Source: an uncultured Opitutia bacterium
GTDB taxonomy: Bacteria; Verrucomicrobiota; Verrucomicrobiia; Opitutales; Opitutaceae
Reading direction: 5' to 3'
Length of the DNA stretch: 64,000 nucleotides
Assembly: GCA_903896015.1 (NCBI GenBank)
Contig: CAITWF010000021.1
Coordinates: forward strand, 1 to 64,000
Positions 1-64,000 of this stretch are shown here, in pieces (positions within the stretch are counted from its first letter, which is position 1; every line of letters starts with the position of its first letter). The notes beneath the pieces were generated by a model that did not search any database, had not been told where the DNA came from, and saw nothing but the letters and a program-made list of their open reading frames with translations. The position numbers and the translations under genes were made by a program.

Positions 1-366
1 ACCGACTACGAGAAGGACAAGGAGTTCGACTTCGCGCCCAACGGCATCCTCGGCCTAGAAACGTCGCTCGCTGTCTCGCTCGACGTCCTGGTGCGCCAGA
101 ACAAATTCAAACTCTCCTACGTAGTGGATCTGATGACGCGGCGCCCCGCGAGCCTCCTCGGACTCCCCGCCGGCACGCTCGCGCCCGGCGCCGCCGCCGA
201 CGTCTGCATCTTCGATCCCAACGAGAAATGGCGTTACGACGCCAAGGCCGGCTTCAGCAAATCGCGCAATTCTCCGTGGAGCGGCCAAATTCTCACCGGC
301 CGCGTGAAGACGACAATCGTTGACGGTCGGGTGGTGTTCGCAGGCGGTAAAATTATCGGCCGCTGA
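1..366 (+). CDS. pyrC: dihydroorotase, C-terminal part (cut by window start)
   Basis: The frame is open from base 1 and ends with TGA at 364-366, leaving about 121 C-terminal residues. The reading begins with a stretch carrying APNGILGLET, a conserved late motif of type I dihydroorotases, and continues with the usual amidohydrolase tail (GxxADVCIFDPNEKW followed by a strand ending in VDGRVVFAGG). The enzyme closes carbamoyl-aspartate to dihydroorotate in pyrimidine synthesis. The metal-binding N-terminal half lies outside the window. pyrD, a later step of the same pathway, is in this window at about 53 kb but is not linked to it. Confidence 0.88.
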   Translation, partial: TDYEKDKEFDFAPNGILGLETSLAVSLDVLVRQNKFKLSYVVDLMTRRPASLLGLPAGTLAPGAAADVCIFDPNEKWRYDAKAGFSKSRNSPWSGQILTGRVKTTIVDGRVVFAGGKIIGR

Positions 367-417
367 CCGGGCGCTTGGCATTGCGCGGGCGGCGTTTTTC
401 CTCCGCACTTTTCGCCC

Positions 418-1233
418 ATGCCGTCTCAAGCCACGATCATAGCCAACGCGATCGAACTGTCGCTGGCGTTCATCGGAATTGTCGTGCTGTGGCGGTGGGT
501 GCTACGTCCAGCCGCACGCGCTAATCGATCGACCGAGCCAGCGCCGGTATGGGAGGCACCGGTCAGTGACTTCCTGCTTTTTTTGTGGCTGCTCATCACG
601 GGCGGCATCCTCGGGCAATTCGCCGCCGCCGCCCTGTTCCGACCACTCGGGCTCTCTAGCGATGGACAACTCATTTTTGGCAATGCCGCGTTTGAGTTCG
701 GCATGCTCGGCGGCATTGCGGTCTTCCGCCTCGGTCTCCGCCACGAATCGTGGGGAACGTTCGCGCCCATGAAAGCTCTGGTCTCAGGCCTCGCGACGTT
801 TCTCATCGCCGTGCCGCTGGTGGATTTCACCGGGCTGGTGTGGCAATACCTGATGACGCTCGCCGGCCTGCCCGTCGAGCGGCAGGACATGATCGGCCGC
901 CTCGTGAACGCTGAGTCGCATACCCTGCTCATCTGCATGATTCTTCTCGCGTGCGTGACCGCGCCGATCGCGGAGGAGATGATTTTTCGCGCGGGAATTT
1001 TTCGCTACGCCCGCACGCGGCTCCCGCGCTGGGCCGCGCTGCTCGTGCCCGCGTGCCTCTTTGCCGCGTTGCACCAAAATCTCGCGTCGTTCGCGCAACT
1101 CGCCGTGCTCGGCGTGGTCTTTTCCCTAGCCTACGAACGCACCGGCCGCATCGGCACCGCCATCGTCGCGCACGGCCTCTTCAACGCCCATACCGCGCTC
1201 CTCGTCCTGCTCGACCCGTCCTCGGCGAACTGA
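418..1233 (+). CDS. CPBP family intramembrane metalloprotease
   Basis: A 271-residue, very hydrophobic protein with about seven or eight predicted membrane segments. It carries the CPBP (Abi/Rce1-like) motifs in order: EEMIFR (the EExxxR motif, about residues 187-192), then a His-containing segment (ALHQNLASF), then HGLFNA near the C-terminus. These Glu and His residues are the metal and catalytic residues in the family. Family members cleave peptides in the membrane or process prenylated or bacteriocin-type substrates; the substrate here is unknown. It lies 51 bp after pyrC and 3 bp before thiL, so it may be cotranscribed with thiL and tsaE. The ATG at 418 gives the normal family length. Confidence 0.85.
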   Translation: MPSQATIIANAIELSLAFIGIVVLWRWVLRPAARANRSTEPAPVWEAPVSDFLLFLWLLITGGILGQFAAAALFRPLGLSSDGQLIFGNAAFEFGMLGGIAVFRLGLRHESWGTFAPMKALVSGLATFLIAVPLVDFTGLVWQYLMTLAGLPVERQDMIGRLVNAESHTLLICMILLACVTAPIAEEMIFRAGIFRYARTRLPRWAALLVPACLFAALHQNLASFAQLAVLGVVFSLAYERTGRIGTAIVAHGLFNAHTALLVLLDPSSAN

Positions 1234-1236
1234 TCC

Positions 1237-2169
1237 GTGCACCCGTTCACGAACAATCCTCGCGACTCCGTCTCGGCCCTCGGTGAGGCGAAACTCATTG
1301 CCGCCATCCGCCGCTGGTTGGGCTCGGCTTCGCCGAGAGCACCTTTTGGAATCGGTGACGACTGCGCGGTCGTCCCAGCCGGCCGCGCCGCGCAACTCAT
1401 CACCGTCGATCCCGTGATTTACGGCGAACACATCGATGACTCCGTGCCACCGCGCGCCGGCGGGGAAAAGCTTTTCAAGCGCAACCTGAGCGACATAGCC
1501 GCCATGGGTGGCCGCCCCCGCGCCGCCGTCGTCGCGCTCGCGATCGATTCGCATGTGAAGCTGAAGTGGCTGGAGCAATTTTACCGCGGCCTCGCCACCG
1601 TGAGTCGTCGTTATCACGTGCCGATCGTCGGCGGCGATATCGCCCACCATAGGGGCGGCATTGTCGCCACGCTGACGCTCGTCGGCGAGGCGCCAATGAA
1701 AGGGCGCGTGCTGACACGCACCGGCGCCAAAACCGACGACTGGATTTTTGTGACCGGTTCGCTCGGCAACAGCCTGCGCAGCGGCCACCACTGGAAATTC
1801 TCCCCGTGCCTCGCCGAAGGCCAGTGGCTCGCCCGGCAACCCGCCGTCCGCTCCATGATCGATGTGAGCGACGGCCTCGCCAAAGACCTTCAGGCACTCG
1901 CACCCAAGGGCGCCGCACCTGCGCTCGACGCGAGCGCGATTCCGCTACGCGCCGGCGCCGATCTGCGTGGCGCCCTGACCGACGGTGAGGATTACGAATT
2001 GGCGTTCACGCTCGCCGCCTCAGCCAATCGCGAGGCGTTCTTCCGTGCGTGGCGAAAAAAATTCCCCTACACCAAACTGTCGTGCCTTGGACGGTTCGTC
2101 CGGCCCAATGCCGTGCCCGACGGCGCACTCACTCTCACTGACTACCGTGGCTTCGAGCATCTACGATAA
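1237..2169 (+). CDS. thiL: thiamine-monophosphate kinase
   Basis: The 310-residue product phosphorylates thiamine monophosphate to thiamine pyrophosphate. It has the AIR-synthase-like ATP-binding fold: GIGDDCAVV near residue 46 with the paired Asp of the Mg site, then [17 protein letters not shown], an [12 protein letters not shown] segment and a final [10 protein letters not shown] motif, all in the ThiL order. The GTG start at 1237 lies 3 bp after the CPBP gene stop. The 3' end overlaps tsaE by 23 bp. The length is slightly short of the usual 320-330 residues but all motifs are present. Confidence 0.93.
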
Positions 2170-2584
2170 ACTCCGTGCGGGCGTGACCACCGCCTCTGCC
2201 GCCGAGACGCAGGCGCTCGCGGTCGAGTTCGCCGCCGCGCTGCCGCCCGACACCACGCTCGCGCTGCACGGCAACCTCGGCGTCGGCAAAACCACCTTCG
2301 TGCAAGGCCTCGCGCGCGGCTTCGGCGTGACCGACGCCGTCATGAGCCCGACCTTCACCATCTTCACGCTGCACCGCGGCAATCGGACTCTCGTGCACCT
2401 CGACGCCTACCGCCTCGAACACGCCGATCAGCTCGACACGCTGATGCTCGAGGATTTTCTCACGACGCCCTACTGCCTCGCCGTCGAATGGCCCGAAAAC
2501 ATCGCCGCGTGGCTGCCGCCGGACACGCTCCACCTCATTCTCGGAATTGCAAAGAACGAGCGGCACACGCTGTGCCTTAAATAA
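2147..2584 (+). CDS. tsaE: tRNA threonylcarbamoyladenosine biosynthesis protein, ATPase subunit
   Basis: A 145-residue P-loop protein. TsaE works with TsaB, TsaD and TsaC to make t6A37 in tRNAs reading ANN codons. The Walker A motif GNLGVGKT is near residue 42, followed by MSPTFTI and HLDAYRLE, then LEDFL and VEWPEN, all in the order typical of TsaE. The open frame extends upstream into thiL, but that stretch encodes an Arg/Pro-rich shadow. The GTG at 2147 gives the normal family length and a 23-bp overlap with thiL, suggesting translational coupling. TAA at 2582-2584 is followed by a hairpin shared with the converging tpiA operon. Confidence 0.93.
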
Positions 2585-2614
2585 AAAGGCCGGCCATCTT
2601 ACAGACGGCCGGCT
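2583..2614 (-). terminator. intrinsic terminator of the gap-pgk-tpiA transcript
   Basis: A hairpin with arms 2588-2595 and 2607-2614 (seven GC pairs plus one GU, 11-nt loop) lies 20 bp past the tpiA stop. On the minus strand it is followed directly by five T (2583-2587), the classical intrinsic terminator arrangement. On the plus strand there is no T-run, so for tsaE it can act only as a 3' hairpin. Confidence 0.8.
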
Positions 2615-2633
2615 CGGGAAAAATCCCCCTTGT

Positions 2634-3404
2634 CTACTTCACCGCCGCCGCCGCGGTGACGAGTTCGACGAAACTGCGGGCTTCGAGACTCGCTCCGCCG
2701 ATCAAGCCGCCGTCGATGTCCTTTTGGGCGAGGAGATCGGGCGCATTCGAGGGCTTCATCGAGCCACCGTAGAGGATTCGGACTTTTTGTGCGACGGCGT
2801 CGCCGAAGAGCTTCACGAGAAGGCCGCGGATGAACGCGTGGACTTCCTGCGCCTGCTCCGTCGTCGCGACCTTGCCGGTGCCGATCGCCCAGACGGGCTC
2901 GTAGGCGATGACGACACTCGCGGCGAGTTCCTTGCTCACACCATCGAGTCCGGCTTCGAGTTGGGTCTGCACAACCTTGAGCGTCGAACCACCTTCGCGC
3001 TCGGCGAGCGTTTCGCCCACGCAGAGAATCGGCTTCAGCTGATTCTTCAGCGCGGCGAGAACCTTCTTGTTGATGAAGGCATCAGTCTCGGCGAAGTAGG
3101 CGCGGCGCTCGCTGTGGCCGAGGATGACGTGCGTCGCGAACAACGCACGCAGCATGCCCGCCGAAATTTCGCCGGTGTAGGCGCCGCTCGCCTCGGGGTG
3201 CATATTTTGCGCGCCAAGTTTTACGGTGGAGCCTTCGAGCGCCTTGCCGGCGCTCTCGATCGAGGTGAATGGCGGGCACACCACGACGTCAACGTCGGCC
3301 TGGCGGCCTACGGCGGCGACGATGTCGGACACGAGCGCCGTGGCTTCGGCGCTCGTCTTGTTCATTTTCCAATTACCGGCGATGAGTTTTCTGCGGGAGG
3401 ACAT
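2634..3404 (-). CDS. tpiA: triosephosphate isomerase
   Basis: The 256-residue enzyme interconverts dihydroxyacetone phosphate and glyceraldehyde 3-phosphate. Visible motifs are AGNWKMNKT with the catalytic Lys at the N-terminus, ILGHSERR with the electrophilic His, AYEPVWAIGTG with the catalytic Glu, and the phosphate-binding LYGGSMKPSNA and GLIGGASL loops. Length and motif order are normal. It is the last gene of a gap-pgk-tpiA operon, 15 bp after pgk and followed by an intrinsic terminator. Confidence 0.97.
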   Translation of the reverse strand: MSSRRKLIAGNWKMNKTSAEATALVSDIVAAVGRQADVDVVVCPPFTSIESAGKALEGSTVKLGAQNMHPEASGAYTGEISAGMLRALFATHVILGHSERRAYFAETDAFINKKVLAALKNQLKPILCVGETLAEREGGSTLKVVQTQLEAGLDGVSKELAASVVIAYEPVWAIGTGKVATTEQAQEVHAFIRGLLVKLFGDAVAQKVRILYGGSMKPSNAPDLLAQKDIDGGLIGGASLEARSFVELVTAAAAVK

Positions 3405-3419
3405 GTAAAATAACGGAGT

Positions 3420-4670
3420 TCAGGATTCGAGAAACGCCACGCCGGGCAGCACTTTGCCCTCGAGGAATTCGAGGCTCGCGCCGCCGCCGGTGGAACAGTG
3501 GGTGACCTTGTCGGCCACCTTGAATTTTTTCGCGGCCGTCGCGGTGTCGCCACCGCCGACCACGGTCGTCGCGCCCGTCGCAGTGGCATCGGCGACTGCC
3601 GCGGCCATGGCCTTCGTCGAACCGGCAAATTTTTCAAACTCGAACACGCCCGACGGCCCGTTCCAAATGATCGTTTTGGCGGCGAGAATCGCTTCGCGGT
3701 AGAGTTCGATCGATTTCGGGCCGCCGTCGAGGCCCTGCCATCCGGCGGGAATGCCCGTGGCATCGGTCGCGGTCTGGGTATTGGCGTTGGGATCGAATTT
3801 GTCGGCGCAGATGTAGTCGACGGGGAAGATGAGCTTCACGCCGCGAGCCTTGGCGTCGTTAACAAGTTCCTGCACGATCTTTGCACCCTCGGGATCGAAG
3901 AGGCTGTCGCCGATGGCCATGCCGTTGACGACTTTCTTGAATGTGAAGGCCATGCCGCCGCCGATGATGATCGCGTCGGCTTTGCCGAGGAGATTTTTAA
4001 TGAGCGGAATCTTGTCGGCAATCTTAGCACCGCCGAGGATCGCGAGCAGCGGGCGCTGGGGATGATCAAGGACGGCGGCGAACGCCTTGAGCTCGGCCTC
4101 CATGAGGAAGCCGGCGGCCTTGTCCTTCAGCGCGACGCCCACCATCGAACTGTGCGCGCGGTGCGCGGTGCCGAAGGCGTCGTTCACAAACACGTCGCCG
4201 AGCTTCGTGAGGCTCGCGCAGAACGCCGCGACGGCAGCCTTGTCGGCGGCTTTCTTGGAGCCATCTTCAAGCTTCACCTTAGTCTCTTCCTCGATGTGGA
4301 AGCGGAGATTTTCGAGGAGCACAACGTCGCCGGCCTTGAGGGCACCGGGCGCACAGGCGGCCTCGACGGCCGGCCCTACGCAGTCGTCCAAAAACTTCAC
4401 CGGCTTGCCGAGGAGTTTGGCGAGTTCGTCAGCAACCGGCTTCAGCGAGAACTTGGCGATCTTCTGGCCATCGGGACGACCGAGGTGCGACATGAGGACG
4501 ACCGAGGCGCCCTGTTCGAGCGCAAACTTGATCGTGGGCAGCGCGGCGACGATGCGCTGGTTGTTCGTGATCGCGCCGGTGACCTTGTCCTGGGGGACGT
4601 TGAAGTCGACGCGCATGAGGACGCGTTTGCCGGCGAGCGAGAGATCGCGGATGGATTTAAACTTGGGCAT
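3420..4670 (-). CDS. pgk: phosphoglycerate kinase
   Basis: The 416-residue enzyme transfers phosphate from 1,3-bisphosphoglycerate to ADP. It shows the N-domain signature [12 protein letters not shown] (about residues 14-25), the substrate-binding MSHLGRP segment, the [11 protein letters not shown] hinge region, and the C-domain motifs WNGPSGVFE and [13 protein letters not shown], followed by [13 protein letters not shown]. It lies between gap and tpiA in the same orientation. The 102-bp gap upstream to gap contains a large hairpin with a T-rich end that may attenuate transcription into pgk. Confidence 0.97.
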
Positions 4671-4681
4671 GGTAGAAAAAT

Positions 4682-4754
4682 AAAAAGACCGCGGAAAGCG
4701 ACGGAGGCGCGGAGCGCATTGCTGCGGGTCCGCGCATCCGCGGAATCCGCGGTC
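4682..4754 (-). terminator. hairpin with T-tract between gap and pgk (possible attenuator)
   Basis: An 8-bp GC-rich inverted repeat, GACCGCGG at 4687-4694 and CCGCGGTC at 4747-4754, encloses further self-complementary CGCGG blocks. On the minus strand it is followed by TTTTTATTTTT, and the pgk start codon is just downstream. The structure fits a partial terminator or mRNA-processing hairpin that sets gap expression above pgk-tpiA. No experimental support is available. Confidence 0.5.
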
Positions 4755-4772
4755 AAAGGCTGGAGGATGCGA

Positions 4773-5912
<1,140 letters not shown>

Positions 5913-5989
5913 TCACGCGGGCCGATGCAAGGGTTTTGGCTGTGCAATCGGTGACATATCCTGCGCGTGCGTTGTGCGTCCCGGCAGGG

Positions 5990-8473
5990 CTACTCATCGC
6001 TCAACCACAGCCCGCAACCGAGCGCCGCCACGAACAAATCCGCCTCAACCGGCTCCGTCGCGCCATGGCCGTCCGTCGAAAAAAATCGCTCGTGGTCGGC
6101 CAGCTGCTCCCAGGCGCCCGGCACCGAACCGGCGATCTCTTCGCCCAAAGGAATGGTCACGTCACCCATCGTCGGGTTGATCGCGAAAAGCAGGCGTTCA
6201 GGCCCTTGCGACTGATCAGCGTTGTAGATTACCGCGAACGCCGGCGAGCCGGGTGCCCGGATAAAATCGAAAAATCCCTCGCTCGGCCGCGAATGCTGGC
6301 GCAACAGCCGGCCGAGTTCGCTCCGGCGAAACGCGATCCAATCCGCGAAATAACCGTGCGTGCCAAGGAACCGGTAAAGCCTGCGGTAATCGAGCGCGTT
6401 GAGATCGCCGCGCAGGTAGGTGTTGTTCACGCCGTGCTTGGAGCGGAGGAAGTCCTGCCCCGCTGCGATCATTGGAATACCGATCGACATGAACAACAGC
6501 GCGGCCATCAGGTGCGTGCGGCGACGATCGTTGGCCGTCGGGGCGAAGCCGTCGTTGTTCGCGTTCTCCGTGATCATGTCGATCCACGTGCGATCGTCGT
6601 GGGACTCGGCGTAGTTCACCGTTTGTGCCGGCCACTTCGCAAAATACCACGGCGAGCCGCGGAGAAAATACTCCATCCGCTCGGATGCGCCCGCGCCGCG
6701 AACGTAGTCGCGGAGAAAATCGCGGTAGCCGTCGTTCCACGAAGCCCAGCCCGTGTCGCGTAAGGCGCCGGCGATGTGCCCGCGAAAACTCCACGGCTCC
6801 GCGATCAACACGACATCCGGCTTCGCGCGCTTGAGCGCGACCTCGACATCGCGCAGCACCTCAACGCCCAGCAACTCCGCCAAGTCGAAACGAAACCCGT
6901 CGAACCCGTAGGCCTCGATAAAATGCAGACAGCTATCGATGATCAGCCGCTTCGCCATCGCCGAGCGCGCCCGCAGATCGTTGCCGCAGCCGCTCCAGTT
7001 CGAAAGCGTGCCGGCGGCGTCCTGCTCGAAATAATATATTCGATCGATCAGCAGCAGGTGCGCCGGCAGTCCCACGTGGTTGAAGACCACATCGAGAATC
7101 ACCGCAATGCCCCGCGCGTGAAACGCCGCGATCAGATCCTGCAGTTCGCGCACGCCGGACGCCTTTTCGGCCGCGAGCGAGTAACTGCTCTCGGGCGCAA
7201 AGAAGTTATTCGTCATGTAGCCCCAGTGGTATTCCTCCGTCGTGGCATTATCGAATTCGTGCAACGGCTGCAACTCGACCGCGTTCACGCCGAGTTCGTG
7301 CAGGTGAAACTCCGGGCTCTCGACCCACTTCTTCAAGCCCACGAAACCCCGCCGCTCCTCCGGCGTCGCCTTCACCGGCGCGTTCGCCGCGAGATCGCGC
7401 ACGTGCGCCTCCGCGATAATCAAATCGTGCCACGCCGGCGTGCGAAACGTCCGATCGCTCTGCCCCACCCACGCGCGATCGAGGACGATGCCGGGGCCTT
7501 CGCGCCCCACCGTCGCGAGCGCATACGGATCGAGCACGCGAACTTCGGGCACGAATCTTCCCGCGCCCTCGCGCACGCCGTCGACGACATACCAGTAGAA
7601 CCAGCCGTGGAGATTCTGGTTGAGCGCCGTCTCCCACACGCCGGCCGCTCCGTCGGCATCGTCGCGTCGCGCGAGCGAAAACGCCTCCGCCTTTTCCGGC
7701 GCGATCAGTTCACGACAAATGGAGAGCGTCACACTCCGCGCCCGAGGCGCGAACAGCCGGAACACCGTCTCCCCTCCGCGCACGATCGCGCCGAGCGGCA
7801 AATCAGTTTTAAGCTCGTAGAAAAAACTGCCCGGCACGAGCGGCACACCCTGCGAAAACGGCGCGCGGGTCGCACCCGTCGCCTCCGCCCACGTGACGCC
7901 GCGCGGTTCTGCGAGATCGAGCGGCAGCGCCAGCGTGAACTGCCACAGATGCCAGCCCGTGCGGCGCGGATCGATCACGCGGTTGAGGTTGCCCTTGTCG
8001 TCGCGCCCGAGGTTCGGCGCATCGCCGGGTGGCACGAGCCACTGGTGCTCACCCGTCACGAATTTGAACCGCAGCCCGTCCGTCGCGAGAAACCGCGCCG
8101 GATCGCCTGTCCACATCAGCACGCGCTCGCCGTCGAGCAGCGCCGGCTTCAGCTCCCACTCCTCTTGGCCGACCGCGACTTGCCAGTCATTAAAATCGCC
8201 CGCGAGAAAAACGTGATCGCGTTCCGGGGTGATGTCGCAGCCGTGCTCCAGCGGCAGCACAAACGCGATCTCTCCCTCCGTGTTCACGAAATAACCATAG
8301 ACTCGGCCCGCCACGAGCCCCGGCGCCGGCAGGAGCGCGGCGGGCGCGAGACACTGCTCCCCGATCGAAAAACGCGGCGCGCTCTTCGCCGTCCAATCGC
8401 GATCGAGTTCGACGACACCGCTGGTGAGCGATTCGAGCCAGGCGCGGACGATGTGATGCGCGGGAGCGGCCAT
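5990..8473 (-). CDS. GH13 alpha-glucan debranching/pullulanase-type enzyme
   Basis: An 827-residue protein without a signal peptide, so probably cytoplasmic. The first 300 residues hold carbohydrate-binding beta-sandwich modules (FLAGDFNDW resembles a glycogen-binding CBM48/CBM20 strand). The GH13 catalytic barrel follows, with region I VILDVVFNHVG, region II GFRFDLAEL (nucleophile Asp), region III LIAEPW (acid/base Glu) and region IV YAESHD. A YHWGYMTNNFFAPESSY segment is typical of pullulanase/isoamylase subfamilies, so it likely cleaves alpha-1,6 branches of glycogen-like glucans. It lies upstream of gap in the same direction, 155 bp away. The exact substrate cannot be fixed from the sequence. 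Confidence 0.88.
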   Translation of the reverse strand: MAAPAHHIVRAWLESLTSGVVELDRDWTAKSAPRFSIGEQCLAPAALLPAPGLVAGRVYGYFVNTEGEIAFVLPLEHGCDITPERDHVFLAGDFNDWQVAVGQEEWELKPALLDGERVLMWTGDPARFLATDGLRFKFVTGEHQWLVPPGDAPNLGRDDKGNLNRVIDPRRTGWHLWQFTLALPLDLAEPRGVTWAEATGATRAPFSQGVPLVPGSFFYELKTDLPLGAIVRGGETVFRLFAPRARSVTLSICRELIAPEKAEAFSLARRDDADGAAGVWETALNQNLHGWFYWYVVDGVREGAGRFVPEVRVLDPYALATVGREGPGIVLDRAWVGQSDRTFRTPAWHDLIIAEAHVRDLAANAPVKATPEERRGFVGLKKWVESPEFHLHELGVNAVELQPLHEFDNATTEEYHWGYMTNNFFAPESSYSLAAEKASGVRELQDLIAAFHARGIAVILDVVFNHVGLPAHLLLIDRIYYFEQDAAGTLSNWSGCGNDLRARSAMAKRLIIDSCLHFIEAYGFDGFRFDLAELLGVEVLRDVEVALKRAKPDVVLIAEPWSFRGHIAGALRDTGWASWNDGYRDFLRDYVRGAGASERMEYFLRGSPWYFAKWPAQTVNYAESHDDRTWIDMITENANNDGFAPTANDRRRTHLMAALLFMSIGIPMIAAGQDFLRSKHGVNNTYLRGDLNALDYRRLYRFLGTHGYFADWIAFRRSELGRLLRQHSRPSEGFFDFIRAPGSPAFAVIYNADQSQGPERLLFAINPTMGDVTIPLGEEIAGSVPGAWEQLADHERFFSTDGHGATEPVEADLFVAALGCGLWLSDE

Positions 8474-8586
8474 GCGAACGTGTTAGCATTCTCCGCGCCG
8501 CGTTTGCGACAAGCGGGAAGTGCTGCACTGGCCGTCGGGAATTATATGCGTGCCCGCGCCCTGTCTTCCGATCATGGTCGCCGCCC

Positions 8587-9903
8587 ATGACCGTCCGAAT
8601 CCGGTTTTCACTCTGCCTGCTCGCCGTGCTCCTGCTCGTGCCGGTCGGCGTAGCACCGATGCGGGCCGCAGAGGCGGACGGCGAGCTCCAGTTCGTCCTC
8701 GTGCTTTCGCGTCACGGCGTGCGCGCCCCGCTCGATATCCAGCAGGACTTCGGAAAATACTCCGCGCAGCCGTGGCCGAAGTGGAATGTGCCCCCCGGCG
8801 ACCTCACGCCGCATGGTCGGAAGCAAATGGAACTGATGGGGGCCTACTACCGCGCCCGCTACGTGCAGGCCGGGCTACTCTCCGGCACGGCGGAGCAAGA
8901 CACGCCGCTCGTCTATTTCCGCACCAACAACGTTCAACGCACCCTCGAAACCGCCCGCGCGATCGGGGCCGCGCTGCTGCCTGGAGCCACGCCCGAGATT
9001 CACGCGCTGCCTGCCGGCGAAATTGATATCCTGTTTACTCCTGGCAAGGTGTCGCTCGGCAATCCCGATCGCGCCCACGCCGCCGCCGCCGTCCTCGGTC
9101 GAATCGGCAACGATCCGCGCGCGCCCGTGCTGGCGCACCGCGAGGCGTTCACTACGCTCCAGCGCGTGTTGTTCGGCGAATCCGGCAAACCGGTCGCCGG
9201 CAAGACCGCGCTGCTCGATCTGCCGCAGGAGGTCGTGCCCGCCGCCAGCGAGAACCTGGTGAGTCTACGCGGCCCGATCACCACCGCCGGTTCGATCGTC
9301 GATTCCTTCATGCTCGCCTATGCGGAAGGCTTGCCGCTGGCGGACGTCGGCTGGGGCCGGCTCACACCCGGGCGCCTCACGGAGCTGCTCCGGTTGCACG
9401 CCCTGTGGTTCGATCTTGCCCACGCCACCCTTTACCCCGCGCAGGCCGAGGCGTCGAATCTCGCGAGCCACCTCGCCGATACGCTGGACCAGGCGGCCAC
9501 AGGCCGGGCCGTGCCGGGCGCGATCGGTTCCCCGGGGCAAAAACTGGTTTTTCTCGTCGGCCACGACATCAACCAAATCAGCCTTGGCGCGCTGCTGGGC
9601 GCCACGTGGTGGCTGCCGGGCACTCAGCCCAATCCGGTTCTGCTCGGCGGCGCGCTAGTCTTCGAACTGCGCCTGCGCAAAAGCGATCACCGGCCATTCA
9701 TCCGCGCGCTCTATCTCAGCCCGTCACTTGATCAAACGCGCGCACTGACGCCGCTGACGCTCTCGCAGCCGCCGGGCATCGCGCCCATTTTCATTCCGGG
9801 CTGCAGCGCCTCGGCCGAAGGCTACGATGCCCCGCTGGAAACGTTCGAAGCGCACCTGCGCGCTGCCCTCGATCCGCAGTTCGTCAAGCCCGGAACACCT
9901 TAG
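8587..9903 (+). CDS. secreted histidine acid phosphatase (phytase/glucose-1-phosphatase clade)
   Basis: A 438-residue branch-2 histidine phosphatase. An N-terminal signal peptide (Arg followed by about 15 hydrophobic residues, ending near MRAAEA) predicts export to the periplasm. LSRHGVRAP near residue 40 is the RHGxRxP catalytic motif, and VGHDINQIS near residue 327 supplies the HD proton donor. Members hydrolyse phosphomonoesters such as phytate or sugar phosphates. The next gene, convergent with only 3 bp between stops, is another phosphate-ester hydrolase, hinting at phosphate scavenging. The gene is divergent from the GH13 gene, with a 113-bp shared upstream region. Confidence 0.88.
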   Translation: MTVRIRFSLCLLAVLLLVPVGVAPMRAAEADGELQFVLVLSRHGVRAPLDIQQDFGKYSAQPWPKWNVPPGDLTPHGRKQMELMGAYYRARYVQAGLLSGTAEQDTPLVYFRTNNVQRTLETARAIGAALLPGATPEIHALPAGEIDILFTPGKVSLGNPDRAHAAAAVLGRIGNDPRAPVLAHREAFTTLQRVLFGESGKPVAGKTALLDLPQEVVPAASENLVSLRGPITTAGSIVDSFMLAYAEGLPLADVGWGRLTPGRLTELLRLHALWFDLAHATLYPAQAEASNLASHLADTLDQAATGRAVPGAIGSPGQKLVFLVGHDINQISLGALLGATWWLPGTQPNPVLLGGALVFELRLRKSDHRPFIRALYLSPSLDQTRALTPLTLSQPPGIAPIFIPGCSASAEGYDAPLETFEAHLRAALDPQFVKPGTP

Positions 9904-9906
9904 CGC

Positions 9907-10905
9907 TCACGGCGCCCCCACAAACGCCTGGCGCACCGGATGGCCGTCGAAGTTGGCCGGAAGCGCCAGGCCGAGCAGCCAGCACGCCGTCGCGCACGTG
10001 TCCTCGGTGCGCAAGTCGAGATCCGCCTGCTGGGTGAGATCCATGCCCTTGCGGATGCCCGGCCCGTTCACGATCCACGGAATGTAACGGCTACGCGGAT
10101 CGTCGGGACCGTGCGAGGTTCCCTGGCCGCCGTGATCGGCCGAGATCATCACGATCGTCGACTCGCGCAGGCCGGCGCGATCGAGCGCGGCGAGAATTTC
10201 GCCGACGTGCGCGTCGGTCTTCGCGATCTGCGCAAGCTGCTCGGGCGAACCCCAGCCCTTGTCGTGGCCGACCGTGTCGACCGAAGGCAGGTGCACGAAT
10301 AGAAAATTAGGTTTGAAGCTCTCGATGAATTTCACCGCCTCGCCGATCACAATCGGATCGGGGACTTTTTCGGCTGCAGCGTAGGCCTTGCCCTCGGGAG
10401 AAGTCTTGTCGTCGTTCTTCGCCCAGGAGGCAGCGCTCAGCGCGGGATCGACCTTGGGAAAAAACTCGTGCGTTACCGTGCCAGGCTTAGCCATCGCGAC
10501 GAATTTCGATTTGCCCGAAGCGAGCGCCGTCACATAGCCCACTTTGCTGGCGAGTTCGAAAACCGTCGGAGTCTTGGAGTAAAACGGCGCCACCAGCGGC
10601 ATATCTCGGTCCCAGTCGATGCCGTGTTTCCGCGGGTTGACGCCCGTCATCATGCTCGTGAACGACGGCAGCGTCACCGCGAGCGCCGTCGTCCGCATCC
10701 ACATCGAGTAGGTGCCGGTCCTCATCAGCCCGTGCAGCACGGGCGTGTCGGCCAGCAGCAGCCGATCGGGCCTCAGCCCGTCGATGCCAATCACCACGAC
10801 GTGCTCAATCTCCGCGACCGGACGTGTAGGTTTCGTGACAGGGGTGGGCGTCTGCGCGAAACCGAGGGCGACCGTGGCGGCGAACAGGCCGAGGAAACGT
10901 TTCAT
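9907..10905 (-). CDS. alkaline-phosphatase-superfamily phosphodiesterase, secreted
   Basis: A 332-residue type I phosphodiesterase/nucleotide pyrophosphatase-like protein. The ATG at 10903-10905 opens a signal peptide ([18 protein letters not shown]). [12 protein letters not shown] supplies the first metal Asp, the Thr in [12 protein letters not shown] is the likely nucleophile, and [13 protein letters not shown] carries the late Asp-His metal ligands. The open frame continues far upstream antisense to mnmA, but that part is a shadow. It converges with the histidine acid phosphatase gene and is divergent from mnmA with 69 bp between the starts. Substrate unknown. Confidence 0.88.
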
Positions 10906-10974
10906 GGGCCGACCAGCGTGCAAGCGCGCCGCGGTTTGACAAGCCGCTCCGCGTGCGCGTCGTCTCTTTGTCAC

Positions 10975-12087
10975 GTGAACGCGCCCTTGCCCATCCTCGT
11001 CGCCATGTCCGGCGGAGTCGACAGCTCCGTCGCCGCGCTCCTGCTCAAACAGCAGGGCATGCCCATCGTCGGCGCCTACATGAAGAACTGGATCAACGAG
11101 GACAACATCGTCGGCGACTGCCCGTGGCAGCGCGACATCGAGGACGCCCGCGCCGTATGCGAGAAAATTGGGATCGAGTTTCGCGTCGTGAATTTGATGC
11201 GCGAGTATCGCGAGCGCGTCGTCGCCTACTTGCTCGACGGCTACGCGCGCGGCCTCACGCCCAATCCCGACATCATGTGCAACCGCGAGATCAAGTTTGG
11301 GGTGTTTCGCGCGTGGGCGAAAGATCACGGGTTCTCCGCGGTCGCGACCGGGCACTATGCCCAGCGCATCGGGGCATCGCTCGACGACGCCCGGGCGCCG
11401 GCAAGCAGCGCGCCTACATTCGAACTTCACGAAGGTGCCGACGCCAACAAGGACCAATCCTATTTTCTCGCCCTGCTCTCGCAGGAGCAGTTGCGCGACG
11501 CCCGCTTTCCGATCGGGCTGCTCGAAAAGCCGCAGCTGCGCCGACTCGCGCGCGAAGCGGAGCTGCCGACCGCGGATAAAAAGGACAGTCAGGGCATCTG
11601 CTTCATCGGTGAGGTGAAGATGGCGGATTTCCTCCGGGCCTACGTGCCCGATGCGCCCGGCCCGATTGTGCGCGCGAGCGACGGAAAGGTCCTCGGCGAG
11701 CACCGCGGGCTGCACTTCTACACGCTCGGCCAGCGCCGCGGCATCCGCATCCCGTCGAACTCCGATCACAACGCCTACGTCGTCGTTGGCAAACGCGCAG
11801 CCGATCGCGCGCTGCTCGTTGCCTTTGATCATCCCGAAGCACCCGGACTCTTTCAAAGCGAGGTGCGCGTACACTCGCTCAGTTGGATCGGCGAATCGGT
11901 TGCGGCCACGCGCGCGCTCGAAGGCCGCGTGCGTTACCGCGATCCGCGCGTGGCGCTGGAAGTTTTTCCCGAAGGCGGCGGCACGGCGCTCGTGAAATTT
12001 GCCGAGCCGCAGCGCGGTCTCGCGAGCGGCCAGGTGCTCGCTTTTTACGACGGGTCGCGGTTGCTCGGCGGCGGAGTCTACATCTGA
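10975..12087 (+). CDS. mnmA: tRNA-specific 2-thiouridylase
   Basis: A 370-residue enzyme that adds the 2-thio group to U34 of Lys, Glu and Gln tRNAs. The PP-loop SGGVDSS is near residue 11. The catalytic Cys pair is in NPDIMCN and SQGICFIGE, and the tRNA-contact segments ATGHYAQ and LGQRRGI are in order. The GTG at 10975 is chosen because it begins just before the PP-loop strand and gives normal length; the longer open frame upstream is antisense to the phosphodiesterase gene. The long segment after the PP-loop (KNWINEDN to QRDIEDA) is typical of the common MnmA form. Confidence 0.95.
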
Positions 12088-12095
12088 CCTGGCGG

Positions 12096-13805
12096 TCAGG
12101 CGACCGCTGGCTGCTTCACGCGGCCCTGGAGGACCTGTTTTGCTTCGTGGCACTCCGCGTGCATTTGTAGCTCATATTTTCTCAGGTTAAAACCGGGGAA
12201 GACGCGTTCGCGCAAGAGGCGCCACTCCGCCGATTCCTCGATCGCGGAAAGATGGGTGAGCGGTGCATTGCCGCCATTGCCGAGATGATTGTGCCGGCAA
12301 AAGTCCCGCGCCAGCGAAACGACTGCGACGAGTTCGATATCCTCCGTGGCCTCCGTCGGCGTGTCGATCCAGCGCATAACGCTGAGGTAGGGCCGCGGGA
12401 TCCCGTGCTTCTCACCAAAATGCGCGGCAAGTTCGTTCGTCGCGCCACCGAGAAAAATTTTCTCGGCCTCCCGCAATGAGATCTTCTCCAGGCGCGCGTA
12501 GTCAAGGATCGCGTGAAACCCGGCGGGCTGCAGGCGCAGGAGCAACAGCCGGCCAAGATCGTGCAGCAGGGCGGCCGTGCCCGCCATTCCCTCCAGATCG
12601 TGAAATTCCATCAGCCGGCACGTGCTCCGCGCAAGCCGCGCCACGCCGTTTTGAAAAGTCCAGTACTGCGGCCAGCTAAACGTCGGGGCCTGCATTTGCG
12701 CCTCAGGCACCGTCACGAGCGAGCGGGCCTGCGCCACGAGCCGCATCTCGCCGAGCAGCCCGACGGCGAGCCGCGGGTCGTCGATCGGTTGCGAATTCAG
12801 ATCGTCCTGCCGGCGCAGGTGGTTCGCCGCAATGAGCATCTGGGCCGAGAGCCCCGGATCGCGCTCCACCAGATCCATCAGCGGGGCAATGCAGGTGGGA
12901 TCACCGGTGGCCGACATCTGAAACGCCGCCGCCACCGAATCGATCACCGGGCAACCGGCCAGCCCATCGACGGCTGACGTCAACTGCGCGATCGTCATCA
13001 CCGGGCAGCGCCGCTCGACGGGTGCATTAGACCAATGCGCCCGCGCGACCGCGGCGTGCTCGGCATCGGTTTCCGTCGGGGTCAGAAACTCTTCCGGCTC
13101 GAGCGTGGGATTGAGGTGGCGGAAAATAATGTGGTCGGCGAACAGCAGTCCCTCTAGTCGATCAACGAACTCCGGCCAGCGGCGCTGCACGACGAGTTCG
13201 CCGAGACCATTGACGCACTCCACGACGCCCCATGCACCCGCCGCCTCGGCTTGGGCGGCTAATGCGACCAGCCGCTGGTTCACGGCCTTGTCCGCTTCAA
13301 GTTTCGCGCTCTCGGTCAGCGGTTCGATCGACGTGGTCAAGGCGATCCGCAGTTCTTCGAGCATAGTGTGCAACTGCGCCGGCGCGAACCCCATGAGCTG
13401 ACAAAACGACCGCTCTTCCTCGAAGTGGCGCGCCCGCCACGGGTTCACAGTGGCCTTGGCGATCTCGGCGTAGATCGCGTCGTCGTGGTAGGGCTTGATT
13501 AGGAAATTCTGGACGCGCAGCTCAAGCGCGCGCCGGACGGCATCGCGGTCCGCGTGTCCGGAGTAGAAGACGAACGGAAGCAACTTTCGGAAGTTATCCG
13601 CCTTCAGCCGCTGCGCGAGCACGAGTCCGCCACCGTCGATTTTCAGCTCACTGAACACGAGGTCGATTTTCACGACCCGCTCGATGAACTCCCAGGCCTC
13701 GTCCGCCGTGCCGACGACCGCGAGCCGGTGATGGCCGCGTTGCAAAATTCCGCGCATCGCGAGTTGGGCGACGTCGCTGGGATCGACTAGGAGAATGTTG
13801 GCCAT
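12096..13805 (-). CDS. pseudo-receiver plus HDOD domain signalling protein
   Basis: The 569-residue protein starts at ATG 13803-13805 (MANILLVDPSD). Residues 1-120 fold like a response-regulator receiver: it keeps the Lys in FLIKPY and the Ser of FYSGHAD, but the phospho-acceptor position in DLVFSELKI is Glu instead of Asp. The middle resembles a long helical linker. Residues about 290-500 form an HDOD domain (a long hydrophobic helix set with LLHDLGRLLLL), a non-catalytic relative of HD phosphodiesterases used in bacterial signalling. It lies 8 bp from mnmA, convergent. The target is unknown. Confidence 0.8.
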   Translation of the reverse strand: MANILLVDPSDVAQLAMRGILQRGHHRLAVVGTADEAWEFIERVVKIDLVFSELKIDGGGLVLAQRLKADNFRKLLPFVFYSGHADRDAVRRALELRVQNFLIKPYHDDAIYAEIAKATVNPWRARHFEEERSFCQLMGFAPAQLHTMLEELRIALTTSIEPLTESAKLEADKAVNQRLVALAAQAEAAGAWGVVECVNGLGELVVQRRWPEFVDRLEGLLFADHIIFRHLNPTLEPEEFLTPTETDAEHAAVARAHWSNAPVERRCPVMTIAQLTSAVDGLAGCPVIDSVAAAFQMSATGDPTCIAPLMDLVERDPGLSAQMLIAANHLRRQDDLNSQPIDDPRLAVGLLGEMRLVAQARSLVTVPEAQMQAPTFSWPQYWTFQNGVARLARSTCRLMEFHDLEGMAGTAALLHDLGRLLLLRLQPAGFHAILDYARLEKISLREAEKIFLGGATNELAAHFGEKHGIPRPYLSVMRWIDTPTEATEDIELVAVVSLARDFCRHNHLGNGGNAPLTHLSAIEESAEWRLLRERVFPGFNLRKYELQMHAECHEAKQVLQGRVKQPAVA

Positions 13806-13895
13806 GGGGGGCGCGGTCGGGCGTTGGCAACCGGGCATGCCGGCAGCCATCCCCTGCATCGGGGCGATCCGGAAAAACTTTAGCCCGATCCCGGG

Positions 13896-14531
13896 TCACG
13901 CGGCCGCCGCCAAGGCCAGTCGCGCTGCAAAGGCCAGAAACACCACGCCCAGCGCGCGATCGATCCAGTGGCTATGACGCATAAATTTCCCGCGGATTTC
14001 TGCACGCGTGAAAAATACCGAGACAAGCGAGAACCAGCCCATGGTCGCGACCACCATCCACAGCCCGTAACCCGCCTGGATGACTTTCGGCGTCGCGGGG
14101 TTTACCACCAAGATAAACAGCGCGAGGAAGAAGAGCGTGACTTTGGGGTTGAGGGCGTTGGTCAAAAACCCGGTCGCGAACGCGCTGCGCGTCGTGGGGA
14201 GCGCGCCGTTTTCGACGGCGGCACCCGCCGTCGCCCCATGCGGCCGGGCACGCAACGATTGCACACCGAGCCATGCGATGTAGGCCGCGCCCGCGTATTT
14301 CACCACGTCGAACCACAGCGCCGAACCCTTGAGCAAGAGTCCAAGCCCGAGCAGCGAGTAGCCGACATGCAGCGAAATCGCCGTGCCCACGCCGATGCTT
14401 GTTGCGATCGCCGTGCGCCGGCCGTGCGCGAGGCTTTGTTTTACCACAATCGCAAAATCCGGTCCGGGGCTCGCGACGGCAAGCGCGTGGGCGAGCGCGA
14501 CCTTGCCGAACTCGGTCCAGTAGGCGTCCAT
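13896..14531 (-). CDS. LysE/RhtB family amino-acid exporter
   Basis: A 211-residue membrane protein with about six hydrophobic segments. The N-terminus carries the family signature LAVASPGPDFAIVVKQS with the conserved Pro-Gly-Pro, followed by the GVGTAISLHVGYSLLG segment and a NALNPKVTLFFLALF motif at mid-protein, all typical of LysE/RhtB transporters that export amino acids or their analogues. ATG 14529-14531 gives the standard family start; the earlier ATG adds a non-conserved leader. Substrate cannot be predicted. Confidence 0.9.
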   Translation of the reverse strand: MDAYWTEFGKVALAHALAVASPGPDFAIVVKQSLAHGRRTAIATSIGVGTAISLHVGYSLLGLGLLLKGSALWFDVVKYAGAAYIAWLGVQSLRARPHGATAGAAVENGALPTTRSAFATGFLTNALNPKVTLFFLALFILVVNPATPKVIQAGYGLWMVVATMGWFSLVSVFFTRAEIRGKFMRHSHWIDRALGVVFLAFAARLALAAAA

Positions 14532-14544
14532 CGCGCGGGGCGGC

Positions 14545-15057
14545 TCAGAGCGCGGCTTCCTTGAAGGCCGGGCTCCCCAGCATCTGCTCGATTTGCCGCC
14601 TGTCGGCAAACGCGCGCAGATCGCGATCATCCGGGGACTCCTTTTGCGCCTTGGCGAGCAGCGTCCGCGCTTCGTCCACGCGACCGAGCAGGGCGAGAAC
14701 GTAAATGCGCCGGAGAATCGAGGGGGTGCGAAGATTCGCCGCGCGCATGGCGTCAGCTTCGTAGGCGTCGAGCGCAGCTATGTAGGCGTCTTTCGCCGTC
14801 CCGCGCTGACCCAGTCGCACGCGGCAACGGCCGAGTTCGAGCCAGTAGTCGCCTGTGTCGGGAGCAAGCGCGGCAGCCTTCGCAAGCGATGCCTCCGCGC
14901 GTGCAGCATCACGAACACTGAGCGCAAACTGCGCCTCGCTCGCGAGGCTCGCCGCCTCCTTGCGCTGGAGGCTGGTGATCTCCTTGGGCTTCGGTTTGCA
15001 GCCGGCCAGCAAGAGGACCGTCACCGCGAGGACGAAGGAAAGGGCTCGATTCAGCAT
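14545..15057 (-). CDS. TPR-type lipoprotein
   Basis: A 170-residue protein with a lipoprotein signal peptide ending in the lipobox LLAGC, so it should be lipidated and anchored in a membrane. The mature part is made of Ala/Leu-rich helix pairs that read as two to three tetratricopeptide-like repeats (for example DARAEASLAKAAALAPD and YWLELGRCRVRLGQ). ATG 15055-15057 is the start that gives the lipobox. It lies directly downstream of the GspE-like gene, 68 bp from it, and may serve the same secretion or pilus machinery, which is an inference from position only. Confidence 0.75.
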   Translation of the reverse strand: MLNRALSFVLAVTVLLLAGCKPKPKEITSLQRKEAASLASEAQFALSVRDAARAEASLAKAAALAPDTGDYWLELGRCRVRLGQRGTAKDAYIAALDAYEADAMRAANLRTPSILRRIYVLALLGRVDEARTLLAKAQKESPDDRDLRAFADRRQIEQMLGSPAFKEAAL

Positions 15058-15125
15058 GGCGCGATTGCGATCACCGGCCCCGAGCTCGTCAACATCATCG
15101 CGCATCCCTACCCGGCACCACCCGA

Positions 15126-16838
15126 TCACATATCCGGCGGCACATTCGCGATCGCTTCCTCGATGGTCGTGAGACCTTCTTTCACCTTGAGGATGCTGTC
15201 TTGGTGGAGGGTTTTCATGCCGCCGCGCTGCGCGATTTTCTTCAGCTCGGCCGCCTCCATCTCCTTGTTGATGCCGTCAATCAACTCCTCGTTACTCACC
15301 ATCAACTCGTGAATGCCCACGCGGCCTTTGTAGCCGGTGCCACCGCACTTTGGACAGCCCTTGGGGTTGGCTTTAAAAATCTGCCCGCTCCAGCCGATCG
15401 CCTTCTCCATGATCTCCTGTTCCCGGCCTTCAGGCGTAAAAGGCATCTTACACGTCTTGCACACGCGGCGCATAAGGCGCTGGGCGCACACACAAAGCAG
15501 CGAGGATGAAACCATGAACGACTCCACGCCCATCTCGGTGAGACGCGATATGGTCGTCGGCGCGTCATTCGTGTGCAACGTGGAAATCAGCAAGTGACCG
15601 GTCAGCGCGGCCTCGACCGCGATGCCGGCGGTTTCCTTGTCGCGGATTTCGCCGACGAGGATGATGTCGGGATCTTGGCGAAGAAAGGCGCGTAGCGCCG
15701 TCGCAAATGTGAGCCCAATCTGCCGGTGCATCTGCATCTGGTTCAGGCCGGGCAGCGTGTATTCGATCGGATCCTCGGCGGTGCGGATGACGATGTCGGG
15801 GGTGTTAATCTCGTTGAGCGCGGAATAGAGCGTCATCGACTTGCCGGAGCCGGTCGGCCCGCAGTGCAAAATCATGCCGTAGGGCTGGCGGATGCACTCG
15901 CGGTATTTCGCCAGATTCTCCTCGGAGAAACCGAGTGCCGGGAGTGGCAGCGTCGTCTTCTGCTTATCCAGAATACGCATGACGACGCCTTCGCCGTGGT
16001 TCAGCGGCGCTGTCGAAACGCGCAAGTCGAGATCGAGATTCTTTTTCGTGTATTGCTTGAAGATGATGCGTCCGTCCTGCGGCAACCGGCGTTCCGAGAT
16101 GTCGAGGTTGCACATGATCTTGAGGCGGGCGACGAGCGCCGGGCCGACCTTTTTCGGGAGCCGCAGTTTCTCCGAGCAGACGCCGTCGATGCGGTTGCGG
16201 ACGATGATTTCCTTTTCCTGCGGTTCGATGTGAATGTCGGAGGTGCCCGAAAAATATGCGTCCTCGATGATCCGATTCGCGAGCTGCACGATCGGCCCCG
16301 ATTCCTCGTTCATGTCCTCTTCCTTCAGCTCGCCTTCGGCCGCGGCCTCGCCGTATTCGGCGCCGATCTGCATCACGACATCGTCGAAACCCGCGGCCTT
16401 GTCCTGACCCTTCTGGAATTTGTCGCGGATGTCCTTCTCGCGCGCGAGCAGGCGAACGACCTGCTTGCCCGTCATCTCCTGAATCTTCGTCGGCAGCGTA
16501 ACCTCAAACGGGTTCGCAAATGCCACGAGCAGCATTTCACCGACCTGGCCCACAGGGATCACGAGGTTCTCCTTGCAGAAATCCTCCGGGATCCGCTCGA
16601 AGGTGTGAGCCGAGACGCGGTAGTGCGCGACGTTGAACGGCGAAAGATTGAGCGCGCGCGCCTTGGCCACCAGGCATTGAAACGCGGTGACCTTGAAATC
16701 CTCCTGCAGCAGCTTGTCGAGCAGATCGCCGCTCAAGTCCTCGGGGCGCGCCGCCAGCGCCGTGCGCTGCTCGGCGTCGAGCCGGCCCATCTCGACGAGC
16801 TTCGAAACAATCTGGAGCTGAATTTTTCCGAGCGGCAT
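15126..16838 (-). CDS. GspE/PilB-family type II secretion or type IV pilus assembly ATPase
   Basis: A 570-residue hexameric secretion ATPase. The N-terminal 150 residues are a GspE N-domain. The catalytic part has Walker [11 protein letters not shown] near residue 329, an Asp box around [13 protein letters not shown], and the His box [12 protein letters not shown] zinc-binding tetracysteine segment (CKTC then CPKC, about residues 458-490) is typical of GspE and PilB. No other pseudopilin or pilus genes are adjacent, so the system it powers is not defined. It is 3 bp downstream of the 179-residue gene, suggesting an operon. Confidence 0.92.
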
Positions 16839-16841
16839 GGG

Positions 16842-17381
16842 TTATTTCACGGCGGCCACGGCCGGAGCGGGCGCGGCAACGTTCTTGGGCGCGTTAGCCG
16901 GATCGCTGGCATGCTTTTCCAAATAGTCGGCGATGCCCTCGAGTGTCGTCCCGAACCAGAGGATCGGGCCGCCGAGTTGCTTCTCCCAAAATGCGCGCAC
17001 CGCCGGGCTCAGATAATAGGCCGTGGCGACAAAATGAAATTCCTCTTCGCGATCGAAGGGCACCGTCCACGTCGCCCAACAGGCGCCAAGATCGAGATTC
17101 TTGCGCGCATCTTCCGGCACCTCGTAATCGCGCAGGTCGACGAGGCCGACGCCCTCGGACTCCACCAGATGGTGCAGCACCTCATCCTCCTTCAGCACCT
17201 TCATGTCGTAGGCCAGCAGTCCCAGGATCGTGCAGCGGCGGGGCATGTCGCTCGACACCACTTCGATCAACTTCTCGTTTGCCGTCTCCAAATCCTCGAT
17301 TTTCACGAGGTTATGCTCGACGAGTGCGGCGCCGAGCAGGCGGTTCGCTTTCATCAGCAGCGGGCGGTGTTCCTTGGACAT
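16842..17381 (-). CDS. stand-alone GspE N-domain-like protein
   Basis: A 179-residue soluble protein. Its N-terminal segment (LGAALVEHNLVKIEDLETANEKL) resembles the start of the MshEN/GspE N-terminal domain, which in related ATPases binds cyclic di-GMP or docks to the platform. The middle contains a conserved-looking WATWTVPFDREEEFHFV block and the last 25 residues are Ala/Pro-rich and probably disordered. It has no Walker motifs. It is 3 bp upstream of the GspE/PilB ATPase gene and 14 bp downstream of obg, so it is probably cotranscribed. A partner or regulator of the ATPase is the likeliest role; homology is tentative. Confidence 0.65.
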   Translation of the reverse strand: MSKEHRPLLMKANRLLGAALVEHNLVKIEDLETANEKLIEVVSSDMPRRCTILGLLAYDMKVLKEDEVLHHLVESEGVGLVDLRDYEVPEDARKNLDLGACWATWTVPFDREEEFHFVATAYYLSPAVRAFWEKQLGGPILWFGTTLEGIADYLEKHASDPANAPKNVAAPAPAVAAVK

Positions 17382-17395
17382 GGGCGGGTTTTGAA

Positions 17396-18487
<1,092 letters not shown>

Positions 18488-18532
18488 TCAAGTCACCCGC
18501 GATTTGGCCGATGCTTTTCTTTGCTTCCTCCC

Positions 18533-18883
18533 ATGAACCCACACTCCGCGACCCTCCTCCGCGCCTTGGCCACGCTTCGCGTCTCCGAGATCCGCTTCAC
18601 CATCACCCGCGACGGCGACGCCCAACACCACACGACGCCCCGTGCGCTGACCGAAACCAGCCGCACCGCGGCACAACCGTTCCCCACCCTTTCCGTCGAA
18701 GATCTCTTCGAAGCCTACGCGCTCACGCCACGCAAGGGCGACTACACGCTCCGCGTCGCCGACGGTCAGCTCGCCTACGAACCGATCGCGCCGCGCAAAG
18801 TCGCAAAAACTCCCGTCGCGACCTCGAAGATCGTGCGCCATCGCCACGTCTTCGCGCGCCGCCACGAAAAACTCGCCGCCTGA
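18533..18883 (+). CDS. hypothetical protein, 116 aa
   Basis: An ATG at 18533 begins a 116-residue reading frame, with a long open extension upstream that is only antisense to obg. The product is basic and shows no recognised motif. It has a central acidic-aromatic patch (LSVEDLFEAYALTPRKGDY) and a basic C-terminus rich in His and Arg. Amino-acid composition is ordinary in this frame while the competing frame at 18511-18912 is Arg/Pro/His-rich, so this frame is preferred. It is divergent from obg and converges with ftsZ, ending 12 bp before it. Confidence 0.6.
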   Translation: MNPHSATLLRALATLRVSEIRFTITRDGDAQHHTTPRALTETSRTAAQPFPTLSVEDLFEAYALTPRKGDYTLRVADGQLAYEPIAPRKVAKTPVATSKIVRHRHVFARRHEKLAA

Positions 18884-18895
18884 TCGCGCGCAAGT

Positions 18896-20188
18896 TCAGA
18901 TCGAAATCCTGATCCCCTTTCGCAGGTAGGTCGGCACGTCGAGGTCCTGGCCGTCGAACAGGTTGCGGTCCGTCTTCTCAAAGTGGCCGCGGCTTTCGAC
19001 TTCGCCGAAGCCGAATTCTTCCTGCGCCACCTTCGCCGCGTGGACGGCCTTGGCCGTCGCAGCGGTGGAGAGTTCCAACTCGGCCGACGTGGATTTTTCG
19101 GGCGCGTTCGACGGCATGTGGGCGGTCAGACTTTCCGCGCGCGGCGCCGGCGCGGGCGATGCTTTGCTCCGCGGTGCCACCACTGGTCGACGCGGCGGCA
19201 GACTCCGTCCGCCCATGTCGCTCGTGCCGAGCACGCATACTTCCACGCGCCCCGGCATCGCCTCGTCGATCACCGCGCCCATGATGATGTGCGAGTCACG
19301 ACCGAACTGCTCCGTGATCGCGCTCATGAGTTCGTTCACCTTCGGCAGCGTAAGATCGGCGCCGCCGAGGATGTTCACGAGCAGGCGGTCGGCTTTGCGG
19401 GAAAATTCCGGCGTGTGCAGCAGCGGGCACAGCTTCAAACTCGCGAGCGCATCAGCCACCGCGTTTTCACCCGAGCCTTCGCCGAGACCGAAGAGCGTCT
19501 TGCCGCCGCGATTCTGGAACGCCTGCCGCAGCGTCGCGAAGTCGAGATTGATCAGCCCTGTCTTGAACAGCATCGCCCAGATCGACTTAACGCCGCGACC
19601 GATCCATTCGTCGGCGCGCGCAAACGATGCGAGAATCGCCTCATTGTCGGCGGCCTCCTGCAGCAGCACGTCGTTCGGCAGCGGGATCACGGCGTCGCAC
19701 ACCTGCCGGAGCGCGCGCAGGCCTTCCTCTGCCTGCTTCATGCGACGCCCTCCCTCAAACGAGAACGGCATCGTTACGAACGCGATCACAAGCGCGCCTG
19801 TCTCCGCCGCAATCTCCGCCACGACCGGCGCGGCGCCGCTGCCAGTGCCGCCACCCTCGCCCACGACGAGAAACACCAAATCGCAATCCTTCACGACCGT
19901 CGCGATTTTCTCGCGATCGGCTTCGGCCGCCATCCGGCCGAGCTCAGGATCGCCACCGGCGCCGAGGCCGCGCGTGACGTTCATGCCGATCAAAATCTTG
20001 TCCTGCACCGGCGAACTCGCGAGCGCCTGATGATCGGTGTTAATCACCGCGAGCTGAAGCCGCTCGAGGTTTTCCATCTTCAGGCGATCGACGGCGTTGG
20101 CGCCCGCGCCGCCGACGCCGACCAGCTTGATCGCGATGTTGCGATCAGTGAGCAGTCCGTGTTCGAGGGGAAGTTCGTTGAGGTTCAT
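18896..20188 (-). CDS. ftsZ: cell division protein FtsZ
   Basis: A 430-residue tubulin-like GTPase forming the division ring. The nucleotide motifs are GVGGAGANAV (residues 24-33) and GGGTGSG (112-118, the tubulin signature with Ser in place of the common Thr), with NTDHQAL and the GAGGDPELGR loop between them. The C-terminal variable linker is Ala/Pro/Ser-rich, and the last residues (DLDVPTYLRKG) are the conserved tail peptide that binds FtsA and other partners. It is the last gene of the dcw cluster, 7 bp downstream of ftsA. Confidence 0.97.
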   Translation of the reverse strand: MNLNELPLEHGLLTDRNIAIKLVGVGGAGANAVDRLKMENLERLQLAVINTDHQALASSPVQDKILIGMNVTRGLGAGGDPELGRMAAEADREKIATVVKDCDLVFLVVGEGGGTGSGAAPVVAEIAAETGALVIAFVTMPFSFEGGRRMKQAEEGLRALRQVCDAVIPLPNDVLLQEAADNEAILASFARADEWIGRGVKSIWAMLFKTGLINLDFATLRQAFQNRGGKTLFGLGEGSGENAVADALASLKLCPLLHTPEFSRKADRLLVNILGGADLTLPKVNELMSAITEQFGRDSHIIMGAVIDEAMPGRVEVCVLGTSDMGGRSLPPRRPVVAPRSKASPAPAPRAESLTAHMPSNAPEKSTSAELELSTAATAKAVHAAKVAQEEFGFGEVESRGHFEKTDRNLFDGQDLDVPTYLRKGIRISI

Positions 20189-20195
20189 GGCGCGT

Positions 20196-21410
20196 TCAGG
20201 CGTTGGCGAAGAGGCGCTTCATCCCAGTGAGGAAGCCGCCGCGGCGGCGAACTCCCGTGTTTTTCTCGGCCTGCGCCGCGACCCCGTAGTAGAGCAACCC
20301 GAGCGAGGTGTGGTAACCGGGGTCACGGAGGTTTTCGCTGACCCAGGTCGGCGTCTCGCCGAGGTGCGCCGGCACGCCAAAGACACGCGCCGCGGTTTCC
20401 GCTAGCCCGCCTAGTTTCGCCGTTCCGCCTGTGAGCACGACGCCCGAGGCGCACGTCTCCGGGGTGAAGGCGTTGCCCAGTTTCTTTTTGACGACCTCGA
20501 GGAGTTCGACGGCGCGCGCCGCGGTGATCTGCTCGATCACCTGCTGGGAAAACTGCCGATCACCGATAGCAAAATTGCCGTCGAGCCAGACTTTTTGCGC
20601 TTTGTCCTTCGTGACCACGTTCGCGCGGCCGAAGCGGAGCTTGAGTTTCTCCGCCTGGTTTTCGGTGAGGCGCAGCCCAATGCTGAGATCGTTGGTGAGG
20701 TGGGTGCCGCCGACCGAAACGACGCCGGTCGTGTGCGCCGCGCCGTCGCGGTAAAGCGCGTAGTCGGTCGTGCCCGCACCTAGGTCGATCGCTAGAACGC
20801 CGTGTTGGCGCTCCTCGGGGGACGTGATCATGTGGCCCGACGCGAGGCTCGCGAGGACGAGTTCGCGCACTTCCAAATTGAACCCGCGAATCACGTGGAT
20901 GTTGTCCGCGAGCCGCTGCTCCTGGCCGTGCACCGTCCAGTAGCCGACTTCGAGCCGCTGGCCAACAAGATGCTCGGGCGTCCCCGGGACGAGTCGACCA
21001 TCGACACGGAACGGCCGCCGGATGTTGTGCACGACCATGCGGCCGGCGGGCAGCTCCTTCGAGCGCGCGAGATCGCACACCGTCCGGATGTCATCGGCGT
21101 CGATCATATTGTCGGCCGCCTTCACACTGACTGAGGCCTCGTTGTAGAAACCCTCGAGGTGCGCGCCGGTCTGCGCAAGGAACACGAGATCGATCCGCTC
21201 GCCGGCGTCGCGCTCGGCCTGCTCAAGCGCGGCGTGCGCGCATTCGCTGGCGGCCTTGTAGTCGACGACACTGCCCTTGATCACGCCGCGTGACTGGCAC
21301 TCGCCGCGACCGATGATCGCGAGTTCGCGGCCGTTGTGTTCACCGACGAGGACGGTGGTTTTCGAGGTGCCGATTTCAACGGCACCGATGAAGGTGGTGC
21401 TAGAGCTCAC
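20196..21410 (-). CDS. ftsA: cell division protein FtsA
   Basis: A 404-residue actin-like ATPase that tethers FtsZ to the membrane. FIGAVEIGTSKTTVLVG is the phosphate-1 motif, VLAIDLGAGTTDYALY the phosphate-2 motif and GVVLTGGTAKLGG the adenosine motif. The last residues (FLTGMKRLFANA) form a basic amphipathic membrane-targeting helix. The GTG at 21408-21410 is chosen because it begins just before the first strand and overlaps the ftsQ stop by 11 bp; upstream codons are a Pro/Arg-rich shadow. Confidence 0.95.
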   Translation of the reverse strand: MSSSTTFIGAVEIGTSKTTVLVGEHNGRELAIIGRGECQSRGVIKGSVVDYKAASECAHAALEQAERDAGERIDLVFLAQTGAHLEGFYNEASVSVKAADNMIDADDIRTVCDLARSKELPAGRMVVHNIRRPFRVDGRLVPGTPEHLVGQRLEVGYWTVHGQEQRLADNIHVIRGFNLEVRELVLASLASGHMITSPEERQHGVLAIDLGAGTTDYALYRDGAAHTTGVVSVGGTHLTNDLSIGLRLTENQAEKLKLRFGRANVVTKDKAQKVWLDGNFAIGDRQFSQQVIEQITAARAVELLEVVKKKLGNAFTPETCASGVVLTGGTAKLGGLAETAARVFGVPAHLGETPTWVSENLRDPGYHTSLGLLYYGVAAQAEKNTGVRRRGGFLTGMKRLFANA

Positions 21411-22413
21411 GTTTGGTCTGTGACTGCGAATTCGGAAACAGGGAAATGAACGGAGCCGGCGCCGTTTTCGCGGGCTTGGCCGCTGAGGCGGTCGTATTGC
21501 TCGCCGCGGCCAGGGGTGCCACAAAGGACACCGGCACCTCACGGCCGAGCGCGAGATTGATCTTCGCTACGGGCGCGGTCGCCTTTGCCAGAAGTTCGAG
21601 CTGAAAGTCGAGCTTCGCGAGCTGCACCGCGAAGTCACCTTCGGCGCCAAACACGACCGTCGTGCCGGTTTTCGTCTGCACCTCGATTTCGCGATCCGAG
21701 GCGAGGCGGGCGAGCGAGACGACCTGCCACGCGGCGTAGAGGTGAGGCGTGTCGAGCTGCGCGTGGGCGAGAAGATCGGCGGCGACGTTCACGCCCTCGA
21801 TCGGCGCAAAGCGTCCGCCCGCGCGCGCGAGTTTGAAGCCCGCGAGCCACGGCAATGTTTCGATCCGCGCGGTATCGTATCCGTGACCGGGAAACACCGC
21901 GCCGTCGCGCGCCACGAGGAGCGTGCGCTCGGCGCCGTCGCCGAATTGCGCCTGCAACCGCGCAACCGGCGCGCGTTCGGCGATGCGCACTTCCAAGGTG
22001 TCAGGGAAATTCCGCGTCAGGCTCGCGACGCTCACCTGCCCGTCAGCCAGAAGCCGCGCGCGCAGTTGCTGGAGGTCGAGTTCCATGAGCGTCGCGCCTT
22101 TCGGCAACCCGAGCGCAGAGCGCAGCCACGCGGCATCGAGCACGCCGTCAGCGTTCGTTTTCAGCACGAAGTTTTTCACCGGCACGGTCCGGGCCGCCGC
22201 GGGCATATTCGACGGATTCGCCCGCAGCGCCGCGATGACTTCCCACGCGCCCCACGCCACCACGATCACGACCGCAACGAACGCCAGCACGCGCGCGAGC
22301 GAGGCCGCCAGCCGCCACCGACCGCCGCGCGACATCACGCGCGGTTTCACCGGCTGCGGAATGTCGCGCCAGCTGCGGGCCTGCGGGGCGTGAACCAACG
22401 ATTGACTCATCAA
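21400..22413 (-). CDS. ftsQ: cell division protein FtsQ/DivIB
   Basis: A 337-residue bitopic membrane protein. A basic cytoplasmic tail is followed by one membrane segment (about residues 36-58, LARVLAFVAVVIVVAWGAW), then a POTRA-like domain with the FPDTLEVRIAERAPVA strand characteristic of FtsQ. The C-terminus is Ala/Pro/Ser-rich. It links early and late divisome proteins. Start and stop overlap ddl (ATGA) and ftsA, fitting one transcript. Confidence 0.9.
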   Translation of the reverse strand: MMSQSLVHAPQARSWRDIPQPVKPRVMSRGGRWRLAASLARVLAFVAVVIVVAWGAWEVIAALRANPSNMPAAARTVPVKNFVLKTNADGVLDAAWLRSALGLPKGATLMELDLQQLRARLLADGQVSVASLTRNFPDTLEVRIAERAPVARLQAQFGDGAERTLLVARDGAVFPGHGYDTARIETLPWLAGFKLARAGGRFAPIEGVNVAADLLAHAQLDTPHLYAAWQVVSLARLASDREIEVQTKTGTTVVFGAEGDFAVQLAKLDFQLELLAKATAPVAKINLALGREVPVSFVAPLAAASNTTASAAKPAKTAPAPFISLFPNSQSQTKREL

Positions 22414-23342
22414 GGTAAGGCAGCGGCCGAGCGAAAACGCTGCACCGCGGGCATGACCAACTCCCGAACCAATCCCGTAAAATCGAGTCCCCCGCAGCGA
22501 GCGCTCATCGGCAGCAAGCTGGTCTCTTTCATGCCGGGCAGCGTGTTGATTTCCAGCAAAAACGCGCCGGCTTTCGTCAGGATGAAATCGACGCGCGCGT
22601 AGTCGCGGCAGCCGCAGGCGGCGAACGCGGCCTCGGCCGCTCGCTGCACTTCGCTCGTCTGCGCCGGTTCGAGCGGCGCCGGCGCGAAATACTCCGTCGC
22701 TCCCTTCGTGTATTTGCTCGTGAAATCATATACGCCGCTCTTCGGGCGAATCTCGACCACGCCCATCGCCTTGCCACCGAGCACACCGACCGACAGTTCG
22801 CGCCCGACGAGCCGCGGTTCGATCAACCAGGAGCCGCGCGTGATTTCAGCGAGCTTCGCGGCGAGTTCGGCCCGGTTTGCGATCAGCGCGAGGCCGACGC
22901 TGCTGCCTTCGTTATTCGGCTTCACCACGAGACTCTCGCCAAGACGGGCGACGACCTCACCCGCTGTCGGCTTTTTCTCTGCAGAGAACACCACGGCATC
23001 GGCCACCCGCACACCGCGCGAGGCCGCGGCCTGTTTCGTGCGCGTCTTGTCCATCGTCAGCGCGCTGCTCGCCGCATCGCAACCCGCGTACGTCACACCT
23101 GCGGCATCGAGCAGCCGCTGCATGCCGCCGTCTTCGCCAAACGTCCCGTGCAACGTCGAAAACACCACGTGCTTCTTCGCATCGAGTCCGTCCGGCAGAG
23201 CCTCCGCGTTGATCTCAAACATCCGAGTCGGAAACGATCGCGCGAGCGCGAGGGCGCTGGCTTTGCCGGAGCCCAGCGAGACTTCTCGCTCGGCGGACGT
23301 GCCGCCGGCGAAGACTGCAATGATCGGTAACGGTTCGCTCAT
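22410..23342 (-). CDS. ddl: D-alanine--D-alanine ligase
   Basis: A 310-residue ATP-grasp enzyme joining two D-Ala for the peptidoglycan stem. Signature blocks: VFAGGTSAEREVSL at the N-terminus, STLHGTFGEDGGMQ near residue 60, VVKPNNEGSSVGL in the ATP-binding loop, DYARVDFILT and LLEINTLPGMKETSL at the end. The ATG at 23340-23342 overlaps the murB stop (ATGA) and is preferred over an ATG five codons upstream. Confidence 0.95.
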   Translation of the reverse strand: MSEPLPIIAVFAGGTSAEREVSLGSGKASALALARSFPTRMFEINAEALPDGLDAKKHVVFSTLHGTFGEDGGMQRLLDAAGVTYAGCDAASSALTMDKTRTKQAAASRGVRVADAVVFSAEKKPTAGEVVARLGESLVVKPNNEGSSVGLALIANRAELAAKLAEITRGSWLIEPRLVGRELSVGVLGGKAMGVVEIRPKSGVYDFTSKYTKGATEYFAPAPLEPAQTSEVQRAAEAAFAACGCRDYARVDFILTKAGAFLLEINTLPGMKETSLLPMSARCGGLDFTGLVRELVMPAVQRFRSAAALP

Positions 23343-24322
23343 AAAACGTCTTTCCATGCCCGGCCGTAAAGCAGCACCTCGGGCTCAAGATCGACGCCCT
23401 TCGCCTGCCGCACGCGGGCCCGCACGCGGCGCACAAGCTCCAGCACGTCCGCGCTCGATGCCCGGCCGCGGTTCACGATAAAATTCGCGTGCGTCGACGA
23501 AACTTCCGCGTCGCCCACCCGCTCACCCTTCAGCCCACTCTCGTCGATCAACCGGCCCGCGGAGTTGCCCGTCGGATTCTTGAAAATACAACCCGCGCTC
23601 GGCTCGCGCGGCTGCGATTCGTGCCGCTTCTTCGCGTAGGCATCCATCTGCCGCTTGATCGCGGACGCGTCGGCCACGGTCGCCGGCCGCAACGTCGCTC
23701 CGATCGCGATTGCGCTGTGAAGTTCAGTGCAGTGCCGGTAGTCGACGTGCATCGCCGCTTTCGCGAGCGTCTGCCCTTCGCCGTCAAAGGTGATCAGCTC
23801 CACGTGTTCGACGACGTCGAACATCCATCCGCCCATCGCGCCGGCGTTCATCCGCAACGCGCCACCCACCGATCCGGGAATGCCCTCAAGAAATTCGAAC
23901 CCCGCAATGCCCGCCACCGCCGCGCGCCCGCACAAATTTTTCAACCGCAACCCCGCGCCCACGCGCACGCTGCCGCCCGCGATCGGCTCGAACTTCGCCC
24001 ACGCCTCGTGCGCGAGCGAAATCACCAGCCCGTCAACGCCTTCATCCGGCACGATCAGATTTGAGCCGCGGCCGAGGAGAAAAACCTCCACGCCGTGCTT
24101 TGTCGCCGCACGCAACAACGCCTGCAATTCTGCGACACTGGCCGGCTCCGCGTAAACGCGGGCCGCGCCGCCTACGCGCATCGTCGTCTTCGGCGCGAGC
24201 GGCTCCTCGCGCGTGAGCTTTGTCTCGCGCGCGAGCTGTGATCGCACCGCCGCGGCAAACTCGTCCCACGTCTTCGTGCGCATCGCATCGTCCTCGACAG
24301 TCATTGTCGCGGCGGTGTTCAT
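23339..24322 (-). CDS. murB: UDP-N-acetylenolpyruvoylglucosamine reductase
   Basis: A 327-residue FAD enzyme completing UDP-MurNAc synthesis. TTMRVGGAARVYAEP starts the FAD domain, LLGRGSNLIVPDEG is the FAD-phosphate loop, and GIPGSVGGALRMNAGAMG is the central signature. The sequence GCIFKNPTGNSAGRLIDESG with the later STHANFIVN is the C-terminal substrate loop; it looks like the shorter type II form. The start overlaps the murG stop (ATGA). In many clusters murC sits just upstream of murB, and here it does not. Confidence 0.95.
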   Translation of the reverse strand: MNTAATMTVEDDAMRTKTWDEFAAAVRSQLARETKLTREEPLAPKTTMRVGGAARVYAEPASVAELQALLRAATKHGVEVFLLGRGSNLIVPDEGVDGLVISLAHEAWAKFEPIAGGSVRVGAGLRLKNLCGRAAVAGIAGFEFLEGIPGSVGGALRMNAGAMGGWMFDVVEHVELITFDGEGQTLAKAAMHVDYRHCTELHSAIAIGATLRPATVADASAIKRQMDAYAKKRHESQPREPSAGCIFKNPTGNSAGRLIDESGLKGERVGDAEVSSTHANFIVNRGRASSADVLELVRRVRARVRQAKGVDLEPEVLLYGRAWKDVL

Positions 24323-25443
24323 GCCGCGACCGTCTCCGTGCGGGCCGCATCGGCGGGCGGGTTGGTCATCGCCTCCAGATCGCGGAGCATGAGTTCAAGG
24401 GCATTCGCGCGATCGAGCCGACGGAGATTTCCCCGAAATTTTTGCAGCAGCCAGTCGCTGCTAATCAGATCGCGCACCTCGGCGTGCAACCGCTCGATCT
24501 CGGTCTGCTCGATCGCGATGCCGCAGCCCTGACGCTCGAAGAACGCCGCGTTGGCCCGCTGGTGATCGTCCGCCGCCTGCGGATAAGGCACGAGGATCGC
24601 CGGCGTCTCGCAACGGATCAACTCGGCGAGCGTCCCTGCGCCCGCGCGCGATACCACGAGATCCGCGGCCGAGAGCAACTCGCCCATCCGATCGCTGAAC
24701 GCGACGAAATGTGCGCGAACCGTCGCACCCGTCTTCGATGTCAATTCGACCGTGCGGTCGGTGCCCTTGCCGAGACCGGTCACGACGTAAAGTTGCACAC
24801 CGTCCGCGGCGAGCAGTTCGAGTTGCGCGCGCGCCCACTCGTTGAGCGCGCTCGCGCCCTGGCTGCCGCCGAGGACGACCAAGACCTTTTGATCCGGCTC
24901 GAGTCCGAGCGCAGCGCGCGCGGCCGATTGCGAGACGCGCGCAATCTCGCGCCGCACCGGCAGGCCGACGTGACGCGTAGCTTTCGCATCCACGGCGGCG
25001 ATCCGAATACCGGCCGGCAGGTAAACGCGTTGCGCGAAGCGCCCAAGCGTGCGAATCGCGCGGCCCGGCACGCGGTTCGACTCGTGCAGCGCCACCGGCA
25101 GACCGCACACGCGTCCCGCCAGCACGATCGGCGCCGAGGTAAATCCGCCAAAGCCGACGATTCCATCCGGTTTCCACGAGCGAATCAGGCGCACGCAGAA
25201 GAAAAACGCCGCCGCCTGCGACCAAGCGCATTTCAAAAGCTGGATCGGTTGCCACGCGAAGCCCGTTCCAGGCATCCGCTCGAACCGCAGATGCGGATAT
25301 TTTTCGAGCAGCCGCGCGTCGACCTTCTTGCGACTTACGAGGAGCACCGCTTCGTGTCCGCGCGCCGCGAGTCCCTCGGCGAGCGAGATGCCCGGCGACA
25401 AATGTCCGCCGGTGCCGCCACAGGAAATCAGAAACCGGCTCAC
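24319..25443 (-). CDS. murG: UDP-GlcNAc--lipid I GlcNAc transferase
   Basis: A 374-residue GT28 transferase making lipid II at the inner membrane face. The GTG at 25441-25443 starts VSRFLISCGGTGGHLSPG, the exact N-terminal glycine-rich loop, and overlaps the ftsW stop. Later motifs are GFGGFTSAPIVLAG, VVLGGSQGASALN and the acceptor/UDP loop SRAGAGTLAELI. The longer upstream frame lies inside ftsW and is a shadow. Confidence 0.95.
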   Translation of the reverse strand: MSRFLISCGGTGGHLSPGISLAEGLAARGHEAVLLVSRKKVDARLLEKYPHLRFERMPGTGFAWQPIQLLKCAWSQAAAFFFCVRLIRSWKPDGIVGFGGFTSAPIVLAGRVCGLPVALHESNRVPGRAIRTLGRFAQRVYLPAGIRIAAVDAKATRHVGLPVRREIARVSQSAARAALGLEPDQKVLVVLGGSQGASALNEWARAQLELLAADGVQLYVVTGLGKGTDRTVELTSKTGATVRAHFVAFSDRMGELLSAADLVVSRAGAGTLAELIRCETPAILVPYPQAADDHQRANAAFFERQGCGIAIEQTEIERLHAEVRDLISSDWLLQKFRGNLRRLDRANALELMLRDLEAMTNPPADAARTETVAA

Positions 25444-26585
25444 GCCATCACCTCCTGCATTGCGCGCGCGCGCCGCGGCAACGCCGCGCGACCCCACGTC
25501 CGCTGCGTGTTGATGAGCACGCCGAGCAGCAGGCCCATAAGCAAAAGATTCGACAGTCCCGCACTGATGAATGGCAGCGACATTCCCTTGGGTGGCACGA
25601 GGCCCGTGACCGAAAGCAAATTGATCAGCGCCTGCAGCGTGATGAACAGCAGGCAGCCGGTCACGAGCAGGAAGTGAAACAAGTTTGGCGCGCGCCGGAG
25701 ATGCACCAGACCCGCGATCAAGATTGTGAGAAACACCGCGACCACCCCCATCGTGAACCACATTCCCAGTTCTTCACCGATGACCGCGAAGATCATGTCG
25801 GTGTGCGCTTCGGGCAGAAAACTGAGTTGCTGGCGGCCTTGACCGAGTCCAACGCCGTCGGTGCCACCGGCCGCGTACGCAACGAGCGCCTGTTTCACTT
25901 GGTAAGGCGGCTCGGAATCCCAGAACTCCGCGAGTCGGTGCATGCGATTCGGATTTTGCACGACGAGCGCCGCGAACCCGGCGACCGCAAATGCACCCGT
26001 CGTGAGCAGGTAGCGCCACTTCGCGCCAGCGAGGAACAGCATCACGAGCCCTACCACGAGGTAAAACGCTCCCATGCCGAAGTCGGGTTCGCGCACGATC
26101 GGCAGCACGAACGCGACGATGATCGCGATCGGAAAAAGGAAGCCGCGTTTGAGTTCGCCGATGCGCGTTTGGTTGAGCGCGAGGTAATGCGCGAGGCAGA
26201 AGACGAGGCCGAGTTTCGCAAACTCCGACACCTGCACGCCGCCGAGCCGAAGCCAGCGCTGGGAACCGTTCACGCGAACGCCGACGTGCGGCACCAGCAC
26301 GAGGCCAAGAAGCACGAGGAACGCACCGCCGACCCACAGCCAATAGTTTCGCGCATAATCGAGATCGATCCGGCTCACGACGAAGCAAAGAAACGTCGCC
26401 ACCGCGACGCCCGACAATTGCTTCGTGAGATAAAAATATGGCCCTTCTTTGAACGAGGCACTCGCGCTGAACAAAATCGTCAACCCGAGCAGTGAGAGCC
26501 CGATCGCACAGACGACGATGACCGTGACCGGATTCAGCAGGGAACGCGCGCGGAAAGTCTCGGCGGGCTGCGGAGCGGTGGCCAT
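25440..26585 (-). CDS. ftsW: septal peptidoglycan glycosyltransferase FtsW (SEDS)
   Basis: A 381-residue polytopic SEDS protein with about ten membrane segments. It has the diagnostic blocks GSQRWLRLGGVQVSEFAKL, LREPDFGMG (here as VREPDFGMGAF with the conserved Asp region), the loop QGRQQLSFLPEAHTDMIFAV and, near the end, GLVPPKGMSLPFIS. It polymerises lipid II together with the FtsI-type transpeptidase encoded in the same cluster. It precedes murG with an overlapping stop/start and follows the LysM gene by 70 bp. Confidence 0.95.
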   Translation of the reverse strand: MATAPQPAETFRARSLLNPVTVIVVCAIGLSLLGLTILFSASASFKEGPYFYLTKQLSGVAVATFLCFVVSRIDLDYARNYWLWVGGAFLVLLGLVLVPHVGVRVNGSQRWLRLGGVQVSEFAKLGLVFCLAHYLALNQTRIGELKRGFLFPIAIIVAFVLPIVREPDFGMGAFYLVVGLVMLFLAGAKWRYLLTTGAFAVAGFAALVVQNPNRMHRLAEFWDSEPPYQVKQALVAYAAGGTDGVGLGQGRQQLSFLPEAHTDMIFAVIGEELGMWFTMGVVAVFLTILIAGLVHLRRAPNLFHFLLVTGCLLFITLQALINLLSVTGLVPPKGMSLPFISAGLSNLLLMGLLLGVLINTQRTWGRAALPRRARAMQEVMA

Positions 26586-26655
26586 ATCGTCGCGGCGGGG
26601 ATGACTATTCGGTTAGGGCAAGACGAAGCGGGCAAATCAGAAGTGCGCGAAAAAT

Positions 26656-27600
26656 TTACGGCTTGCCCGTCGGCGCGGGCGTATCGTCAACCTTGATCAC
26701 GGGCACTGCACCCGTGCTCGGCGAGTTCGGTCCCGTCGCGGGCGCGGCGGTCGAACTCGGCGGAGTAAAGAGCGGTTTGATCTCCGGCACCGGAGCCTTG
26801 GCGGGAGCCGAGGCGGTCGCACCGGAATTTCCCGCCGGCTTGGCGGCGGACTTTCCCGTAGTGCCCTTCCAGCCGGGAATGACGAGTTCCATGCCCGCAT
26901 AGATCTTCTGCGGATCGGTGATGTTGTTCGCGGCGCCGAGGTCGGCCATCTTCACGCCGTATTTCTTAGCGATCGTGCCGAGGGTCTCGCCGGACTTCAC
27001 GGTGTGCTTCACGACGTCGCCTGAGGTCTTCGGCGCGGCGCCCGGGGTGTCACCCGCCTTCGCTGACGTCGGCGCAGTTGCCGCTGGCGCAGTCTTCGCT
27101 GCCGGCGTTACTTTGCTCGGAATGAGGAGCTTCTGGCCCTCATGAAGCGACGCGGTAGTCTTAAGGTTATTTGCCGCCGCGAGTTCCTGATAGGTGAGAT
27201 GATTCTTCTTCGCGATCGTCCACAGGCTGTCACCGGATTTCACGACGTAAGTCGTCGCGGGGACGACATCGGCCACGGGGGGCGCGAGCAGAGCGGATTC
27301 CGCGGCAGTGCCGGGACGCGTCGGCGAGAAACGCACGCCGTTGCTCGACGCGAGCGCAGGGGCGTCTGGATTAAACGCGATCGGCGCGGCGGTCACGGGC
27401 GAGCTGTCGCCGGTCGGGCCGCTGACACTCGGCGAGACGCCGCTGACGGACACGCTGGGCTCGGGCGCAGCCTTTGTGACCGTATCAACGGGCGCGGGCG
27501 TCGGCTTCGAGGTGGCGCTGCAGCCCGGATTGGCAAAAATCAGGATCAAGGCAAACACGTGGATGCCCACGACGACGCCGAGGACTTTCATGATTTTCAT
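26656..27600 (-). CDS. LysM-domain cell-wall-binding protein of the dcw cluster
   Basis: A 314-residue protein. A hydrophobic N-terminal segment (residues about 5-27, ending IFANPGCSAT) may be a lipoprotein signal or anchor. Two LysM domains follow (YVVKSGDSLWTIAKKN at about 118-165 and HTVKSGETLGTIAKKY at about 197-245), separated and flanked by Ala/Pro/Thr-rich linkers. LysM binds GlcNAc chains in peptidoglycan. It lies in the usual murD position between mraY and ftsW. No catalytic domain is visible, so a structural or targeting role at the septum is inferred. Confidence 0.85.
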   Translation of the reverse strand: MKIMKVLGVVVGIHVFALILIFANPGCSATSKPTPAPVDTVTKAAPEPSVSVSGVSPSVSGPTGDSSPVTAAPIAFNPDAPALASSNGVRFSPTRPGTAAESALLAPPVADVVPATTYVVKSGDSLWTIAKKNHLTYQELAAANNLKTTASLHEGQKLLIPSKVTPAAKTAPAATAPTSAKAGDTPGAAPKTSGDVVKHTVKSGETLGTIAKKYGVKMADLGAANNITDPQKIYAGMELVIPGWKGTTGKSAAKPAGNSGATASAPAKAPVPEIKPLFTPPSSTAAPATGPNSPSTGAVPVIKVDDTPAPTGKP

Positions 27601-27686
27601 AGGTAGATTGAGTTAGCTGGTTGTGAAGATTTGTGGTGGTGAAAGCTACTTTAAACGCGCCGCGCGGTAAGCGGCGCCGGGGTTTC

Positions 27687-27707
27687 AAAAGCCATGCGGA
27701 GCATGCT
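27687..27707 (-). terminator. weak terminator-like hairpin inside the dcw cluster
   Basis: On the minus strand an imperfect hairpin (arms AAGCATGC and GCATGGCTT with one bulged base, 3-nt loop) ends in a T4 run. It lies between the 63-residue ORF and the LysM gene and could partly terminate the upstream mraZ-to-mraY transcript. The stem is short, so confidence is low. Confidence 0.3.
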
Positions 27708-27721
27708 TCGTTTCGCCGTGG

Positions 27722-27913
27722 TCACTTGGCGATGCGTCCTGCGAGCTGACCGCGCCGCGCCGCCCACGCACGGATGAACGCGCGGTTGCCCATCGCCGCC
27801 GGCAGCACGGCGCGCGACGAGGTGCTGCACACAAACCGAGGCGCACGCACCGTGCGCTCCGAGACACGTGCGGTGGTGGCCGCCGTGGTGGTATTTTTCG
27901 AGGTCGCCTTCAT
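27722..27913 (-). CDS. small basic hypothetical protein, 63 aa
   Basis: An ATG at 27911-27913, two bases after the mraY stop, begins a 63-residue Ala/Arg/Thr-rich basic protein with no membrane segment or known motif. Position and strand fit the dcw operon. No Shine-Dalgarno sequence is visible, as for many genes here. It could be a genuine small protein specific to this lineage or a chance frame; composition alone does not decide. Confidence 0.4.
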   Translation of the reverse strand: MKATSKNTTTAATTARVSERTVRAPRFVCSTSSRAVLPAAMGNRAFIRAWAARRGQLAGRIAK

Positions 27914-27915
27914 GG

Positions 27916-29031
27916 TTAGCGGAGTTTGAGGGTCGCGAGGCTGGCGAGCGCACACCCGAGCGAGAGAACCCAGAAGCGAAGAACTACCTTCGTCTCCGGC
28001 CAGCCCTTCTTCTGAAAATGGTGGTGAATCGGCGCCATCAGGAACACCCGCCGCCCCACGCCAAAACGCAGCCGCGTGTATTTGAACCAGCCGATCTGAA
28101 TCACAACCGAAAGTAGCTCGACGACGAACACCCCGCCCGCGATCACCAAGGTGAACGGCTGATTGATCATGAACGCCATTACGCCGATCAGTCCGCCGAG
28201 CGCGAGCGAGCCGGTGTCGCCCATGAATACTTCCGCCGGGTGCGAGTTGAACCACAAAAACGCCATGCAGCCACCGACGAGCGCTCCGCAGATCACCACG
28301 AGTTCACCCGTGCCGCGAACATGGCTGAGCAAAAGATACTCCGACAGGAAAACGTGATCTGCGACGTAGGCCATCAACCCGACCACGAGCACCACCGTGA
28401 TGGTGCAGCCGACCGCGAGCCCGTCGAGCCCGTCGGTAAAGTTGATCGCATTGCTGAACCCGACGATCCAGACGTAAATCATCACGAGCAGCAGCCACCA
28501 GGGCATCGACGGAATCACGGCGTGCTTCACGAACGGCACCCACAGTTCGCGAATTTTTTCGGAGCTCATCGGGTGCCACAGCAACGCGCCAAGCGCGACG
28601 AGCGTCGCCAGCGTCTGCCAGACGATCTTTTCCCACGAGGCGATACCGTCGCTCTTTTTGCGCACCACCTTCAGGTAGTCGTCGCGAAAACCCGGCACCG
28701 TCAGCGCCGCATAGACGAACAACGCGACGACGACCCAGACATTGGGCGCCGCCCACAGCACGGAGCTGATGAAAACCGAGAAAAAAATAATTAGCCCCCC
28801 CATCGTCGGCGTGTGCTTCTTGTCGAAGTAGGTCGCGCCGAGTGCGCCGGTGCGGTTGTCGATGTAGCCGTGGCCAAACTTGAGTTCGCGAAATTTCCGA
28901 ATCAGGATCGGCCCGATCGCGAAACCGATGAAAAGCGATGTGAGCGCGGCGAAGATCGTCCGCAGCGTCATGTATTTCAACAGGCGCAGTGGGCCAAAAT
29001 ATTCCGAGTAGTCTGCGAGATAACTAAGCAT
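27916..29031 (-). CDS. mraY: phospho-N-acetylmuramoyl-pentapeptide transferase
   Basis: A 371-residue polytopic enzyme that makes lipid I. ATG 29029-29031 (MLSYLADYSEYFGPL) overlaps the murF stop by 8 bp. It has the KKHTPTMGGL block, the catalytic FRDDYLK pair (the family usually shows FVDDY; the two Asp are intact), NFTDGLDGLAVG and, near the C-terminus, MAPIHHHFQKKGWPE with the His triplet. About ten membrane segments are evident. Confidence 0.95.
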   Translation of the reverse strand: MLSYLADYSEYFGPLRLLKYMTLRTIFAALTSLFIGFAIGPILIRKFRELKFGHGYIDNRTGALGATYFDKKHTPTMGGLIIFFSVFISSVLWAAPNVWVVVALFVYAALTVPGFRDDYLKVVRKKSDGIASWEKIVWQTLATLVALGALLWHPMSSEKIRELWVPFVKHAVIPSMPWWLLLVMIYVWIVGFSNAINFTDGLDGLAVGCTITVVLVVGLMAYVADHVFLSEYLLLSHVRGTGELVVICGALVGGCMAFLWFNSHPAEVFMGDTGSLALGGLIGVMAFMINQPFTLVIAGGVFVVELLSVVIQIGWFKYTRLRFGVGRRVFLMAPIHHHFQKKGWPETKVVLRFWVLSLGCALASLATLKLR

Positions 29032-30427
29032 GGACGGCCTCCGGCACGGGCTTCGCCTCCGCAAGCGCCTGCTCGAGTTGGTAACGGCGACTCCCCTTCA
29101 CGAACACCGCGCCGCGCCACGTTGCAATCGCGGCCGCAATCGGATCGGGGGTGGAGCAAATCTGGATCTGCTTCGAAAAATCACCCTGCTCAAGCACGCC
29201 GCGGCACACTTCGTCCGCCCACGTGCCGATCACCAGCAATTGATCTGATGCGCGCAGCGGCAGCGTGCGGCCGAGCCGGCGGTGATGCGCCGGTGCCTCG
29301 GCGCCGAGTTCTTCCATGCATCCGATTACATAGAGACGGCGGTCCGCTGAGTCGGTGATCGCCACAAAAGTCGCCAGCGCATCGGCCATCGAGGCGGGAT
29401 TGGCGTTGTAGCAGTCGAGGTAAAGCAGCTGGCCCTCTGTGCGGCGGATTTCACCGCGGAGTTTCGGCGGCGCCCAAGCCGCGAGCCGCAGTTGGATCAC
29501 CTCGGGCTTCACGCCGAGCCGGAGCGCCACGGTGATCGCGAGCGCGGCGTTGTCGGCCATCCCATCGGTGATGCGCCGCAACTTGAACATCGCCGGCGGC
29601 GGCGGCCCGAACGCGACCGCGATGACGGTCTCATCACGCCGCTGGATCACATTGTAGTGAATCGTGTGCTGCGGGAGTGTCGCCGGGCGGAGCACCGTGG
29701 ATTTTTCCAACACGAGCTGATCGACGAACAAATCGCGGAACGCGGCGAACTGCGTGCAGCTTTTCGGAAACACCGCCACTCCTTTCGGCGCGACACCGCG
29801 CACGAGTCCGGATTTTTCGCGCGCCACGCCCTCCAGACTTCCGAGCGCCTCGATGTGAGCCGGACCAACCATCGTGATCACACCGATGTCGGGCCGGATC
29901 ATTTCCGCCAGCGGCGCCATGTCGCCCGGGCCGCTGATGCCGGCCTCAATGACGGCGAACGCATGAGCCGCATCCAGCCGCGTGAGCGTGAGCGGCACGC
30001 CGAGGTGATTGTTTAAATTACCCTCGGTGGCCAGCACGCCGGAGCTGGCGCCACCGAGGACGAGAGTGAGCAGCTCTTTCGTCGACGTCTTCCCCGCACT
30101 CCCGGAAATCCCCACCACCTGGCCGCGAAACGCACGCCGATGCTCGCGCGCGATCGCCTGAAACGCGATCAGTGGATCGCGCACCACGAGTTGCGGCAGT
30201 GCGAGCGAATCATTCGGCGTCGCAACGATCGCCGCCGCCGCACCGGCAGCCTGCGCCACGGCTAGAAATTGGTGGCCGTCTCGCCTGTCCGTCGTGAGCG
30301 CGACAAAAACCTGCCCCGTCCGCACCACCCGCGAATCGATCGCGAACCCGGAAAGCGCCGAAACCGGCGATGCCGTCCAGCGCCCGCCGGTCCATGCAAC
30401 CAAATCAACTGGAGCGAAGATCGGCAT
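29024..30427 (-). CDS. murF: UDP-MurNAc-tripeptide--D-Ala-D-Ala ligase
   Basis: A 467-residue Mur ligase that adds D-Ala-D-Ala to the UDP-MurNAc-tripeptide. The N-terminal domain includes FAIDSRVVRTGQVFVAL, the P-loop is GISGSAGKTSTKEL (Ser where Thr is common), followed by NNHLGVPLTL, IEAGISGPGDM and the LDCYNANPASMADAL segment of the C-domain. It directly abuts murE (murE stop followed by murF ATG) and overlaps mraY. Confidence 0.94.
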   Translation of the reverse strand: MPIFAPVDLVAWTGGRWTASPVSALSGFAIDSRVVRTGQVFVALTTDRRDGHQFLAVAQAAGAAAAIVATPNDSLALPQLVVRDPLIAFQAIAREHRRAFRGQVVGISGSAGKTSTKELLTLVLGGASSGVLATEGNLNNHLGVPLTLTRLDAAHAFAVIEAGISGPGDMAPLAEMIRPDIGVITMVGPAHIEALGSLEGVAREKSGLVRGVAPKGVAVFPKSCTQFAAFRDLFVDQLVLEKSTVLRPATLPQHTIHYNVIQRRDETVIAVAFGPPPPAMFKLRRITDGMADNAALAITVALRLGVKPEVIQLRLAAWAPPKLRGEIRRTEGQLLYLDCYNANPASMADALATFVAITDSADRRLYVIGCMEELGAEAPAHHRRLGRTLPLRASDQLLVIGTWADEVCRGVLEQGDFSKQIQICSTPDPIAAAIATWRGAVFVKGSRRYQLEQALAEAKPVPEAVHA

Positions 30428-32026
30428 CTAGGTTTTCGCCCTTGCGGCCGCGAGGAGTTCGCTCGCGACGAGGCGATCGTCGAAGGGAAAGACGGTGTCG
30501 GCAAATTCTTGCACGGCTTCGTGCCCCTTGCCCGCGATCAACAGGCAGTCGCCCGGCGCGCAGGCCGCGATCGCGGCACGGATCGCCTCGCGCCGGCTTT
30601 CGATCCACGCGATTCTTTCCGGGGCGGTCACGCCCTCCCCCATGTCGGCAAAAATCTGGCTGAGCCGCTCGGTGCGGGGATTGTCGGCGGTCGCGAACGC
30701 CTCGTCAGCGTAGTGCTGCACAGCGCGCACGACTCCGGCGCGCTTCGTCCGGTCGCGGTTTCCGCTGCAGCCGAAGACGACGCGCACCTTGCCCGGGGTA
30801 ATCGGGCGGAGCATCGCGAGCGCGTTGCGCAACGCATCGTCCGTGTGCGCCGAGTCAATCAGCACGTTGAACGGCTGCCCGGCGTCGACCGATTCCATCC
30901 GGCCGGGAACGTGCGAAAAGGTTTTCAGCTTCGGCAGAAAGATCTCCGGGTCGCGACCGAGGCCCCACGCCGTCGCGACGGCCGCGAGGAGATTGCTGAT
31001 GTTGAAACGGCCGACGAGCGGCAGCTGCAGTTCACGCGCGCCGCCCGGCCAGACAAGGCGGAAACTCGAGTGGCGGAAGTGCAGCGCCACATTCTCGGCG
31101 CGCACCAGCGCCCGGGGATTTTCACCAAAGGTCACGAGTTTCACGTCCCGCTGTTCAGCCGTGATTTTCGCCGCCAGCCGCGCGCCGAAGTGATCGTCGA
31201 GGTTGACGACGGCGACTTTGGGCGCGACCCCGTTGGCGCCGGTGAAAAGCCGCATCTTCACCTCGAAATAATTTTCCAGCGTGCCGTGGTAGTCGAGGTG
31301 GTCGCGCGTGAGATTGGTAAAGACTGCGGCGCCAAACTGGACGCCAAGCACGCGTTTCTGCTGCAGCCCGTGCGAGCTGACTTCCATCACCGCGTGGCGG
31401 CAACCGGCGTCGCGCATTTGCGCCATCAGGCCAAACACATCGAGCGATTCCGGCGTCGTGCGATACGACGGCACCGTGCGCGCACCGAGATCGTAGTGGA
31501 TCGAGCCGAGGAGGCCGACGCGGTCGCGACCGTTCAGGAAATGTTTGATCAGGTGCGTGACGACGGTCTTGCCGTTCGTCCCGGTCACGCCGATCGCGGT
31601 CAGATCGCGATCGGGAAATTTGTAGTAGCGCTGCGCCACGCGGGCGAGCGCCACCCGCGCATCGGCCACCCGGATGAACGTCACCTTCGCCGGCGGAAAC
31701 ACCGGCATCTTCTGTGTGACGATGGCGACCGCTCCACGGCTGATCGCCTCATCGATGAAGGTCGCACCATCGGCGCGCGCGCCTGGCAACGCGAAGAACA
31801 GGTTGCCCGGCGCCACGCGCCGGCTGTCGATCGCAAGTCCGGAAATCGGGCGATCGATTTCGCCTTTTACCGTTACGAGGTCGGCGTCGTGGAAGAAGTC
31901 CGAGAGCTTGGGCGCGGTTTGGAAGACGCGGTTGCGCGCGATGGTTTCGCGGCGCGTGCGGCGCACGGCCGGCCGCGGGTTGAAAGCGTGAACGAGCGCA
32001 GAGTTAAAAGTGAGATAGCCGATCAT
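30428..32026 (-). CDS. murE: UDP-MurNAc-L-Ala-D-Glu--meso-diaminopimelate ligase
   Basis: A 532-residue Mur ligase adding the third stem residue. The ATP loop GVTGTNGKTVVTHLI is near residue 150, with MEVSSHGL and FTNLTRDHLDYHGT next. The DNPR motif near residue 448 is the known determinant for meso-diaminopimelate rather than lysine, so the peptidoglycan is predicted to be mDAP type. The first about 40 residues form a basic N-terminal extension. The start overlaps the ftsI stop (ATGA). Confidence 0.95.
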   Translation of the reverse strand: MIGYLTFNSALVHAFNPRPAVRRTRRETIARNRVFQTAPKLSDFFHDADLVTVKGEIDRPISGLAIDSRRVAPGNLFFALPGARADGATFIDEAISRGAVAIVTQKMPVFPPAKVTFIRVADARVALARVAQRYYKFPDRDLTAIGVTGTNGKTVVTHLIKHFLNGRDRVGLLGSIHYDLGARTVPSYRTTPESLDVFGLMAQMRDAGCRHAVMEVSSHGLQQKRVLGVQFGAAVFTNLTRDHLDYHGTLENYFEVKMRLFTGANGVAPKVAVVNLDDHFGARLAAKITAEQRDVKLVTFGENPRALVRAENVALHFRHSSFRLVWPGGARELQLPLVGRFNISNLLAAVATAWGLGRDPEIFLPKLKTFSHVPGRMESVDAGQPFNVLIDSAHTDDALRNALAMLRPITPGKVRVVFGCSGNRDRTKRAGVVRAVQHYADEAFATADNPRTERLSQIFADMGEGVTAPERIAWIESRREAIRAAIAACAPGDCLLIAGKGHEAVQEFADTVFPFDDRLVASELLAAARAKT

Positions 32027-34056
32027 GGGCGGGCTCCTTCAAACGCGACGAGGTTCGCCGCGACGGCCGATCGGCCGGATTGGATATTGAGATACGGAAT
32101 GAGTTGTTCACCGATGTGCTTGAACACCGGCGCCGCGACCTTCGCGCCGTAGGCGACGCCATTCGGGCACTTCGCATCCGCGTCATCCACAATCACTGAG
32201 ATCGCAACTTGCGGCCGGCTGGCGGGGAAAAAACCGACGAACGACACGACGTGATGTTTCTTCGAATAGACGCGCATGGTCTTGCCGTTCGCGAGTTCGA
32301 CGGACTCGAGTTTTTGCGCCGTGCCGGTCTTTCCGGCGACTTCGTAACCGGCGATTGCGGCTTCGGGCGCGGTGCCATTTTTCGTCGCGACGCCCGCCAG
32401 CATCTGCGCCATTGTCGTCGCAGTGCGCTCAGAAACGACACGGCGGACTTCCGTGCGATCGAACCGGTAGACCGGCTCATTAGATGAATCGCGGATTTCC
32501 TTGATGAGCTGCGGTCGCAGTAGTACGCCGCTATTGGCAATCACACTCATCGCCTGGTGCATCTGGAGCACCGTCACCGCCACGGCGTGGCCCATCGGCA
32601 TGCGCGTGATGGTGAGACCATCCCATTTTTTCGGCGGTTCCATGATACCGGCTTCCTCGTGGCCGCCGGGCAAGCCGGTCTGTTGGCCAAAGCCAAACGC
32701 GCGCGCGTAGCCGTAAAATTTCTCCTCGCCCATCTTCATCGCAAGTTGGGCGGCACCGCGGTTGCTCGAAAAACTGATGATGCGCTTGACCGGCACGTGC
32801 TTCGGGTCCGGGTAGTCGCGGATGTCGTCCTCCGCAGGCAGCGAACGCGGCTTGCCCCGGTAGTCGACGCTGGTGAGCGAGACATCGAAGGTCGTCTCGG
32901 GCGTGACGAGGTTTTCCTCCAGCGCACCCGAGGCCGCGACAATTTTGAACACCGAGCCCGGCTCGTAAATATCGGTGAGCGCGATGTTCTTCAGTCGCGC
33001 AAGTTGGTCGGGCGGAACCTTGCTGTAAGCGTTCGGATCGAAGGTCGGATAGTTGCCGAGGCCGAGGATGAAGCCGGTGCGCGGATCGCTGACGATGATC
33101 GTCGCCTTCTGCGGTTCGTATTTCTGGGCGATGGTCGCGAGTTCCTTCTCAACGATGTCCTGGACATTGGCGTCGAGCGTGAGCTGCAAGCTGTAGCCGT
33201 TGGCGCTCTGCACTTCGCGTGTGCGGAACTGTGCGAGCTCGCGGCGGCGGCCATCACGCTCCCCTTCGCGCCAGCCGTCCTGACCGCGCAGATAGAATTC
33301 CGCGAAACGCTCAAGGCCGGTAACGGGTTTCTCTTCGCGGTTCACGAAACCAATCACCTGCGAGGCGAGCTGTTGGTTTGGATAGGCGCGGCGGTAGACG
33401 CGGTCGCCGACGATGCCCTGAATGTTCAGCTTTTCGATCTCGGCGTAGGTCGCTTCGGAGATGTCCTCCGCGAGCTTCACGTATTTGATCCGACGACGGC
33501 CCTGCGCGTCGGCATCGGAATTGGCGTCGGAATTCTCTCCCGCTTCGTTCAGCGCCACGAGGTCGATGTCATCATCTGTTGCGAGCTCCGTTGAAGTGGC
33601 GACGGGCGGAGGAGTAAGATTGAACACCAAGCCCGCGGACGCCGCCGTCGGCGAGGCCGCGCGAGCGGTGATCGCTGGAGCGGGTTCGCGAAACTTGGTG
33701 GTGAAGATCTTTTCGAGTTCGGACAGCGGCAGGCCGAGAAGCGTGGCGAGTTGCGGCCAGAGTTTTTCATCGCGCGCGCGGAGCTTGTCGCCCGATTTGC
33801 GCAACGCGCTCGGATCGACGCCGACAACGATCAGCGAGTGGCTGGTGGCGAGAAGGACGCCATTCGTATCGAGGATATCGCCCCGCCGCGACTTCTCAAC
33901 AATGAGCTGGCTTCGAGCCTTGACCATGTTGCGGAGAAACGAATCGCGATCGATCACGTGCAACCACACGAGGCGCGTGCCGAGAATACCGAATACGCCG
34001 AACAGTCCGGTGGCGATCACCAGAATGCGGTAGTTGGAGGCAAAACCCTTCGACAT
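32023..34056 (-). CDS. ftsI: division-specific transpeptidase (FtsI/PBP3-type)
   Basis: A 677-residue class B penicillin-binding protein. One N-terminal membrane segment (residues about 8-28) is followed by the dimerisation domain (RRGDILDTNGVLLATS). The transpeptidase motifs are SVFK near residue 367 with the acyl-acceptor Ser, SSN near 431 and KTGTAQK near 576. An Ala/Asp-rich insertion around residues 150-190 (DANSDADAQGRRR) is longer than in E. coli PBP3 and looks disordered. No PASTA domains are seen. It works with FtsW from the same operon. Confidence 0.94.
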   Translation of the reverse strand: MSKGFASNYRILVIATGLFGVFGILGTRLVWLHVIDRDSFLRNMVKARSQLIVEKSRRGDILDTNGVLLATSHSLIVVGVDPSALRKSGDKLRARDEKLWPQLATLLGLPLSELEKIFTTKFREPAPAITARAASPTAASAGLVFNLTPPPVATSTELATDDDIDLVALNEAGENSDANSDADAQGRRRIKYVKLAEDISEATYAEIEKLNIQGIVGDRVYRRAYPNQQLASQVIGFVNREEKPVTGLERFAEFYLRGQDGWREGERDGRRRELAQFRTREVQSANGYSLQLTLDANVQDIVEKELATIAQKYEPQKATIIVSDPRTGFILGLGNYPTFDPNAYSKVPPDQLARLKNIALTDIYEPGSVFKIVAASGALEENLVTPETTFDVSLTSVDYRGKPRSLPAEDDIRDYPDPKHVPVKRIISFSSNRGAAQLAMKMGEEKFYGYARAFGFGQQTGLPGGHEEAGIMEPPKKWDGLTITRMPMGHAVAVTVLQMHQAMSVIANSGVLLRPQLIKEIRDSSNEPVYRFDRTEVRRVVSERTATTMAQMLAGVATKNGTAPEAAIAGYEVAGKTGTAQKLESVELANGKTMRVYSKKHHVVSFVGFFPASRPQVAISVIVDDADAKCPNGVAYGAKVAAPVFKHIGEQLIPYLNIQSGRSAVAANLVAFEGARP

Positions 34057-34059
34057 GGC

Positions 34060-34449
34060 TTACTCTTTCGCAGCGACCCGGAAGGAAACTTGCGCGGCGC
34101 GATCGGAGAGAAGTTCGAGGTTGTTGCGACGCGCGAGGCGCAGCATCGGGTCCTCGGACACCCGGACGACTTGTGCGTCGGTCGCTGGCACGAGACCGAG
34201 ATGCCAGAGGGCGTTGCGCGCCTGAAGCACCGAGGTGATTTGCTCGCCGGCGATCAGCGTGGTCGTCTCGTCGATGCGGCGCTGCAGATCGGCGAGGCGC
34301 GCCTCGCGGAGGCGGTTGGCATTGGCCGTCGCGGAAATTTGATGGCGGAACCAGACGGTGCCGACACCGATCGAACCGCTGACGCTGAGCGTGACCAGCA
34401 GCCAGACAAGAAACTGATTTACGAACGCATGCGTGTCGGTGGTCTTCAT
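34060..34449 (-). CDS. FtsL-like bitopic divisome protein
   Basis: A 129-residue protein with a short cytoplasmic N-terminus, a single membrane segment (about residues 12-34) and a following coiled-coil-prone stretch (LREARLADLQRRIDETTTLI). This topology and its place between rsmH and ftsI match FtsL, although sequence identity to FtsL is not recognisable by eye, as is usual for this family. It ends 3 bp before ftsI. Confidence 0.7.
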   Translation of the reverse strand: MKTTDTHAFVNQFLVWLLVTLSVSGSIGVGTVWFRHQISATANANRLREARLADLQRRIDETTTLIAGEQITSVLQARNALWHLGLVPATDAQVVRVSEDPMLRLARRNNLELLSDRAAQVSFRVAAKE

Positions 34450-34499
34450 CGGGGCGGAGGCGGACGAGGGGCGAATGAAAGGACGAGGGACGGAAAATT

Positions 34500-35456
34500 T
34501 CAGAGTTTGCGGAGCACTCGTAGCTTGGCGGAGCGGCTGCGCGAATTAGAGGCGATCTCGTCGTCGCCAGGGGTGAGCGGGCGGCGCGTTAGCGGCTCGG
34601 CAAGTTTCACCCGGAGATCCTGCGGCGTGGCATCGTCGGCGTTTTCGGGCTGACCGCACATGCGACGGAAAAACTGCTTGGCCGGCCGGTCTTCAAGTGA
34701 GTGAAAGCTGATCGCGCAGAGCACCCCACCCCCCGCGAGCTTTGCAAATGCCGCCGGCAGCGCCTGCTCGATCGCGCCGATCTCGTCGTTTACGGCGATG
34801 CGGATGCCTTGAAACGCACGAGTGGCCGGGTGGATCTTCGAGCGCGCCCGCACGGGCGCGGGAATCGCTTCGGCGATCACGTCGGCCAACGACATCGTGC
34901 GCGCGAGCCGGCCCGAGCCGCGGGCAGCCAGCAACGCGCGCACGACGCGTTTCCAGTTTTCCTCCTCGCCAAAATCGCGAATCGCGCGGACGAGCATCTC
35001 GTCCGTCGCGGTCTCCAGCCAGCGGCTCGCAGGCACGCCGGTGCGGGGATCCATACGCATGTCGGCGGGTGCATCCGTGCGAAACGAAAAGCCGCGGTCG
35101 ACCTCGTCGAGTTGAAACGACGAGACACCGAAGTCGAAAAGCACGCCGTCGAAGCCATCCATGGGCAGCGTCGCGAGCCGCCCGAAATCCTGATCGATGA
35201 GCGTAAAGTGGCCGGGGAATTTCTCGATGAGAGCCGCCGCGCGCTCCAGCGCCGCCGGATCGCGATCGAGGGCGACGACCTCCACGCCGGGTGCCGCCTC
35301 CAAAATCGCGCGCGTGTGGCCGCCGCCACCAAAGGTGCAATCGAGGTAACGGCCGCCCGCGCGGGGCGCGAGGAACTCCAGCACCTCGCGCAGCAACACG
35401 GGTTGGTGGCCGGGCGTCATGGTCGCACAAAAGGTTTCAACGGGCGCTGGAGCCAT
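34500..35456 (-). CDS. rsmH: 16S rRNA (cytosine(1402)-N4)-methyltransferase
   Basis: A 318-residue SAM-dependent methyltransferase (MraW). [14 protein letters not shown] starts the conserved domain, [16 protein letters not shown] is the SAM loop, and [44 protein letters not shown] and [15 protein letters not shown] follow in order. ATG 35454-35456 is used; a second ATG twelve codons in (35418-35420) is equally plausible and would remove the 20-bp overlap with the upstream small gene. Confidence 0.95.
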
Positions 35457-35682
35457 GGGCGTTCCTCTTGGCGGCGACCGGGTTTTTCTTGCGGCCAACC
35501 ATGCGGAGCACAAGGCCGTCGCGCACGCGTGGGACGACGGCGGTGGCCGAAAACGCCACGCCCCGCTCACTGGCATCGATCCACGCGGGAAATGCGCGCC
35601 GCGCGGGGCCACCAGACGCGCGGGCGGATTTGCGCGCGAGCAAGCGGGCCGCGGCAATTTTGACTTTGGGCGCGCGGCTCAT
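35437..35682 (-). CDS. small basic hypothetical protein between mraZ and rsmH, 81 aa
   Basis: An ATG at 35680-35682, 2 bp after the mraZ stop, opens an 81-residue strongly basic protein (many Arg/Lys, Ala-rich, no membrane segment). The middle reads as a short beta-type segment ([23 protein letters not shown]) between basic ends. Tight packing between mraZ and rsmH suggests a genuine dcw operon gene. I do not recognise the family; nucleic-acid or rRNA binding is possible from charge alone. Confidence 0.55.
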
Positions 35683-35684
35683 CG

Positions 35685-36137
35685 TCAAATGTCGAAGCGG
35701 CGCATGAGATCGCCGAAATTCTCGCCTTCGTCGCCCGCCTCTTCCTTCGCCCAACGTGCCGGCGAATAGATGTTGAATTTCGTCAGCGAGCCAACGAGCA
35801 CGGCATCCTTCGAAATTTTCGCGTGCTTTAGCAACTCGTCGGTGAGCCCGACGCGGCCGGCCTTGTCGAAGGAGAAGGTCTGCGTCTGCGAAAAAAACTT
35901 CGCAGAGAATTTCTGTGCCGCCGCGTCGCTCAACTTCATCGCGGCAATCTTCGCCTCCAGTTTCGCGACCTCGGCGGGCGGGAGCACGGCGATGTAACCG
36001 TCCGGGTGTGGGGTCGCCAAAAACATATCGCTCTCTTCGTGCGCATACCGCCACGCCGACGGGATGGTGAGCCGCCCCTTGTCGTCGAGGTTGTGCCGGA
36101 AAAGTCCGGTATAAAAAGCCTTGCCCGGTTGCGCCAT
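35685..36137 (-). CDS. mraZ: transcriptional regulator MraZ
   Basis: A 150-residue protein with two SpoVT/AbrB-type repeats: LDDKGRLTIPSAWR near residue 20 and FDKAGRVGLTDELLKHA near residue 95. MraZ binds direct repeats upstream of its own operon and controls dcw transcription. The ATG at 36135-36137 (MAQPGKAFYTG) fits the family; the upstream extension is within the operator. Four matching operator repeats lie 22 bp upstream of this start. Confidence 0.94.
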   Translation of the reverse strand: MAQPGKAFYTGLFRHNLDDKGRLTIPSAWRYAHEESDMFLATPHPDGYIAVLPPAEVAKLEAKIAAMKLSDAAAQKFSAKFFSQTQTFSFDKAGRVGLTDELLKHAKISKDAVLVGSLTKFNIYSPARWAKEEAGDEGENFGDLMRRFDI

Positions 36138-36158
36138 GTGGATGCGGGGCGCTAGGTG

Positions 36159-36193
36159 CCCCAAAGTAACCCATTTCAATCCACTTTAACCCA
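36159..36193 (-). promoter_or_regulatory. MraZ operator: four TGGRN direct repeats at 10-bp period
   Basis: On the minus strand, in the direction of transcription, the repeats are TGGGT (36193-36189), TGGAT (36183-36179), TGGGT (36173-36169) and TGGGG (36163-36159). Each is separated from the next by exactly 5 bp, giving one helical turn per repeat. Known MraZ boxes are TGGGN repeats with 5-bp spacers upstream of mraZ, so this is a strong match. The array sits 22 bp upstream of the mraZ ATG and implies autoregulation of the dcw operon. Confidence 0.88.
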
Positions 36194-36199
36194 CCATGG

Positions 36200-37114
36200 G
36201 TCAAGCCAAGAGCGGGCGAAACTGAGCTTTTTTATTCACATTTTATCCACTTGTTGTAAGGACCGATGTAAGGAATCGCTTCTCGGGCCGACGAAGCGGA
36301 ACTCACAACTACCGGTCAGACTAGGGGCACCTCGCCCGGGTGCTCGTTTCACGACGGTTGCATCACAACGCGCGACTACTCGACCCAACGAACTTACGCT
36401 CGCAGATGCTCGAAGATTTACAGATTAACGCGTGTAGCCGCGTATCTGTAAGTTTTTCCTCCGATTCGTGGTGCGACTCGGGCCAACGGGCGACACAATC
36501 CAGCTTCCACCACCAACCATTATACTGGTGGCTTCGCGCCCAAGCCCAAGCCTCGGCCAGAAACAGTCACAATCAACGCCGACTGATTTCAGCAGCGAGG
36601 CAACGTCTATGCAGCCGCCACCCGAGGTTTGTAAACTCGGCGTTCGGTTTGCGGGCGCAGAAACTTAACGACCCGGAATCCAGAGAAGAGACAACATCGT
36701 TCCCTGGTCGTCCAACGGGGCCGCTAACTCAAACAACTCCGCATCCTCGTAGGTCGTGATGTGCGGGAACGAGGACCTCTCAGAAGCGGCATTCAACGCC
36801 GCGTTGGGCCTGCCGTTCACTTCACACAGACTCGCCGAAGAACTTCATCGCGCTTGGATCGAATGTTGAGAGAGACCGGCGCCGCGACTGTCATGTCGCG
36901 TCCGAAACGAGTGCCAGAGTAGTCACTCGAGTCTTGGCTTCTAATTTGAAGATGCGCTTCCCGCGGCGAACGAAATAATCGACCATCGGACGACTACGCA
37001 GCGATAGCGGCCTTACTCGATGGGGTTTGTTGGCATTCTTTGCTGACGGTGTAGCAAAATGGAGATAGTGTTCCCATGAACACTTGCACTTTTTTCGCGG
37101 CTGCTTTCGCTCCC
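36200..37114. other. long intergenic region, no gene recognised
   Basis: About 0.9 kb between the dcw promoter and the accessory island. Frames here are short, Ser/Pro/Arg-rich and overlap on both strands without a convincing candidate. Near the left end are AT-rich stretches (about 36225-36260) that could hold the dcw promoter, and a direct repeat TGTAAGGA at 36255-36262 and 36267-36274. The remainder looks like eroded or non-coding DNA. Confidence 0.6.
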
Positions 37115-37163
37115 GGTGCGGCGTGACACAATTGTTGGCGCGAAAATGACACAATTCGTGACC
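37115..37163. repeat. 49-bp inverted repeat, left copy
   Basis: This 49-bp stretch is the reverse complement of 40942-40990 with 46 of 49 positions matching (differences at 37122, 37151 and 37161). Within it the block TGACACAATT occurs twice, 23 bp apart. The two copies bracket a 3.9-kb segment with a toxin-antitoxin-like pair, a SRAP pseudogene and an AAA ATPase. Internal short repeats near an end recall IS21-type ends, but no such transposase is present. Confidence 0.85.
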
Positions 37164-37180
37164 CAAAATTGGCAGGCCGG

Positions 37181-37504
37181 CTAGCGCGGGTGCGGAATAA
37201 TGGCGAAGACCGTGATCACAGGGATATTCTTCTTGGTCTTTGGGTCGCGCTCGTCGGGACCGTAATACCAGAGTATGCGGTAAGCGCCCGGAGTATTGTT
37301 CTGCGCGTAGGCTTCAAACACCTTGCGATCCTTGGTCGAAAGCGACGTGAACTCGTGGGTGTTTAAGCTCGGGTGCGTCGGGTCACTTTGCAGATGGCCC
37401 AATGCCCTGTTTACCTGCTTATGTATCGCCTTGGTCGAAGGAGAAAGCCCGAGTTCGGCAAGCTGGTTCTTGGCCTCGGTAGAAAACCGCAAGACGCGAA
37501 ACAT
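37181..37504 (-). CDS. putative type II toxin, RelE/ParE-like
   Basis: A 107-residue basic protein. The C-terminal half reads as alternating beta strands (KVFEAYAQNN, GAYRILWYYGPDE, VITVFAIIPHP) ending in an I-x-P-H-P tail typical of RelE/ParE-fold mRNA interferases or gyrase poisons. It begins 5 bp after the stop of the upstream 98-residue gene, the usual antitoxin-then-toxin order. Family membership is by pattern only. It sits just inside the left inverted repeat of the island. Confidence 0.55.
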   Translation of the reverse strand: MFRVLRFSTEAKNQLAELGLSPSTKAIHKQVNRALGHLQSDPTHPSLNTHEFTSLSTKDRKVFEAYAQNNTPGAYRILWYYGPDERDPKTKKNIPVITVFAIIPHPR

Positions 37505-37509
37505 CGCGG

Positions 37510-37803
37510 TTATCCCTTTGCGTGCTTCGAGAAATCACCCAAGTCATGGACTTCGCCGCGGGCGGCCTGCTCCAACCCGCGTTTAACTGATGCCAACGCA
37601 GCAGGGTTTTCAAAAAGCCAAGCCTCGTCTGCCGGAACGGCCCTCACGGGATCGAGGAACAGTTGGCCAACGGGGTTCCTGTAAATGTTAAACGCGCTCG
37701 ATCCAGCCAATGCTTCTCCGAGCGAAAGCCTTTTTTTGGCGTCGGTGCGGGCAAACTCAGTCACGAGTTCAAAGTTAGTATTCTTGATGACGGATGAGGA
37801 CAT
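37510..37803 (-). CDS. putative antitoxin partner of the RelE/ParE-like toxin
   Basis: A protein of 97 residues from ATG 37801-37803 (MSSSVIK); an in-frame ATG five codons earlier (37816-37818) is also possible. The centre (AFNIYRNPVGQLFLDPV, then ADEAWLFENPAALASVKRGL) and the DLGDFSKHA tail look like a conserved small-protein family paired with RelE/ParE-like toxins. The N-terminal half may carry the DNA-binding part. The gene pair forms a two-gene operon; an imperfect TGGGCC/GGCCCA inverted repeat lies just upstream and may be the autoregulatory site. Confidence 0.5.
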   Translation of the reverse strand: MSSSVIKNTNFELVTEFARTDAKKRLSLGEALAGSSAFNIYRNPVGQLFLDPVRAVPADEAWLFENPAALASVKRGLEQAARGEVHDLGDFSKHAKG

Positions 37804-37943
37804 GAGGTAACCATGCATCGATGGGCCTTGTGAGTCAAGTGGGAATGGCCCACAACGGTTGAGACAACGCCTTTCCGCCCGCAGGCGGTTCGATGGCGCA
37901 TAACCTGGCCACCGGCCCCTTATTGCGTCACGCGCTACCCGGT

Positions 37944-38147
37944 ATGAGCGGCGAAATTTGGTATGAAAAGGCCGCGCGGCTCCGTTCCGCGCTTGATAAC
38001 GTCAACTCGGCGCTAATCGACGGATTCGAGGATTCGCCGATACGCCGCCGAGAGATCGAGGAAGCAACCATCGCTCGTTTCCTGCGGCGCGAGTTCAGCG
38101 ATGAACCACCCGAGGACACCCAGACTCGGCCGCTCTTTCCAGCCTGA
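37944..38147 (+). CDS. small hypothetical protein, 67 aa
   Basis: ATG 37944 opens a 67-residue charged, helix-prone frame (EKAARLRSALDNVNSALIDG, then RRREIEEATIARFLRREF) with ordinary amino-acid composition, while the opposite strand frame is Arg/Ser-rich. No domain is recognised. It lies in the island between the toxin-antitoxin pair and the SRAP remnant, so it could be a remnant of a longer gene. Confidence 0.35.
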   Translation: MSGEIWYEKAARLRSALDNVNSALIDGFEDSPIRRREIEEATIARFLRREFSDEPPEDTQTRPLFPA

Positions 38148-38181
38148 GCGAATACTCCCAAGCGCGTGTCCGCGGCACATC

Positions 38182-38860
38182 CTAGAGAGCAAGCTCGCCG
38201 CCACGGAGCTCGTCTTTCGCGATCTTCTTTTTCCTCTCGGGTGGTGGTAGATCGCGGCGCACAAACTGACCTGCATAAGGCTGACAGAAGGCCATCAGGT
38301 GATCGTCCCTCCGCGATCGTCCGATAGCGGCTCACTTCCGATCCACCGACTGGTACCCTCGGCATCGAGAATCAAAGGCGTCCGGTCGTGGCCAATCTCG
38401 GCGACGATGGGGTTGGCTTGGTGGTCACTATCGCAAAGCCGCGGTCCTCTCCGACCGGGTCGTTGGACCAGATGCCGCCAAAGAAGAAGGGCTTTTGGTC
38501 CGGCAGGGTGAACAGCACCTCCCATTTCGCGCCAATCGGGCCCGGTCCGCTCGAAGAACCCGTCAGCGGCAGCCACGCACCGCTTGTGGCGGGCCGAGTG
38601 CTTCCAGTTTGTTCTTCGTCAGGAGTGCATCGTCGCGCGTGTTCACGACCGGGCGGCTCTTCAGCACTTTCTCGTAATAGGGCCAGCCCCCCCAGCGCAT
38701 CGTTGTCAGCGTGCGGCCCTTCTCCCCTTGATAGACAATCGGCATCTGTTTTTTTGACCAGTCCCAGGTCTCCTTGGGGATGCTGGCGAGGACCTTTTCC
38801 ACCACCTCGGCAAACTCGCGTTCGAGCTTTTGAACCTCAGCGACAGTTGAGCGCGCGCAT
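38182..38860 (-). pseudogene. SRAP (YedK/HMCES-type) abasic-site protein, frameshifted
   Basis: SRAP proteins crosslink abasic sites in single-stranded DNA through an N-terminal Cys2. Pieces of one such gene are readable on the minus strand in successive frames: CARSTVAEVQKLEREF (the Met-Cys start is destroyed, TGC no longer following ATG), RTLTTMRWGGWPYYEKV, VNTRDDALLTKNKLE, then AADGFFERTG, KPFFFGGIW, GFAIVTT, NPIVAEIGHDRTPLILD and a basic tail with ERKKKIAKDELRGGEL. At least four frame changes separate these blocks. The loss of the start and catalytic Cys means no functional SRAP can be made. Confidence 0.8.
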
Positions 38861-39010
38861 TGAGCGATTGTAGTGGTTGCACACGGCGCCCCGAGATTGG
38901 AGCGATGGCAAGGGATCGGCAAGCAGCGGAACCGCAACAAGGTGTACACAACAAGGCGCTGTCCGACTCGTTCCTGGCTATCGGAAACCGCGCTCCTCCC
39001 CTGGTGGAGC

Positions 39011-39050
39011 GTGACGCATTAACGTGTCACATGGCCACGTAATGCGTCAC
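39011..39050. repeat. 40-bp near-perfect palindrome
   Basis: Arms GTGACGCATTAACGTG (39011-39026) and CACGTAATGCGTCAC (39036-39050) match with one extra base and a 9-bp loop. It lies in the gap between the SRAP remnant and the 3' end of the AAA ATPase gene. On the minus strand it could form a strong 3' hairpin after the ATPase, but no T-run follows. A protein-binding site is the alternative. Confidence 0.7.
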
Positions 39051-39142
39051 CTCGCGGCAACGGGTGCCTGGAGCTAGCGACCGAGATATAACGGCAGCGA
39101 ACCTGCGGCTCGAACCATCTGGCGAACAACGTCGCTCAACGA

Positions 39143-40609
39143 TCACGGCTCGAACAAGGCTGCGAGCGTCACCACATTTTGCACCAGCTCCGCTCGGTAA
39201 TCGTTCGCCCTGACGCCGCAGACCGTGACGATAGCGAGAAATACCGACTTGCGCGTGCCACTGACGCGCCGGAACACATCGAGTTTCGAGCGCAGCTCGC
39301 GAGCGTACTCCTTGTCGACGACGAATTCGTCGTCACAGAACTTCATCTCGCAGACGCTGATCACGCCGTCCGCTCGGTCGAAAAGCAGGTCGATTTGTGC
39401 TCCGGTCTCGCCCTTGGCCTTGGGCTTAGGCTGGTGGCGCCACGAGCAAACCGACGCCGGGACGGTCGCGATCCCCAGGGCCTTCTTGATCTGCGTGGAG
39501 TGCCGCAGGCAGATGTTCTCGAAGGCGTAGCCGCTCCAGGCCATGCCGGCAGGGGCGAGGCGCTGCCCGGGCCAGTCGCGGGCGGCCGCGCCGCTACCCT
39601 GTCTCTCCACCCAGCGGAGATGGAACAAAGTGAGTTCATCGAGCAAGCGGTAGTAGGGGTCCCGTGTGGTTCGTCCCAGCGGAATCATCCGGCAGATAAA
39701 TCCCGACGCTTCCAATTCCTCCAGGATCGCGGTCAGGCCTCCGCCGGTCCCCAGATCGGTTTCGCGGATGATGTCCTTGCGCTGTAGGCCGGACTGGCGC
39801 TTCGCCAGCGCTCGGATGACCTGCAGGTGCCGCTCGTGATGCTCAAAAAGGGCCGCGAAGACCTGGAGGAACTCATCGCGCAGCGGGGCGTTCTGAGCAA
39901 AGAACAGAGCATGAATGTTCTGCGCGGCAGACCATCCTTTGCGCACATGGTTCAGGTAGAACGGGACGCCGCCGATGGCCATCGCGAGTTCGACGGTCTG
40001 CCGGTGATCCAATTTGACCCCCGCGGACCGCAAGTAGGCGTCAATCTCAGGCAGGCTAAAGGGCTGAAGCTGGATGCTGCTGGTGATCCGATTGTGCAGG
40101 CCGCCTTTCTGGTGAAGCACCTTCGCGATCATCCAAGAGGCGGCGGAGCCACAAATGACAACGATCAGGTTCCGCTGGCGCGTTCCCCAGCTATTCCAGA
40201 AATGGTCAAATGCGGGCAGGAACCCGGACTTCCTACCCGCCAGCCAGGGAAGCTCGTCGAAAAACACGACCTTGCGGCCGCCCGCGCGCACCAGTGGATC
40301 GAGGTAGCGGGTCAACTCCTCGAATGCCTCGGTCCAGTCGCGCGGGGCGGCGTGCTGGAAGGTGGTCTCCTCCCGTAGGCTACCTGCGAAGTTGCGGAGT
40401 TGGTGGGCGCGCGACATTCCACTTACGCCGGTCATCTCGAAGCAGAGCTCCTTGGCGAAGTAGGTACGAATCAGGTGCGTCTTCCCGATGCGGCGGCGCC
40501 CGTGGACGGCGATTAGCTCAGGCCGGCCGGAAGCCATGGCGCGGGCGAGCTGCTCCTGCTCGACGGTGCGACCAATCAGCGGCAACGTAGCTTCGCGTGG
40601 GCGGGGCAT
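39143..40609 (-). CDS. archaeal-type AAA ATPase with DUF234-like nuclease-fold C-terminus
   Basis: A 488-residue protein from ATG 40607-40609. LIGRTVEQEQLARAM precedes the Walker A HGRRRIGKTH (residues 36-45); Walker B is KVVFFDELPWL near residue 120. This pattern is typical of the archaeal ATPase family. The C-terminal about 100 residues carry GAQIDLLFDR, then SVCEMKF, which fits the D-(x)n-ExK core of PD-(D/E)xK nucleases (DUF234-type). The role of these proteins is unclear; mobile-element or defence functions are often proposed. An ATG 20 codons upstream would lie inside the palindromic array, so the internal start is preferred. Confidence 0.82.
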   Translation of the reverse strand: MPRPREATLPLIGRTVEQEQLARAMASGRPELIAVHGRRRIGKTHLIRTYFAKELCFEMTGVSGMSRAHQLRNFAGSLREETTFQHAAPRDWTEAFEELTRYLDPLVRAGGRKVVFFDELPWLAGRKSGFLPAFDHFWNSWGTRQRNLIVVICGSAASWMIAKVLHQKGGLHNRITSSIQLQPFSLPEIDAYLRSAGVKLDHRQTVELAMAIGGVPFYLNHVRKGWSAAQNIHALFFAQNAPLRDEFLQVFAALFEHHERHLQVIRALAKRQSGLQRKDIIRETDLGTGGGLTAILEELEASGFICRMIPLGRTTRDPYYRLLDELTLFHLRWVERQGSGAAARDWPGQRLAPAGMAWSGYAFENICLRHSTQIKKALGIATVPASVCSWRHQPKPKAKGETGAQIDLLFDRADGVISVCEMKFCDDEFVVDKEYARELRSKLDVFRRVSGTRKSVFLAIVTVCGVRANDYRAELVQNVVTLAALFEP

Positions 40610-40629
40610 GGGGGCGGTCCCGGGAATGT

Positions 40630-40782
40630 GGGTTGCAGCGAGGTATGTCAAACGGATATCCCGCCACAACCCCCATTTTTTTTCGAGTTGTGGCTAAATA
40701 TGATGGCACGCTATTCCGCCATAACTCGACAAATAAGCTGAGTTGTGGCGAGATATCAGGCCCCACTATTTCGCCACAACTC
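40630..40782. repeat. three 43-bp palindromes at 55-bp period upstream of the AAA ATPase
   Basis: Units at 40630-40672, 40685-40727 and 40740-40782 are each 43 bp, each start 55 bp after the previous one, and each is an imperfect palindrome with outer arms based on GAGTTGTGGC and GCCACAACTC. The third unit has 12 perfectly paired outer positions; the first is most diverged (GGGTTG and CAACCC ends). The array starts 20 bp upstream of the ATPase ATG, so it spans its promoter or leader. It could be a multi-site operator or a set of RNA hairpins. Confidence 0.85.
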
Positions 40783-41117
40783 GAGCGCCGTAAAGATTGG
40801 CCGAGAAAACGAACGGAATAGCGAGCACATCCTCGGCGAACGCGGCCTCGATGGACTTGGGTGCGTCGCCATCCAAGACCGTGAACCCGCCGCCGAGCTA
40901 GGCACCTCGAAGAGCGGCGGCGTCGCTCAGCGGTGATCGTCGGCCACGAATTGCGTCATTTTCGCGCCAACAATTGTGTCACTCCGCACCTGGGTGGCCG
41001 GCGGGGAACGAGTTTTTAGACGACGTGGTATACTGCCTTGGGTCCTTCGGGGGCGGCAGTTGCCCACGAGATCCGCCACCATGCGGTGCAGCTCTCCGCT
41101 GCACCGGCGAACCCTAA
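40783..41117. other. gap between palindrome array and IS5, no gene supported
   Basis: About 335 bp. It contains the right copy of the 49-bp inverted repeat (40942-40990). On the minus strand a stretch of about 40 codons near 40783-40900 reads with ordinary composition (GGGFTVLDGDAPKSIEAAFA) but has no start or recognisable domain, so it may be a remnant. The right end borders the IS5 element. Confidence 0.5.
40942..40990. repeat. 49-bp inverted repeat, right copy
   Basis: Reverse complement of 37115-37163 with three mismatches. It closes the 3.9-kb island block. No clean target-site duplication is visible immediately outside the two copies. It lies 128 bp from the left end of the IS5-family element, and the two features appear independent. 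Confidence 0.85.
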
Positions 41118-41133
41118 GAGCGCGTCCAAAAAG

Positions 41134-41936
41134 TCATCGAACGAGGCGGCGGAGCATGAGTCTGACCATGGATAAGTAGATGAAAGACTCCGAAGAGGAG
41201 ACGGTATGTGCGTAGTCTTTGCTGAGCCGGCGAGAACGCCCCAGCCAGGCGAAGGTGCGTTCGACGACCCAGCGGCGGGGCAACACCTTGAAGCAGTGGA
41301 GCGGCGTGGAGCGTTTAACGATCTCCAGCCGAGTGCCACGGCTGGGACGCAGGCGGCGGACCCAATCGACCAACGAACCGGCGTAACCGCCGTCCGCCCA
41401 GATACACCGCAGCCAGCCGAAGCGGGCGCGCAACGTGGCGAGCAACAGGCGGGCTCCATCCCGATCCTGCACGTTGGCGGGATGGACGCAGACGAGCAGA
41501 ATCAGTCCCAGGGTATCGACCAAAAGGTGTCGCTTTCGTCCTGCCACCTTCTTGCCAGCATCGTATCCACGAACTCCACCTTGCTCAGTTGTTCGCACAC
41601 TTTGCGCATCAAGGATCGCAGCCGTGGGGGCCTTTTTTTACCAGCTTGGAGGCGCACGGCATCGCGCAGCGCGTCGTTGAGCCGGGCCCACACGCCCTGC
41701 TTCTTCCAATGGGCGAAATAGTGCCAGACCAGTTTCCATGGCGGCAGATCGTTCGGCAGCATCCGCCACGCGCAGCCGCTGCGGACCAAGTAGAAGATCG
41801 CATTGAGAATCGCGCGCTTCGAGTACTTCTCCGGTCGACCGGCCTTTCTTGCTTTTGGTATCAAGGGATCGAGCAGCGCCCACTCCTCGTTCCGAAGGTC
41901 ACTGGGATACGTCTTCGTGCTACTGGGATTTACCAT
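41134..41936 (-). CDS. IS5-family transposase, two frames joined by -1 frameshifting
   Basis: The first frame (41936 down to 41502) encodes the N-terminal domain (YPSDLRNEEWALLDPLIP, then GCAWRMLPNDLPPW). At the A7 run (41633-41639) a -1 slip joins it to the second frame, which gives APTAAILDAQSVRTTEQGG and continues to the stop at 41134. The joined product of about 267 residues has the DDE triad: Asp in ILDAQS, Asp in WADGGYAG and Glu in VVERTFAWLGRSRRL. Without the slip the first frame ends in a non-homologous tail. The arrangement matches other IS427-group elements. Confidence 0.88.
41633..41639 (-). other. A7 slippery run for programmed -1 frameshift
   Basis: Seven consecutive A on the minus strand fall exactly where the conserved transposase sequence changes frame from LQAGKK to APTAAILDAQ. 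Slippage of ribosome or polymerase here would yield the full DDE protein. Confidence 0.75.
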
Positions 41937-42124
41937 CCCCAGTTTCGATCACAAACCGATCCGGCGCACGATCCTAAACTTCACCGGGGCTTTTTAGACG
42001 CGCTCTCAGGCCTTCTGCGCCCATCTCAGGACTTGTGCGCAAATCCGGCGATTTCTGACACGAAAGTGAATGTCACCCTGCCCTACTCGCGAGAAATTCT
42101 GGTCGATTCTCACGACTACCGCTA

Positions 42125-42143
42125 CAAAACCTCAATTTTGAGG
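42125..42143 (-). terminator. possible terminator downstream of ndh
   Basis: On the minus strand, CCTCAAAATTGAGG (five paired bases, AAAT loop) is followed by TTTTG, about 35 bp past the ndh stop. The stem is short, so efficiency is doubtful. Confidence 0.4.
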
Positions 42144-42178
42144 CAGCGCCTTACCGTTTCTGAAAGGTAAAACCGCGG

Positions 42179-43480
42179 TCACGCTGAATGTGCCGGCCCG
42201 TCACCGCTTACCCCCGTGATCACGCGCGCCCCGCGCTTGTAGGTCAGATAGGAATAAGTCCACTGTAGAAGCACCGAAATTTTGTTGCGGAAGCCGACCA
42301 GAAAAATCAGGTGCACGGCCAGCCAGGCGAGCCACGCGGGAAAGCCGCTAAAGTGAAGTTTTCCGATCATCGCGACCGCCTTCGATCGTCCGATCGTCGC
42401 CATCGAACCTTTATCGCGATAGGCGTAGGCAGCGCGATCGACCGGCGCACGTTTTCCGAAGGCGATTTCGTCGGCGATTGTCTGTGCGGCGTGCGCGCCC
42501 ATTTGCAGCGCGGCCGGTGAAAGCCCGGGCACCACGCGATCGTTGCGATCGGTCAGCGCCGTCATGTCGCCCAGTGCAAACACCTCGGGATGCCCCGGCA
42601 CGCTAAGGTCGGGGAGAATCTTTACACGACCCGCGCGATCGAGTTCAACCCCGAGGGCGCGTGTCAGCGGCTGCGCACTGACGCCCGCCCCCCAGATAAT
42701 ATTCGCCGCGCGAATCGTTTCGCCGGGAATTTCGAGTTCGCCGTCGCGAATCGCCGAAACGTGTATGCCGGTACGCACCTCGACGCCCATCCGCTCCAGC
42801 TGACGCTGCGCGCTCGCGGAGAGATCCGCGGGAAACGAATTCAACACGCGCGGGCTGCCCTCGATGAGTAGCACGCGCGCCTTCGTCGGATCGATGCGAT
42901 CAAAATCTTTTTCGAGGACGGTGCGGGTGAGTTCCGCGAATGCGCCGGCCAACTCCACGCCCGTCGGCCCACCACCGATCACGACGATCGTCATGAGTTC
43001 CTTGCGGCGCAACTCGTCGGTCTCCGTCTCGGCGTGCTCGAACGCCAGCAGGATTTTTCGGCGAATTTTCAGCGCATCGTCGAGCGACTTGAGGCCGGGC
43101 GCAAACTGCGCCCACTCGTCGTGACCAAAGTAACTCGTCACGCCACCGAGTCCGAGCACGAGGTATTCGAACGCGATTTCCCCGTCGCCGCCCACCCGCA
43201 CTTTTTTCGCCGTAAGATCGAAGCCCGTGACCTCCGCCATGATCACTTCAAGATTCGGCTTATCGTTAAGAATCGCCCGGATGGGCTGCGCGATGTCGAC
43301 CGCCGAGAGGCCGGCCGTCGCGACCTGATAGAGCAACGGCTGAAACAAGTGATGATTTTGCCGATCGATAACGGTGATGCGCGCGCGATCGGTCGGAAAG
43401 GTTTTGCAGAAGTTCAGGCCGGCGAAACCAGCGCCGACGACCACAATGTGCGGGAGCGAAGTGGAAACAGTTGCGCTCAT
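42179..43480 (-). CDS. ndh: type II NADH dehydrogenase (single-subunit)
   Basis: A 433-residue flavoprotein transferring electrons from NADH to quinone without proton pumping. FAD binding: IVVVGAGFAGLNFCKTF at the N-terminus; quinone/FAD site block FQPLLYQVATAGLS; NADH-binding IVVIGGGPTGVELAGAFAEL near residue 165; and VFALGDMTALTDR near residue 300. The C-terminal AWLAVHLIFLVGFRNKI segment is the membrane-contacting helix region. ATG 43478-43480 is used; an ATG two codons upstream is possible. The gene is divergent from the DUF971 gene. Confidence 0.93.
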   Translation of the reverse strand: MSATVSTSLPHIVVVGAGFAGLNFCKTFPTDRARITVIDRQNHHLFQPLLYQVATAGLSAVDIAQPIRAILNDKPNLEVIMAEVTGFDLTAKKVRVGGDGEIAFEYLVLGLGGVTSYFGHDEWAQFAPGLKSLDDALKIRRKILLAFEHAETETDELRRKELMTIVVIGGGPTGVELAGAFAELTRTVLEKDFDRIDPTKARVLLIEGSPRVLNSFPADLSASAQRQLERMGVEVRTGIHVSAIRDGELEIPGETIRAANIIWGAGVSAQPLTRALGVELDRAGRVKILPDLSVPGHPEVFALGDMTALTDRNDRVVPGLSPAALQMGAHAAQTIADEIAFGKRAPVDRAAYAYRDKGSMATIGRSKAVAMIGKLHFSGFPAWLAWLAVHLIFLVGFRNKISVLLQWTYSYLTYKRGARVITGVSGDGPAHSA

Positions 43481-43583
43481 AAACATCGCCACGCTGTCGC
43501 GGCGGACTCGAACTAGCAATCGCCGGGCGGACAAATTTGCTGTTCTTCTCGAACGAATAAACGCTATCTCACAGACCCGCGCC

Positions 43584-43886
43584 ATGCACGCGCCCGCCAA
43601 CATCCAACTTATCGGCCAGGAAGTCGCCATCGTCTGGGACGACGGTGTGGAGAGTTATTTTGAATTCGAGAAACTCCGCGCGGCCTCGCCGAGCGCCGAG
43701 ACCGCAGGTGAGCGCGATATTTTCGGCAATCGCTACGGCGGGGACGGCCCGAAAAAATTTCCCGGCGTGCGCGTGACCGGCTGGCAAATCGTCGGCAACT
43801 ACGCGGTGCGATTCGAATTTAGCGACGGGCATGGCTCCGGCCTCTACGCCTATGACTATCTCCGCAAACTCGCCGCACCGCCCTGA
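43584..43886 (+). CDS. DUF971 (GBBH-like N-domain) protein
   Basis: A 100-residue protein from ATG 43584. The QEVAIVWDDGVESYFEFEKLR start, the RVTGWQIVGNYAVRFEFSDGH centre and the GLYAYDYLRKL end match the small DUF971 family, which resembles the N-terminal domain of gamma-butyrobetaine hydroxylase and is linked in places to Fe-S metabolism. It is 6 bp upstream of hisI in the same direction, so the two are probably cotranscribed. Confidence 0.85.
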   Translation: MHAPANIQLIGQEVAIVWDDGVESYFEFEKLRAASPSAETAGERDIFGNRYGGDGPKKFPGVRVTGWQIVGNYAVRFEFSDGHGSGLYAYDYLRKLAAPP

Positions 43887-43892
43887 ATTTTT

Positions 43893-44348
43893 ATGAGCAC
43901 CTACGTCTTCCCCGCTCGCACCACTACCGCCGAAATCGAACTCGGCACGACCCTGCAGCCGAAATTCGGCGCCGATGGCCTGATCCCATGCATCACGCAG
44001 GACGCGCACTCGGGCGACGTGCTGATGTTTGCGTTCATGAATGCGGAGGCGCTCGCGCACACGCTGAAGACAAAGAAAGCGACTTACTGGAGCCGTTCCC
44101 GTAACAAGCTTTGGGTGAAAGGCGAGGAATCTGGCAACGTGCAGTACGTCCGCGAACTCCGCACTGACTGCGATCAGGACGTACTGCTCATCAAGGTCGA
44201 GCAGACAGGTTCAGCCAACGCCTCGTGTCACAACGGCTACAAATCGTGTTTTTATCGCAAGCTCGGCGACCTAGACGACGGCGCGCTGAAACTCCAATTC
44301 ACGGCGGAGCGGCTCTTCGATCCGGCGACGGTTTACAAAAAAAAGTAA
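43893..44348 (+). CDS. hisI: phosphoribosyl-AMP cyclohydrolase
   Basis: A 151-residue histidine-pathway enzyme that opens the adenine ring of PR-AMP. It has the full signature: [45 protein letters not shown] and a C-terminal [11 protein letters not shown] with the zinc/catalytic Cys residues. It lacks the HisE phosphohydrolase domain, so it is the monofunctional form. No other his genes are nearby. Confidence 0.95.
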
Positions 44349-44390
44349 GGGGCGCGCCTTGCGTCACAAAGCTGCGCGATCGGATCGCGG

Positions 44391-44858
44391 CTACTCGATC
44401 CGATCGAGCTTGATCGCGACGTAGCCGCCGGCGAAGGCCGCGACTTTCTTACCGTTACACGTCAACACCGCGCCGACTTCGATCCGTGCCCGACCGTGGC
44501 GCGAGAGCGTGTGGAGAAATTTTTCGAGCGTCGCCGCCTCGGGCGCGGCGCAGTGCGCCTCGAACTTGCCAGCAATCGGGGCGAGATAGTCGACGGTGTT
44601 CTGCTGAATCACGAGCCGCGATGGCTGACCCGCGGCGCGCAGGGTAAAGTGAAGCCACGCCCAAGCCGTGAGAATCGCGACGGCGGATGCGCTCCCGCCG
44701 AAGACGGTCGCGCGGTGATTGATGTTGGGCTCGAGCGGCGCGGAGAGCCTCACACCCGTCGAATCAGCGGCGAGCACACGCACTCCCATCGCCGCGGAAA
44801 GCGGGATGTGTTTGTGCAGATACGCCTCGATTTCGCCGGATGCCGGAAACGCGGCCAT
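44391..44858 (-). CDS. hot-dog-fold thioesterase (YiiD C-terminal-like)
   Basis: A 155-residue protein from ATG 44856-44858. The PLSAAMGVRVLAADSTGVRLSAPL strand pair, PNINHRATVFGGSASAVAILTAW helix and AIGKF-like strands (YLAPIAGKFEAHC) match the YiiD_C thioesterase group, which has a single hot-dog domain. The usual GNAT partner domain of YiiD is not present. Substrate unknown. It lies 19 bp downstream of the large low-complexity gene and may be cotranscribed. Confidence 0.78.
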   Translation of the reverse strand: MAAFPASGEIEAYLHKHIPLSAAMGVRVLAADSTGVRLSAPLEPNINHRATVFGGSASAVAILTAWAWLHFTLRAAGQPSRLVIQQNTVDYLAPIAGKFEAHCAAPEAATLEKFLHTLSRHGRARIEVGAVLTCNGKKVAAFAGGYVAIKLDRIE

Positions 44859-44877
44859 GCGACGAAACGCGGACGTA

Positions 44878-46776
44878 CTACTCCACCGCAGGCTTCGGCG
44901 TCTCGGCGGGCGGCATCTCCGCGACAGGCGCGGGCGTTTCCGCCGGAGCCGATTCCACCACGGGCGCGGATGGCGAAGCTTCGGCCACGGGGGTCGACGC
45001 CGGCACTTCGGGGAAGTTTTCCGGATCGTGCTCCTCGGCTTCGACTTCCTTTTTGCGCGCCTCGACCACTGGCGGCGGCGCAAACAGGCGACCGTCGATG
45101 AACTCGGTTACGTAGCCTTCGCGCACGAGCCACACGAGATCCCCTTGCAGACGGGAAATCTTGGCGCGTTCGTCGATCGAGAGGGTTGGCTCCGCGGATG
45201 GAGCAGCGCCCTCAGCAGATGCGGCGGCGGGTGCAGGCAGCGTGACGCCCATGAATTTTCCGGGCAGTTCGCTCGCGCGGATCATTGGGTTCGCCTCGAT
45301 GAACGCAATGAGCGCACCAATGCTGTCGGAGAACGTCTGGCCCGGCGTGCGGAATTTCCGCTTCACGGCGCAGACGTAGCTCACGCCCTTTGAACCCTTC
45401 TTGAAAATCGTGAAATGTTCGCGGCGGAGACGGCCGCGCAATGCGTTCGCGGTGTCGAGCGGGAATTTCCGCTGGCGCTCAAGTGCGCCCTCGATCGCGC
45501 GGCGGATTTCGCCGGGCGGCATCGTCTCGGCGACCGCGCCGTGAAAACGAGCGTTCTCCGAGGCGCGGACGACTTTGTCGCGCGCCTGCGTGAGCAAATA
45601 TACTCGCGCGTCTTCGAGCGTGTCGAACGACGGAGCGGTGGGCGCGGGCGCGGTTTCGGCGGGCGCCGGTGCCTCTGCCACCGGTGCGGGTGCGTCGGCA
45701 GGAGCGGGCGCAACATCGGCAGGCTGCACCTCGGCCGCCGCGGCCGGAGCCACTTCGGGCGTCGGGGCGGGTTTGGGCGCGCCGGAGAGTTTCCACGTGT
45801 AGCGCGTGGTCTTCTTCATCTTGTCGAGCCACTGTTTCACGACCTCCGGATCACGGATCGTTTCAATGCGGCTGCGGAAGGCCTCGAAGGCCATGCGCGC
45901 GACTTTCGTCGCATGGTGCTGCTGCACGATTTGATTGTAGCGGTGATAATTCGGCGGCCCGAGCAATTCGCCCGTCACGCCGCACTTGTTAATCACCTGA
46001 TAGTTTCCCTTGGGCGGCTCGATCTCGACCTCAGCCATGTCGAAGAACGTTCCGAGGTGTTTTGAGAGGACGTGTGCGACTGCCGCCTCGTCGCTTTCGA
46101 ACGGGAGATGATCGGGCACGGAAATGTAGAACGGTTGCTTCGCGGGGCGCGCGGCCGGCTCAGTCCCGGCGACCGTGGGTGCGGCGGATTCGGCTGGCGT
46201 CTTGCGCGTGACGACCACGACAAAACGCTCCGTCTTCGCAACGACGGTGCGCGCGATCTCGAACAGTTCGATCGTGCGGCAGGACTTGCGGATAGTCTGC
46301 ACAAGCGTGTTGAAGCTCGTGTCCTCGGGATAAAACGTGACGGCGAAAAACGGGCTCTCGTAGGGGCCGCGTTCATATTGCTCGTTGCGACCGCCGTAAC
46401 GCGGTCCATCGCGGCGCGGGCCGCCGCGGTAGTTGCCCGGGCCGCCTTCGTCGCGGCGCGGACGTTCACCGCCTGGAAATTCGCGACGCTGCTCAGGCGC
46501 GCCGCCTGGACCTGCTCCACCGGGAGCATCACCGGGACCGGCCGGGCCCGCCGGACGCCGGAACGTCCGACGATCGCGCGACTGAGGCCCCCCACTCGGG
46601 CCATCACGCCGGTCATCGCGACGCGGACGATCGCCACCAGAGTCGCGATCGCGGCGCTCGGAGGGCGAGGACTTGTCCTGCGTCCATTGCGTGCCGAAGC
46701 TGAAGCCTTGAAGCTGGCTCAGATCGAGTTTATTGAAATCCGCGGGCGGATTCTCCTGGGGAGGTTGGTCGTCCAT
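44878..46776 (-). CDS. large low-complexity protein with RG-rich N-terminus, 632 aa
   Basis: ATG 46774-46776 starts MDDQPPQENPPADFNKLDL. Residues about 30-170 are Arg/Gly/Asp/Pro-rich and disordered (RG/RGG-like, such as GNYRGGPRRDGPRYGG). A folded part follows (FFAVTFYPEDTSFNTLVQ, then VINKCGVTGELLGPPNYHRYN), then Ala/Pro/Glu-rich linkers around a second folded block (QARDKVVRASENARFHG to LRREHFTIFKKGSKGVSYVC), and the C-terminus is Ala/Pro/Glu-rich. The RG-rich tail and GPPNYHRYN block suggest RNA binding. I do not recognise a named family; it looks lineage-restricted. Confidence 0.7.
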   Translation of the reverse strand: MDDQPPQENPPADFNKLDLSQLQGFSFGTQWTQDKSSPSERRDRDSGGDRPRRDDRRDGPSGGPQSRDRRTFRRPAGPAGPGDAPGGAGPGGAPEQRREFPGGERPRRDEGGPGNYRGGPRRDGPRYGGRNEQYERGPYESPFFAVTFYPEDTSFNTLVQTIRKSCRTIELFEIARTVVAKTERFVVVVTRKTPAESAAPTVAGTEPAARPAKQPFYISVPDHLPFESDEAAVAHVLSKHLGTFFDMAEVEIEPPKGNYQVINKCGVTGELLGPPNYHRYNQIVQQHHATKVARMAFEAFRSRIETIRDPEVVKQWLDKMKKTTRYTWKLSGAPKPAPTPEVAPAAAAEVQPADVAPAPADAPAPVAEAPAPAETAPAPTAPSFDTLEDARVYLLTQARDKVVRASENARFHGAVAETMPPGEIRRAIEGALERQRKFPLDTANALRGRLRREHFTIFKKGSKGVSYVCAVKRKFRTPGQTFSDSIGALIAFIEANPMIRASELPGKFMGVTLPAPAAASAEGAAPSAEPTLSIDERAKISRLQGDLVWLVREGYVTEFIDGRLFAPPPVVEARKKEVEAEEHDPENFPEVPASTPVAEASPSAPVVESAPAETPAPVAEMPPAETPKPAVE

Positions 46777-47060
46777 GTCGTCCGAAAAGCGGGTGCGAAC
46801 CCGCGTGTGTTGGCGTGGTGAGTCGGTGCAGTTTGCAGTCGCCGGAGAGTGTCCAAGCCCGCCGCGAGAGTGGCAAGCAGTTTCCCGGCGTGTTGAACAG
46901 GGCGCAGACCGGCCCAAACAGGCTCAGTGCGTCGCCCAACGGAATGTTTTGCCACCTGGGAGCGGTCCAGGTAGGCGACGCCCGCAAAGCACCTGGCGCC
47001 AGCCACCACGCTCCCTTTGCGGTTGTGCGGTCCACCGGCAAAGCGGCGGGCCGGGCGGAG

Positions 47061-47957
47061 TCACCAAAAAAAACACGACGCCTTAGGATCCAAATATTCG
47101 CGCGAAGGCATGTCGGGGACGACCCGCCACACTGTCGCATATTTCGACCAGGCACCCGGCAACTCGCCATCAAAGGTCACCGACCATGCGGCTTCGCGAT
47201 GCGGCTTCCGATCGAAGACGCGGCGGAGAAATTCCGCGTGGCCTTCCTCGCCGGCGAAGTAGAGACAGCGCCGCTCGAAGGGATTCGGCACATCGCGCAC
47301 CACACTGCGCAGCTTGTAGTAGCCGACGACGAATTCGTTGCGCGCCAACTCGACCGCCGCGCGTGCCGCCGCCGAACGAAACGTCGCCCCGGCCGAGTAG
47401 CCGTAACTCACGTGGCCCGCCGCCGAACGGCGAAACAGAATCGCGACCTCGCCGATCTTCGACTCGTGCTCAATGCGCAGCGCCGTCACGCCGAGCAGCG
47501 CATCGCCGACGACCGAGGCCCGCAGATGGCCGGACCACCACGCGACAAGGGCCCACCGTTCGAGCGCCTCGAGGTAGGCTCGCTTGCGCGCCGACGATTT
47601 GAACAAGCCGGGAAACGCGGCCATGCCGTTGGTCGAGTTATCGATGTCGAAGCCGTATTTCGCCGCGTCGTCACCCTGCGAGGTTTCGTAGAATGCCCAG
47701 CGTTCGAGCGCCTCGGAGATCGCCATGTGCCGCGCGACCTGCACGGATGTGCTGGCGCCGGTGCCGTCGGCGTTGCCATAAACACACAGCGCTGGCTTGC
47801 CGCGGATGAGCCCCGGCGCAAGATACGCATTAGCCTGATGCGCCTTCTTCCCCAACACATCGATCACTCCGGTGGAGACCCGATCAATCGGGCCGCCCTC
47901 GGTCGTGAACACGTCGCGGTAGTTAATCGCGGCGAGGCTGAGGCTGAGATCGAACAT
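47061..47957 (-). CDS. compact YcaO-family protein (possible RiPP cyclodehydratase/thioamidase-like)
   Basis: A 298-residue protein with the main YcaO ATP/substrate blocks in order: GNADGTGASTS (61-71), ARHMAISEALERWAF (75-89, the AxxxAIxEALER motif), STNGMAAF (108-115), ARKRAYLEALERWALVAWW (123-141), and GATFRSAAARAAVELARNE (190-208). YcaO enzymes use ATP to activate backbone amides, giving azolines, thioamides or amidines in peptides or proteins. It is shorter than usual and lacks the Pro-rich C-terminus common in azoline-forming members. A run of eight T lies in its last codons. It starts 24 bp after a 56-residue signal-peptide-bearing gene. No E1-like, TfuA or dehydrogenase partner is visible nearby. 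Confidence 0.78.
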   Translation of the reverse strand: MFDLSLSLAAINYRDVFTTEGGPIDRVSTGVIDVLGKKAHQANAYLAPGLIRGKPALCVYGNADGTGASTSVQVARHMAISEALERWAFYETSQGDDAAKYGFDIDNSTNGMAAFPGLFKSSARKRAYLEALERWALVAWWSGHLRASVVGDALLGVTALRIEHESKIGEVAILFRRSAAGHVSYGYSAGATFRSAAARAAVELARNEFVVGYYKLRSVVRDVPNPFERRCLYFAGEEGHAEFLRRVFDRKPHREAAWSVTFDGELPGAWSKYATVWRVVPDMPSREYLDPKASCFFW

Positions 47958-47981
47958 GGTGACGAGGCTTACCAGGATAAA

Positions 47982-48152
47982 TCAGTTGTCGTCCGTCATC
48001 ACACAGGGCAGGCCGGGACCATCCATCACAGAACCCGAGAGCGAGGTGGACTTGCTGGAGATCGAGTCGAATTTCTCAGCAGCTTTGGAAACACCGGCGA
48101 ACAGAAACAACGTGGAGGCCACGGCGAAGAGGAGAGCGATGAGTTTTTTCAT
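47982..48152 (-). CDS. 56-aa signal-peptide-bearing small protein upstream of YcaO
   Basis: ATG 48150-48152, stop 47982-47984. The first 24 residues are a clear Sec-type signal peptide (MKKLIALLFAVASTLFLFAG with cleavage likely after VSKA). The rest is about 32 residues, Ser/Thr-rich (FDSISSKSTSLSGSVMDG) and ends with PGLPC followed by VMTDDN, with a single Cys at residue 50. It is on the same strand and 24 bp from the YcaO gene, so it is the candidate substrate, though a Sec signal is unusual for a RiPP precursor. The frame is too short to be found by length filters. Confidence 0.65.
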   Translation of the reverse strand: MKKLIALLFAVASTLFLFAGVSKAAEKFDSISSKSTSLSGSVMDGPGLPCVMTDDN

Positions 48153-48200
48153 TTCGCCCGACAGAATAGCCGACCGCTCCCCGGCCCGCTATCGCGCCGT

Positions 48201-48262
48201 TTACCTTTGTGGCGGTATCGGACTACCTTTTTAAAGGTAGCCGACTACCTTTTAAAAGGTAG
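48201..48262. promoter_or_regulatory. 22-bp-periodic palindrome array between the YcaO operon and sensor kinase
   Basis: Two 18-bp inverted repeats, CTACCTTTTTAAAGGTAG (48223-48240) and CTACCTTTTAAAAGGTAG (48245-48262), have centres 22 bp apart, i.e. about two DNA turns. A degenerate third unit in the same phase (48201-48218, TACCTTT and GGTA arms retained) precedes them. They lie upstream of the small protein and overlap the candidate start of the divergent kinase. A dimeric regulator binding cooperatively is the likely reader; the pattern could also form RNA hairpins. Confidence 0.8.
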
Positions 48263-51200
48263 CGCGCTATTGTTCCTAGGGGTCGCAATCCCTCCCCTTT
48301 CGGCGGAAATCCCTGAGCAGGGTCCGATCTCCTCCGCCATCGCGCCCGGCCAACTCGATGGCGAAGCCACTGTCTGGCAGATCGTTCAAACGGCGGAGGG
48401 GCAAATCATCGCGGGCGGAAGCCGCATTGGTTTCGAAAACGAGGGCCGGTTTGAATTCCTCCCACTGCCAAGAAAGGAGGCCGTGCGCAGTCTCCTAGTT
48501 GACGGCAACACGCTCTGGGTCGCTTCGCTGGGGGAGATCGGAAAGCTGACCCTTCCGCTCAACCACGCGAGTCGCTACGAAAAATTAGATTCACCATCAC
48601 TCGCTTCGGCCGGTGAGTTCTGGAGCCTAGCGAAAGTCGGCGATGCGCTCGTTGCCACGACGAAAGAAGACGTGTGGCTGATCAATCCACGAACAAGGGA
48701 TTCACACAGGATAAATATCCCGAGCCGGTTTCGCCTATTGTCTGTGCCATGGGATGGCAAGGTCGTCATCGCAAAGCCGAATGGCGCTTTGTGGACAATC
48801 AAGAATGGCAGTTTAGAGCCGCTGGAGAATCCGCTGCCCAACAAATCCGATTCAGCATGGCTCTGGACCGGCCTCGGACATATCCTCACAACCGCAGCAC
48901 TCTATACTAAGGACGGCAGCGCTTATCAGCGCACAACCGACGTCAAGGAGCTGAACCAAGCTCTAATCACCTCCGTCGTCTCCTGGGGCAAGTTCATCGC
49001 AGTCGCGACCTATACCAAAGGCCTCGCTCTCATCGATCCCGACTCAGGCAAGATCGATTTTGTCACGCGCGCCACGGGCCTGCCGACGCTTGGAATCACG
49101 TCGCTGTTCGCTGACAAGGACGGCCATCTTTGGGCCGGCACCAATCAAGGGATCGTCGTGTTTGAGTCGCTGAAGTTCGGGCACCGCGTCGCCACGAAGG
49201 ACTACCCGCTCGCTGCCGCCCGGGCAGACGGGCTGCTGATCAGCCACGAGGATCACACGGATTATTTTCACCGCGATGGGCGCGAGGAAATTTTACCGCG
49301 CACGTATGCCCTCACGCCGACGAACCAAGGCCTCGCGATCGGCCTGTGGGGAAAAGTTCGAATCGGTGAACGAGAAATCGCGACACCAGGGAACAAGGTC
49401 GACCTCATCACGAGTCTGCCAAATGGCGACGTGTTGGCTGCCGCCAGCGAACGCCTCTACGTCGTCGACGTCGCCGCGGGCAAGGCCGAGCTCGTGCAAA
49501 AGCAAATCGGCGAAGTCTCGGGGCTCGCACTCGCCGACGGTCAGCTTTGGGCGGCGACGTTCGATGGCGCGCTCTATCGCGCGGAGCCCAAGCCACCCTA
49601 CGCCTTCGAGAAAGTCGCAACGCTCCCGAATGGCACCAGCGCCAAGCTCCACGCGCTCGGAAACACGTTGATTGTCGCCTCGCCCGACGGCATGCGCACC
49701 GGCGAAGATTTTGCCGCCGTCGCGCACACTGCCGGCGTGCGCCAGCCGCGGCTCGCGCGTTCCTCGTCCGATCTTTGGCTCGTCGCCGAGCAGGACGGCG
49801 CGCACCGGCTCGGCCGGCTCGTGCAAACTGACGCCGGAGTTTCGTGGGAGACCGTCGAGGCCAAGGGGCTCGCCGCCCTGCCCGACGTGCATTATTTCTC
49901 AGCGAGCGGCGACACACTCACGCTTTGCGGCGGCAATATCATTCTCGAGCTCGACGCCCGCGAACTTACCCCCGCATACCGCCTCGATCCTCCGCGTCTC
50001 ACCTTTGCGATCGGCAGCGAAAAATCCGCCGCAAGTTCCGCGCTCGCGACCGTGCCCGAAAAAATCTCCGCCGACCAGAACCGGCTAACGTTCACCGGCG
50101 CACTCCCTGCCGACGCGTTCGGCGAAAGACCCGCCTACGAACGCCGCCTGCTCCCCACCGAGACCGCGTGGATTCCCGCGAAGGCCGGCGAACTGGTGAG
50201 CTATCCCTCGCTCGCACCGGCCCGTTACACGCTCGAAGTGCGCGCCACGCACCTCGGCCGCACCGGCGCCGTGGTTTCGCAGACGTTCACCGTGTTGCCG
50301 CCTTGGTATGCCTCGCCGGGCGCGCTCGTCGGCTACGGCGTCCTCGTGCTGCTGTCCTCCTACGGCATCTTCCGTTTCCGCACACACCAAATCCGCAAAC
50401 GCAATCTTGAGCTCGAACGGCTCGTCGATCAACGCACCCACGAGCTCGCGCAGGCCAGCGCGGCGAAGACGGAATTTCTCGCCTCGATGTCGCACGAGAT
50501 TCGCAACCCTATGAACGGCGTCATCGGCCTCGTAAACATCCTGCGCGAAGAACCGCCCGGCCCGCGCCAAAAACACATGTTCCGCAAACTCGCCGGCTGC
50601 GCCGAACAACTGCGCACGACCGTCGACGACATCCTAGATTTTTCAAAAATTGAAGCCGGCAAGGTCGAGCTGGAGCGCCGCCAATTTGACCTTCTCGAAA
50701 CACTTGAGGCCGCCGCCGCCACGATCGATCCCGGGGAGACCAAAGTCAAATTCCTCGAGCCAAAACCACCCCAACTCGCGCTCTTGGGTGATGCCGGAAA
50801 ACTCCGCCAGATCTTCGCGAACTACCTCAGCAACGCGCTCAAATACGGCCTCCCGCCCGAAGCCCGCGTCAACACCATCCTCGTGCCCGGCGACGACGGC
50901 GTGCGGCTCACGTTGAGCGTCACCAGCTCCGGCCCGACGATCGCGAAGGACACGCTCGACAGCTTCTTCGAGAGCTTCGCGCGCGGCGCCGATGCGATGG
51001 AGCGCAACATCCATGGCACCGGCCTCGGCCTCGCGATTTGCAAACGCTACGCGCAGGCCATGGGCGGCGAAGTCGGCGCCGTCAGTACCAACGGTGAAAC
51101 CACGTTTTATCTCAACGTCCCCTTCGCGACGGCCGAAGCCACCGACCTCGCGCCGCTCGCCACGCCCGAGCCCTCCGCGCTCCCCGCGAAGGCGCTCGCC

Positions 51201-51833
51201 ATCGAGGACGAGGACTACAACCGCATCGTCCTCGGCAATATTCTTGCGAAGGTGAATTATGCCGTCGACTGGGCGAAGACTGGCGCCGAGGCGCTCAAGC
51301 TCGCGCAGGAAAACGGCTACGACATCGTCCTCACCGACTACCGCCTGCCCGACACCAACGGCGTCGATCTCGCGCGGGAAATTCTCCGCCTCTGCCCCGA
51401 GCCCAAGCCCGCCGTCTTCGCCGTCACCGCCTACTCGACGCGCGAACGCAAGGAGGAGTGCATGCGCGCCGGAATGGCCGGCTTTATCAGCAAACCGATC
51501 ACGCTGGAAAAACTCCGAGCCACGCTCGCCGGCTGGGGTGATCGCCAGCTCACGACGATCTCGCTCGAGGCAAGCCGCCAACGCCCGCCGCCGCAGACGC
51601 CCGCGGCGATCGAGTCGGGTTGGGCGGAGCTGAAGCGCGCCGCGATGTTTGACTCCAAACGCGCCGCCGAGCTCGCCCACCGCCTCAACAACGTCTGCCG
51701 CGCCTTCAACTATCTCGATCTCGCCGAGCAACTCGAACTCCTTGAGGGTGCGCTGGAGCGCGACGAGCCTGCCGCGCCGTTCCTCATGGCCTGCGAGCGG
51801 CTCCTGCATCCCGAACCAGTCGAGAAAAACTGA
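48207..51833 (+). CDS. hybrid sensor histidine kinase with propeller-like sensor, receiver and Hpt domain
   Basis: About 1208 residues. There is no ATG; TTG 48207 gives a signal peptide (basic start, then LLFLGVAIPPLSA), while TTG 48270 has a better Shine-Dalgarno-like AAAGGT 9 bp upstream but no basic n-region. Residues about 45-570 are repeated strand motifs of a two-component propeller (for example LWVASLGEIGKL and LWAGTNQGIVVF), then a Y_Y_Y-like domain, one membrane segment near 700-725, HisKA with His763 (SMSHEIRNPMNG), HATPase (N-box NYLSNALKYG, GTGLGLAICKR), a receiver with Asp1044 (TDYRLPDTNG) and Hpt with His1158 (AHRLNN). The usual G1 box Asp of the ATPase (DxGxG) is replaced by SSG. 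Confidence 0.88.
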   Translation: MWRYRTTFLKVADYLLKGSALLFLGVAIPPLSAEIPEQGPISSAIAPGQLDGEATVWQIVQTAEGQIIAGGSRIGFENEGRFEFLPLPRKEAVRSLLVDGNTLWVASLGEIGKLTLPLNHASRYEKLDSPSLASAGEFWSLAKVGDALVATTKEDVWLINPRTRDSHRINIPSRFRLLSVPWDGKVVIAKPNGALWTIKNGSLEPLENPLPNKSDSAWLWTGLGHILTTAALYTKDGSAYQRTTDVKELNQALITSVVSWGKFIAVATYTKGLALIDPDSGKIDFVTRATGLPTLGITSLFADKDGHLWAGTNQGIVVFESLKFGHRVATKDYPLAAARADGLLISHEDHTDYFHRDGREEILPRTYALTPTNQGLAIGLWGKVRIGEREIATPGNKVDLITSLPNGDVLAAASERLYVVDVAAGKAELVQKQIGEVSGLALADGQLWAATFDGALYRAEPKPPYAFEKVATLPNGTSAKLHALGNTLIVASPDGMRTGEDFAAVAHTAGVRQPRLARSSSDLWLVAEQDGAHRLGRLVQTDAGVSWETVEAKGLAALPDVHYFSASGDTLTLCGGNIILELDARELTPAYRLDPPRLTFAIGSEKSAASSALATVPEKISADQNRLTFTGALPADAFGERPAYERRLLPTETAWIPAKAGELVSYPSLAPARYTLEVRATHLGRTGAVVSQTFTVLPPWYASPGALVGYGVLVLLSSYGIFRFRTHQIRKRNLELERLVDQRTHELAQASAAKTEFLASMSHEIRNPMNGVIGLVNILREEPPGPRQKHMFRKLAGCAEQLRTTVDDILDFSKIEAGKVELERRQFDLLETLEAAAATIDPGETKVKFLEPKPPQLALLGDAGKLRQIFANYLSNALKYGLPPEARVNTILVPGDDGVRLTLSVTSSGPTIAKDTLDSFFESFARGADAMERNIHGTGLGLAICKRYAQAMGGEVGAVSTNGETTFYLNVPFATAEATDLAPLATPEPSALPAKALAIEDEDYNRIVLGNILAKVNYAVDWAKTGAEALKLAQENGYDIVLTDYRLPDTNGVDLAREILRLCPEPKPAVFAVTAYSTRERKEECMRAGMAGFISKPITLEKLRATLAGWGDRQLTTISLEASRQRPPPQTPAAIESGWAELKRAAMFDSKRAAELAHRLNNVCRAFNYLDLAEQLELLEGALERDEPAAPFLMACERLLHPEPVEKN

Positions 51834-51854
51834 GCGCCCGGGACGCCACTCGGA

Positions 51855-52514
51855 TCACGCCCCGCCCGACGTCGAGCTCAGCCGATCGATCGTCGTGAAG
51901 CCCATCCTTAGCGCGTAGGCTTGCAGTTCCTGCGCCGAGTGGAGGTTGAGTTTGCTCATGACATTGCGCCGATGCGACTGCGCCGTGCCCGCACCCATCC
52001 CAAGCTCGGCCGCCACCTCCGCATCGGTGTAGCCCGCGCCGATGAGTCGGAGAAACTCCTGTTCGCGCTGCGAGAGCAACTTGTCGAAACTCGACTGATC
52101 GCGCGCGAGGCGCCCGCGCCGCTCCACGAAACGCGGGCTGAAAAATGCCCCGCCTGCCGCCACCATCTGGATCGCCGTCAGCAGCATTTTCGGCTCCTCG
52201 TCCTTGTGCACAAAGCCCTGCACGCACGCATGGCTCACGCGATGCACCACGAAATCTTCGCACGACGAGGAAAAGAGCAGCACGGGCGTGGTCACGCGCG
52301 CCTTCACGAGCTCGTCCACGAAATCAATCCCGTCGCCATCGGGCAGCCGGATATCGAGCAGGATCAAATCAGCCGAGCGCAGCGCTTCAAAATCGTTGCG
52401 CAGCTCGGCGAGGGTGCCGGCTTCCAGCACCACCTTGCCCTTACACTCCTCGATGAGCAGCTTGCGAATCAGGGCGCGAAACATCGCCTGATCCTCTACC
52501 AGCACGAACTTCAT
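51855..52514 (-). CDS. NarL/LuxR-type response regulator
   Basis: A 219-residue regulator. The receiver (residues 1-120) has acidic pair ED in VLVEDQAMFR, phospho-acceptor Asp in LILLDIRLPDGDG and the Lys in GFVHKDEEP. The C-terminal HTH (LSQREQEFLRLIGAGYTDAE, then SHRRNVMSKLNLHSAQEL) is a LuxR/NarL DNA-binding domain. It is convergent with the sensor kinase (21 bp between their stops) and could receive phosphate from its Hpt domain, an inference from position. Confidence 0.9.
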   Translation of the reverse strand: MKFVLVEDQAMFRALIRKLLIEECKGKVVLEAGTLAELRNDFEALRSADLILLDIRLPDGDGIDFVDELVKARVTTPVLLFSSSCEDFVVHRVSHACVQGFVHKDEEPKMLLTAIQMVAAGGAFFSPRFVERRGRLARDQSSFDKLLSQREQEFLRLIGAGYTDAEVAAELGMGAGTAQSHRRNVMSKLNLHSAQELQAYALRMGFTTIDRLSSTSGGA

Positions 52515-52692
52515 GGGTGAAAGCGTGGCACGGATTCGCGCCGGATCAAAGCGGGATTTATCCCTATGCCTCGGCCTTCCTCGCTCAATGGTAAACCCGC
52601 GAAAGAAAGCCCGCTGCCCAAACCGTCGCTCGCGGTCAGCTAAAAGTCGGCCTTCTCCGCCGGCTCAACGCCGACACTCTTCTCTCGATCTG

Positions 52693-52709
52693 CTTCGCGG
52701 CGCGCGAAG
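52693..52709 (-). terminator. hairpin at the 3' end of tRNA-Leu
   Basis: Arms CTTCGCG and CGCGAAG (7 bp, 3-nt loop) start 2 bp past the encoded CCA on the minus strand. No T-run follows, so it may protect or help process the tRNA 3' end rather than terminate efficiently. Confidence 0.4.
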
Positions 52710-52711
52710 GT

Positions 52712-52796
52712 TGGTGCTCGGGACAGGACTCGAACCTGCACGCCTTACGGCACACGCACCTCAAACGTGTGTGTCTACCAATTCCACCACCCGAGC
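52712..52796 (-). tRNA. tRNA-Leu (anticodon GAG)
   Basis: On the minus strand a class II tRNA of 85 nt with acceptor arms GCTCGGG (52796-52790) and CCCGAGC, a D-arm with the GGTGGAATTGGTAGAC pattern, an anticodon stem CACGT/GCGTG with the loop TTGAGGT (anticodon GAG, reads CUU/CUC), a long variable arm (GCCGTAAGGC) typical of Leu, and a T-arm GCAGGTTCGAGTCCTGT. The 3' CCA is encoded (52714-52712). All features fit tRNA-Leu. Confidence 0.95.
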
Positions 52797-52870
52797 AAGA
52801 GTGACGAGAGGAAGGCGGAATAAGAGGAATCGTTTTGGCGAAGTAAAGGGCGAAAGATTTTTTTGTTCGA

Positions 52871-53920
52871 TCAGCGTTTCTGCCGCTCGACCAGCCCCCG
52901 CGCGAGGTCAGCGGCGAAAAACGGCCCCCGGTAAATCATTCCGGTGTAAACCTGCACGAGCACGGCACCTGCATCGAGTTTCTCGGCGGCCCCCTCCACG
53001 TCGGTAATCCCACCCACCCCGATGATCGGCAGCCGACCCGCCGTCGCGCGCGCGAGGTAATTGATGATTTCGGTCGAGCGCCGCCGCAGCGGCGCGCCAC
53101 TGAGCCCGCCCGCCTCATTCACGTTCGCAAAAAGACCGGGCCGCGCGAGCGTCGTATTCGTCGCGATTATCCCATCAAGCGCAAACTCCGCCACGACCGA
53201 GAGCACCGCATCGATCTGCGGCCATGTGAGATCGGGTGCGATTTTCAAGAGCACCGGCACACGCTGCGCGCGCGCACGATTGGCCGCCGTGATCGCACCG
53301 AGCAATTCGCGCAGCCGCGACTCGTCCTGGAGCTGGCGCAGGTTGGGCGTGTTCGGGCTCGAGACATTCAACACGAGGTAATCCGCAAAGTCCGCCAGCC
53401 GCGCGAAGCCCGCGAGATAATCCTCCGTTGCGTGATCGAGTTCGGCCACCTTCGATTTTCCAAGATTCACTCCGAGCGGAATTTTTCTCGCACCGCGCGG
53501 CGTCTGTTTCGCCAGTCGGGCGGCAACGGCCTCGGCACCCTCGTTGTTAAAGCCCATCCGGTTGATGACCGCTTCCTCGGCCGGGTAGCGAAACATCCGG
53601 GGCTTCGGGTTGCCCGGCTGCGCGAGCGCCGTCACGGTCCCGATCTCGACGTGGCCAAAGCCCATCGCCGCAGCCGCCGGCCAGGCGCGGGCGTTCTTGT
53701 CGAAACCCGCCGCCAGCCCGATTGCATTCGGAAATTTCAGCCCAAACGCCTCGATCGGTTTCGTCCGCGCCGCCGGCAGCCGCGTCCATGCCTCAAGCAC
53801 CCGGCACAGCGGGGTCAACACCCCAAGCAGCGCCATCGCGTGGACGCCGCGTTCGTGCGCGAGTTCCGAGTCCTGCCGGAACAGCGCCGGCCGCACCAGA
53901 TTTTCGTAGAAAGACCCCAT
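52871..53920 (-). CDS. pyrD: dihydroorotate dehydrogenase, class 2 (quinone)
   Basis: A 349-residue FMN enzyme of pyrimidine synthesis. ATG 53918-53920 starts the N-terminal helical quinone-tunnel region (MGSFYENLVRPALFRQ); the catalytic barrel has AIGLAAGFDKNARAWP, GHVEIGTVTALAQPGNPKPRMFR, NRMGFNNEGAEAVA, LNVSSPNTPNLRQLQ (catalytic Ser region of class 2) and IIATNTTLARPG. Its electron acceptor is probably the membrane quinone pool, as for ndh. It lies 75 bp downstream of tRNA-Leu on the same strand. Confidence 0.95.
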   Translation of the reverse strand: MGSFYENLVRPALFRQDSELAHERGVHAMALLGVLTPLCRVLEAWTRLPAARTKPIEAFGLKFPNAIGLAAGFDKNARAWPAAAAMGFGHVEIGTVTALAQPGNPKPRMFRYPAEEAVINRMGFNNEGAEAVAARLAKQTPRGARKIPLGVNLGKSKVAELDHATEDYLAGFARLADFADYLVLNVSSPNTPNLRQLQDESRLRELLGAITAANRARAQRVPVLLKIAPDLTWPQIDAVLSVVAEFALDGIIATNTTLARPGLFANVNEAGGLSGAPLRRRSTEIINYLARATAGRLPIIGVGGITDVEGAAEKLDAGAVLVQVYTGMIYRGPFFAADLARGLVERQKR

Positions 53921-54097
53921 CCACCACGAGCGTGAAACGCGTTCTCCAAATAGCAAGTGCCACGCGCGCCGAACACTCCGCCGCTCAGGAATTTCCGCGC
54001 CGAAACGCATTCGTGACATCTGGCGCGCTGCTGACGTTTTTTGTGCTTGTTTTTTCAACCTCCCCTCGCACGCTGCGAAAAAATTCCTACCTGACTC

Positions 54098-54910
54098 ATG
54101 GCCAAAGCTATTTCCGCTCTCGACTGGTGTATTGTCCGCCTTGGCGACGACCATAATTGGTGGGTCGCCGAGACCAGCGACCCTGTGCGCTGGGACGTCG
54201 ACGGCCTCAGCATCGTCGATCCGCGCCAACTTTCGCATCTCGTCGAGCTCGTCGACCCCCTCCGCGACTACGGCTTCGATCAGGATGTGTTCGAAAGCGC
54301 CTTCATCCCCTTCCGCATCGACAAGGATCTCGGCAGCGGCAAGGTCCGCCTCAAGCGCGTGAAGGAGTCCCTCTTCGACTCCGAGGAAAAACTCTTTGTG
54401 CTGCCCGATGTGCTCGACGAGGAAAACGGTCCCTACGCCGATCTCCTCGATCATCTCACGCGCTGCCGCGTGAAGATGCTCAACGATCTCTTCGCCTTCG
54501 AATCGAAGCTCTCCGTCGACGAAGTCGAGGACGAGATTCGCGAGGACCAGAACAGCCACTTCATCCAGGGCAAGGCCGTCCATACCTTCGAGGAACTCAC
54601 CTCGATTCTCGACTACATGCCCGCCGGCTACGACGCCGACGAGGAAGCGCCCGCCAAGGGCATCGAGGACGAGGACGACGCCGATCTCCCCGAGTTGGAC
54701 GAAGCCGAAGAGGAAAAACTCAAGAACGACGAGTCGCTCAAGTGGGATGAAGATGACGACGACAAGGGCGACGACGACGCAGAGAAGAAAAAATCCGACG
54801 ACGGCGACGAGGATGAGGACGACGACGGAGAGAAGAAAAAATCTGACGACGACGACGACGACGGCGACGACGACGACAAGCCCAAGCGCAAAACCAAGAG
54901 CAAGCGTTGA
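54098..54910 (+). CDS. 270-aa protein with extreme acidic C-terminal tail
   Basis: ATG 54098 opens a folded N-terminal part of about 185 residues (ALDWCIVRLGDDHNWWVAET, then RDYGFDQDVFESAFIPFRID and HLTRCRVKMLNDLFAFES) with no recognised domain. From about residue 190 the sequence is almost pure Asp/Glu/Lys with repeated EKKKSDD blocks, ending KPKRKTKSKR. The tail is a low-complexity disordered polyanion. A hairpin terminator follows. It could be a chaperone-like or nucleic-acid/metal-binding protein; no function can be assigned. Confidence 0.75.
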   Translation: MAKAISALDWCIVRLGDDHNWWVAETSDPVRWDVDGLSIVDPRQLSHLVELVDPLRDYGFDQDVFESAFIPFRIDKDLGSGKVRLKRVKESLFDSEEKLFVLPDVLDEENGPYADLLDHLTRCRVKMLNDLFAFESKLSVDEVEDEIREDQNSHFIQGKAVHTFEELTSILDYMPAGYDADEEAPAKGIEDEDDADLPELDEAEEEKLKNDESLKWDEDDDDKGDDDAEKKKSDDGDEDEDDDGEKKKSDDDDDDGDDDDKPKRKTKSKR

Positions 54911-54937
54911 GCTCGCACTAATCGCTCAAAAAATCTC

Positions 54938-54967
54938 ACGGCAGCCCGAAAGGCTGCCGTTTTTTTT
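54938..54967 (+). terminator. strong intrinsic terminator
   Basis: Stem ACGGCAGCC (54938-54946) and GGCTGCCGT (54952-54960) with loop CGAAA, nine perfect pairs, followed by a run of T (54960-54967). It ends the acidic-tailed gene and separates it from the Wza-like gene downstream. Confidence 0.92.
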
Positions 54968-55022
54968 GCCGGCGCACGCCGCAGTTGCCAACCCGCGCAC
55001 TTTCACGCACCAACTTCCACCC

Positions 55023-55616
55023 ATGAAATTACTCCCGCGCGTCGCATCGGCCAGTCTCGCTGCCCTGCTGCTCTTCGTCGCGGGCTGTGGCACGGACGGC
55101 GGTGTCGCCGCGGCGAATCCCGCGATCCCGATTCCCGCCTCCACCGCGCAACTCCGCCCCGGCGACAGCCTCACGATCGCGCTGCTCGGTGTCCCCGACC
55201 CCACGACCAACGCCGTGCAGATAGACGATCAGGGCCTCATCAGCCTACCCTACGTCGGTGCGCTCATGGCCGCCGGCGTGAGCACCGCAGAGCTCTCGCA
55301 ACGCATCCGCGAAACTTACGTCGCAAAAAAAATCTACACGGTCGTCGACGTCTCGGTGAGCGTGACCGAGCGTTACGTCTACGTCGGCGGCGAAGTCCAG
55401 CATCCCGGCCGCATCATCTGGACCCCCGATCTCTCCGCCGCGAAGGCAATCCAGTCGGCCGGTGGCTTCACGCTCTACGCCAAGGAGACCGCCGTCAGCC
55501 TCGTTCGCGAAAAAAGCGCCTACACGATCGACGTGAAGCTCGCGCAAAAAAACCCGACCCAGGACCCAAGACTGATGCCCGGCGATTCGCTGCAAGTCTC
55601 GCGCTCGCCGTTCTAA
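55023..55616 (+). CDS. Wza-like polysaccharide export lipoprotein
   Basis: A 197-residue protein. A lipoprotein signal (MKLLPRVASASLAALLLFVAG followed by C) predicts an outer-membrane lipid anchor. LRPGDSLTIALLGVPD opens the polysaccharide biosynthesis/export domain, and YVYVGGEVQHPGRIIWTPDLS then AIQSAGGFTLYA form a SLBB-like ligand-binding part. It is shorter than full Wza (which has extra barrel helices). Exopolysaccharide or capsule export is inferred; no glycosyltransferase genes are adjacent. Confidence 0.85.
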   Translation: MKLLPRVASASLAALLLFVAGCGTDGGVAAANPAIPIPASTAQLRPGDSLTIALLGVPDPTTNAVQIDDQGLISLPYVGALMAAGVSTAELSQRIRETYVAKKIYTVVDVSVSVTERYVYVGGEVQHPGRIIWTPDLSAAKAIQSAGGFTLYAKETAVSLVREKSAYTIDVKLAQKNPTQDPRLMPGDSLQVSRSPF

Positions 55617-55636
55617 CGTTGGCTCGCACTTTTCCC

Positions 55637-56575
55637 ATGACGCTAACCCGCTGCTCGCTCAGGTGGCCGCTCGCCGCCGTTGTTTCGCTCCTAGTGGCGC
55701 TCGCTTCGCCGGCGCAAACACCTCCGGCATCCGCGCCCACCGTGCTGTTCATCGGCAACAGTTTCACGTTCGGCCGCAGCTCACCGGTTATGTATTATCG
55801 CCCGCAGACGGTCACCGATCTCAACGGCGAGGGCATCGGCGGCGTCCCGGCGCTCTTCAAGCTATTCGCCGATCAAGCTGGCCTCGACTATCGCGTCAGC
55901 CTGGAAACGTCGTCCGGTAAAAACTTCGACTTTCACCTCCAAAACAAAGTCACGCTGATCGGTCGCGCGTGGGACATCGTCGTCATGCACGGCTACAGCA
56001 CCCTCGATCAGACGAAGCCGGGCGACCCCGCGGCGCTCGTGCAAACCGGCCGTCAGCTTGCGGAGTTGCTCCACGAGAAAAACCCGCGCGTCGACATTCG
56101 CGTGGTCGCCACGTGGTCGCGCGCCGATCTCACCTACCCGGAGAAGACCCACTGGCACGGCCAGCCCATCGAGCAAATGGCGCTCGACGTGCGCGCCGGC
56201 TATGACGCGCTCGCCGCCAGCACGCCGTTCATCCATGGGGTGATCCCGGTAGGCGAGGCCTGGAATCGCGCCTTCAAGATCGGCTTCGCCGATCCCAATC
56301 CCTACGACGGCATCGCGTTTGGCCAAATCGATCTCTGGACCCACGATCACTATCACGCGAGCGCGTTTGGCTACTACCTCTACGCCCTGCTCACCTTCGG
56401 CGACCTCACGAGCCTCGATCCACGCTCGCTCAGTAAGGAAGAGCGCGCAGCCGCGGATTTTGGTTTCTCGGCCGAGCAAACCGCGACGCTCCAACAAATC
56501 GCCTACGACGAACTCAGCGCGACGAAAGGCCGCGCGCCACTGAAGCCATTTACGCTAGTCAAACTGCCGCGCTGA
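55637..56575 (+). CDS. secreted SGNH/GDSL-like hydrolase (DUF4886-type)
   Basis: From ATG 55637 a 312-residue protein with an N-terminal signal peptide (ends near ASPAQT). The nucleophile block is FIGNSFTFG (the GNSF form of the GDS motif), and the C-terminal DHYHASAFGYYLYALLTFG carries an Asp-x-x-His dyad. A middle GGVPALFKLFADQAG and IVVMHGYSTLDQT fit the SGNH fold. Substrate, likely an acyl or sugar ester outside the cytoplasm, is not known. It begins 20 bp after the Wza-like gene, so they are probably cotranscribed. Confidence 0.78.
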   Translation: MTLTRCSLRWPLAAVVSLLVALASPAQTPPASAPTVLFIGNSFTFGRSSPVMYYRPQTVTDLNGEGIGGVPALFKLFADQAGLDYRVSLETSSGKNFDFHLQNKVTLIGRAWDIVVMHGYSTLDQTKPGDPAALVQTGRQLAELLHEKNPRVDIRVVATWSRADLTYPEKTHWHGQPIEQMALDVRAGYDALAASTPFIHGVIPVGEAWNRAFKIGFADPNPYDGIAFGQIDLWTHDHYHASAFGYYLYALLTFGDLTSLDPRSLSKEERAAADFGFSAEQTATLQQIAYDELSATKGRAPLKPFTLVKLPR

Positions 56576-56651
56576 AGCAGGGCACGTTATTCCTCACGCG
56601 CCGTTCGGGATCAACGTCCGCGCGGAAGCGGTGGATTAAGGAAAAGCCGCT

Positions 56652-57665
56652 CTACCCTTTGAACAGCGCCGCCATCTCCTTCGCGAAATACGTCAGGATC
56701 ATGTCCGCGCCCGCGCGCTTGATCGCGACGAGTGACTCGTGTCGTGTGCGCGCGAGATCGAGCCAGCCGAGCCGGGCCGCCGCGTGGATCTGCGAATATT
56801 CGCCGGAGACTTGGTAGGCGGCGACCGGCTTCTGCGTCGTGTTGCGCACCTCGCGGATGATGTCGAGATACGCACCGGCGGGTTTCACCATGAGAATGTC
56901 CGCACCTTCGATCGCATCGAGATGCGCCTCCAGCACGGCTTCGCGCCGGTTCGCGGGGTTCATCTGGTAGGTCGCCTTGCTGAGCAACTTTGTGCCGGCC
57001 GCCTGCGCGCTGCCGACCGCCTCGCGAAACGGGCCGTAGTACGCCGAATTGTATTTCGCAGAGTAAGCCATGATGCCCGTGCCCGCGCAGCCCGCGCTAT
57101 CGAGCGCCTGGCGGATGGCGCCCACGCGGCCGTCCATCATGTCGCTCGGCGCCACGAGATCCACGCCCGCGCGCGCCTGCATCACGGCCATCTTCGCGAG
57201 AATGCCGACCGTGCGATCGTTTTCGACGTCGTCGCGCGCCGTGTTGAGCACGCCGTCGTGCCCGTGACTCGTGTAGGGATCGAGCGCGACATCGGTGATC
57301 ACGACCAACTCGGGCACCGCTTTCTTCACGGCGCGCACAGCGCGGAGGACGAGCGTCTCCTCGTTGAGCGCCTGCGTGCCCTCGTCATCCTTGAGTTTCG
57401 GATCGAGTTTCGGAAAGAGCGCCACGGCCGGCACGCCAAGTTTGTAGATTGCGCGGCATTCCTTCACGAGGTCCGCGATGTTCAGACGGAACACGCCCGG
57501 CATCGACTTGATTTCCTCGGGCTTCGACTTGCCGTCGACGACGAAGAGCGGAGCAATGAAGTCCGCCGGTCGCAGCACTGTTTCCTCGACCAGTGCACGC
57601 AGGGCGGGCGTGCGGCGCAGCCGCCGGGGGCGTTGGGTGAGATCCAATTTAAAATTCTCGGCCAT
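56652..57665 (-). CDS. hemB: delta-aminolevulinic acid dehydratase (porphobilinogen synthase)
   Basis: A 337-residue enzyme joining two 5-aminolevulinate molecules in haem synthesis. The two Schiff-base lysines are in MAYSAKYNSAYYGP (about residue 203) and ADILMVKPAGAYLDI (about residue 255). TDVALDPYTSHGHDG and LVAPSDMMDGRVGAIR are standard. The cysteine-rich zinc loop found in some families is not evident, suggesting a magnesium-type metal arrangement. Same strand as the pectinesterase-like gene, 97 bp upstream of it; its own promoter is likely. Confidence 0.95.
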   Translation of the reverse strand: MAENFKLDLTQRPRRLRRTPALRALVEETVLRPADFIAPLFVVDGKSKPEEIKSMPGVFRLNIADLVKECRAIYKLGVPAVALFPKLDPKLKDDEGTQALNEETLVLRAVRAVKKAVPELVVITDVALDPYTSHGHDGVLNTARDDVENDRTVGILAKMAVMQARAGVDLVAPSDMMDGRVGAIRQALDSAGCAGTGIMAYSAKYNSAYYGPFREAVGSAQAAGTKLLSKATYQMNPANRREAVLEAHLDAIEGADILMVKPAGAYLDIIREVRNTTQKPVAAYQVSGEYSQIHAAARLGWLDLARTRHESLVAIKRAGADMILTYFAKEMAALFKG

Positions 57666-57762
57666 GGTGAAAACGCCAGACTAGAGCAGGCCCGCGCCGC
57701 ACCTGCCACTCGATTCTGGCCGCAAGCTTTGCCAAACGCCGCCTATTTCTTGCGGCACGCCG

Positions 57763-60141
57763 CTACTTCGCCGCCGAATAGGAGATCGCGATGCGACTGT
57801 AAATATTGGAGCTGCCGCGCGGCCAGGCGACCCCCGCGCCGCCGAACCGATTCGGGGCAATCGTGCCCGTGAGCGACAGCGTTTCCCCGTCCACGTCGTT
57901 GCTGCCCGTTGCAGCGATCGTCGCGCCGCTGACTTTGATCGTAAGGTGCGTCGTGGGCTTGAACACGCCCGACACCGCCTGCTTGTCGTCGAGCGGCGAG
58001 CCCACGCCGTTTTCGATTTTGTAGAATTGAAACACGCATTTTCCGGTCGCCTGATTAGTGCGCCAGAAGCGAAGCGCGTAGCCGTTCTTCGTGCGCGGAT
58101 CGAATTTGATGTAGATGTCGGCGTGAAGGTTTCGCTCGCCCGTGTCGGCCGGTGAGCCGGGGATCGAGAAGCCCGTGCCCTCGGTTTTTTCCGGAGCCAT
58201 CACCAGATCGATCTCCATGTCGCCACAGTCGGCGGCCTGCTGGTAGAGCAACGCGCCGGGCGTCGTGGGGCGAATGCCGTAGCCGTCGATGAGCTTGTCT
58301 CCGGTGACGACGGTCCAGTTGCCCGCCACCGCCCACTGACCGCTCGCATACGAGGTGTTTTCCGCCGTCGGAAAATTGCGGAAACTCGGCGACACGTTCA
58401 ACGACGGCACCTCCTCGGCCGCGATCGGTTTGGACGCAACGGCTACGATGGCGGGGCCGGGTTCGCTGATGTTGTGCTTGGGCCGCAACGTGGCCTTCAG
58501 GAATTTTCCCACATCGCCCGAGGTGAGTGTGTAGTCTGCGAGCGGCTTGTCGCCACGGCTGAGCGCCACCTCGCGCGCGTTCGCGCCTGCCGCATCATCG
58601 CAGATTGACCACGCGACGAATGACTGATCGGTTTTGCCGCCGAGATTCAACGCGTAACTAAGGCGCACTTTCCCGCCAGCCGGCGCGCCGAGTGTCGGCC
58701 CGGCAATTACCGCGGGCGGATCGATAAACTTCGGCTCAACGTAGACGTGCGCGGTCGCGAAGAAGCCGTTTGAAGCCGTGGCGTCGATCGAAACCCATTG
58801 GGCACGATCGGTCGTATTGCGCCCGGTCACGACCACGCCCGGCCCCGATGTGCGGCTGAGTGAAATGAGATCGGATTTCGTCGACCAGGCGATCGTCGGA
58901 TCGGTCGCACGTGCCGGAACGACGGTCGCCCCGAGCGTCGCACCCGGGCCGCCCGTGCGGATCGTCGGCGCGCCGCCCGTGAGCGTGATCCGAAACGGTA
59001 AATCGCCCTGCCCCGCGGTTTCGTACCTTTCGCGCACGCCCGCCGGATCCCAGTTGTCGACGGCGCCGTTGATGGGCGCGCGCAGGAGGTTCCACGGGTT
59101 GAACGCCACGCGTTCGTGCTCGGTGAGTTCGCGGCCGCAGTCGAAGGTGCGCGGCCCGACCGTGCCGTCGGCGATCACTGCGGGTTTCCCGTCGGGAGTT
59201 TTCACGCGATACGTGAGCGAATACTGGCTCGGGCGCGGACTGACTTTGCCGCGCGACCACGTCGTATTTTCCGGCACTACGGAGTCGATGAGTGCGACCG
59301 GACGCGCGGCGCTGCCGAACTCCACTTTGTAGAACTCCATCCCGCGCGAGGCTTCGAAGCGGCACCGGAAGAACACGCAGTTTGACGACGACATCACCCC
59401 GCGCCCCGTCGGATAGACGAGCGTCGAATCCTCCCACACCGCCATCTGCCCGCCGCCGATCCAGTCATCGGTGCCCTCGATATAGACATTTCTGAAATAG
59501 GCGCGCGTCGTCCGGATGAAAGTCGTGTCGAGCCGGCTGAGAAACGCGACGTTGTCGTAGACGTGCTTGTCGCCCTGCGCCTGCAACGCGACCGCCTGCG
59601 TGATCACGTCAGAGCGCTTCGTGAGATTCTTCCGCGCGTCACCGGGATAGTCGTAGTCGGTGTTGCAGGAGTTGAGGACCGTCAGGTTGCGCAGGTTGAA
59701 GCCGGTGGCGTTGACGTCGAGGATGTAGCCGTTGTCGTCAGCGCCCTGCATGAGCCCACGGTTGTCGGCGAGCACGACGGCGCGGCGGTTGTTCGTGAGG
59801 CCGAGAAACGTGAGCCAGTCTTTCGTGATGCGCAGACTCGGCGTGCGCGAAGCGATGCTCGGCAGCTGATATACGCCCGGCTTGATCCCGATCACCGTCG
59901 GCGTCTCTGCGGTGCCCGCGGGCGCAGCCGCGTAGGCGGCTTGGAGCGTCCGATATTTCTTCGCCGCCGGATCGTCCTGTGGCAAATCGCCGTCGACCAG
60001 CAGATCGTAGTTCAGTTTCGCCGAATCGATCGTCGCGACGATCGGTTCGGGGCTGCCGTTCATGCGGTCCTGTGCGTGGGCGAAGCGCGTCGAAAGAAGC
60101 AAAACCACGGCGGCCACGCCCGAACGGAGGGAAGTTTTCAT
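57763..60141 (-). CDS. secreted pectinesterase-like protein with C-terminal beta-sandwich
   Basis: From ATG 60139-60141 a 792-residue protein with a signal peptide (VLLLSTRFAHAQ). The first about 400 residues resemble a CE8 pectinesterase beta-helix: YRTLQAAYAAAP, GIKPGVYQL, LTFLGLTNNRRAVVL and DTTFIRTTRAYFRNVYIEGTDDWIGGG, the last equivalent to the enzyme GTVDFIFG block but with Asp and Trp substitutions. The Ig-like middle and the final 200 residues (GNWTVVTGD to YGIRPTTPG, then HADIYIKFDPRTKNGYALRF) form carbohydrate-binding beta-sandwich parts. Catalysis is uncertain; a plant-polysaccharide target is likely. Confidence 0.75.
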   Translation of the reverse strand: MKTSLRSGVAAVVLLLSTRFAHAQDRMNGSPEPIVATIDSAKLNYDLLVDGDLPQDDPAAKKYRTLQAAYAAAPAGTAETPTVIGIKPGVYQLPSIASRTPSLRITKDWLTFLGLTNNRRAVVLADNRGLMQGADDNGYILDVNATGFNLRNLTVLNSCNTDYDYPGDARKNLTKRSDVITQAVALQAQGDKHVYDNVAFLSRLDTTFIRTTRAYFRNVYIEGTDDWIGGGQMAVWEDSTLVYPTGRGVMSSSNCVFFRCRFEASRGMEFYKVEFGSAARPVALIDSVVPENTTWSRGKVSPRPSQYSLTYRVKTPDGKPAVIADGTVGPRTFDCGRELTEHERVAFNPWNLLRAPINGAVDNWDPAGVRERYETAGQGDLPFRITLTGGAPTIRTGGPGATLGATVVPARATDPTIAWSTKSDLISLSRTSGPGVVVTGRNTTDRAQWVSIDATASNGFFATAHVYVEPKFIDPPAVIAGPTLGAPAGGKVRLSYALNLGGKTDQSFVAWSICDDAAGANAREVALSRGDKPLADYTLTSGDVGKFLKATLRPKHNISEPGPAIVAVASKPIAAEEVPSLNVSPSFRNFPTAENTSYASGQWAVAGNWTVVTGDKLIDGYGIRPTTPGALLYQQAADCGDMEIDLVMAPEKTEGTGFSIPGSPADTGERNLHADIYIKFDPRTKNGYALRFWRTNQATGKCVFQFYKIENGVGSPLDDKQAVSGVFKPTTHLTIKVSGATIAATGSNDVDGETLSLTGTIAPNRFGGAGVAWPRGSSNIYSRIAISYSAAK

Positions 60142-60272
60142 AGAGTCATCGGGTTGGGCGACGTGCGGACGCAGGACGTTTGTCTCCCGCCAAAGGTGCG
60201 TCCGGTTTCGGAGGCAAAAAAAACTTGTTCCGCTGCGCCGAAATTTTGGCAAACCTCCATCCTCTCCCTTTC

Positions 60273-61664
<1,392 letters not shown>

Positions 61665-61749
61665 GGCGACCGCCGGTGATGAGGACCAAGCCGCCGGAGC
61701 CCACGTAATTTCGAACGCGAGTAACAGCTGCCTTCGTCGAACGTTTCCG

Positions 61750-62640
61750 TCATCTTGCTAGCTCCCGGCGAATATCGGCAGCGATGGTGTTCGTCGCGTC
61801 GAGAGCGGTCCGGACCGCGGTCATCAAAACGAAGCCATGGATGAGATTCGGAAATTCGCGGTATGAGATGCGTGTCCCCGCCGCCTGGAGTCGATCGGCG
61901 TAGTTCCGCGCCTCGCCACGCAGCACGTCGAACCCGGCCGTGTAGATGAGCGCCGGCACGTCGGAAAACTGCGCGGAAAATCGAGGCGACACGCGCAGGT
62001 CCCGCACGTCGCCGCCCCCGAGATAGTGGCCGAGATACCAGTCGACCGTCGATCGCTTGAGGAGGTAGCCGGTGGCGAAGTTGCGATACGACTCCGTCGA
62101 ACACGTGAGGTCGAGCGCCGGGTAGATGAGCACTTGCAGCCAGGGGCGTCGGGCGTCCTGGCGCGTCTCAAGAGCGATGACCGCGCTCAAGTTCCCACCG
62201 GCGCTGTCGCCCGCGACGGCGACCCGCTCGGGGTCCATCCCGAAATCCTCCGCGCGAGACAGGACGAAACGGGCCGCGATGGCCGCGTCCTCGGCCGCTG
62301 CGGAGAACGGATGCTCGGGGCGAGCCTCCGGCAGAGGCCGTCATGCATCGCGATGCTGCCCGTCACCCATCCGCCGCCGTGAAAATAGAGGATGCCGGCC
62401 GACGGAGATGCGACCTCTGGTCGGCACGTAGAGACGCGCTGGGAGATTTCCGGTCGGCGAAGGGATCGCGCGGTCCACGTGATCGACCGACGGTGTCGGC
62501 AGGCTCCACGCGAGAACATCCGTCATCAGGTGCGCACGCGCAGTTACCGGAGGAAACGCCGTCAACTCCGACCGGCACGTAAGGTCGGAAAGCCGGAGCA
62601 TCGCCGCGATTTCCGAGTCAAGAGTTCGGCCGTCGATCGG
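61750..62640 (-). pseudogene. HSL-type alpha/beta hydrolase (lipase/esterase), disrupted
   Basis: Fragments of one esterase lie in successive minus-strand frames: LDSEIAAMLRLSDL with a PPVTARAHLMTD segment, then LYVPT; after a frameshift near 62420, AGILYFHGGGWVTGSI with HDGLCRRLA; after another near 62320, PEHPFSAAAEDAA and DPERVAVAGDSAGGNLSAV (nucleophile Ser), on to the His block ending PNLIHGFVL. Between CRRLA and PEHP the family normally has about 15 more residues (VVSVDYRLA), so a small deletion is also present. With two frameshifts and a deletion it should be non-functional. Fold and motifs (HGGGW, GDSAGG) are clear. Confidence 0.78.
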
Positions 62641-62900
62641 TGCGGCGTGCGAAGCGCGCGAGGCGCGTGCGGATAAATCGTGTTCCGATGAGAATCCCGA
62701 AACCCCTGTCGCTCAAGAGCGCCCCGAATGCGGGCAAATGGGTCGAGGCCTCGTATCATTGGCTCCTCATTATACCTACCGCTTCAATGAACCGAGCACT
62801 GCGCGCCGACAGCGGAAGGAGGTGGGGCTGTTTCAACGGGTGAAAACGAAGTCATGTGAGCGCCGGGCATTTGCTCGCCGCCGAGTCGCGCAGCGATCGC

Positions 62901-63299
62901 TCATGTTTTTGGCTTCGCCTCTTCCGCCTTTTCACTCGGCTTGCGCTTCGCGTTCCAATCGAGCTTCAACGCCTCGCCGCCGTCGCGGCCGGGGGCTTCG
63001 ATGGTCCCCTTGATCGTGTCGCCATCAAGTTTGCCGTAATACTTCACCACATACTTGCTGCCGCCGAGATCTCGCACGACATCGAACGCGATCACGTCGT
63101 CTTGGAGGGAGGCGTTACTGATCGCGGTATCGCCAAATTGATTCGAGTAGGCGCCGGCGAGTTTGCCCGCCTTCGCTTCGAGTTTGAGCGTGGTTGCGAT
63201 TCCGCCGTTCGGCGAGCGGGTGGTCCATGTCCACGTCCCGGTGGGATCGGCGGCGAGCACGGCGGACGCCGCACCGACCGCCACGAACAGGGAAATCAT
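62901..63299 (-). CDS. secreted hypothetical protein, 132 aa
   Basis: A signal peptide (MISLFVAVGAASAVLAA) precedes a beta-rich domain (GTWTWTTRSPNGGIATTLKL, then DVIAFDVVRDLGGSKYVVKY and GDTIKGTIEAPGRDGG) that reads like a small lipocalin-like or OB-type barrel. A Lys/Pro-rich tail follows. No enzyme motif is seen. It lies 11 bp downstream of the next gene on the same strand. Confidence 0.7.
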   Translation of the reverse strand: MISLFVAVGAASAVLAADPTGTWTWTTRSPNGGIATTLKLEAKAGKLAGAYSNQFGDTAISNASLQDDVIAFDVVRDLGGSKYVVKYYGKLDGDTIKGTIEAPGRDGGEALKLDWNAKRKPSEKAEEAKPKT

Positions 63300-63310
63300 G
63301 CGAAGGGTTT

Positions 63311-63763
63311 TTATGGTCGGGACTGTATTGGAGGCTGATGTTTTAATCCGCCGCGCGTAGCGGAGGCGGGGGAAAGGGGTCGGGCGCGTGTGCGCTTTTT
63401 TGGTGACGGGACGACGCCGAGGCGCGCGTCGTGTCGCCGGACGAGACGAACCAACCTCTCAGCCTTCTGCTCAAACGAATCCGCTGACTCGCTTAAATAA
63501 AGCCATTTCGGTAAAACCGGATGCGGCACCAAGCCGGGAATCACCGCGATCAACGAAGCATGATGCGGTCGTTCCGTGGCAACCAGCACGCCGCTCCACG
63601 GCTCGTGCTTTGCCGCGAAACACAGCATCAACTTGCCGTCGAGATAGACCGCCTTGGTGCCGAACATCGAGCGCACGACAAACGTGGCCTCGGTCTCCAG
63701 CGGCTCCCAAAGCCACGCGTGAGGATGCACGCGTTCGACTCGGATTGGATTGGGCTCTCGCAT
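63311..63763 (-). CDS. conserved small protein, TfoX-like N-domain
   Basis: A 150-residue protein. ATFVVRSMFGTKAVYLDGKL is like the RxMFGxxxxY start of TfoX/Sxy N-terminal domains, and GVLVATERPHHASL, PKWLYLSESADSFEQKAERL and VRRHDARLGVVPSPKK form a conserved-looking remainder. The Arg/Pro-rich final 30 residues are probably non-structured. Function unknown; competence-related TfoX itself has a second domain that is absent here. Confidence 0.6.
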   Translation of the reverse strand: MREPNPIRVERVHPHAWLWEPLETEATFVVRSMFGTKAVYLDGKLMLCFAAKHEPWSGVLVATERPHHASLIAVIPGLVPHPVLPKWLYLSESADSFEQKAERLVRLVRRHDARLGVVPSPKKRTRARPLSPASATRGGLKHQPPIQSRP

Positions 63764-63817
63764 TGCGATTTAATTTCCGTTTTAACGAGCCGCGCTCGGC
63801 GGCGGATGGGAGAAGTG

Positions 63818-64000
63818 TCAGGCTTTTCCACGCATCGGGACGGTCTTTCGAACTAGGACATCGATCAGCCGGCCATTTTTGGAGAATGTCCACTGAACTC
63901 CAATGACGAGGGGTTCTGGGAGAATTGGATGCTCTGCATACACGCGAACCGCGGGATCAATTGTGGGCACGACTTTCCACCCGTTGCTTTTGGCCCACCC
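63818..64000 (-). CDS. C-terminal part of a hypothetical protein (cut by window end)
   Basis: On the minus strand the frame is open from base 64000 and ends with TGA at 63818-63820, giving 60 residues: GWAKSNGWKVVPTIDPAVRV, then a segment rich in Val/Leu/Pro and ending RKTVPMRGKA. The composition is ordinary for a gene, but the domain cannot be named. It ends 54 bp before the TfoX-like gene on the same strand, so both may be in one transcript. Confidence 0.6.
   Translation of the reverse strand, partial: GWAKSNGWKVVPTIDPAVRVYAEHPILPEPLVIGVQWTFSKNGRLIDVLVRKTVPMRGKA

Follow-up and report, generated by a model that had tools for sequence, protein, structure and literature searches.

A palindromic array upstream of a predicted ATPase-nuclease gene in an uncultured Opitutia bacterium is probably a private autoregulatory operator

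An array of inverted repeats directly before an ATPase-nuclease gene of an uncultured Opitutia bacterium is probably a private autoregulatory operator, bound by the gene's own product through a winged helix. We put the probability of this reading, which is drawn from sequence comparisons, at about 0.72. The array consists of three 43-bp inverted repeats at positions 40630-40672, 40685-40727 and 40740-40782 of the window, the 64,000-nucleotide stretch of contig that was analysed. The starts of the repeats lie exactly 55 bp apart and the array begins 20 bp before the ATG of the gene, confirming the arrangement reported in the initial annotation. With growing distance from the gene, 12, 13 and 15 of the 16 arm positions pair. 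The divergence toward the gene that had been noted is therefore real, whereas the arm symmetry that was said to be largely kept is kept only moderately in the gene-proximal unit (12/16). At up to 3 mismatches, the 16-nt arm occurs five times in the 64-kb window, every time inside the array (chance mean 0.38; five reached in 0 of 100 shuffles). A degenerate half-site closest to the gene (40630-40645, plus strand) is absent at this threshold. No sigma-70-like promoter was recognisable in the window array.

The gene (39143-40609, minus strand) encodes a 488-aa protein to which Pfam, PADLOC and an AF2 model (pLDDT 85.6) assign an ATPase_2 domain, a predicted winged helix and a PD-(D/E)XK domain. 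The match to Pfam ATPase_2 (PF01637) has an E value of 2.4e-10 (41.1 bits against a cut-off of 33.2), and the other Pfam matches are to weaker AAA models. The gene had also been labelled DUF234-like, a label we drop since Pfam gave no DUF234 match at E <= 0.001. The PADLOC PDC-S27 model PDLC04984 matches over its full length at residues 11-486 (E 2.1e-177). Among 155 proteins, the Walker A and B residues G37, G42, K43, D118 and E119 are invariant. Near the C terminus D407 (154/155), E421 (153/155) and K423 (154/155) are near-invariant and make up the D...ExK signature of PD-(D/E)XK nucleases. The helices of the predicted winged helix span residues 258-301 (codons at 39707-39838, minus strand), as judged from the AF2 secondary structure and from the covarying residues 288, 291, 293 and 294 discussed below. 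In the model the recognition helix covers residues 290-301, and the wing strands cover 305-308 and 319-322. A Foldseek search ranked PABY2304 of P. abyssi first and Orc1/Cdc6-type initiators next, with Apaf-1, plant resistosomes and Avs3 lower, and a sequence search of solved structures returned TnsC as its sole match (E 6e-4). As modelled, the protein is an Orc/STAND-kind ATPase with a winged helix and a predicted nuclease.

Close relatives of the gene were found in 20 genome contigs from Opitutaceae, Gammaproteobacteria, another proteobacterium, Bacteroidota groups and a Thermoanaerobaculia bacterium. Within its own order they occur in 6 of 273 genomes, its own genome counted. The 18 genomes behind the 20 contigs contain up to 23 family matches each and supplied a first set of 107 distinct genes. 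For 80 of the 107 genes, the last 280 bp before the gene contain a 14-mer three or more times, with copies in either orientation; at least three alternating half-sites were found in only 3 of 104 far-upstream controls. For a second set we turned to Bacteroidia, where matches in 36 of 295 genomes yielded 54 new genes; at least three alternating half-sites precede 28 of the 54, as compared to 1 of 53 far-upstream controls. Overall, a conserved unit of the kind defined below occurs once or more before 127 of 148 genes. The occurrence of comparable arrays before so many homologous ATPases argues for the multi-dimer binding platform that was among the functions first proposed. Among the 21 genes that have no unit are L024 and L015, the latter 76% identical and below threshold, with three half-sites visible by eye. 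Of nine plasmid or phage stretches, seven were scored and three had a confident half-site pair; such an array was absent from the haloarchaeal stretches L199 and L201, which were inspected by eye only. In Wolbachia phage WO (L194, MN180249.1) a 41.5%-identical ATPase gene adjoins phage head genes, and the two-copy palindromic repeat before it departs from the unit model.

When the half-sites of 76 genes (the 80 with at least three half-sites, less four distant genes that scored under 450) were aligned without gaps, the 18-nt word that emerged had the form TTATA-NNNN-GC-NN-AA-N-N-T, written with its inner end first. Placed in the register of this word, facing half-sites leave 13 or 14 bp between their outer ends in 117 of 120 pairs, and the inner gap of the 43-bp palindrome is 1-5 bp in 79 of 84 pairs. 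Of 155 intervals between half-sites of the same orientation, 140 measure 50-55 bp. A sliding-arm gap histogram was uninformative because shifted arms produce many gaps, and we used instead a scan in which any gap from 7 to 21 bp was permitted. In the first set the scan settled on 13 or 14 bp for 67 of 70 genes, and outside the defining set it did so for 60 of 61 confident genes. It found any pair at all in 4 of 152 far controls, and 20 of the 54 genes in the extra set had no confident pair. Thus, the conserved unit is two half-sites of about 18 bp with outer ends 13-14 bp apart, paired across the 12-bp spacer between neighbouring 43-bp repeats. Since the inner gap varies and the outer gap is nearly constant, the conserved units of the window array are 40654-40703 (gene-proximal) and 40709-40758 (gene-distal), each with two half-sites and a 14-bp gap. 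The 43-bp repeat that was originally taken as the unit does exist, but across relatives it is a flexible pairing with a variable inner gap and not what is conserved. Flanking the two conserved units are the degenerate half-site at 40630-40645 and the outermost half-site at 40767-40782 (minus strand), which has no partner beyond it.

The half-site words are strongly divergent between genes (TTTAGCCCGATATAA, TTTCTCCAAGTATA, GTTTCAGCCAC and others), and their letters covary with residues of the protein encoded by the adjoining gene. In a set of 73 genes, from which L059, L106 and L118 were left out for their ill-defined words, the mutual information between residue 288 and letter 12 was the highest of all pairs (Z 17.9). 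Other strong pairs were 293 x 11, 294 x 9, 291 x 9 and 316 x 14. In the AF2 model the covarying residues are found within or immediately ahead of the recognition helix, and in the wing. For the first set, S or T at 288 is associated with C at letter 12 (29/30), N with T (18/20) and D or E with G (13/19), and R294 is associated with G at letter 9 (17/17). We applied these rules to 28 unseen arrays whose genes are at most 72% identical to the training genes (median 55%). Letter 12 was predicted by residue 288 in 23 of the 26 genes scored, a result reached in 0 of 100000 permutations; the two remaining genes have P288, for which there is no rule. G9 was present in 9 of 9 unseen genes with R294 as compared to 1 of 19 without it, and the 316 x 14 pair was weaker (a letter other than A in 4 of 6 genes with R316 and 2 of 22 others). 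In a third set, composed mostly of single units, letter 12 was right in 30 of 34 cases and the association of R294 with G9 was weaker (4/7 versus 5/27). A tree from which the winged helix had been left out put 9 of 21 changes at residue 288 on the same branch as a change at letter 12 (under the null, mean 2.4 and at most 8 in 5000); for 316 x 14 the co-changes numbered 11 of 17 (null mean 2.3). Covariation of the word with the gene's own recognition helix suggests that the array is bound by the ATPase itself, the interaction that the initial annotation had proposed to test.

That closely related genes have common words (of 16 pairs with more than 70% identity, 10 lie within 1 mismatch) would also be expected if the array were the operator of another regulator and the covariation came from shared descent only. 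We consider this very improbable because the unseen genes are predicted despite their distance from the training genes, because branch co-changes exceed the null for both 288 x 12 and 316 x 14, and because the top covarying residue adjoins the recognition helix. Covariation is found outside the winged helix too, mainly at letter 11 (142 x 11, Z 15.7), where eight genes carry the minor letter, and we read it as a clade effect. Word and protein distances are correlated, with a Spearman coefficient of 0.29 in the recognition helix and 0.14-0.18 in other parts and a Mantel partial r of 0.25 (0 of 2000), and each of these correlations is weak alone; the word-reader claim is carried by the residue-level tests and not by the distance correlations.

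Among 180 Bacteroidota units, the gap contains TAnnTTTG, presumably the Bacteroidota promoter box, pointing toward the gene in 27 and away from it in 1. We propose for the autoregulatory operator that the winged helix would bind the inverted half-site pairs, with outer ends 13-14 bp apart, directly before its own gene, probably as one dimer per unit, on units repeated approximately every 53 bp, or about five DNA turns. Because the half-site pair in Bacteroidota brackets a promoter-like box aimed at the gene, binding there should stop transcription, and the repression could be lifted by a sensed signal or through the ATP state.

Paired arms could also form leader RNA hairpins, serving as an attenuator or, as in type III systems, as an RNA antitoxin before a nuclease. 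The arms do pair and change together, the latter supporting the earlier suggestion of selection on the palindrome, and G-U mismatches slightly outnumber A-C mismatches (65 versus 46). However, T-T mismatches are twice as numerous as A-A mismatches (28 versus 14), indicating a strand bias, and region 40300-41200 has no Rfam match at the gathering score. The word letters covary with a DNA-binding helix, and a promoter-like box between half-sites would put the gene-proximal half-site near the transcript start. The RNA reading, one of those first put forward, is thus unsupported and in our view scarcely credible.

The words are near-unique in the three genomes searched as a whole. In two other genomes all matches at 0-1 mismatch are in the word's own array (5/5 and 4/4). 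For the window word in its own genome, 4 of 6 such matches are in the array and 2 are outside, and the count of more distant matches is similar to that of a reversed control. Word cores are distinct within each of the six genomes that have at least four scored genes (15/15, 10/10, 16/16, 5/5, 9/9 and 4/4). If each copy has its own word and a matching reader, the many copies in a genome should not cross-regulate. Once protein identity is matched, word pairs from one genome are not clearly further apart than pairs from two genomes, and the distinct cores are thus no evidence of selection for insulation.

A tentative extension, which we think rather doubtful, is that the cassette works as a name tag, in which a private DNA word is combined with a reader of it that is fused to an ATPase and a predicted nuclease. 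Word and reader would then diverge jointly, and the array might be the cassette's address beyond any repression, a part of the idea that is just as tentative. Equally speculative uses of such an address would be self-recognition, nuclease licensing or movement. If true, this would reveal a large class, so far undescribed, of single-gene units that are mobile or engaged in conflict, and a single genome would have dozens of mutually distinct members.

It is unlikely that the array is the end or address of a minimal mobile element, made up of array and gene, that the ATPase-nuclease reads so that the cassette can be moved, copied or protected. Homology is limited to array and gene in 7 of the 11 pairs that we compared, extending from the array edge to the gene's last codons between unrelated flanks. 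An eighth pair (L085/L129) has the same left edge, its right side being limited by the contig end, and three of the 11 pairs have flanks in common. The L090/L091 pair is 96% identical over the cassette as compared to 82% in a neighbouring gene, and one genome has the block on the final bases of a gene of which the two other compared genomes have an intact copy, a pattern that fits recent transfer of the block. Mobility would also agree with the presence of family members on plasmids and in phage records and with the 23 and 22 family matches in two genomes. On the other hand, neither a second array end nor solo arrays were found in the three genomes searched, where the words are essentially confined to their own arrays, and no target duplication is evident. 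Operator selection and flank decay can explain the edges of pairs near 80% identity, and the same operon lies nearby in both the L090 and L091 genomes, so that deletion or transfer by recombination is possible there.

The combination of ATPase and winged helix is shared, by fold match, with archaeal Orc1/Cdc6 proteins, which have inverted boxes beside their own gene. Orc1/Cdc6 proteins are not known to have a nuclease and, unlike them, the ATPase-nuclease family has many private words. The fold matches and the plasmid-borne copies would be in keeping with a replication origin, or an iteron-type site of an Orc-like initiator. Against this stand the number of family matches, which reaches 23 in one genome and among which those scored have differing words, and a near-invariant nuclease motif, which is not known as a trait of initiators. 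We judge an origin most improbable, and the replication or recombination site named in the initial annotation is unsupported. Toxin-antitoxin operators are autoregulated palindromes whose paralogues are insulated by operator specificity; here, in contrast, the unit is a single gene in which no separate antitoxin was seen.

The autoregulatory operator can also be compared to that of BrxR, a winged-helix repressor whose binding sites, the R-boxes, are inverted repeats that precede genes for phage defence (PMC9122601). In the parts of that paper available to us, the likeness extends to a winged helix, inverted repeats near the promoter, repression, and repeats upstream of many homologues. BrxR is described there as a separate WYL repressor with repeats of ~11 bp and a 5-bp spacer, whereas the reader proposed here belongs to one protein with an ATPase and a predicted nuclease, its half-sites have a gap of 13-14 bp and the units recur approximately every 53 bp. 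PDC-S27, of which the window protein is a full-length member (E 2e-177), is a putative single-gene phage defence candidate, as is PDC-S01. The available parts of PMC12988326 describe S01 and S27 as fusions of an ATPase domain with a PD-(D/E)XK member and say that experimental validation is still awaited for most PDCs. Neither an upstream array nor private words or a reader code come up in those parts, and the term "inverted repeat" does not occur in the main text. A literature search, with preprints and most subscription papers outside its reach, recognised no account of such arrays. As signs of a defence island, PADLOC matches were no more than scattered among the 84 frames that neighbour 20 of the loci (16 families, of which 15 matched 1 of 84 frames each and one matched 2 of 84), and by Pfam the frames are mostly ordinary genes.

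A private operator together with a residue-to-letter code would allow a cheap direct DNA-binding test for many genes, and offers a handle on what switches ATPase-nuclease genes on. The family would also offer winged-helix/operator pairs that are naturally distinct from one another and might be of use as tools.

Several further observations concern more distant relatives and the surroundings of the window array. Upstream of L013 and L014 (more distant, 29% identity) are alternating half-sites in ~27-bp steps with another word, and the very distant relatives L133-L137 have different, tighter palindromes at the gene start, so that private operators may be general across this superfamily. Long arrays with an extra period of ~135 bp are located upstream of L025 and L032. 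In the window, 52-nt inverted repeats (92%) at 37112-37163 and 40942-40993 enclose 3.8 kb containing the ATPase gene, a SRAP fragment and two small genes. The 25-nt core of these repeats occurs at these two places only in the whole genome, and the repeats look like the ends of a decayed mobile element. The short SRAP (SOS-response peptidase) fragment (38563-38949) scores under the Pfam cut-off and is perhaps a broken gene; the two small adjoining genes (37181-37818) have no Pfam match and by eye resemble a toxin-antitoxin pair. An IS4/IS5-type transposase in two overlapping frames (41134-41936; Pfam DUF4096 and DDE_Tnp_1) adjoins the array.

Follow-up and report, generated by a model that had tools for sequence, protein, structure and literature searches.

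A compact YcaO enzyme, a variable cysteine peptide, and a hybrid sensor kinase form a possible peptide-signaling module in Opitutales

Because a small peptide gene and a compact YcaO gene are inherited together across the order Opitutales, almost always beside a kinase with a fast-changing sensor, the locus described here appears to represent a family of modified signal peptides that has not been reported before. Judged from this comparative evidence, a signaling role is likely. The original prediction had described a stand-alone YcaO-peptide pair in the window (the whole 64,000-nt stretch of DNA that was analyzed), and its coordinates ended before the kinase gene, the regulator gene, and two palindromes; the pair is in fact part of a larger module. 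The two reading frames that it had given and the 24-nt gap between them were recovered as described. The features of the locus are as follows.

47061..47957, minus strand: compact stand-alone YcaO, 298 aa (PF02624, AlphaFold model, and profile alignment)
47982..48152, minus strand: precursor peptide gene, 56 aa, with a Sec-like leader and a variable core (homologs at 57/59 Opitutales YcaO loci)
48081..48152, minus strand: leader or predicted Sec signal, residues 1-24 (MKKLIALLFAVASTLFLFAGVSKA), with cleavage predicted at an A-x-A motif
47985..48026, minus strand: probable core region, residues 43-56 (MDGPGLPCVMTDDN), with a conserved Pro-Cys (alignment, in which C50 is nearly invariant, and repeated-core lengths in relatives)
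48223..48240, no strand: palindrome CTACCTTTTTAAAGGTAG (TACC-N8-GGTA), probable regulator-binding site
48245..48262, no strand: second palindrome CTACCTTTTAAAAGGTAG (TACC-N8-GGTA), 22 bp from the first
48204..51833, plus strand: divergent hybrid sensor kinase with a periplasmic beta-propeller sensor, TM helix, HisKA, HATPase_c, and receiver (start TTG 48204 or TTG 48270)
51855..52514, minus strand: DNA-binding response regulator, 219 aa, with a receiver and a LuxR/GerE helix-turn-helix (domain matches)

Identity and distribution of the YcaO enzyme

The window YcaO scored 26.3 bits against Pfam PF02624 (cut-off 25.7), and this thin score was accepted because 23 of the 27 members of its family also matched PF02624 and because a confident AlphaFold model (pLDDT 90.2) aligned to YcaO structures. 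Using VIA-align, the model was matched to McbD (Z 17.5), M. kandleri YcaO (16.8), LynD (16.7), and E. coli YcaO (12.9), and only YcaO proteins scored above the best non-YcaO match (Z 6.1). The YcaO fold is predicted to be present, and on this basis the 298-aa protein is a true YcaO, as originally called.

By profile alignment, residues E130, E133, R134, and E203 correspond to E199, E202, R203, and E290 of E. coli YcaO, and E82/E85 were matched by eye to the first E-x-x-E motif (E75/E78 of E. coli YcaO). The E. coli residues E75, E78, E199, E202, and E290, which we take to be the ATP/Mg-binding carboxylates, are thereby all kept (E82, E85, E130, E133, and E203). Catalytic-site positions were at least 90% conserved across the family; the S71 equivalent is a Met that is not conserved in the family, and the R286 equivalent is variable. 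The protein ends in a conserved FFW, in line with the earlier remark that it has no Pro-rich C-terminus.

Azoline and TfuA partner systems were considered and rejected. The marks expected of an azoline-forming (TOMM/LAP) cyclodehydratase system were absent: the NCBIfam SagD model gave 17.7 bits against a cut-off of 219, and no azoline partner (C protein or RRE) was seen at the window locus, as first noted from the window itself, or recurred across loci. TfuA (PF07812) had no match in the whole window genome, while a control genome did match. TfuA-independent thioamidation, as by E. coli YcaO, may be compatible with this absence.

Relatives of the enzyme were found in 18 of 57 related genomes and in 40 of 373 genomes of the order, and all 14 YcaO-positive genomes in a sample of 388 from the phylum belonged to the Opitutales. 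The window itself comes from a 4.96-Mb genome in the Opitutaceae lineage, and the closest named relatives are Opitutaceae/Opitutae MAGs. Distant homologs (33-35% identity) occur in Bacteriovoracaceae. At two such loci, L033 and L034, the gene upstream of YcaO codes for a protein of the peptide-binding type (SBP_bac_5 in L033; in L034, a 505-aa homolog) and is directly followed or overlapped by YcaO. L033 also has a kinase gene downstream, and no small precursor was recognized near either YcaO. Within the Opitutales, one subclade (L049 in G011 and L045 in G034) has a YcaO that has lost catalytic glutamates (E85A, E133K, and E203A in one, E130A in the other). Its cores are odd and Cys-poor, with GGGIIIK or DGDIIIR at the end, which would suit an abandoned modification.

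A precursor gene directly upstream of YcaO

Absence of the small gene beside homologous YcaOs would have counted against the original prediction; a related peptide gene was instead present upstream of YcaO at 57 of the 59 distinct Opitutales loci that retained upstream sequence. The distance between the two genes was mostly 1-45 nt and reached 250 nt in some families. At the two exceptions, either no peptide gene was found (L053) or the locus has decayed (L054), the leader in the latter being fused to the decayed YcaO (G017:C61). When a profile of 29 precursors was run against 57 whole genomes, strong matches (E <= 1e-8) fell at YcaO loci only, and no orphan precursor away from YcaO gave a strong match in these genomes. 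One genome (G032, locus L040) carries a second, truncated precursor downstream of YcaO (G032:C5:30364-30480).

The window precursor had a dN/dS of 0.26 against the sister genome. A chance open reading frame or artefact was ruled out by this value, by the conservation at 57/59 loci, and by repeats with a pN of 0 (see below). Conserved leader, variable core, and adjacency to a modifying enzyme are features of RiPP precursors, and all were found here. From these comparisons the precursor-YcaO pairing is very likely, and we regard it as highly probable that the peptide is the substrate of the neighboring YcaO. The precursor-enzyme relationship proposed at the outset is supported by the conserved N-terminus and variable core, the identical tandem cores, the near-universal Cys, and the Cys/Thr exchange described below.

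Leader and export

The N-terminus of the window precursor consists of MKK followed by 19 uncharged residues and a SKA|AEK site, as judged by hydropathy and motif only; G20, A24, A25, and D29 are invariant or nearly so in the alignment. By hydropathy and an A-x-A site, the N-terminus is Sec-like in 42 of 57 precursors including that of the window, in keeping with the signal peptide initially proposed. The resemblance is lost in families f20 and f11, in which the N-terminus is shortened or charged and a related motif is kept (e.g., SLLSTLFLNLG, IVSILRTVVYNVG). Both families still keep peptide, YcaO, and kinase. Since they lose the Sec look yet retain the motif, the conserved N-terminal element may first of all be a recognition leader for YcaO. 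In the window family, the peptide is probably exported.

A Sec signal on a YcaO substrate had been called unusual; among RiPP precursors in general, Sec signals are reported to be rare and to have been shown experimentally only for bufferins (PMC12452194). No paper on a YcaO precursor with a Sec signal was found in the literature searched, which lay mostly outside subscription journals.

A hypervariable core built around cysteine

The C-terminal half of the precursor is hypervariable except for its Cys, and it usually ends around a Pro-Cys. In 51 of 57 precursors the C-terminal part contained a Cys, and Pro-Cys occurred in 32/57 where about 7 were expected from shuffling. Many cores contain C-x-x-P-C, many others have a single Cys, and six of the 57 have no Cys in the C-terminal part, most of the YcaOs of these six being intact. 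In one family (P-T/S-x-P-[C/T]-E-V), the same place is taken by Cys or Thr (PSYPCEV, PTWPCEV, PTFPTEV, and PTYPTEV), an exchange that YcaO heterocyclases tolerate. The Ser/Thr-rich tail with one Cys of the original prediction was thus borne out for the single conserved Cys, usually as Pro-Cys, and not for its Ser/Thr richness: no conserved Ser/Thr positions were found in the alignment, in which only Cys, Pro-Cys, G20, A24, A25, and D29 hold.

Tandem cores, three to four copies each, were found in three precursor types: three copies of SLGCAQLPCYHRDF in L052 and its relative L095, four of AFCDTVCNF in L100, and three of TCTWPCE in L110. Between copies within one gene, pN was 0 and pS was 0.5-1.2, i.e., the DNA has diverged while the peptides are identical, which indicates that the short identical core peptides are the selected product. 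These repeats argue strongly, at the level of sequence, against an ordinary small periplasmic protein. We consider it probable that the core is modified by YcaO, and a heterocycle, held at a little under even probability, is one possible form of this modification.

A hybrid kinase with a propeller sensor

The kinase gene is transcribed divergently from the peptide gene, on its other side from YcaO. Pfam identified Reg_prop, HisKA, HATPase_c, and receiver domains; Y_Y_Y was unmatched, and that fold was inferred from the model. The sensor model (pLDDT 88.6) matched the periplasmic domains of the Bacteroides hybrid two-component systems BT4673, BT4663, and BT3049, with E values near 1e-22 to 1e-25. 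Taken with the domain order, the model identifies the protein as a predicted HTCS-type sensor, with a double propeller and a Y_Y_Y-type domain followed by HisKA, HATPase, and receiver.

Such a kinase was present at every Opitutales YcaO locus with enough upstream sequence, and a NarL/LuxR-type regulator at most of them. Among 57 relatives, the kinase (E <= 1e-70) was found in 18 genomes and YcaO in 18, with both in 16. The only constant partners of the kinase across loci were the peptide and YcaO, and the module has no carbohydrate genes. Paralogous kinase-regulator pairs away from YcaO had no such peptide beside them. A single clade uniting all YcaO-linked kinases was not supported, the label needing 8 changes on the tree, though this is far below the 17 needed when it is shuffled. 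Extra kinase or receiver genes often lie 3' of YcaO. On that side of the window YcaO (44878-46917, minus strand) is a gene for a 679-aa Pro/Ala/Arg-rich protein that has no Pfam match and is conserved in the nearest relatives; in these relatives, though not in the window genome, a 258-aa HATPase_c gene separates it from YcaO.

Paired palindromes upstream of the peptide gene

The two palindromes sit between the kinase and peptide genes, and their TACC-N8-GGTA form is what one would expect of a site for a NarL/LuxR-type regulator. A TACC...GGTA palindrome was recognizable at 17 of 57 loci, with about 0.6 expected by chance (an estimate). Relative to the peptide start its positions clustered near -87 or -65, and it occurred in several families, in which the centers differ. 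Coding constraint may account for part of its conservation in some close relatives, where it overlaps with the opening codons of the kinase gene. When palindromes in general were sought upstream of the other loci, only 18/56 beat their own shuffles.

A wider regulon was considered and rejected, as no other copy of the palindrome, with up to one mismatch, was found elsewhere in the window genome. The site being unique to the locus, no wider regulon and no downstream behavior are visible from it.

Sensor divergence and covariation with the peptide

Between the window and its sister species, identity was 89% for YcaO, 86% for the kinase core, and 43-46% for the sensor. For 11 other kinase pairs from the same two genomes (kinase core >= 75%), the N-terminal part was 54-90% identical, the window sensor thus being the lowest of 12 comparable kinase pairs; another Reg_prop protein from these genomes was 78% identical over the whole protein. 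With YcaO distance removed, distance between peptide cores tracked sensor distance (partial Mantel r 0.136, p 0.003) and did not track kinase-core distance (r 0.004, p 0.45). Because leader distance also correlated with sensor distance (r 0.192), these values lend weak and not decisive support to ligand matching, i.e., to a peptide core matched to its cognate sensor.

Proposed mechanism and alternatives

We propose that the locus encodes a self-regulated peptide signaling (autoinducer) module, a reading to which we assign an even chance. Comparative evidence underlies its precursor-enzyme step: the N-terminal half of the 56-aa precursor would serve as a recognition leader, doubling in the window family as a Sec signal, and at the conserved core Cys, replaced by Thr in some relatives, the compact YcaO would activate the backbone amide and install a modification, with a heterocycle of the thiazoline/oxazoline type or an amidine as the best candidates. 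The subsequent steps we infer from the sequences. After export and trimming to roughly 9-14 residues, the modified peptide would be detected by the kinase through its propeller sensor; a phosphorelay would then pass from the kinase to the NarL/LuxR-type regulator, which, on the paired palindromes, would drive the peptide-YcaO operon. We lean slightly towards the peptide being the ligand of the kinase. Several observations weigh against the autoinducer: Bacteroides sensors of the HTCS type bind glycans (PMC3243724), the palindrome is recognizable at a minority of loci (17/57) and reveals no wider regulon, leader distance as well as core distance follows the sensor, families f20 and f11 have no clear Sec signal, the TonB receptors at some loci and the Cys-rich cores would also suit metal binding, and one subclade has lost catalytic residues.

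The main rival to the autoinducer is a glycan- or metal-sensing kinase that merely induces the peptide: an outside cue (e.g., a glycan) would be sensed, and the YcaO-modified secreted peptide would have another job and not be the ligand. Propeller sensors are fast-evolving in general, and this one folds like the glycan-sensing domains of Bacteroides HTCS (PMC3243724); against that, it is the fastest of the 12 comparable pairs, and a module that lacks carbohydrate genes and has peptide and YcaO as sole constant partners fits a glycan cue poorly. We judge this explanation unlikely, though it deserves to be taken seriously.

Hypervariable cores and self-regulation by a dedicated two-component system would also suit a narrow-spectrum antimicrobial RiPP with autoinduction, similar to lantibiotic or LAP clusters. 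No immunity gene, exporter, or protease recurred at the loci, however, and each locus has one small peptide, which makes this role rather improbable. Still less probable is a metal-binding peptide (chalkophore or buffer) similar to methanobactin or bufferins, with YcaO in place of the MNIO enzyme. Cys-x-x-Pro-Cys cores in many precursors would fit it, as would the TonB receptors that adjoin YcaO in f20 and f11 (L104:806-3535 and L106:6653-8959 by Pfam, L089:10439-13168 by position and size), but many cores have a single Cys, six of 57 have none while most of their YcaOs are intact, and no metal genes recur. With immunity, export, and metal genes not recurring and some cores without Cys, the antimicrobial and metal roles are less favored than the autoinducer.

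Finally, a protein substrate of YcaO is known from E. coli, in which the enzyme modifies ribosomal protein uL16 (PMC13063428), and the small protein might by analogy be an ordinary periplasmic regulator of the kinase with YcaO modifying another protein, which is very improbable given the adjacency at 57/59 loci, the variable cores, the identical tandem cores under selection, and the lack of any co-occurring known protein target.

Relation to known systems

Neither a YcaO from Opitutaceae nor the combination of peptide, YcaO, and kinase was found in the literature searched (mostly outside subscription journals). Among stand-alone YcaO enzymes of RiPP pathways, the bottromycin YcaOs are unfused, with a small adjacent precursor gene and no azoline partner. 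The streptamidine family (PMC8442711) resembles the window locus in these same respects. Both differ from it in forming actinobacterial clusters with several tailoring genes. Compared with them, the window system has a smaller enzyme, a Sec-like leader, and a two-component system as constant partner. The HTCS of Bacteroides sit in polysaccharide loci and carry their DNA-binding domain in the same chain, whereas the window kinase lies beside a peptide operon and has its LuxR-type regulator encoded as a separate protein. With BT4663, BT4673, and BT3049 it shares the fold of the sensor and the order of domains, and HTCS-type sensors of Bacteroides bind glycans (PMC3243724).

Bufferins and other MNIO-modified peptides (PMC12452194) likewise have Cys-bearing Sec-type precursors encoded directly upstream of the modifying enzyme, but that enzyme is of another family, the peptides bind copper, the partners are of DUF2063 type, and there is no dedicated hybrid kinase. 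In its logic, the proposed module is comparable to Gram-positive peptide quorum sensing such as agr (PMC10885120, on AgrD maturation), with a variable short Cys peptide, a conserved leader, a dedicated modifying protein, a cognate kinase with a fast-changing sensor, and autoinduction. The comparison is one of working principle only: no parts are homologous, AgrB being a membrane protease and AgrC not a propeller kinase.

Enzyme family and sensor type are known, and it is their combination that was not found in the literature searched; we regard the system as a stand-alone YcaO RiPP that has a genuine chance of being a new signaling class. Cell-to-cell signaling in the Opitutales might rely on a new class of peptide pheromones, in which short peptides are modified by YcaO, exported through Sec, and sensed by hybrid kinases of the propeller type, with peptide and sensor forming species-specific pairs; we hold this tentative proposal at a little under even probability.

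For most stand-alone YcaO enzymes the substrates are unknown, and the loci collected here offer about 57 enzyme-precursor pairs with readable cores; in several of these pairs, tandem cores point to the probable length of the mature peptide. A modification, if confirmed, would mean that Sec-type RiPP precursors can also be processed by way of a YcaO. To our knowledge, no peptide pheromone has been described in Verrucomicrobiota; if the kinase reads the peptide, modified-peptide signaling would be present in this Gram-negative phylum.
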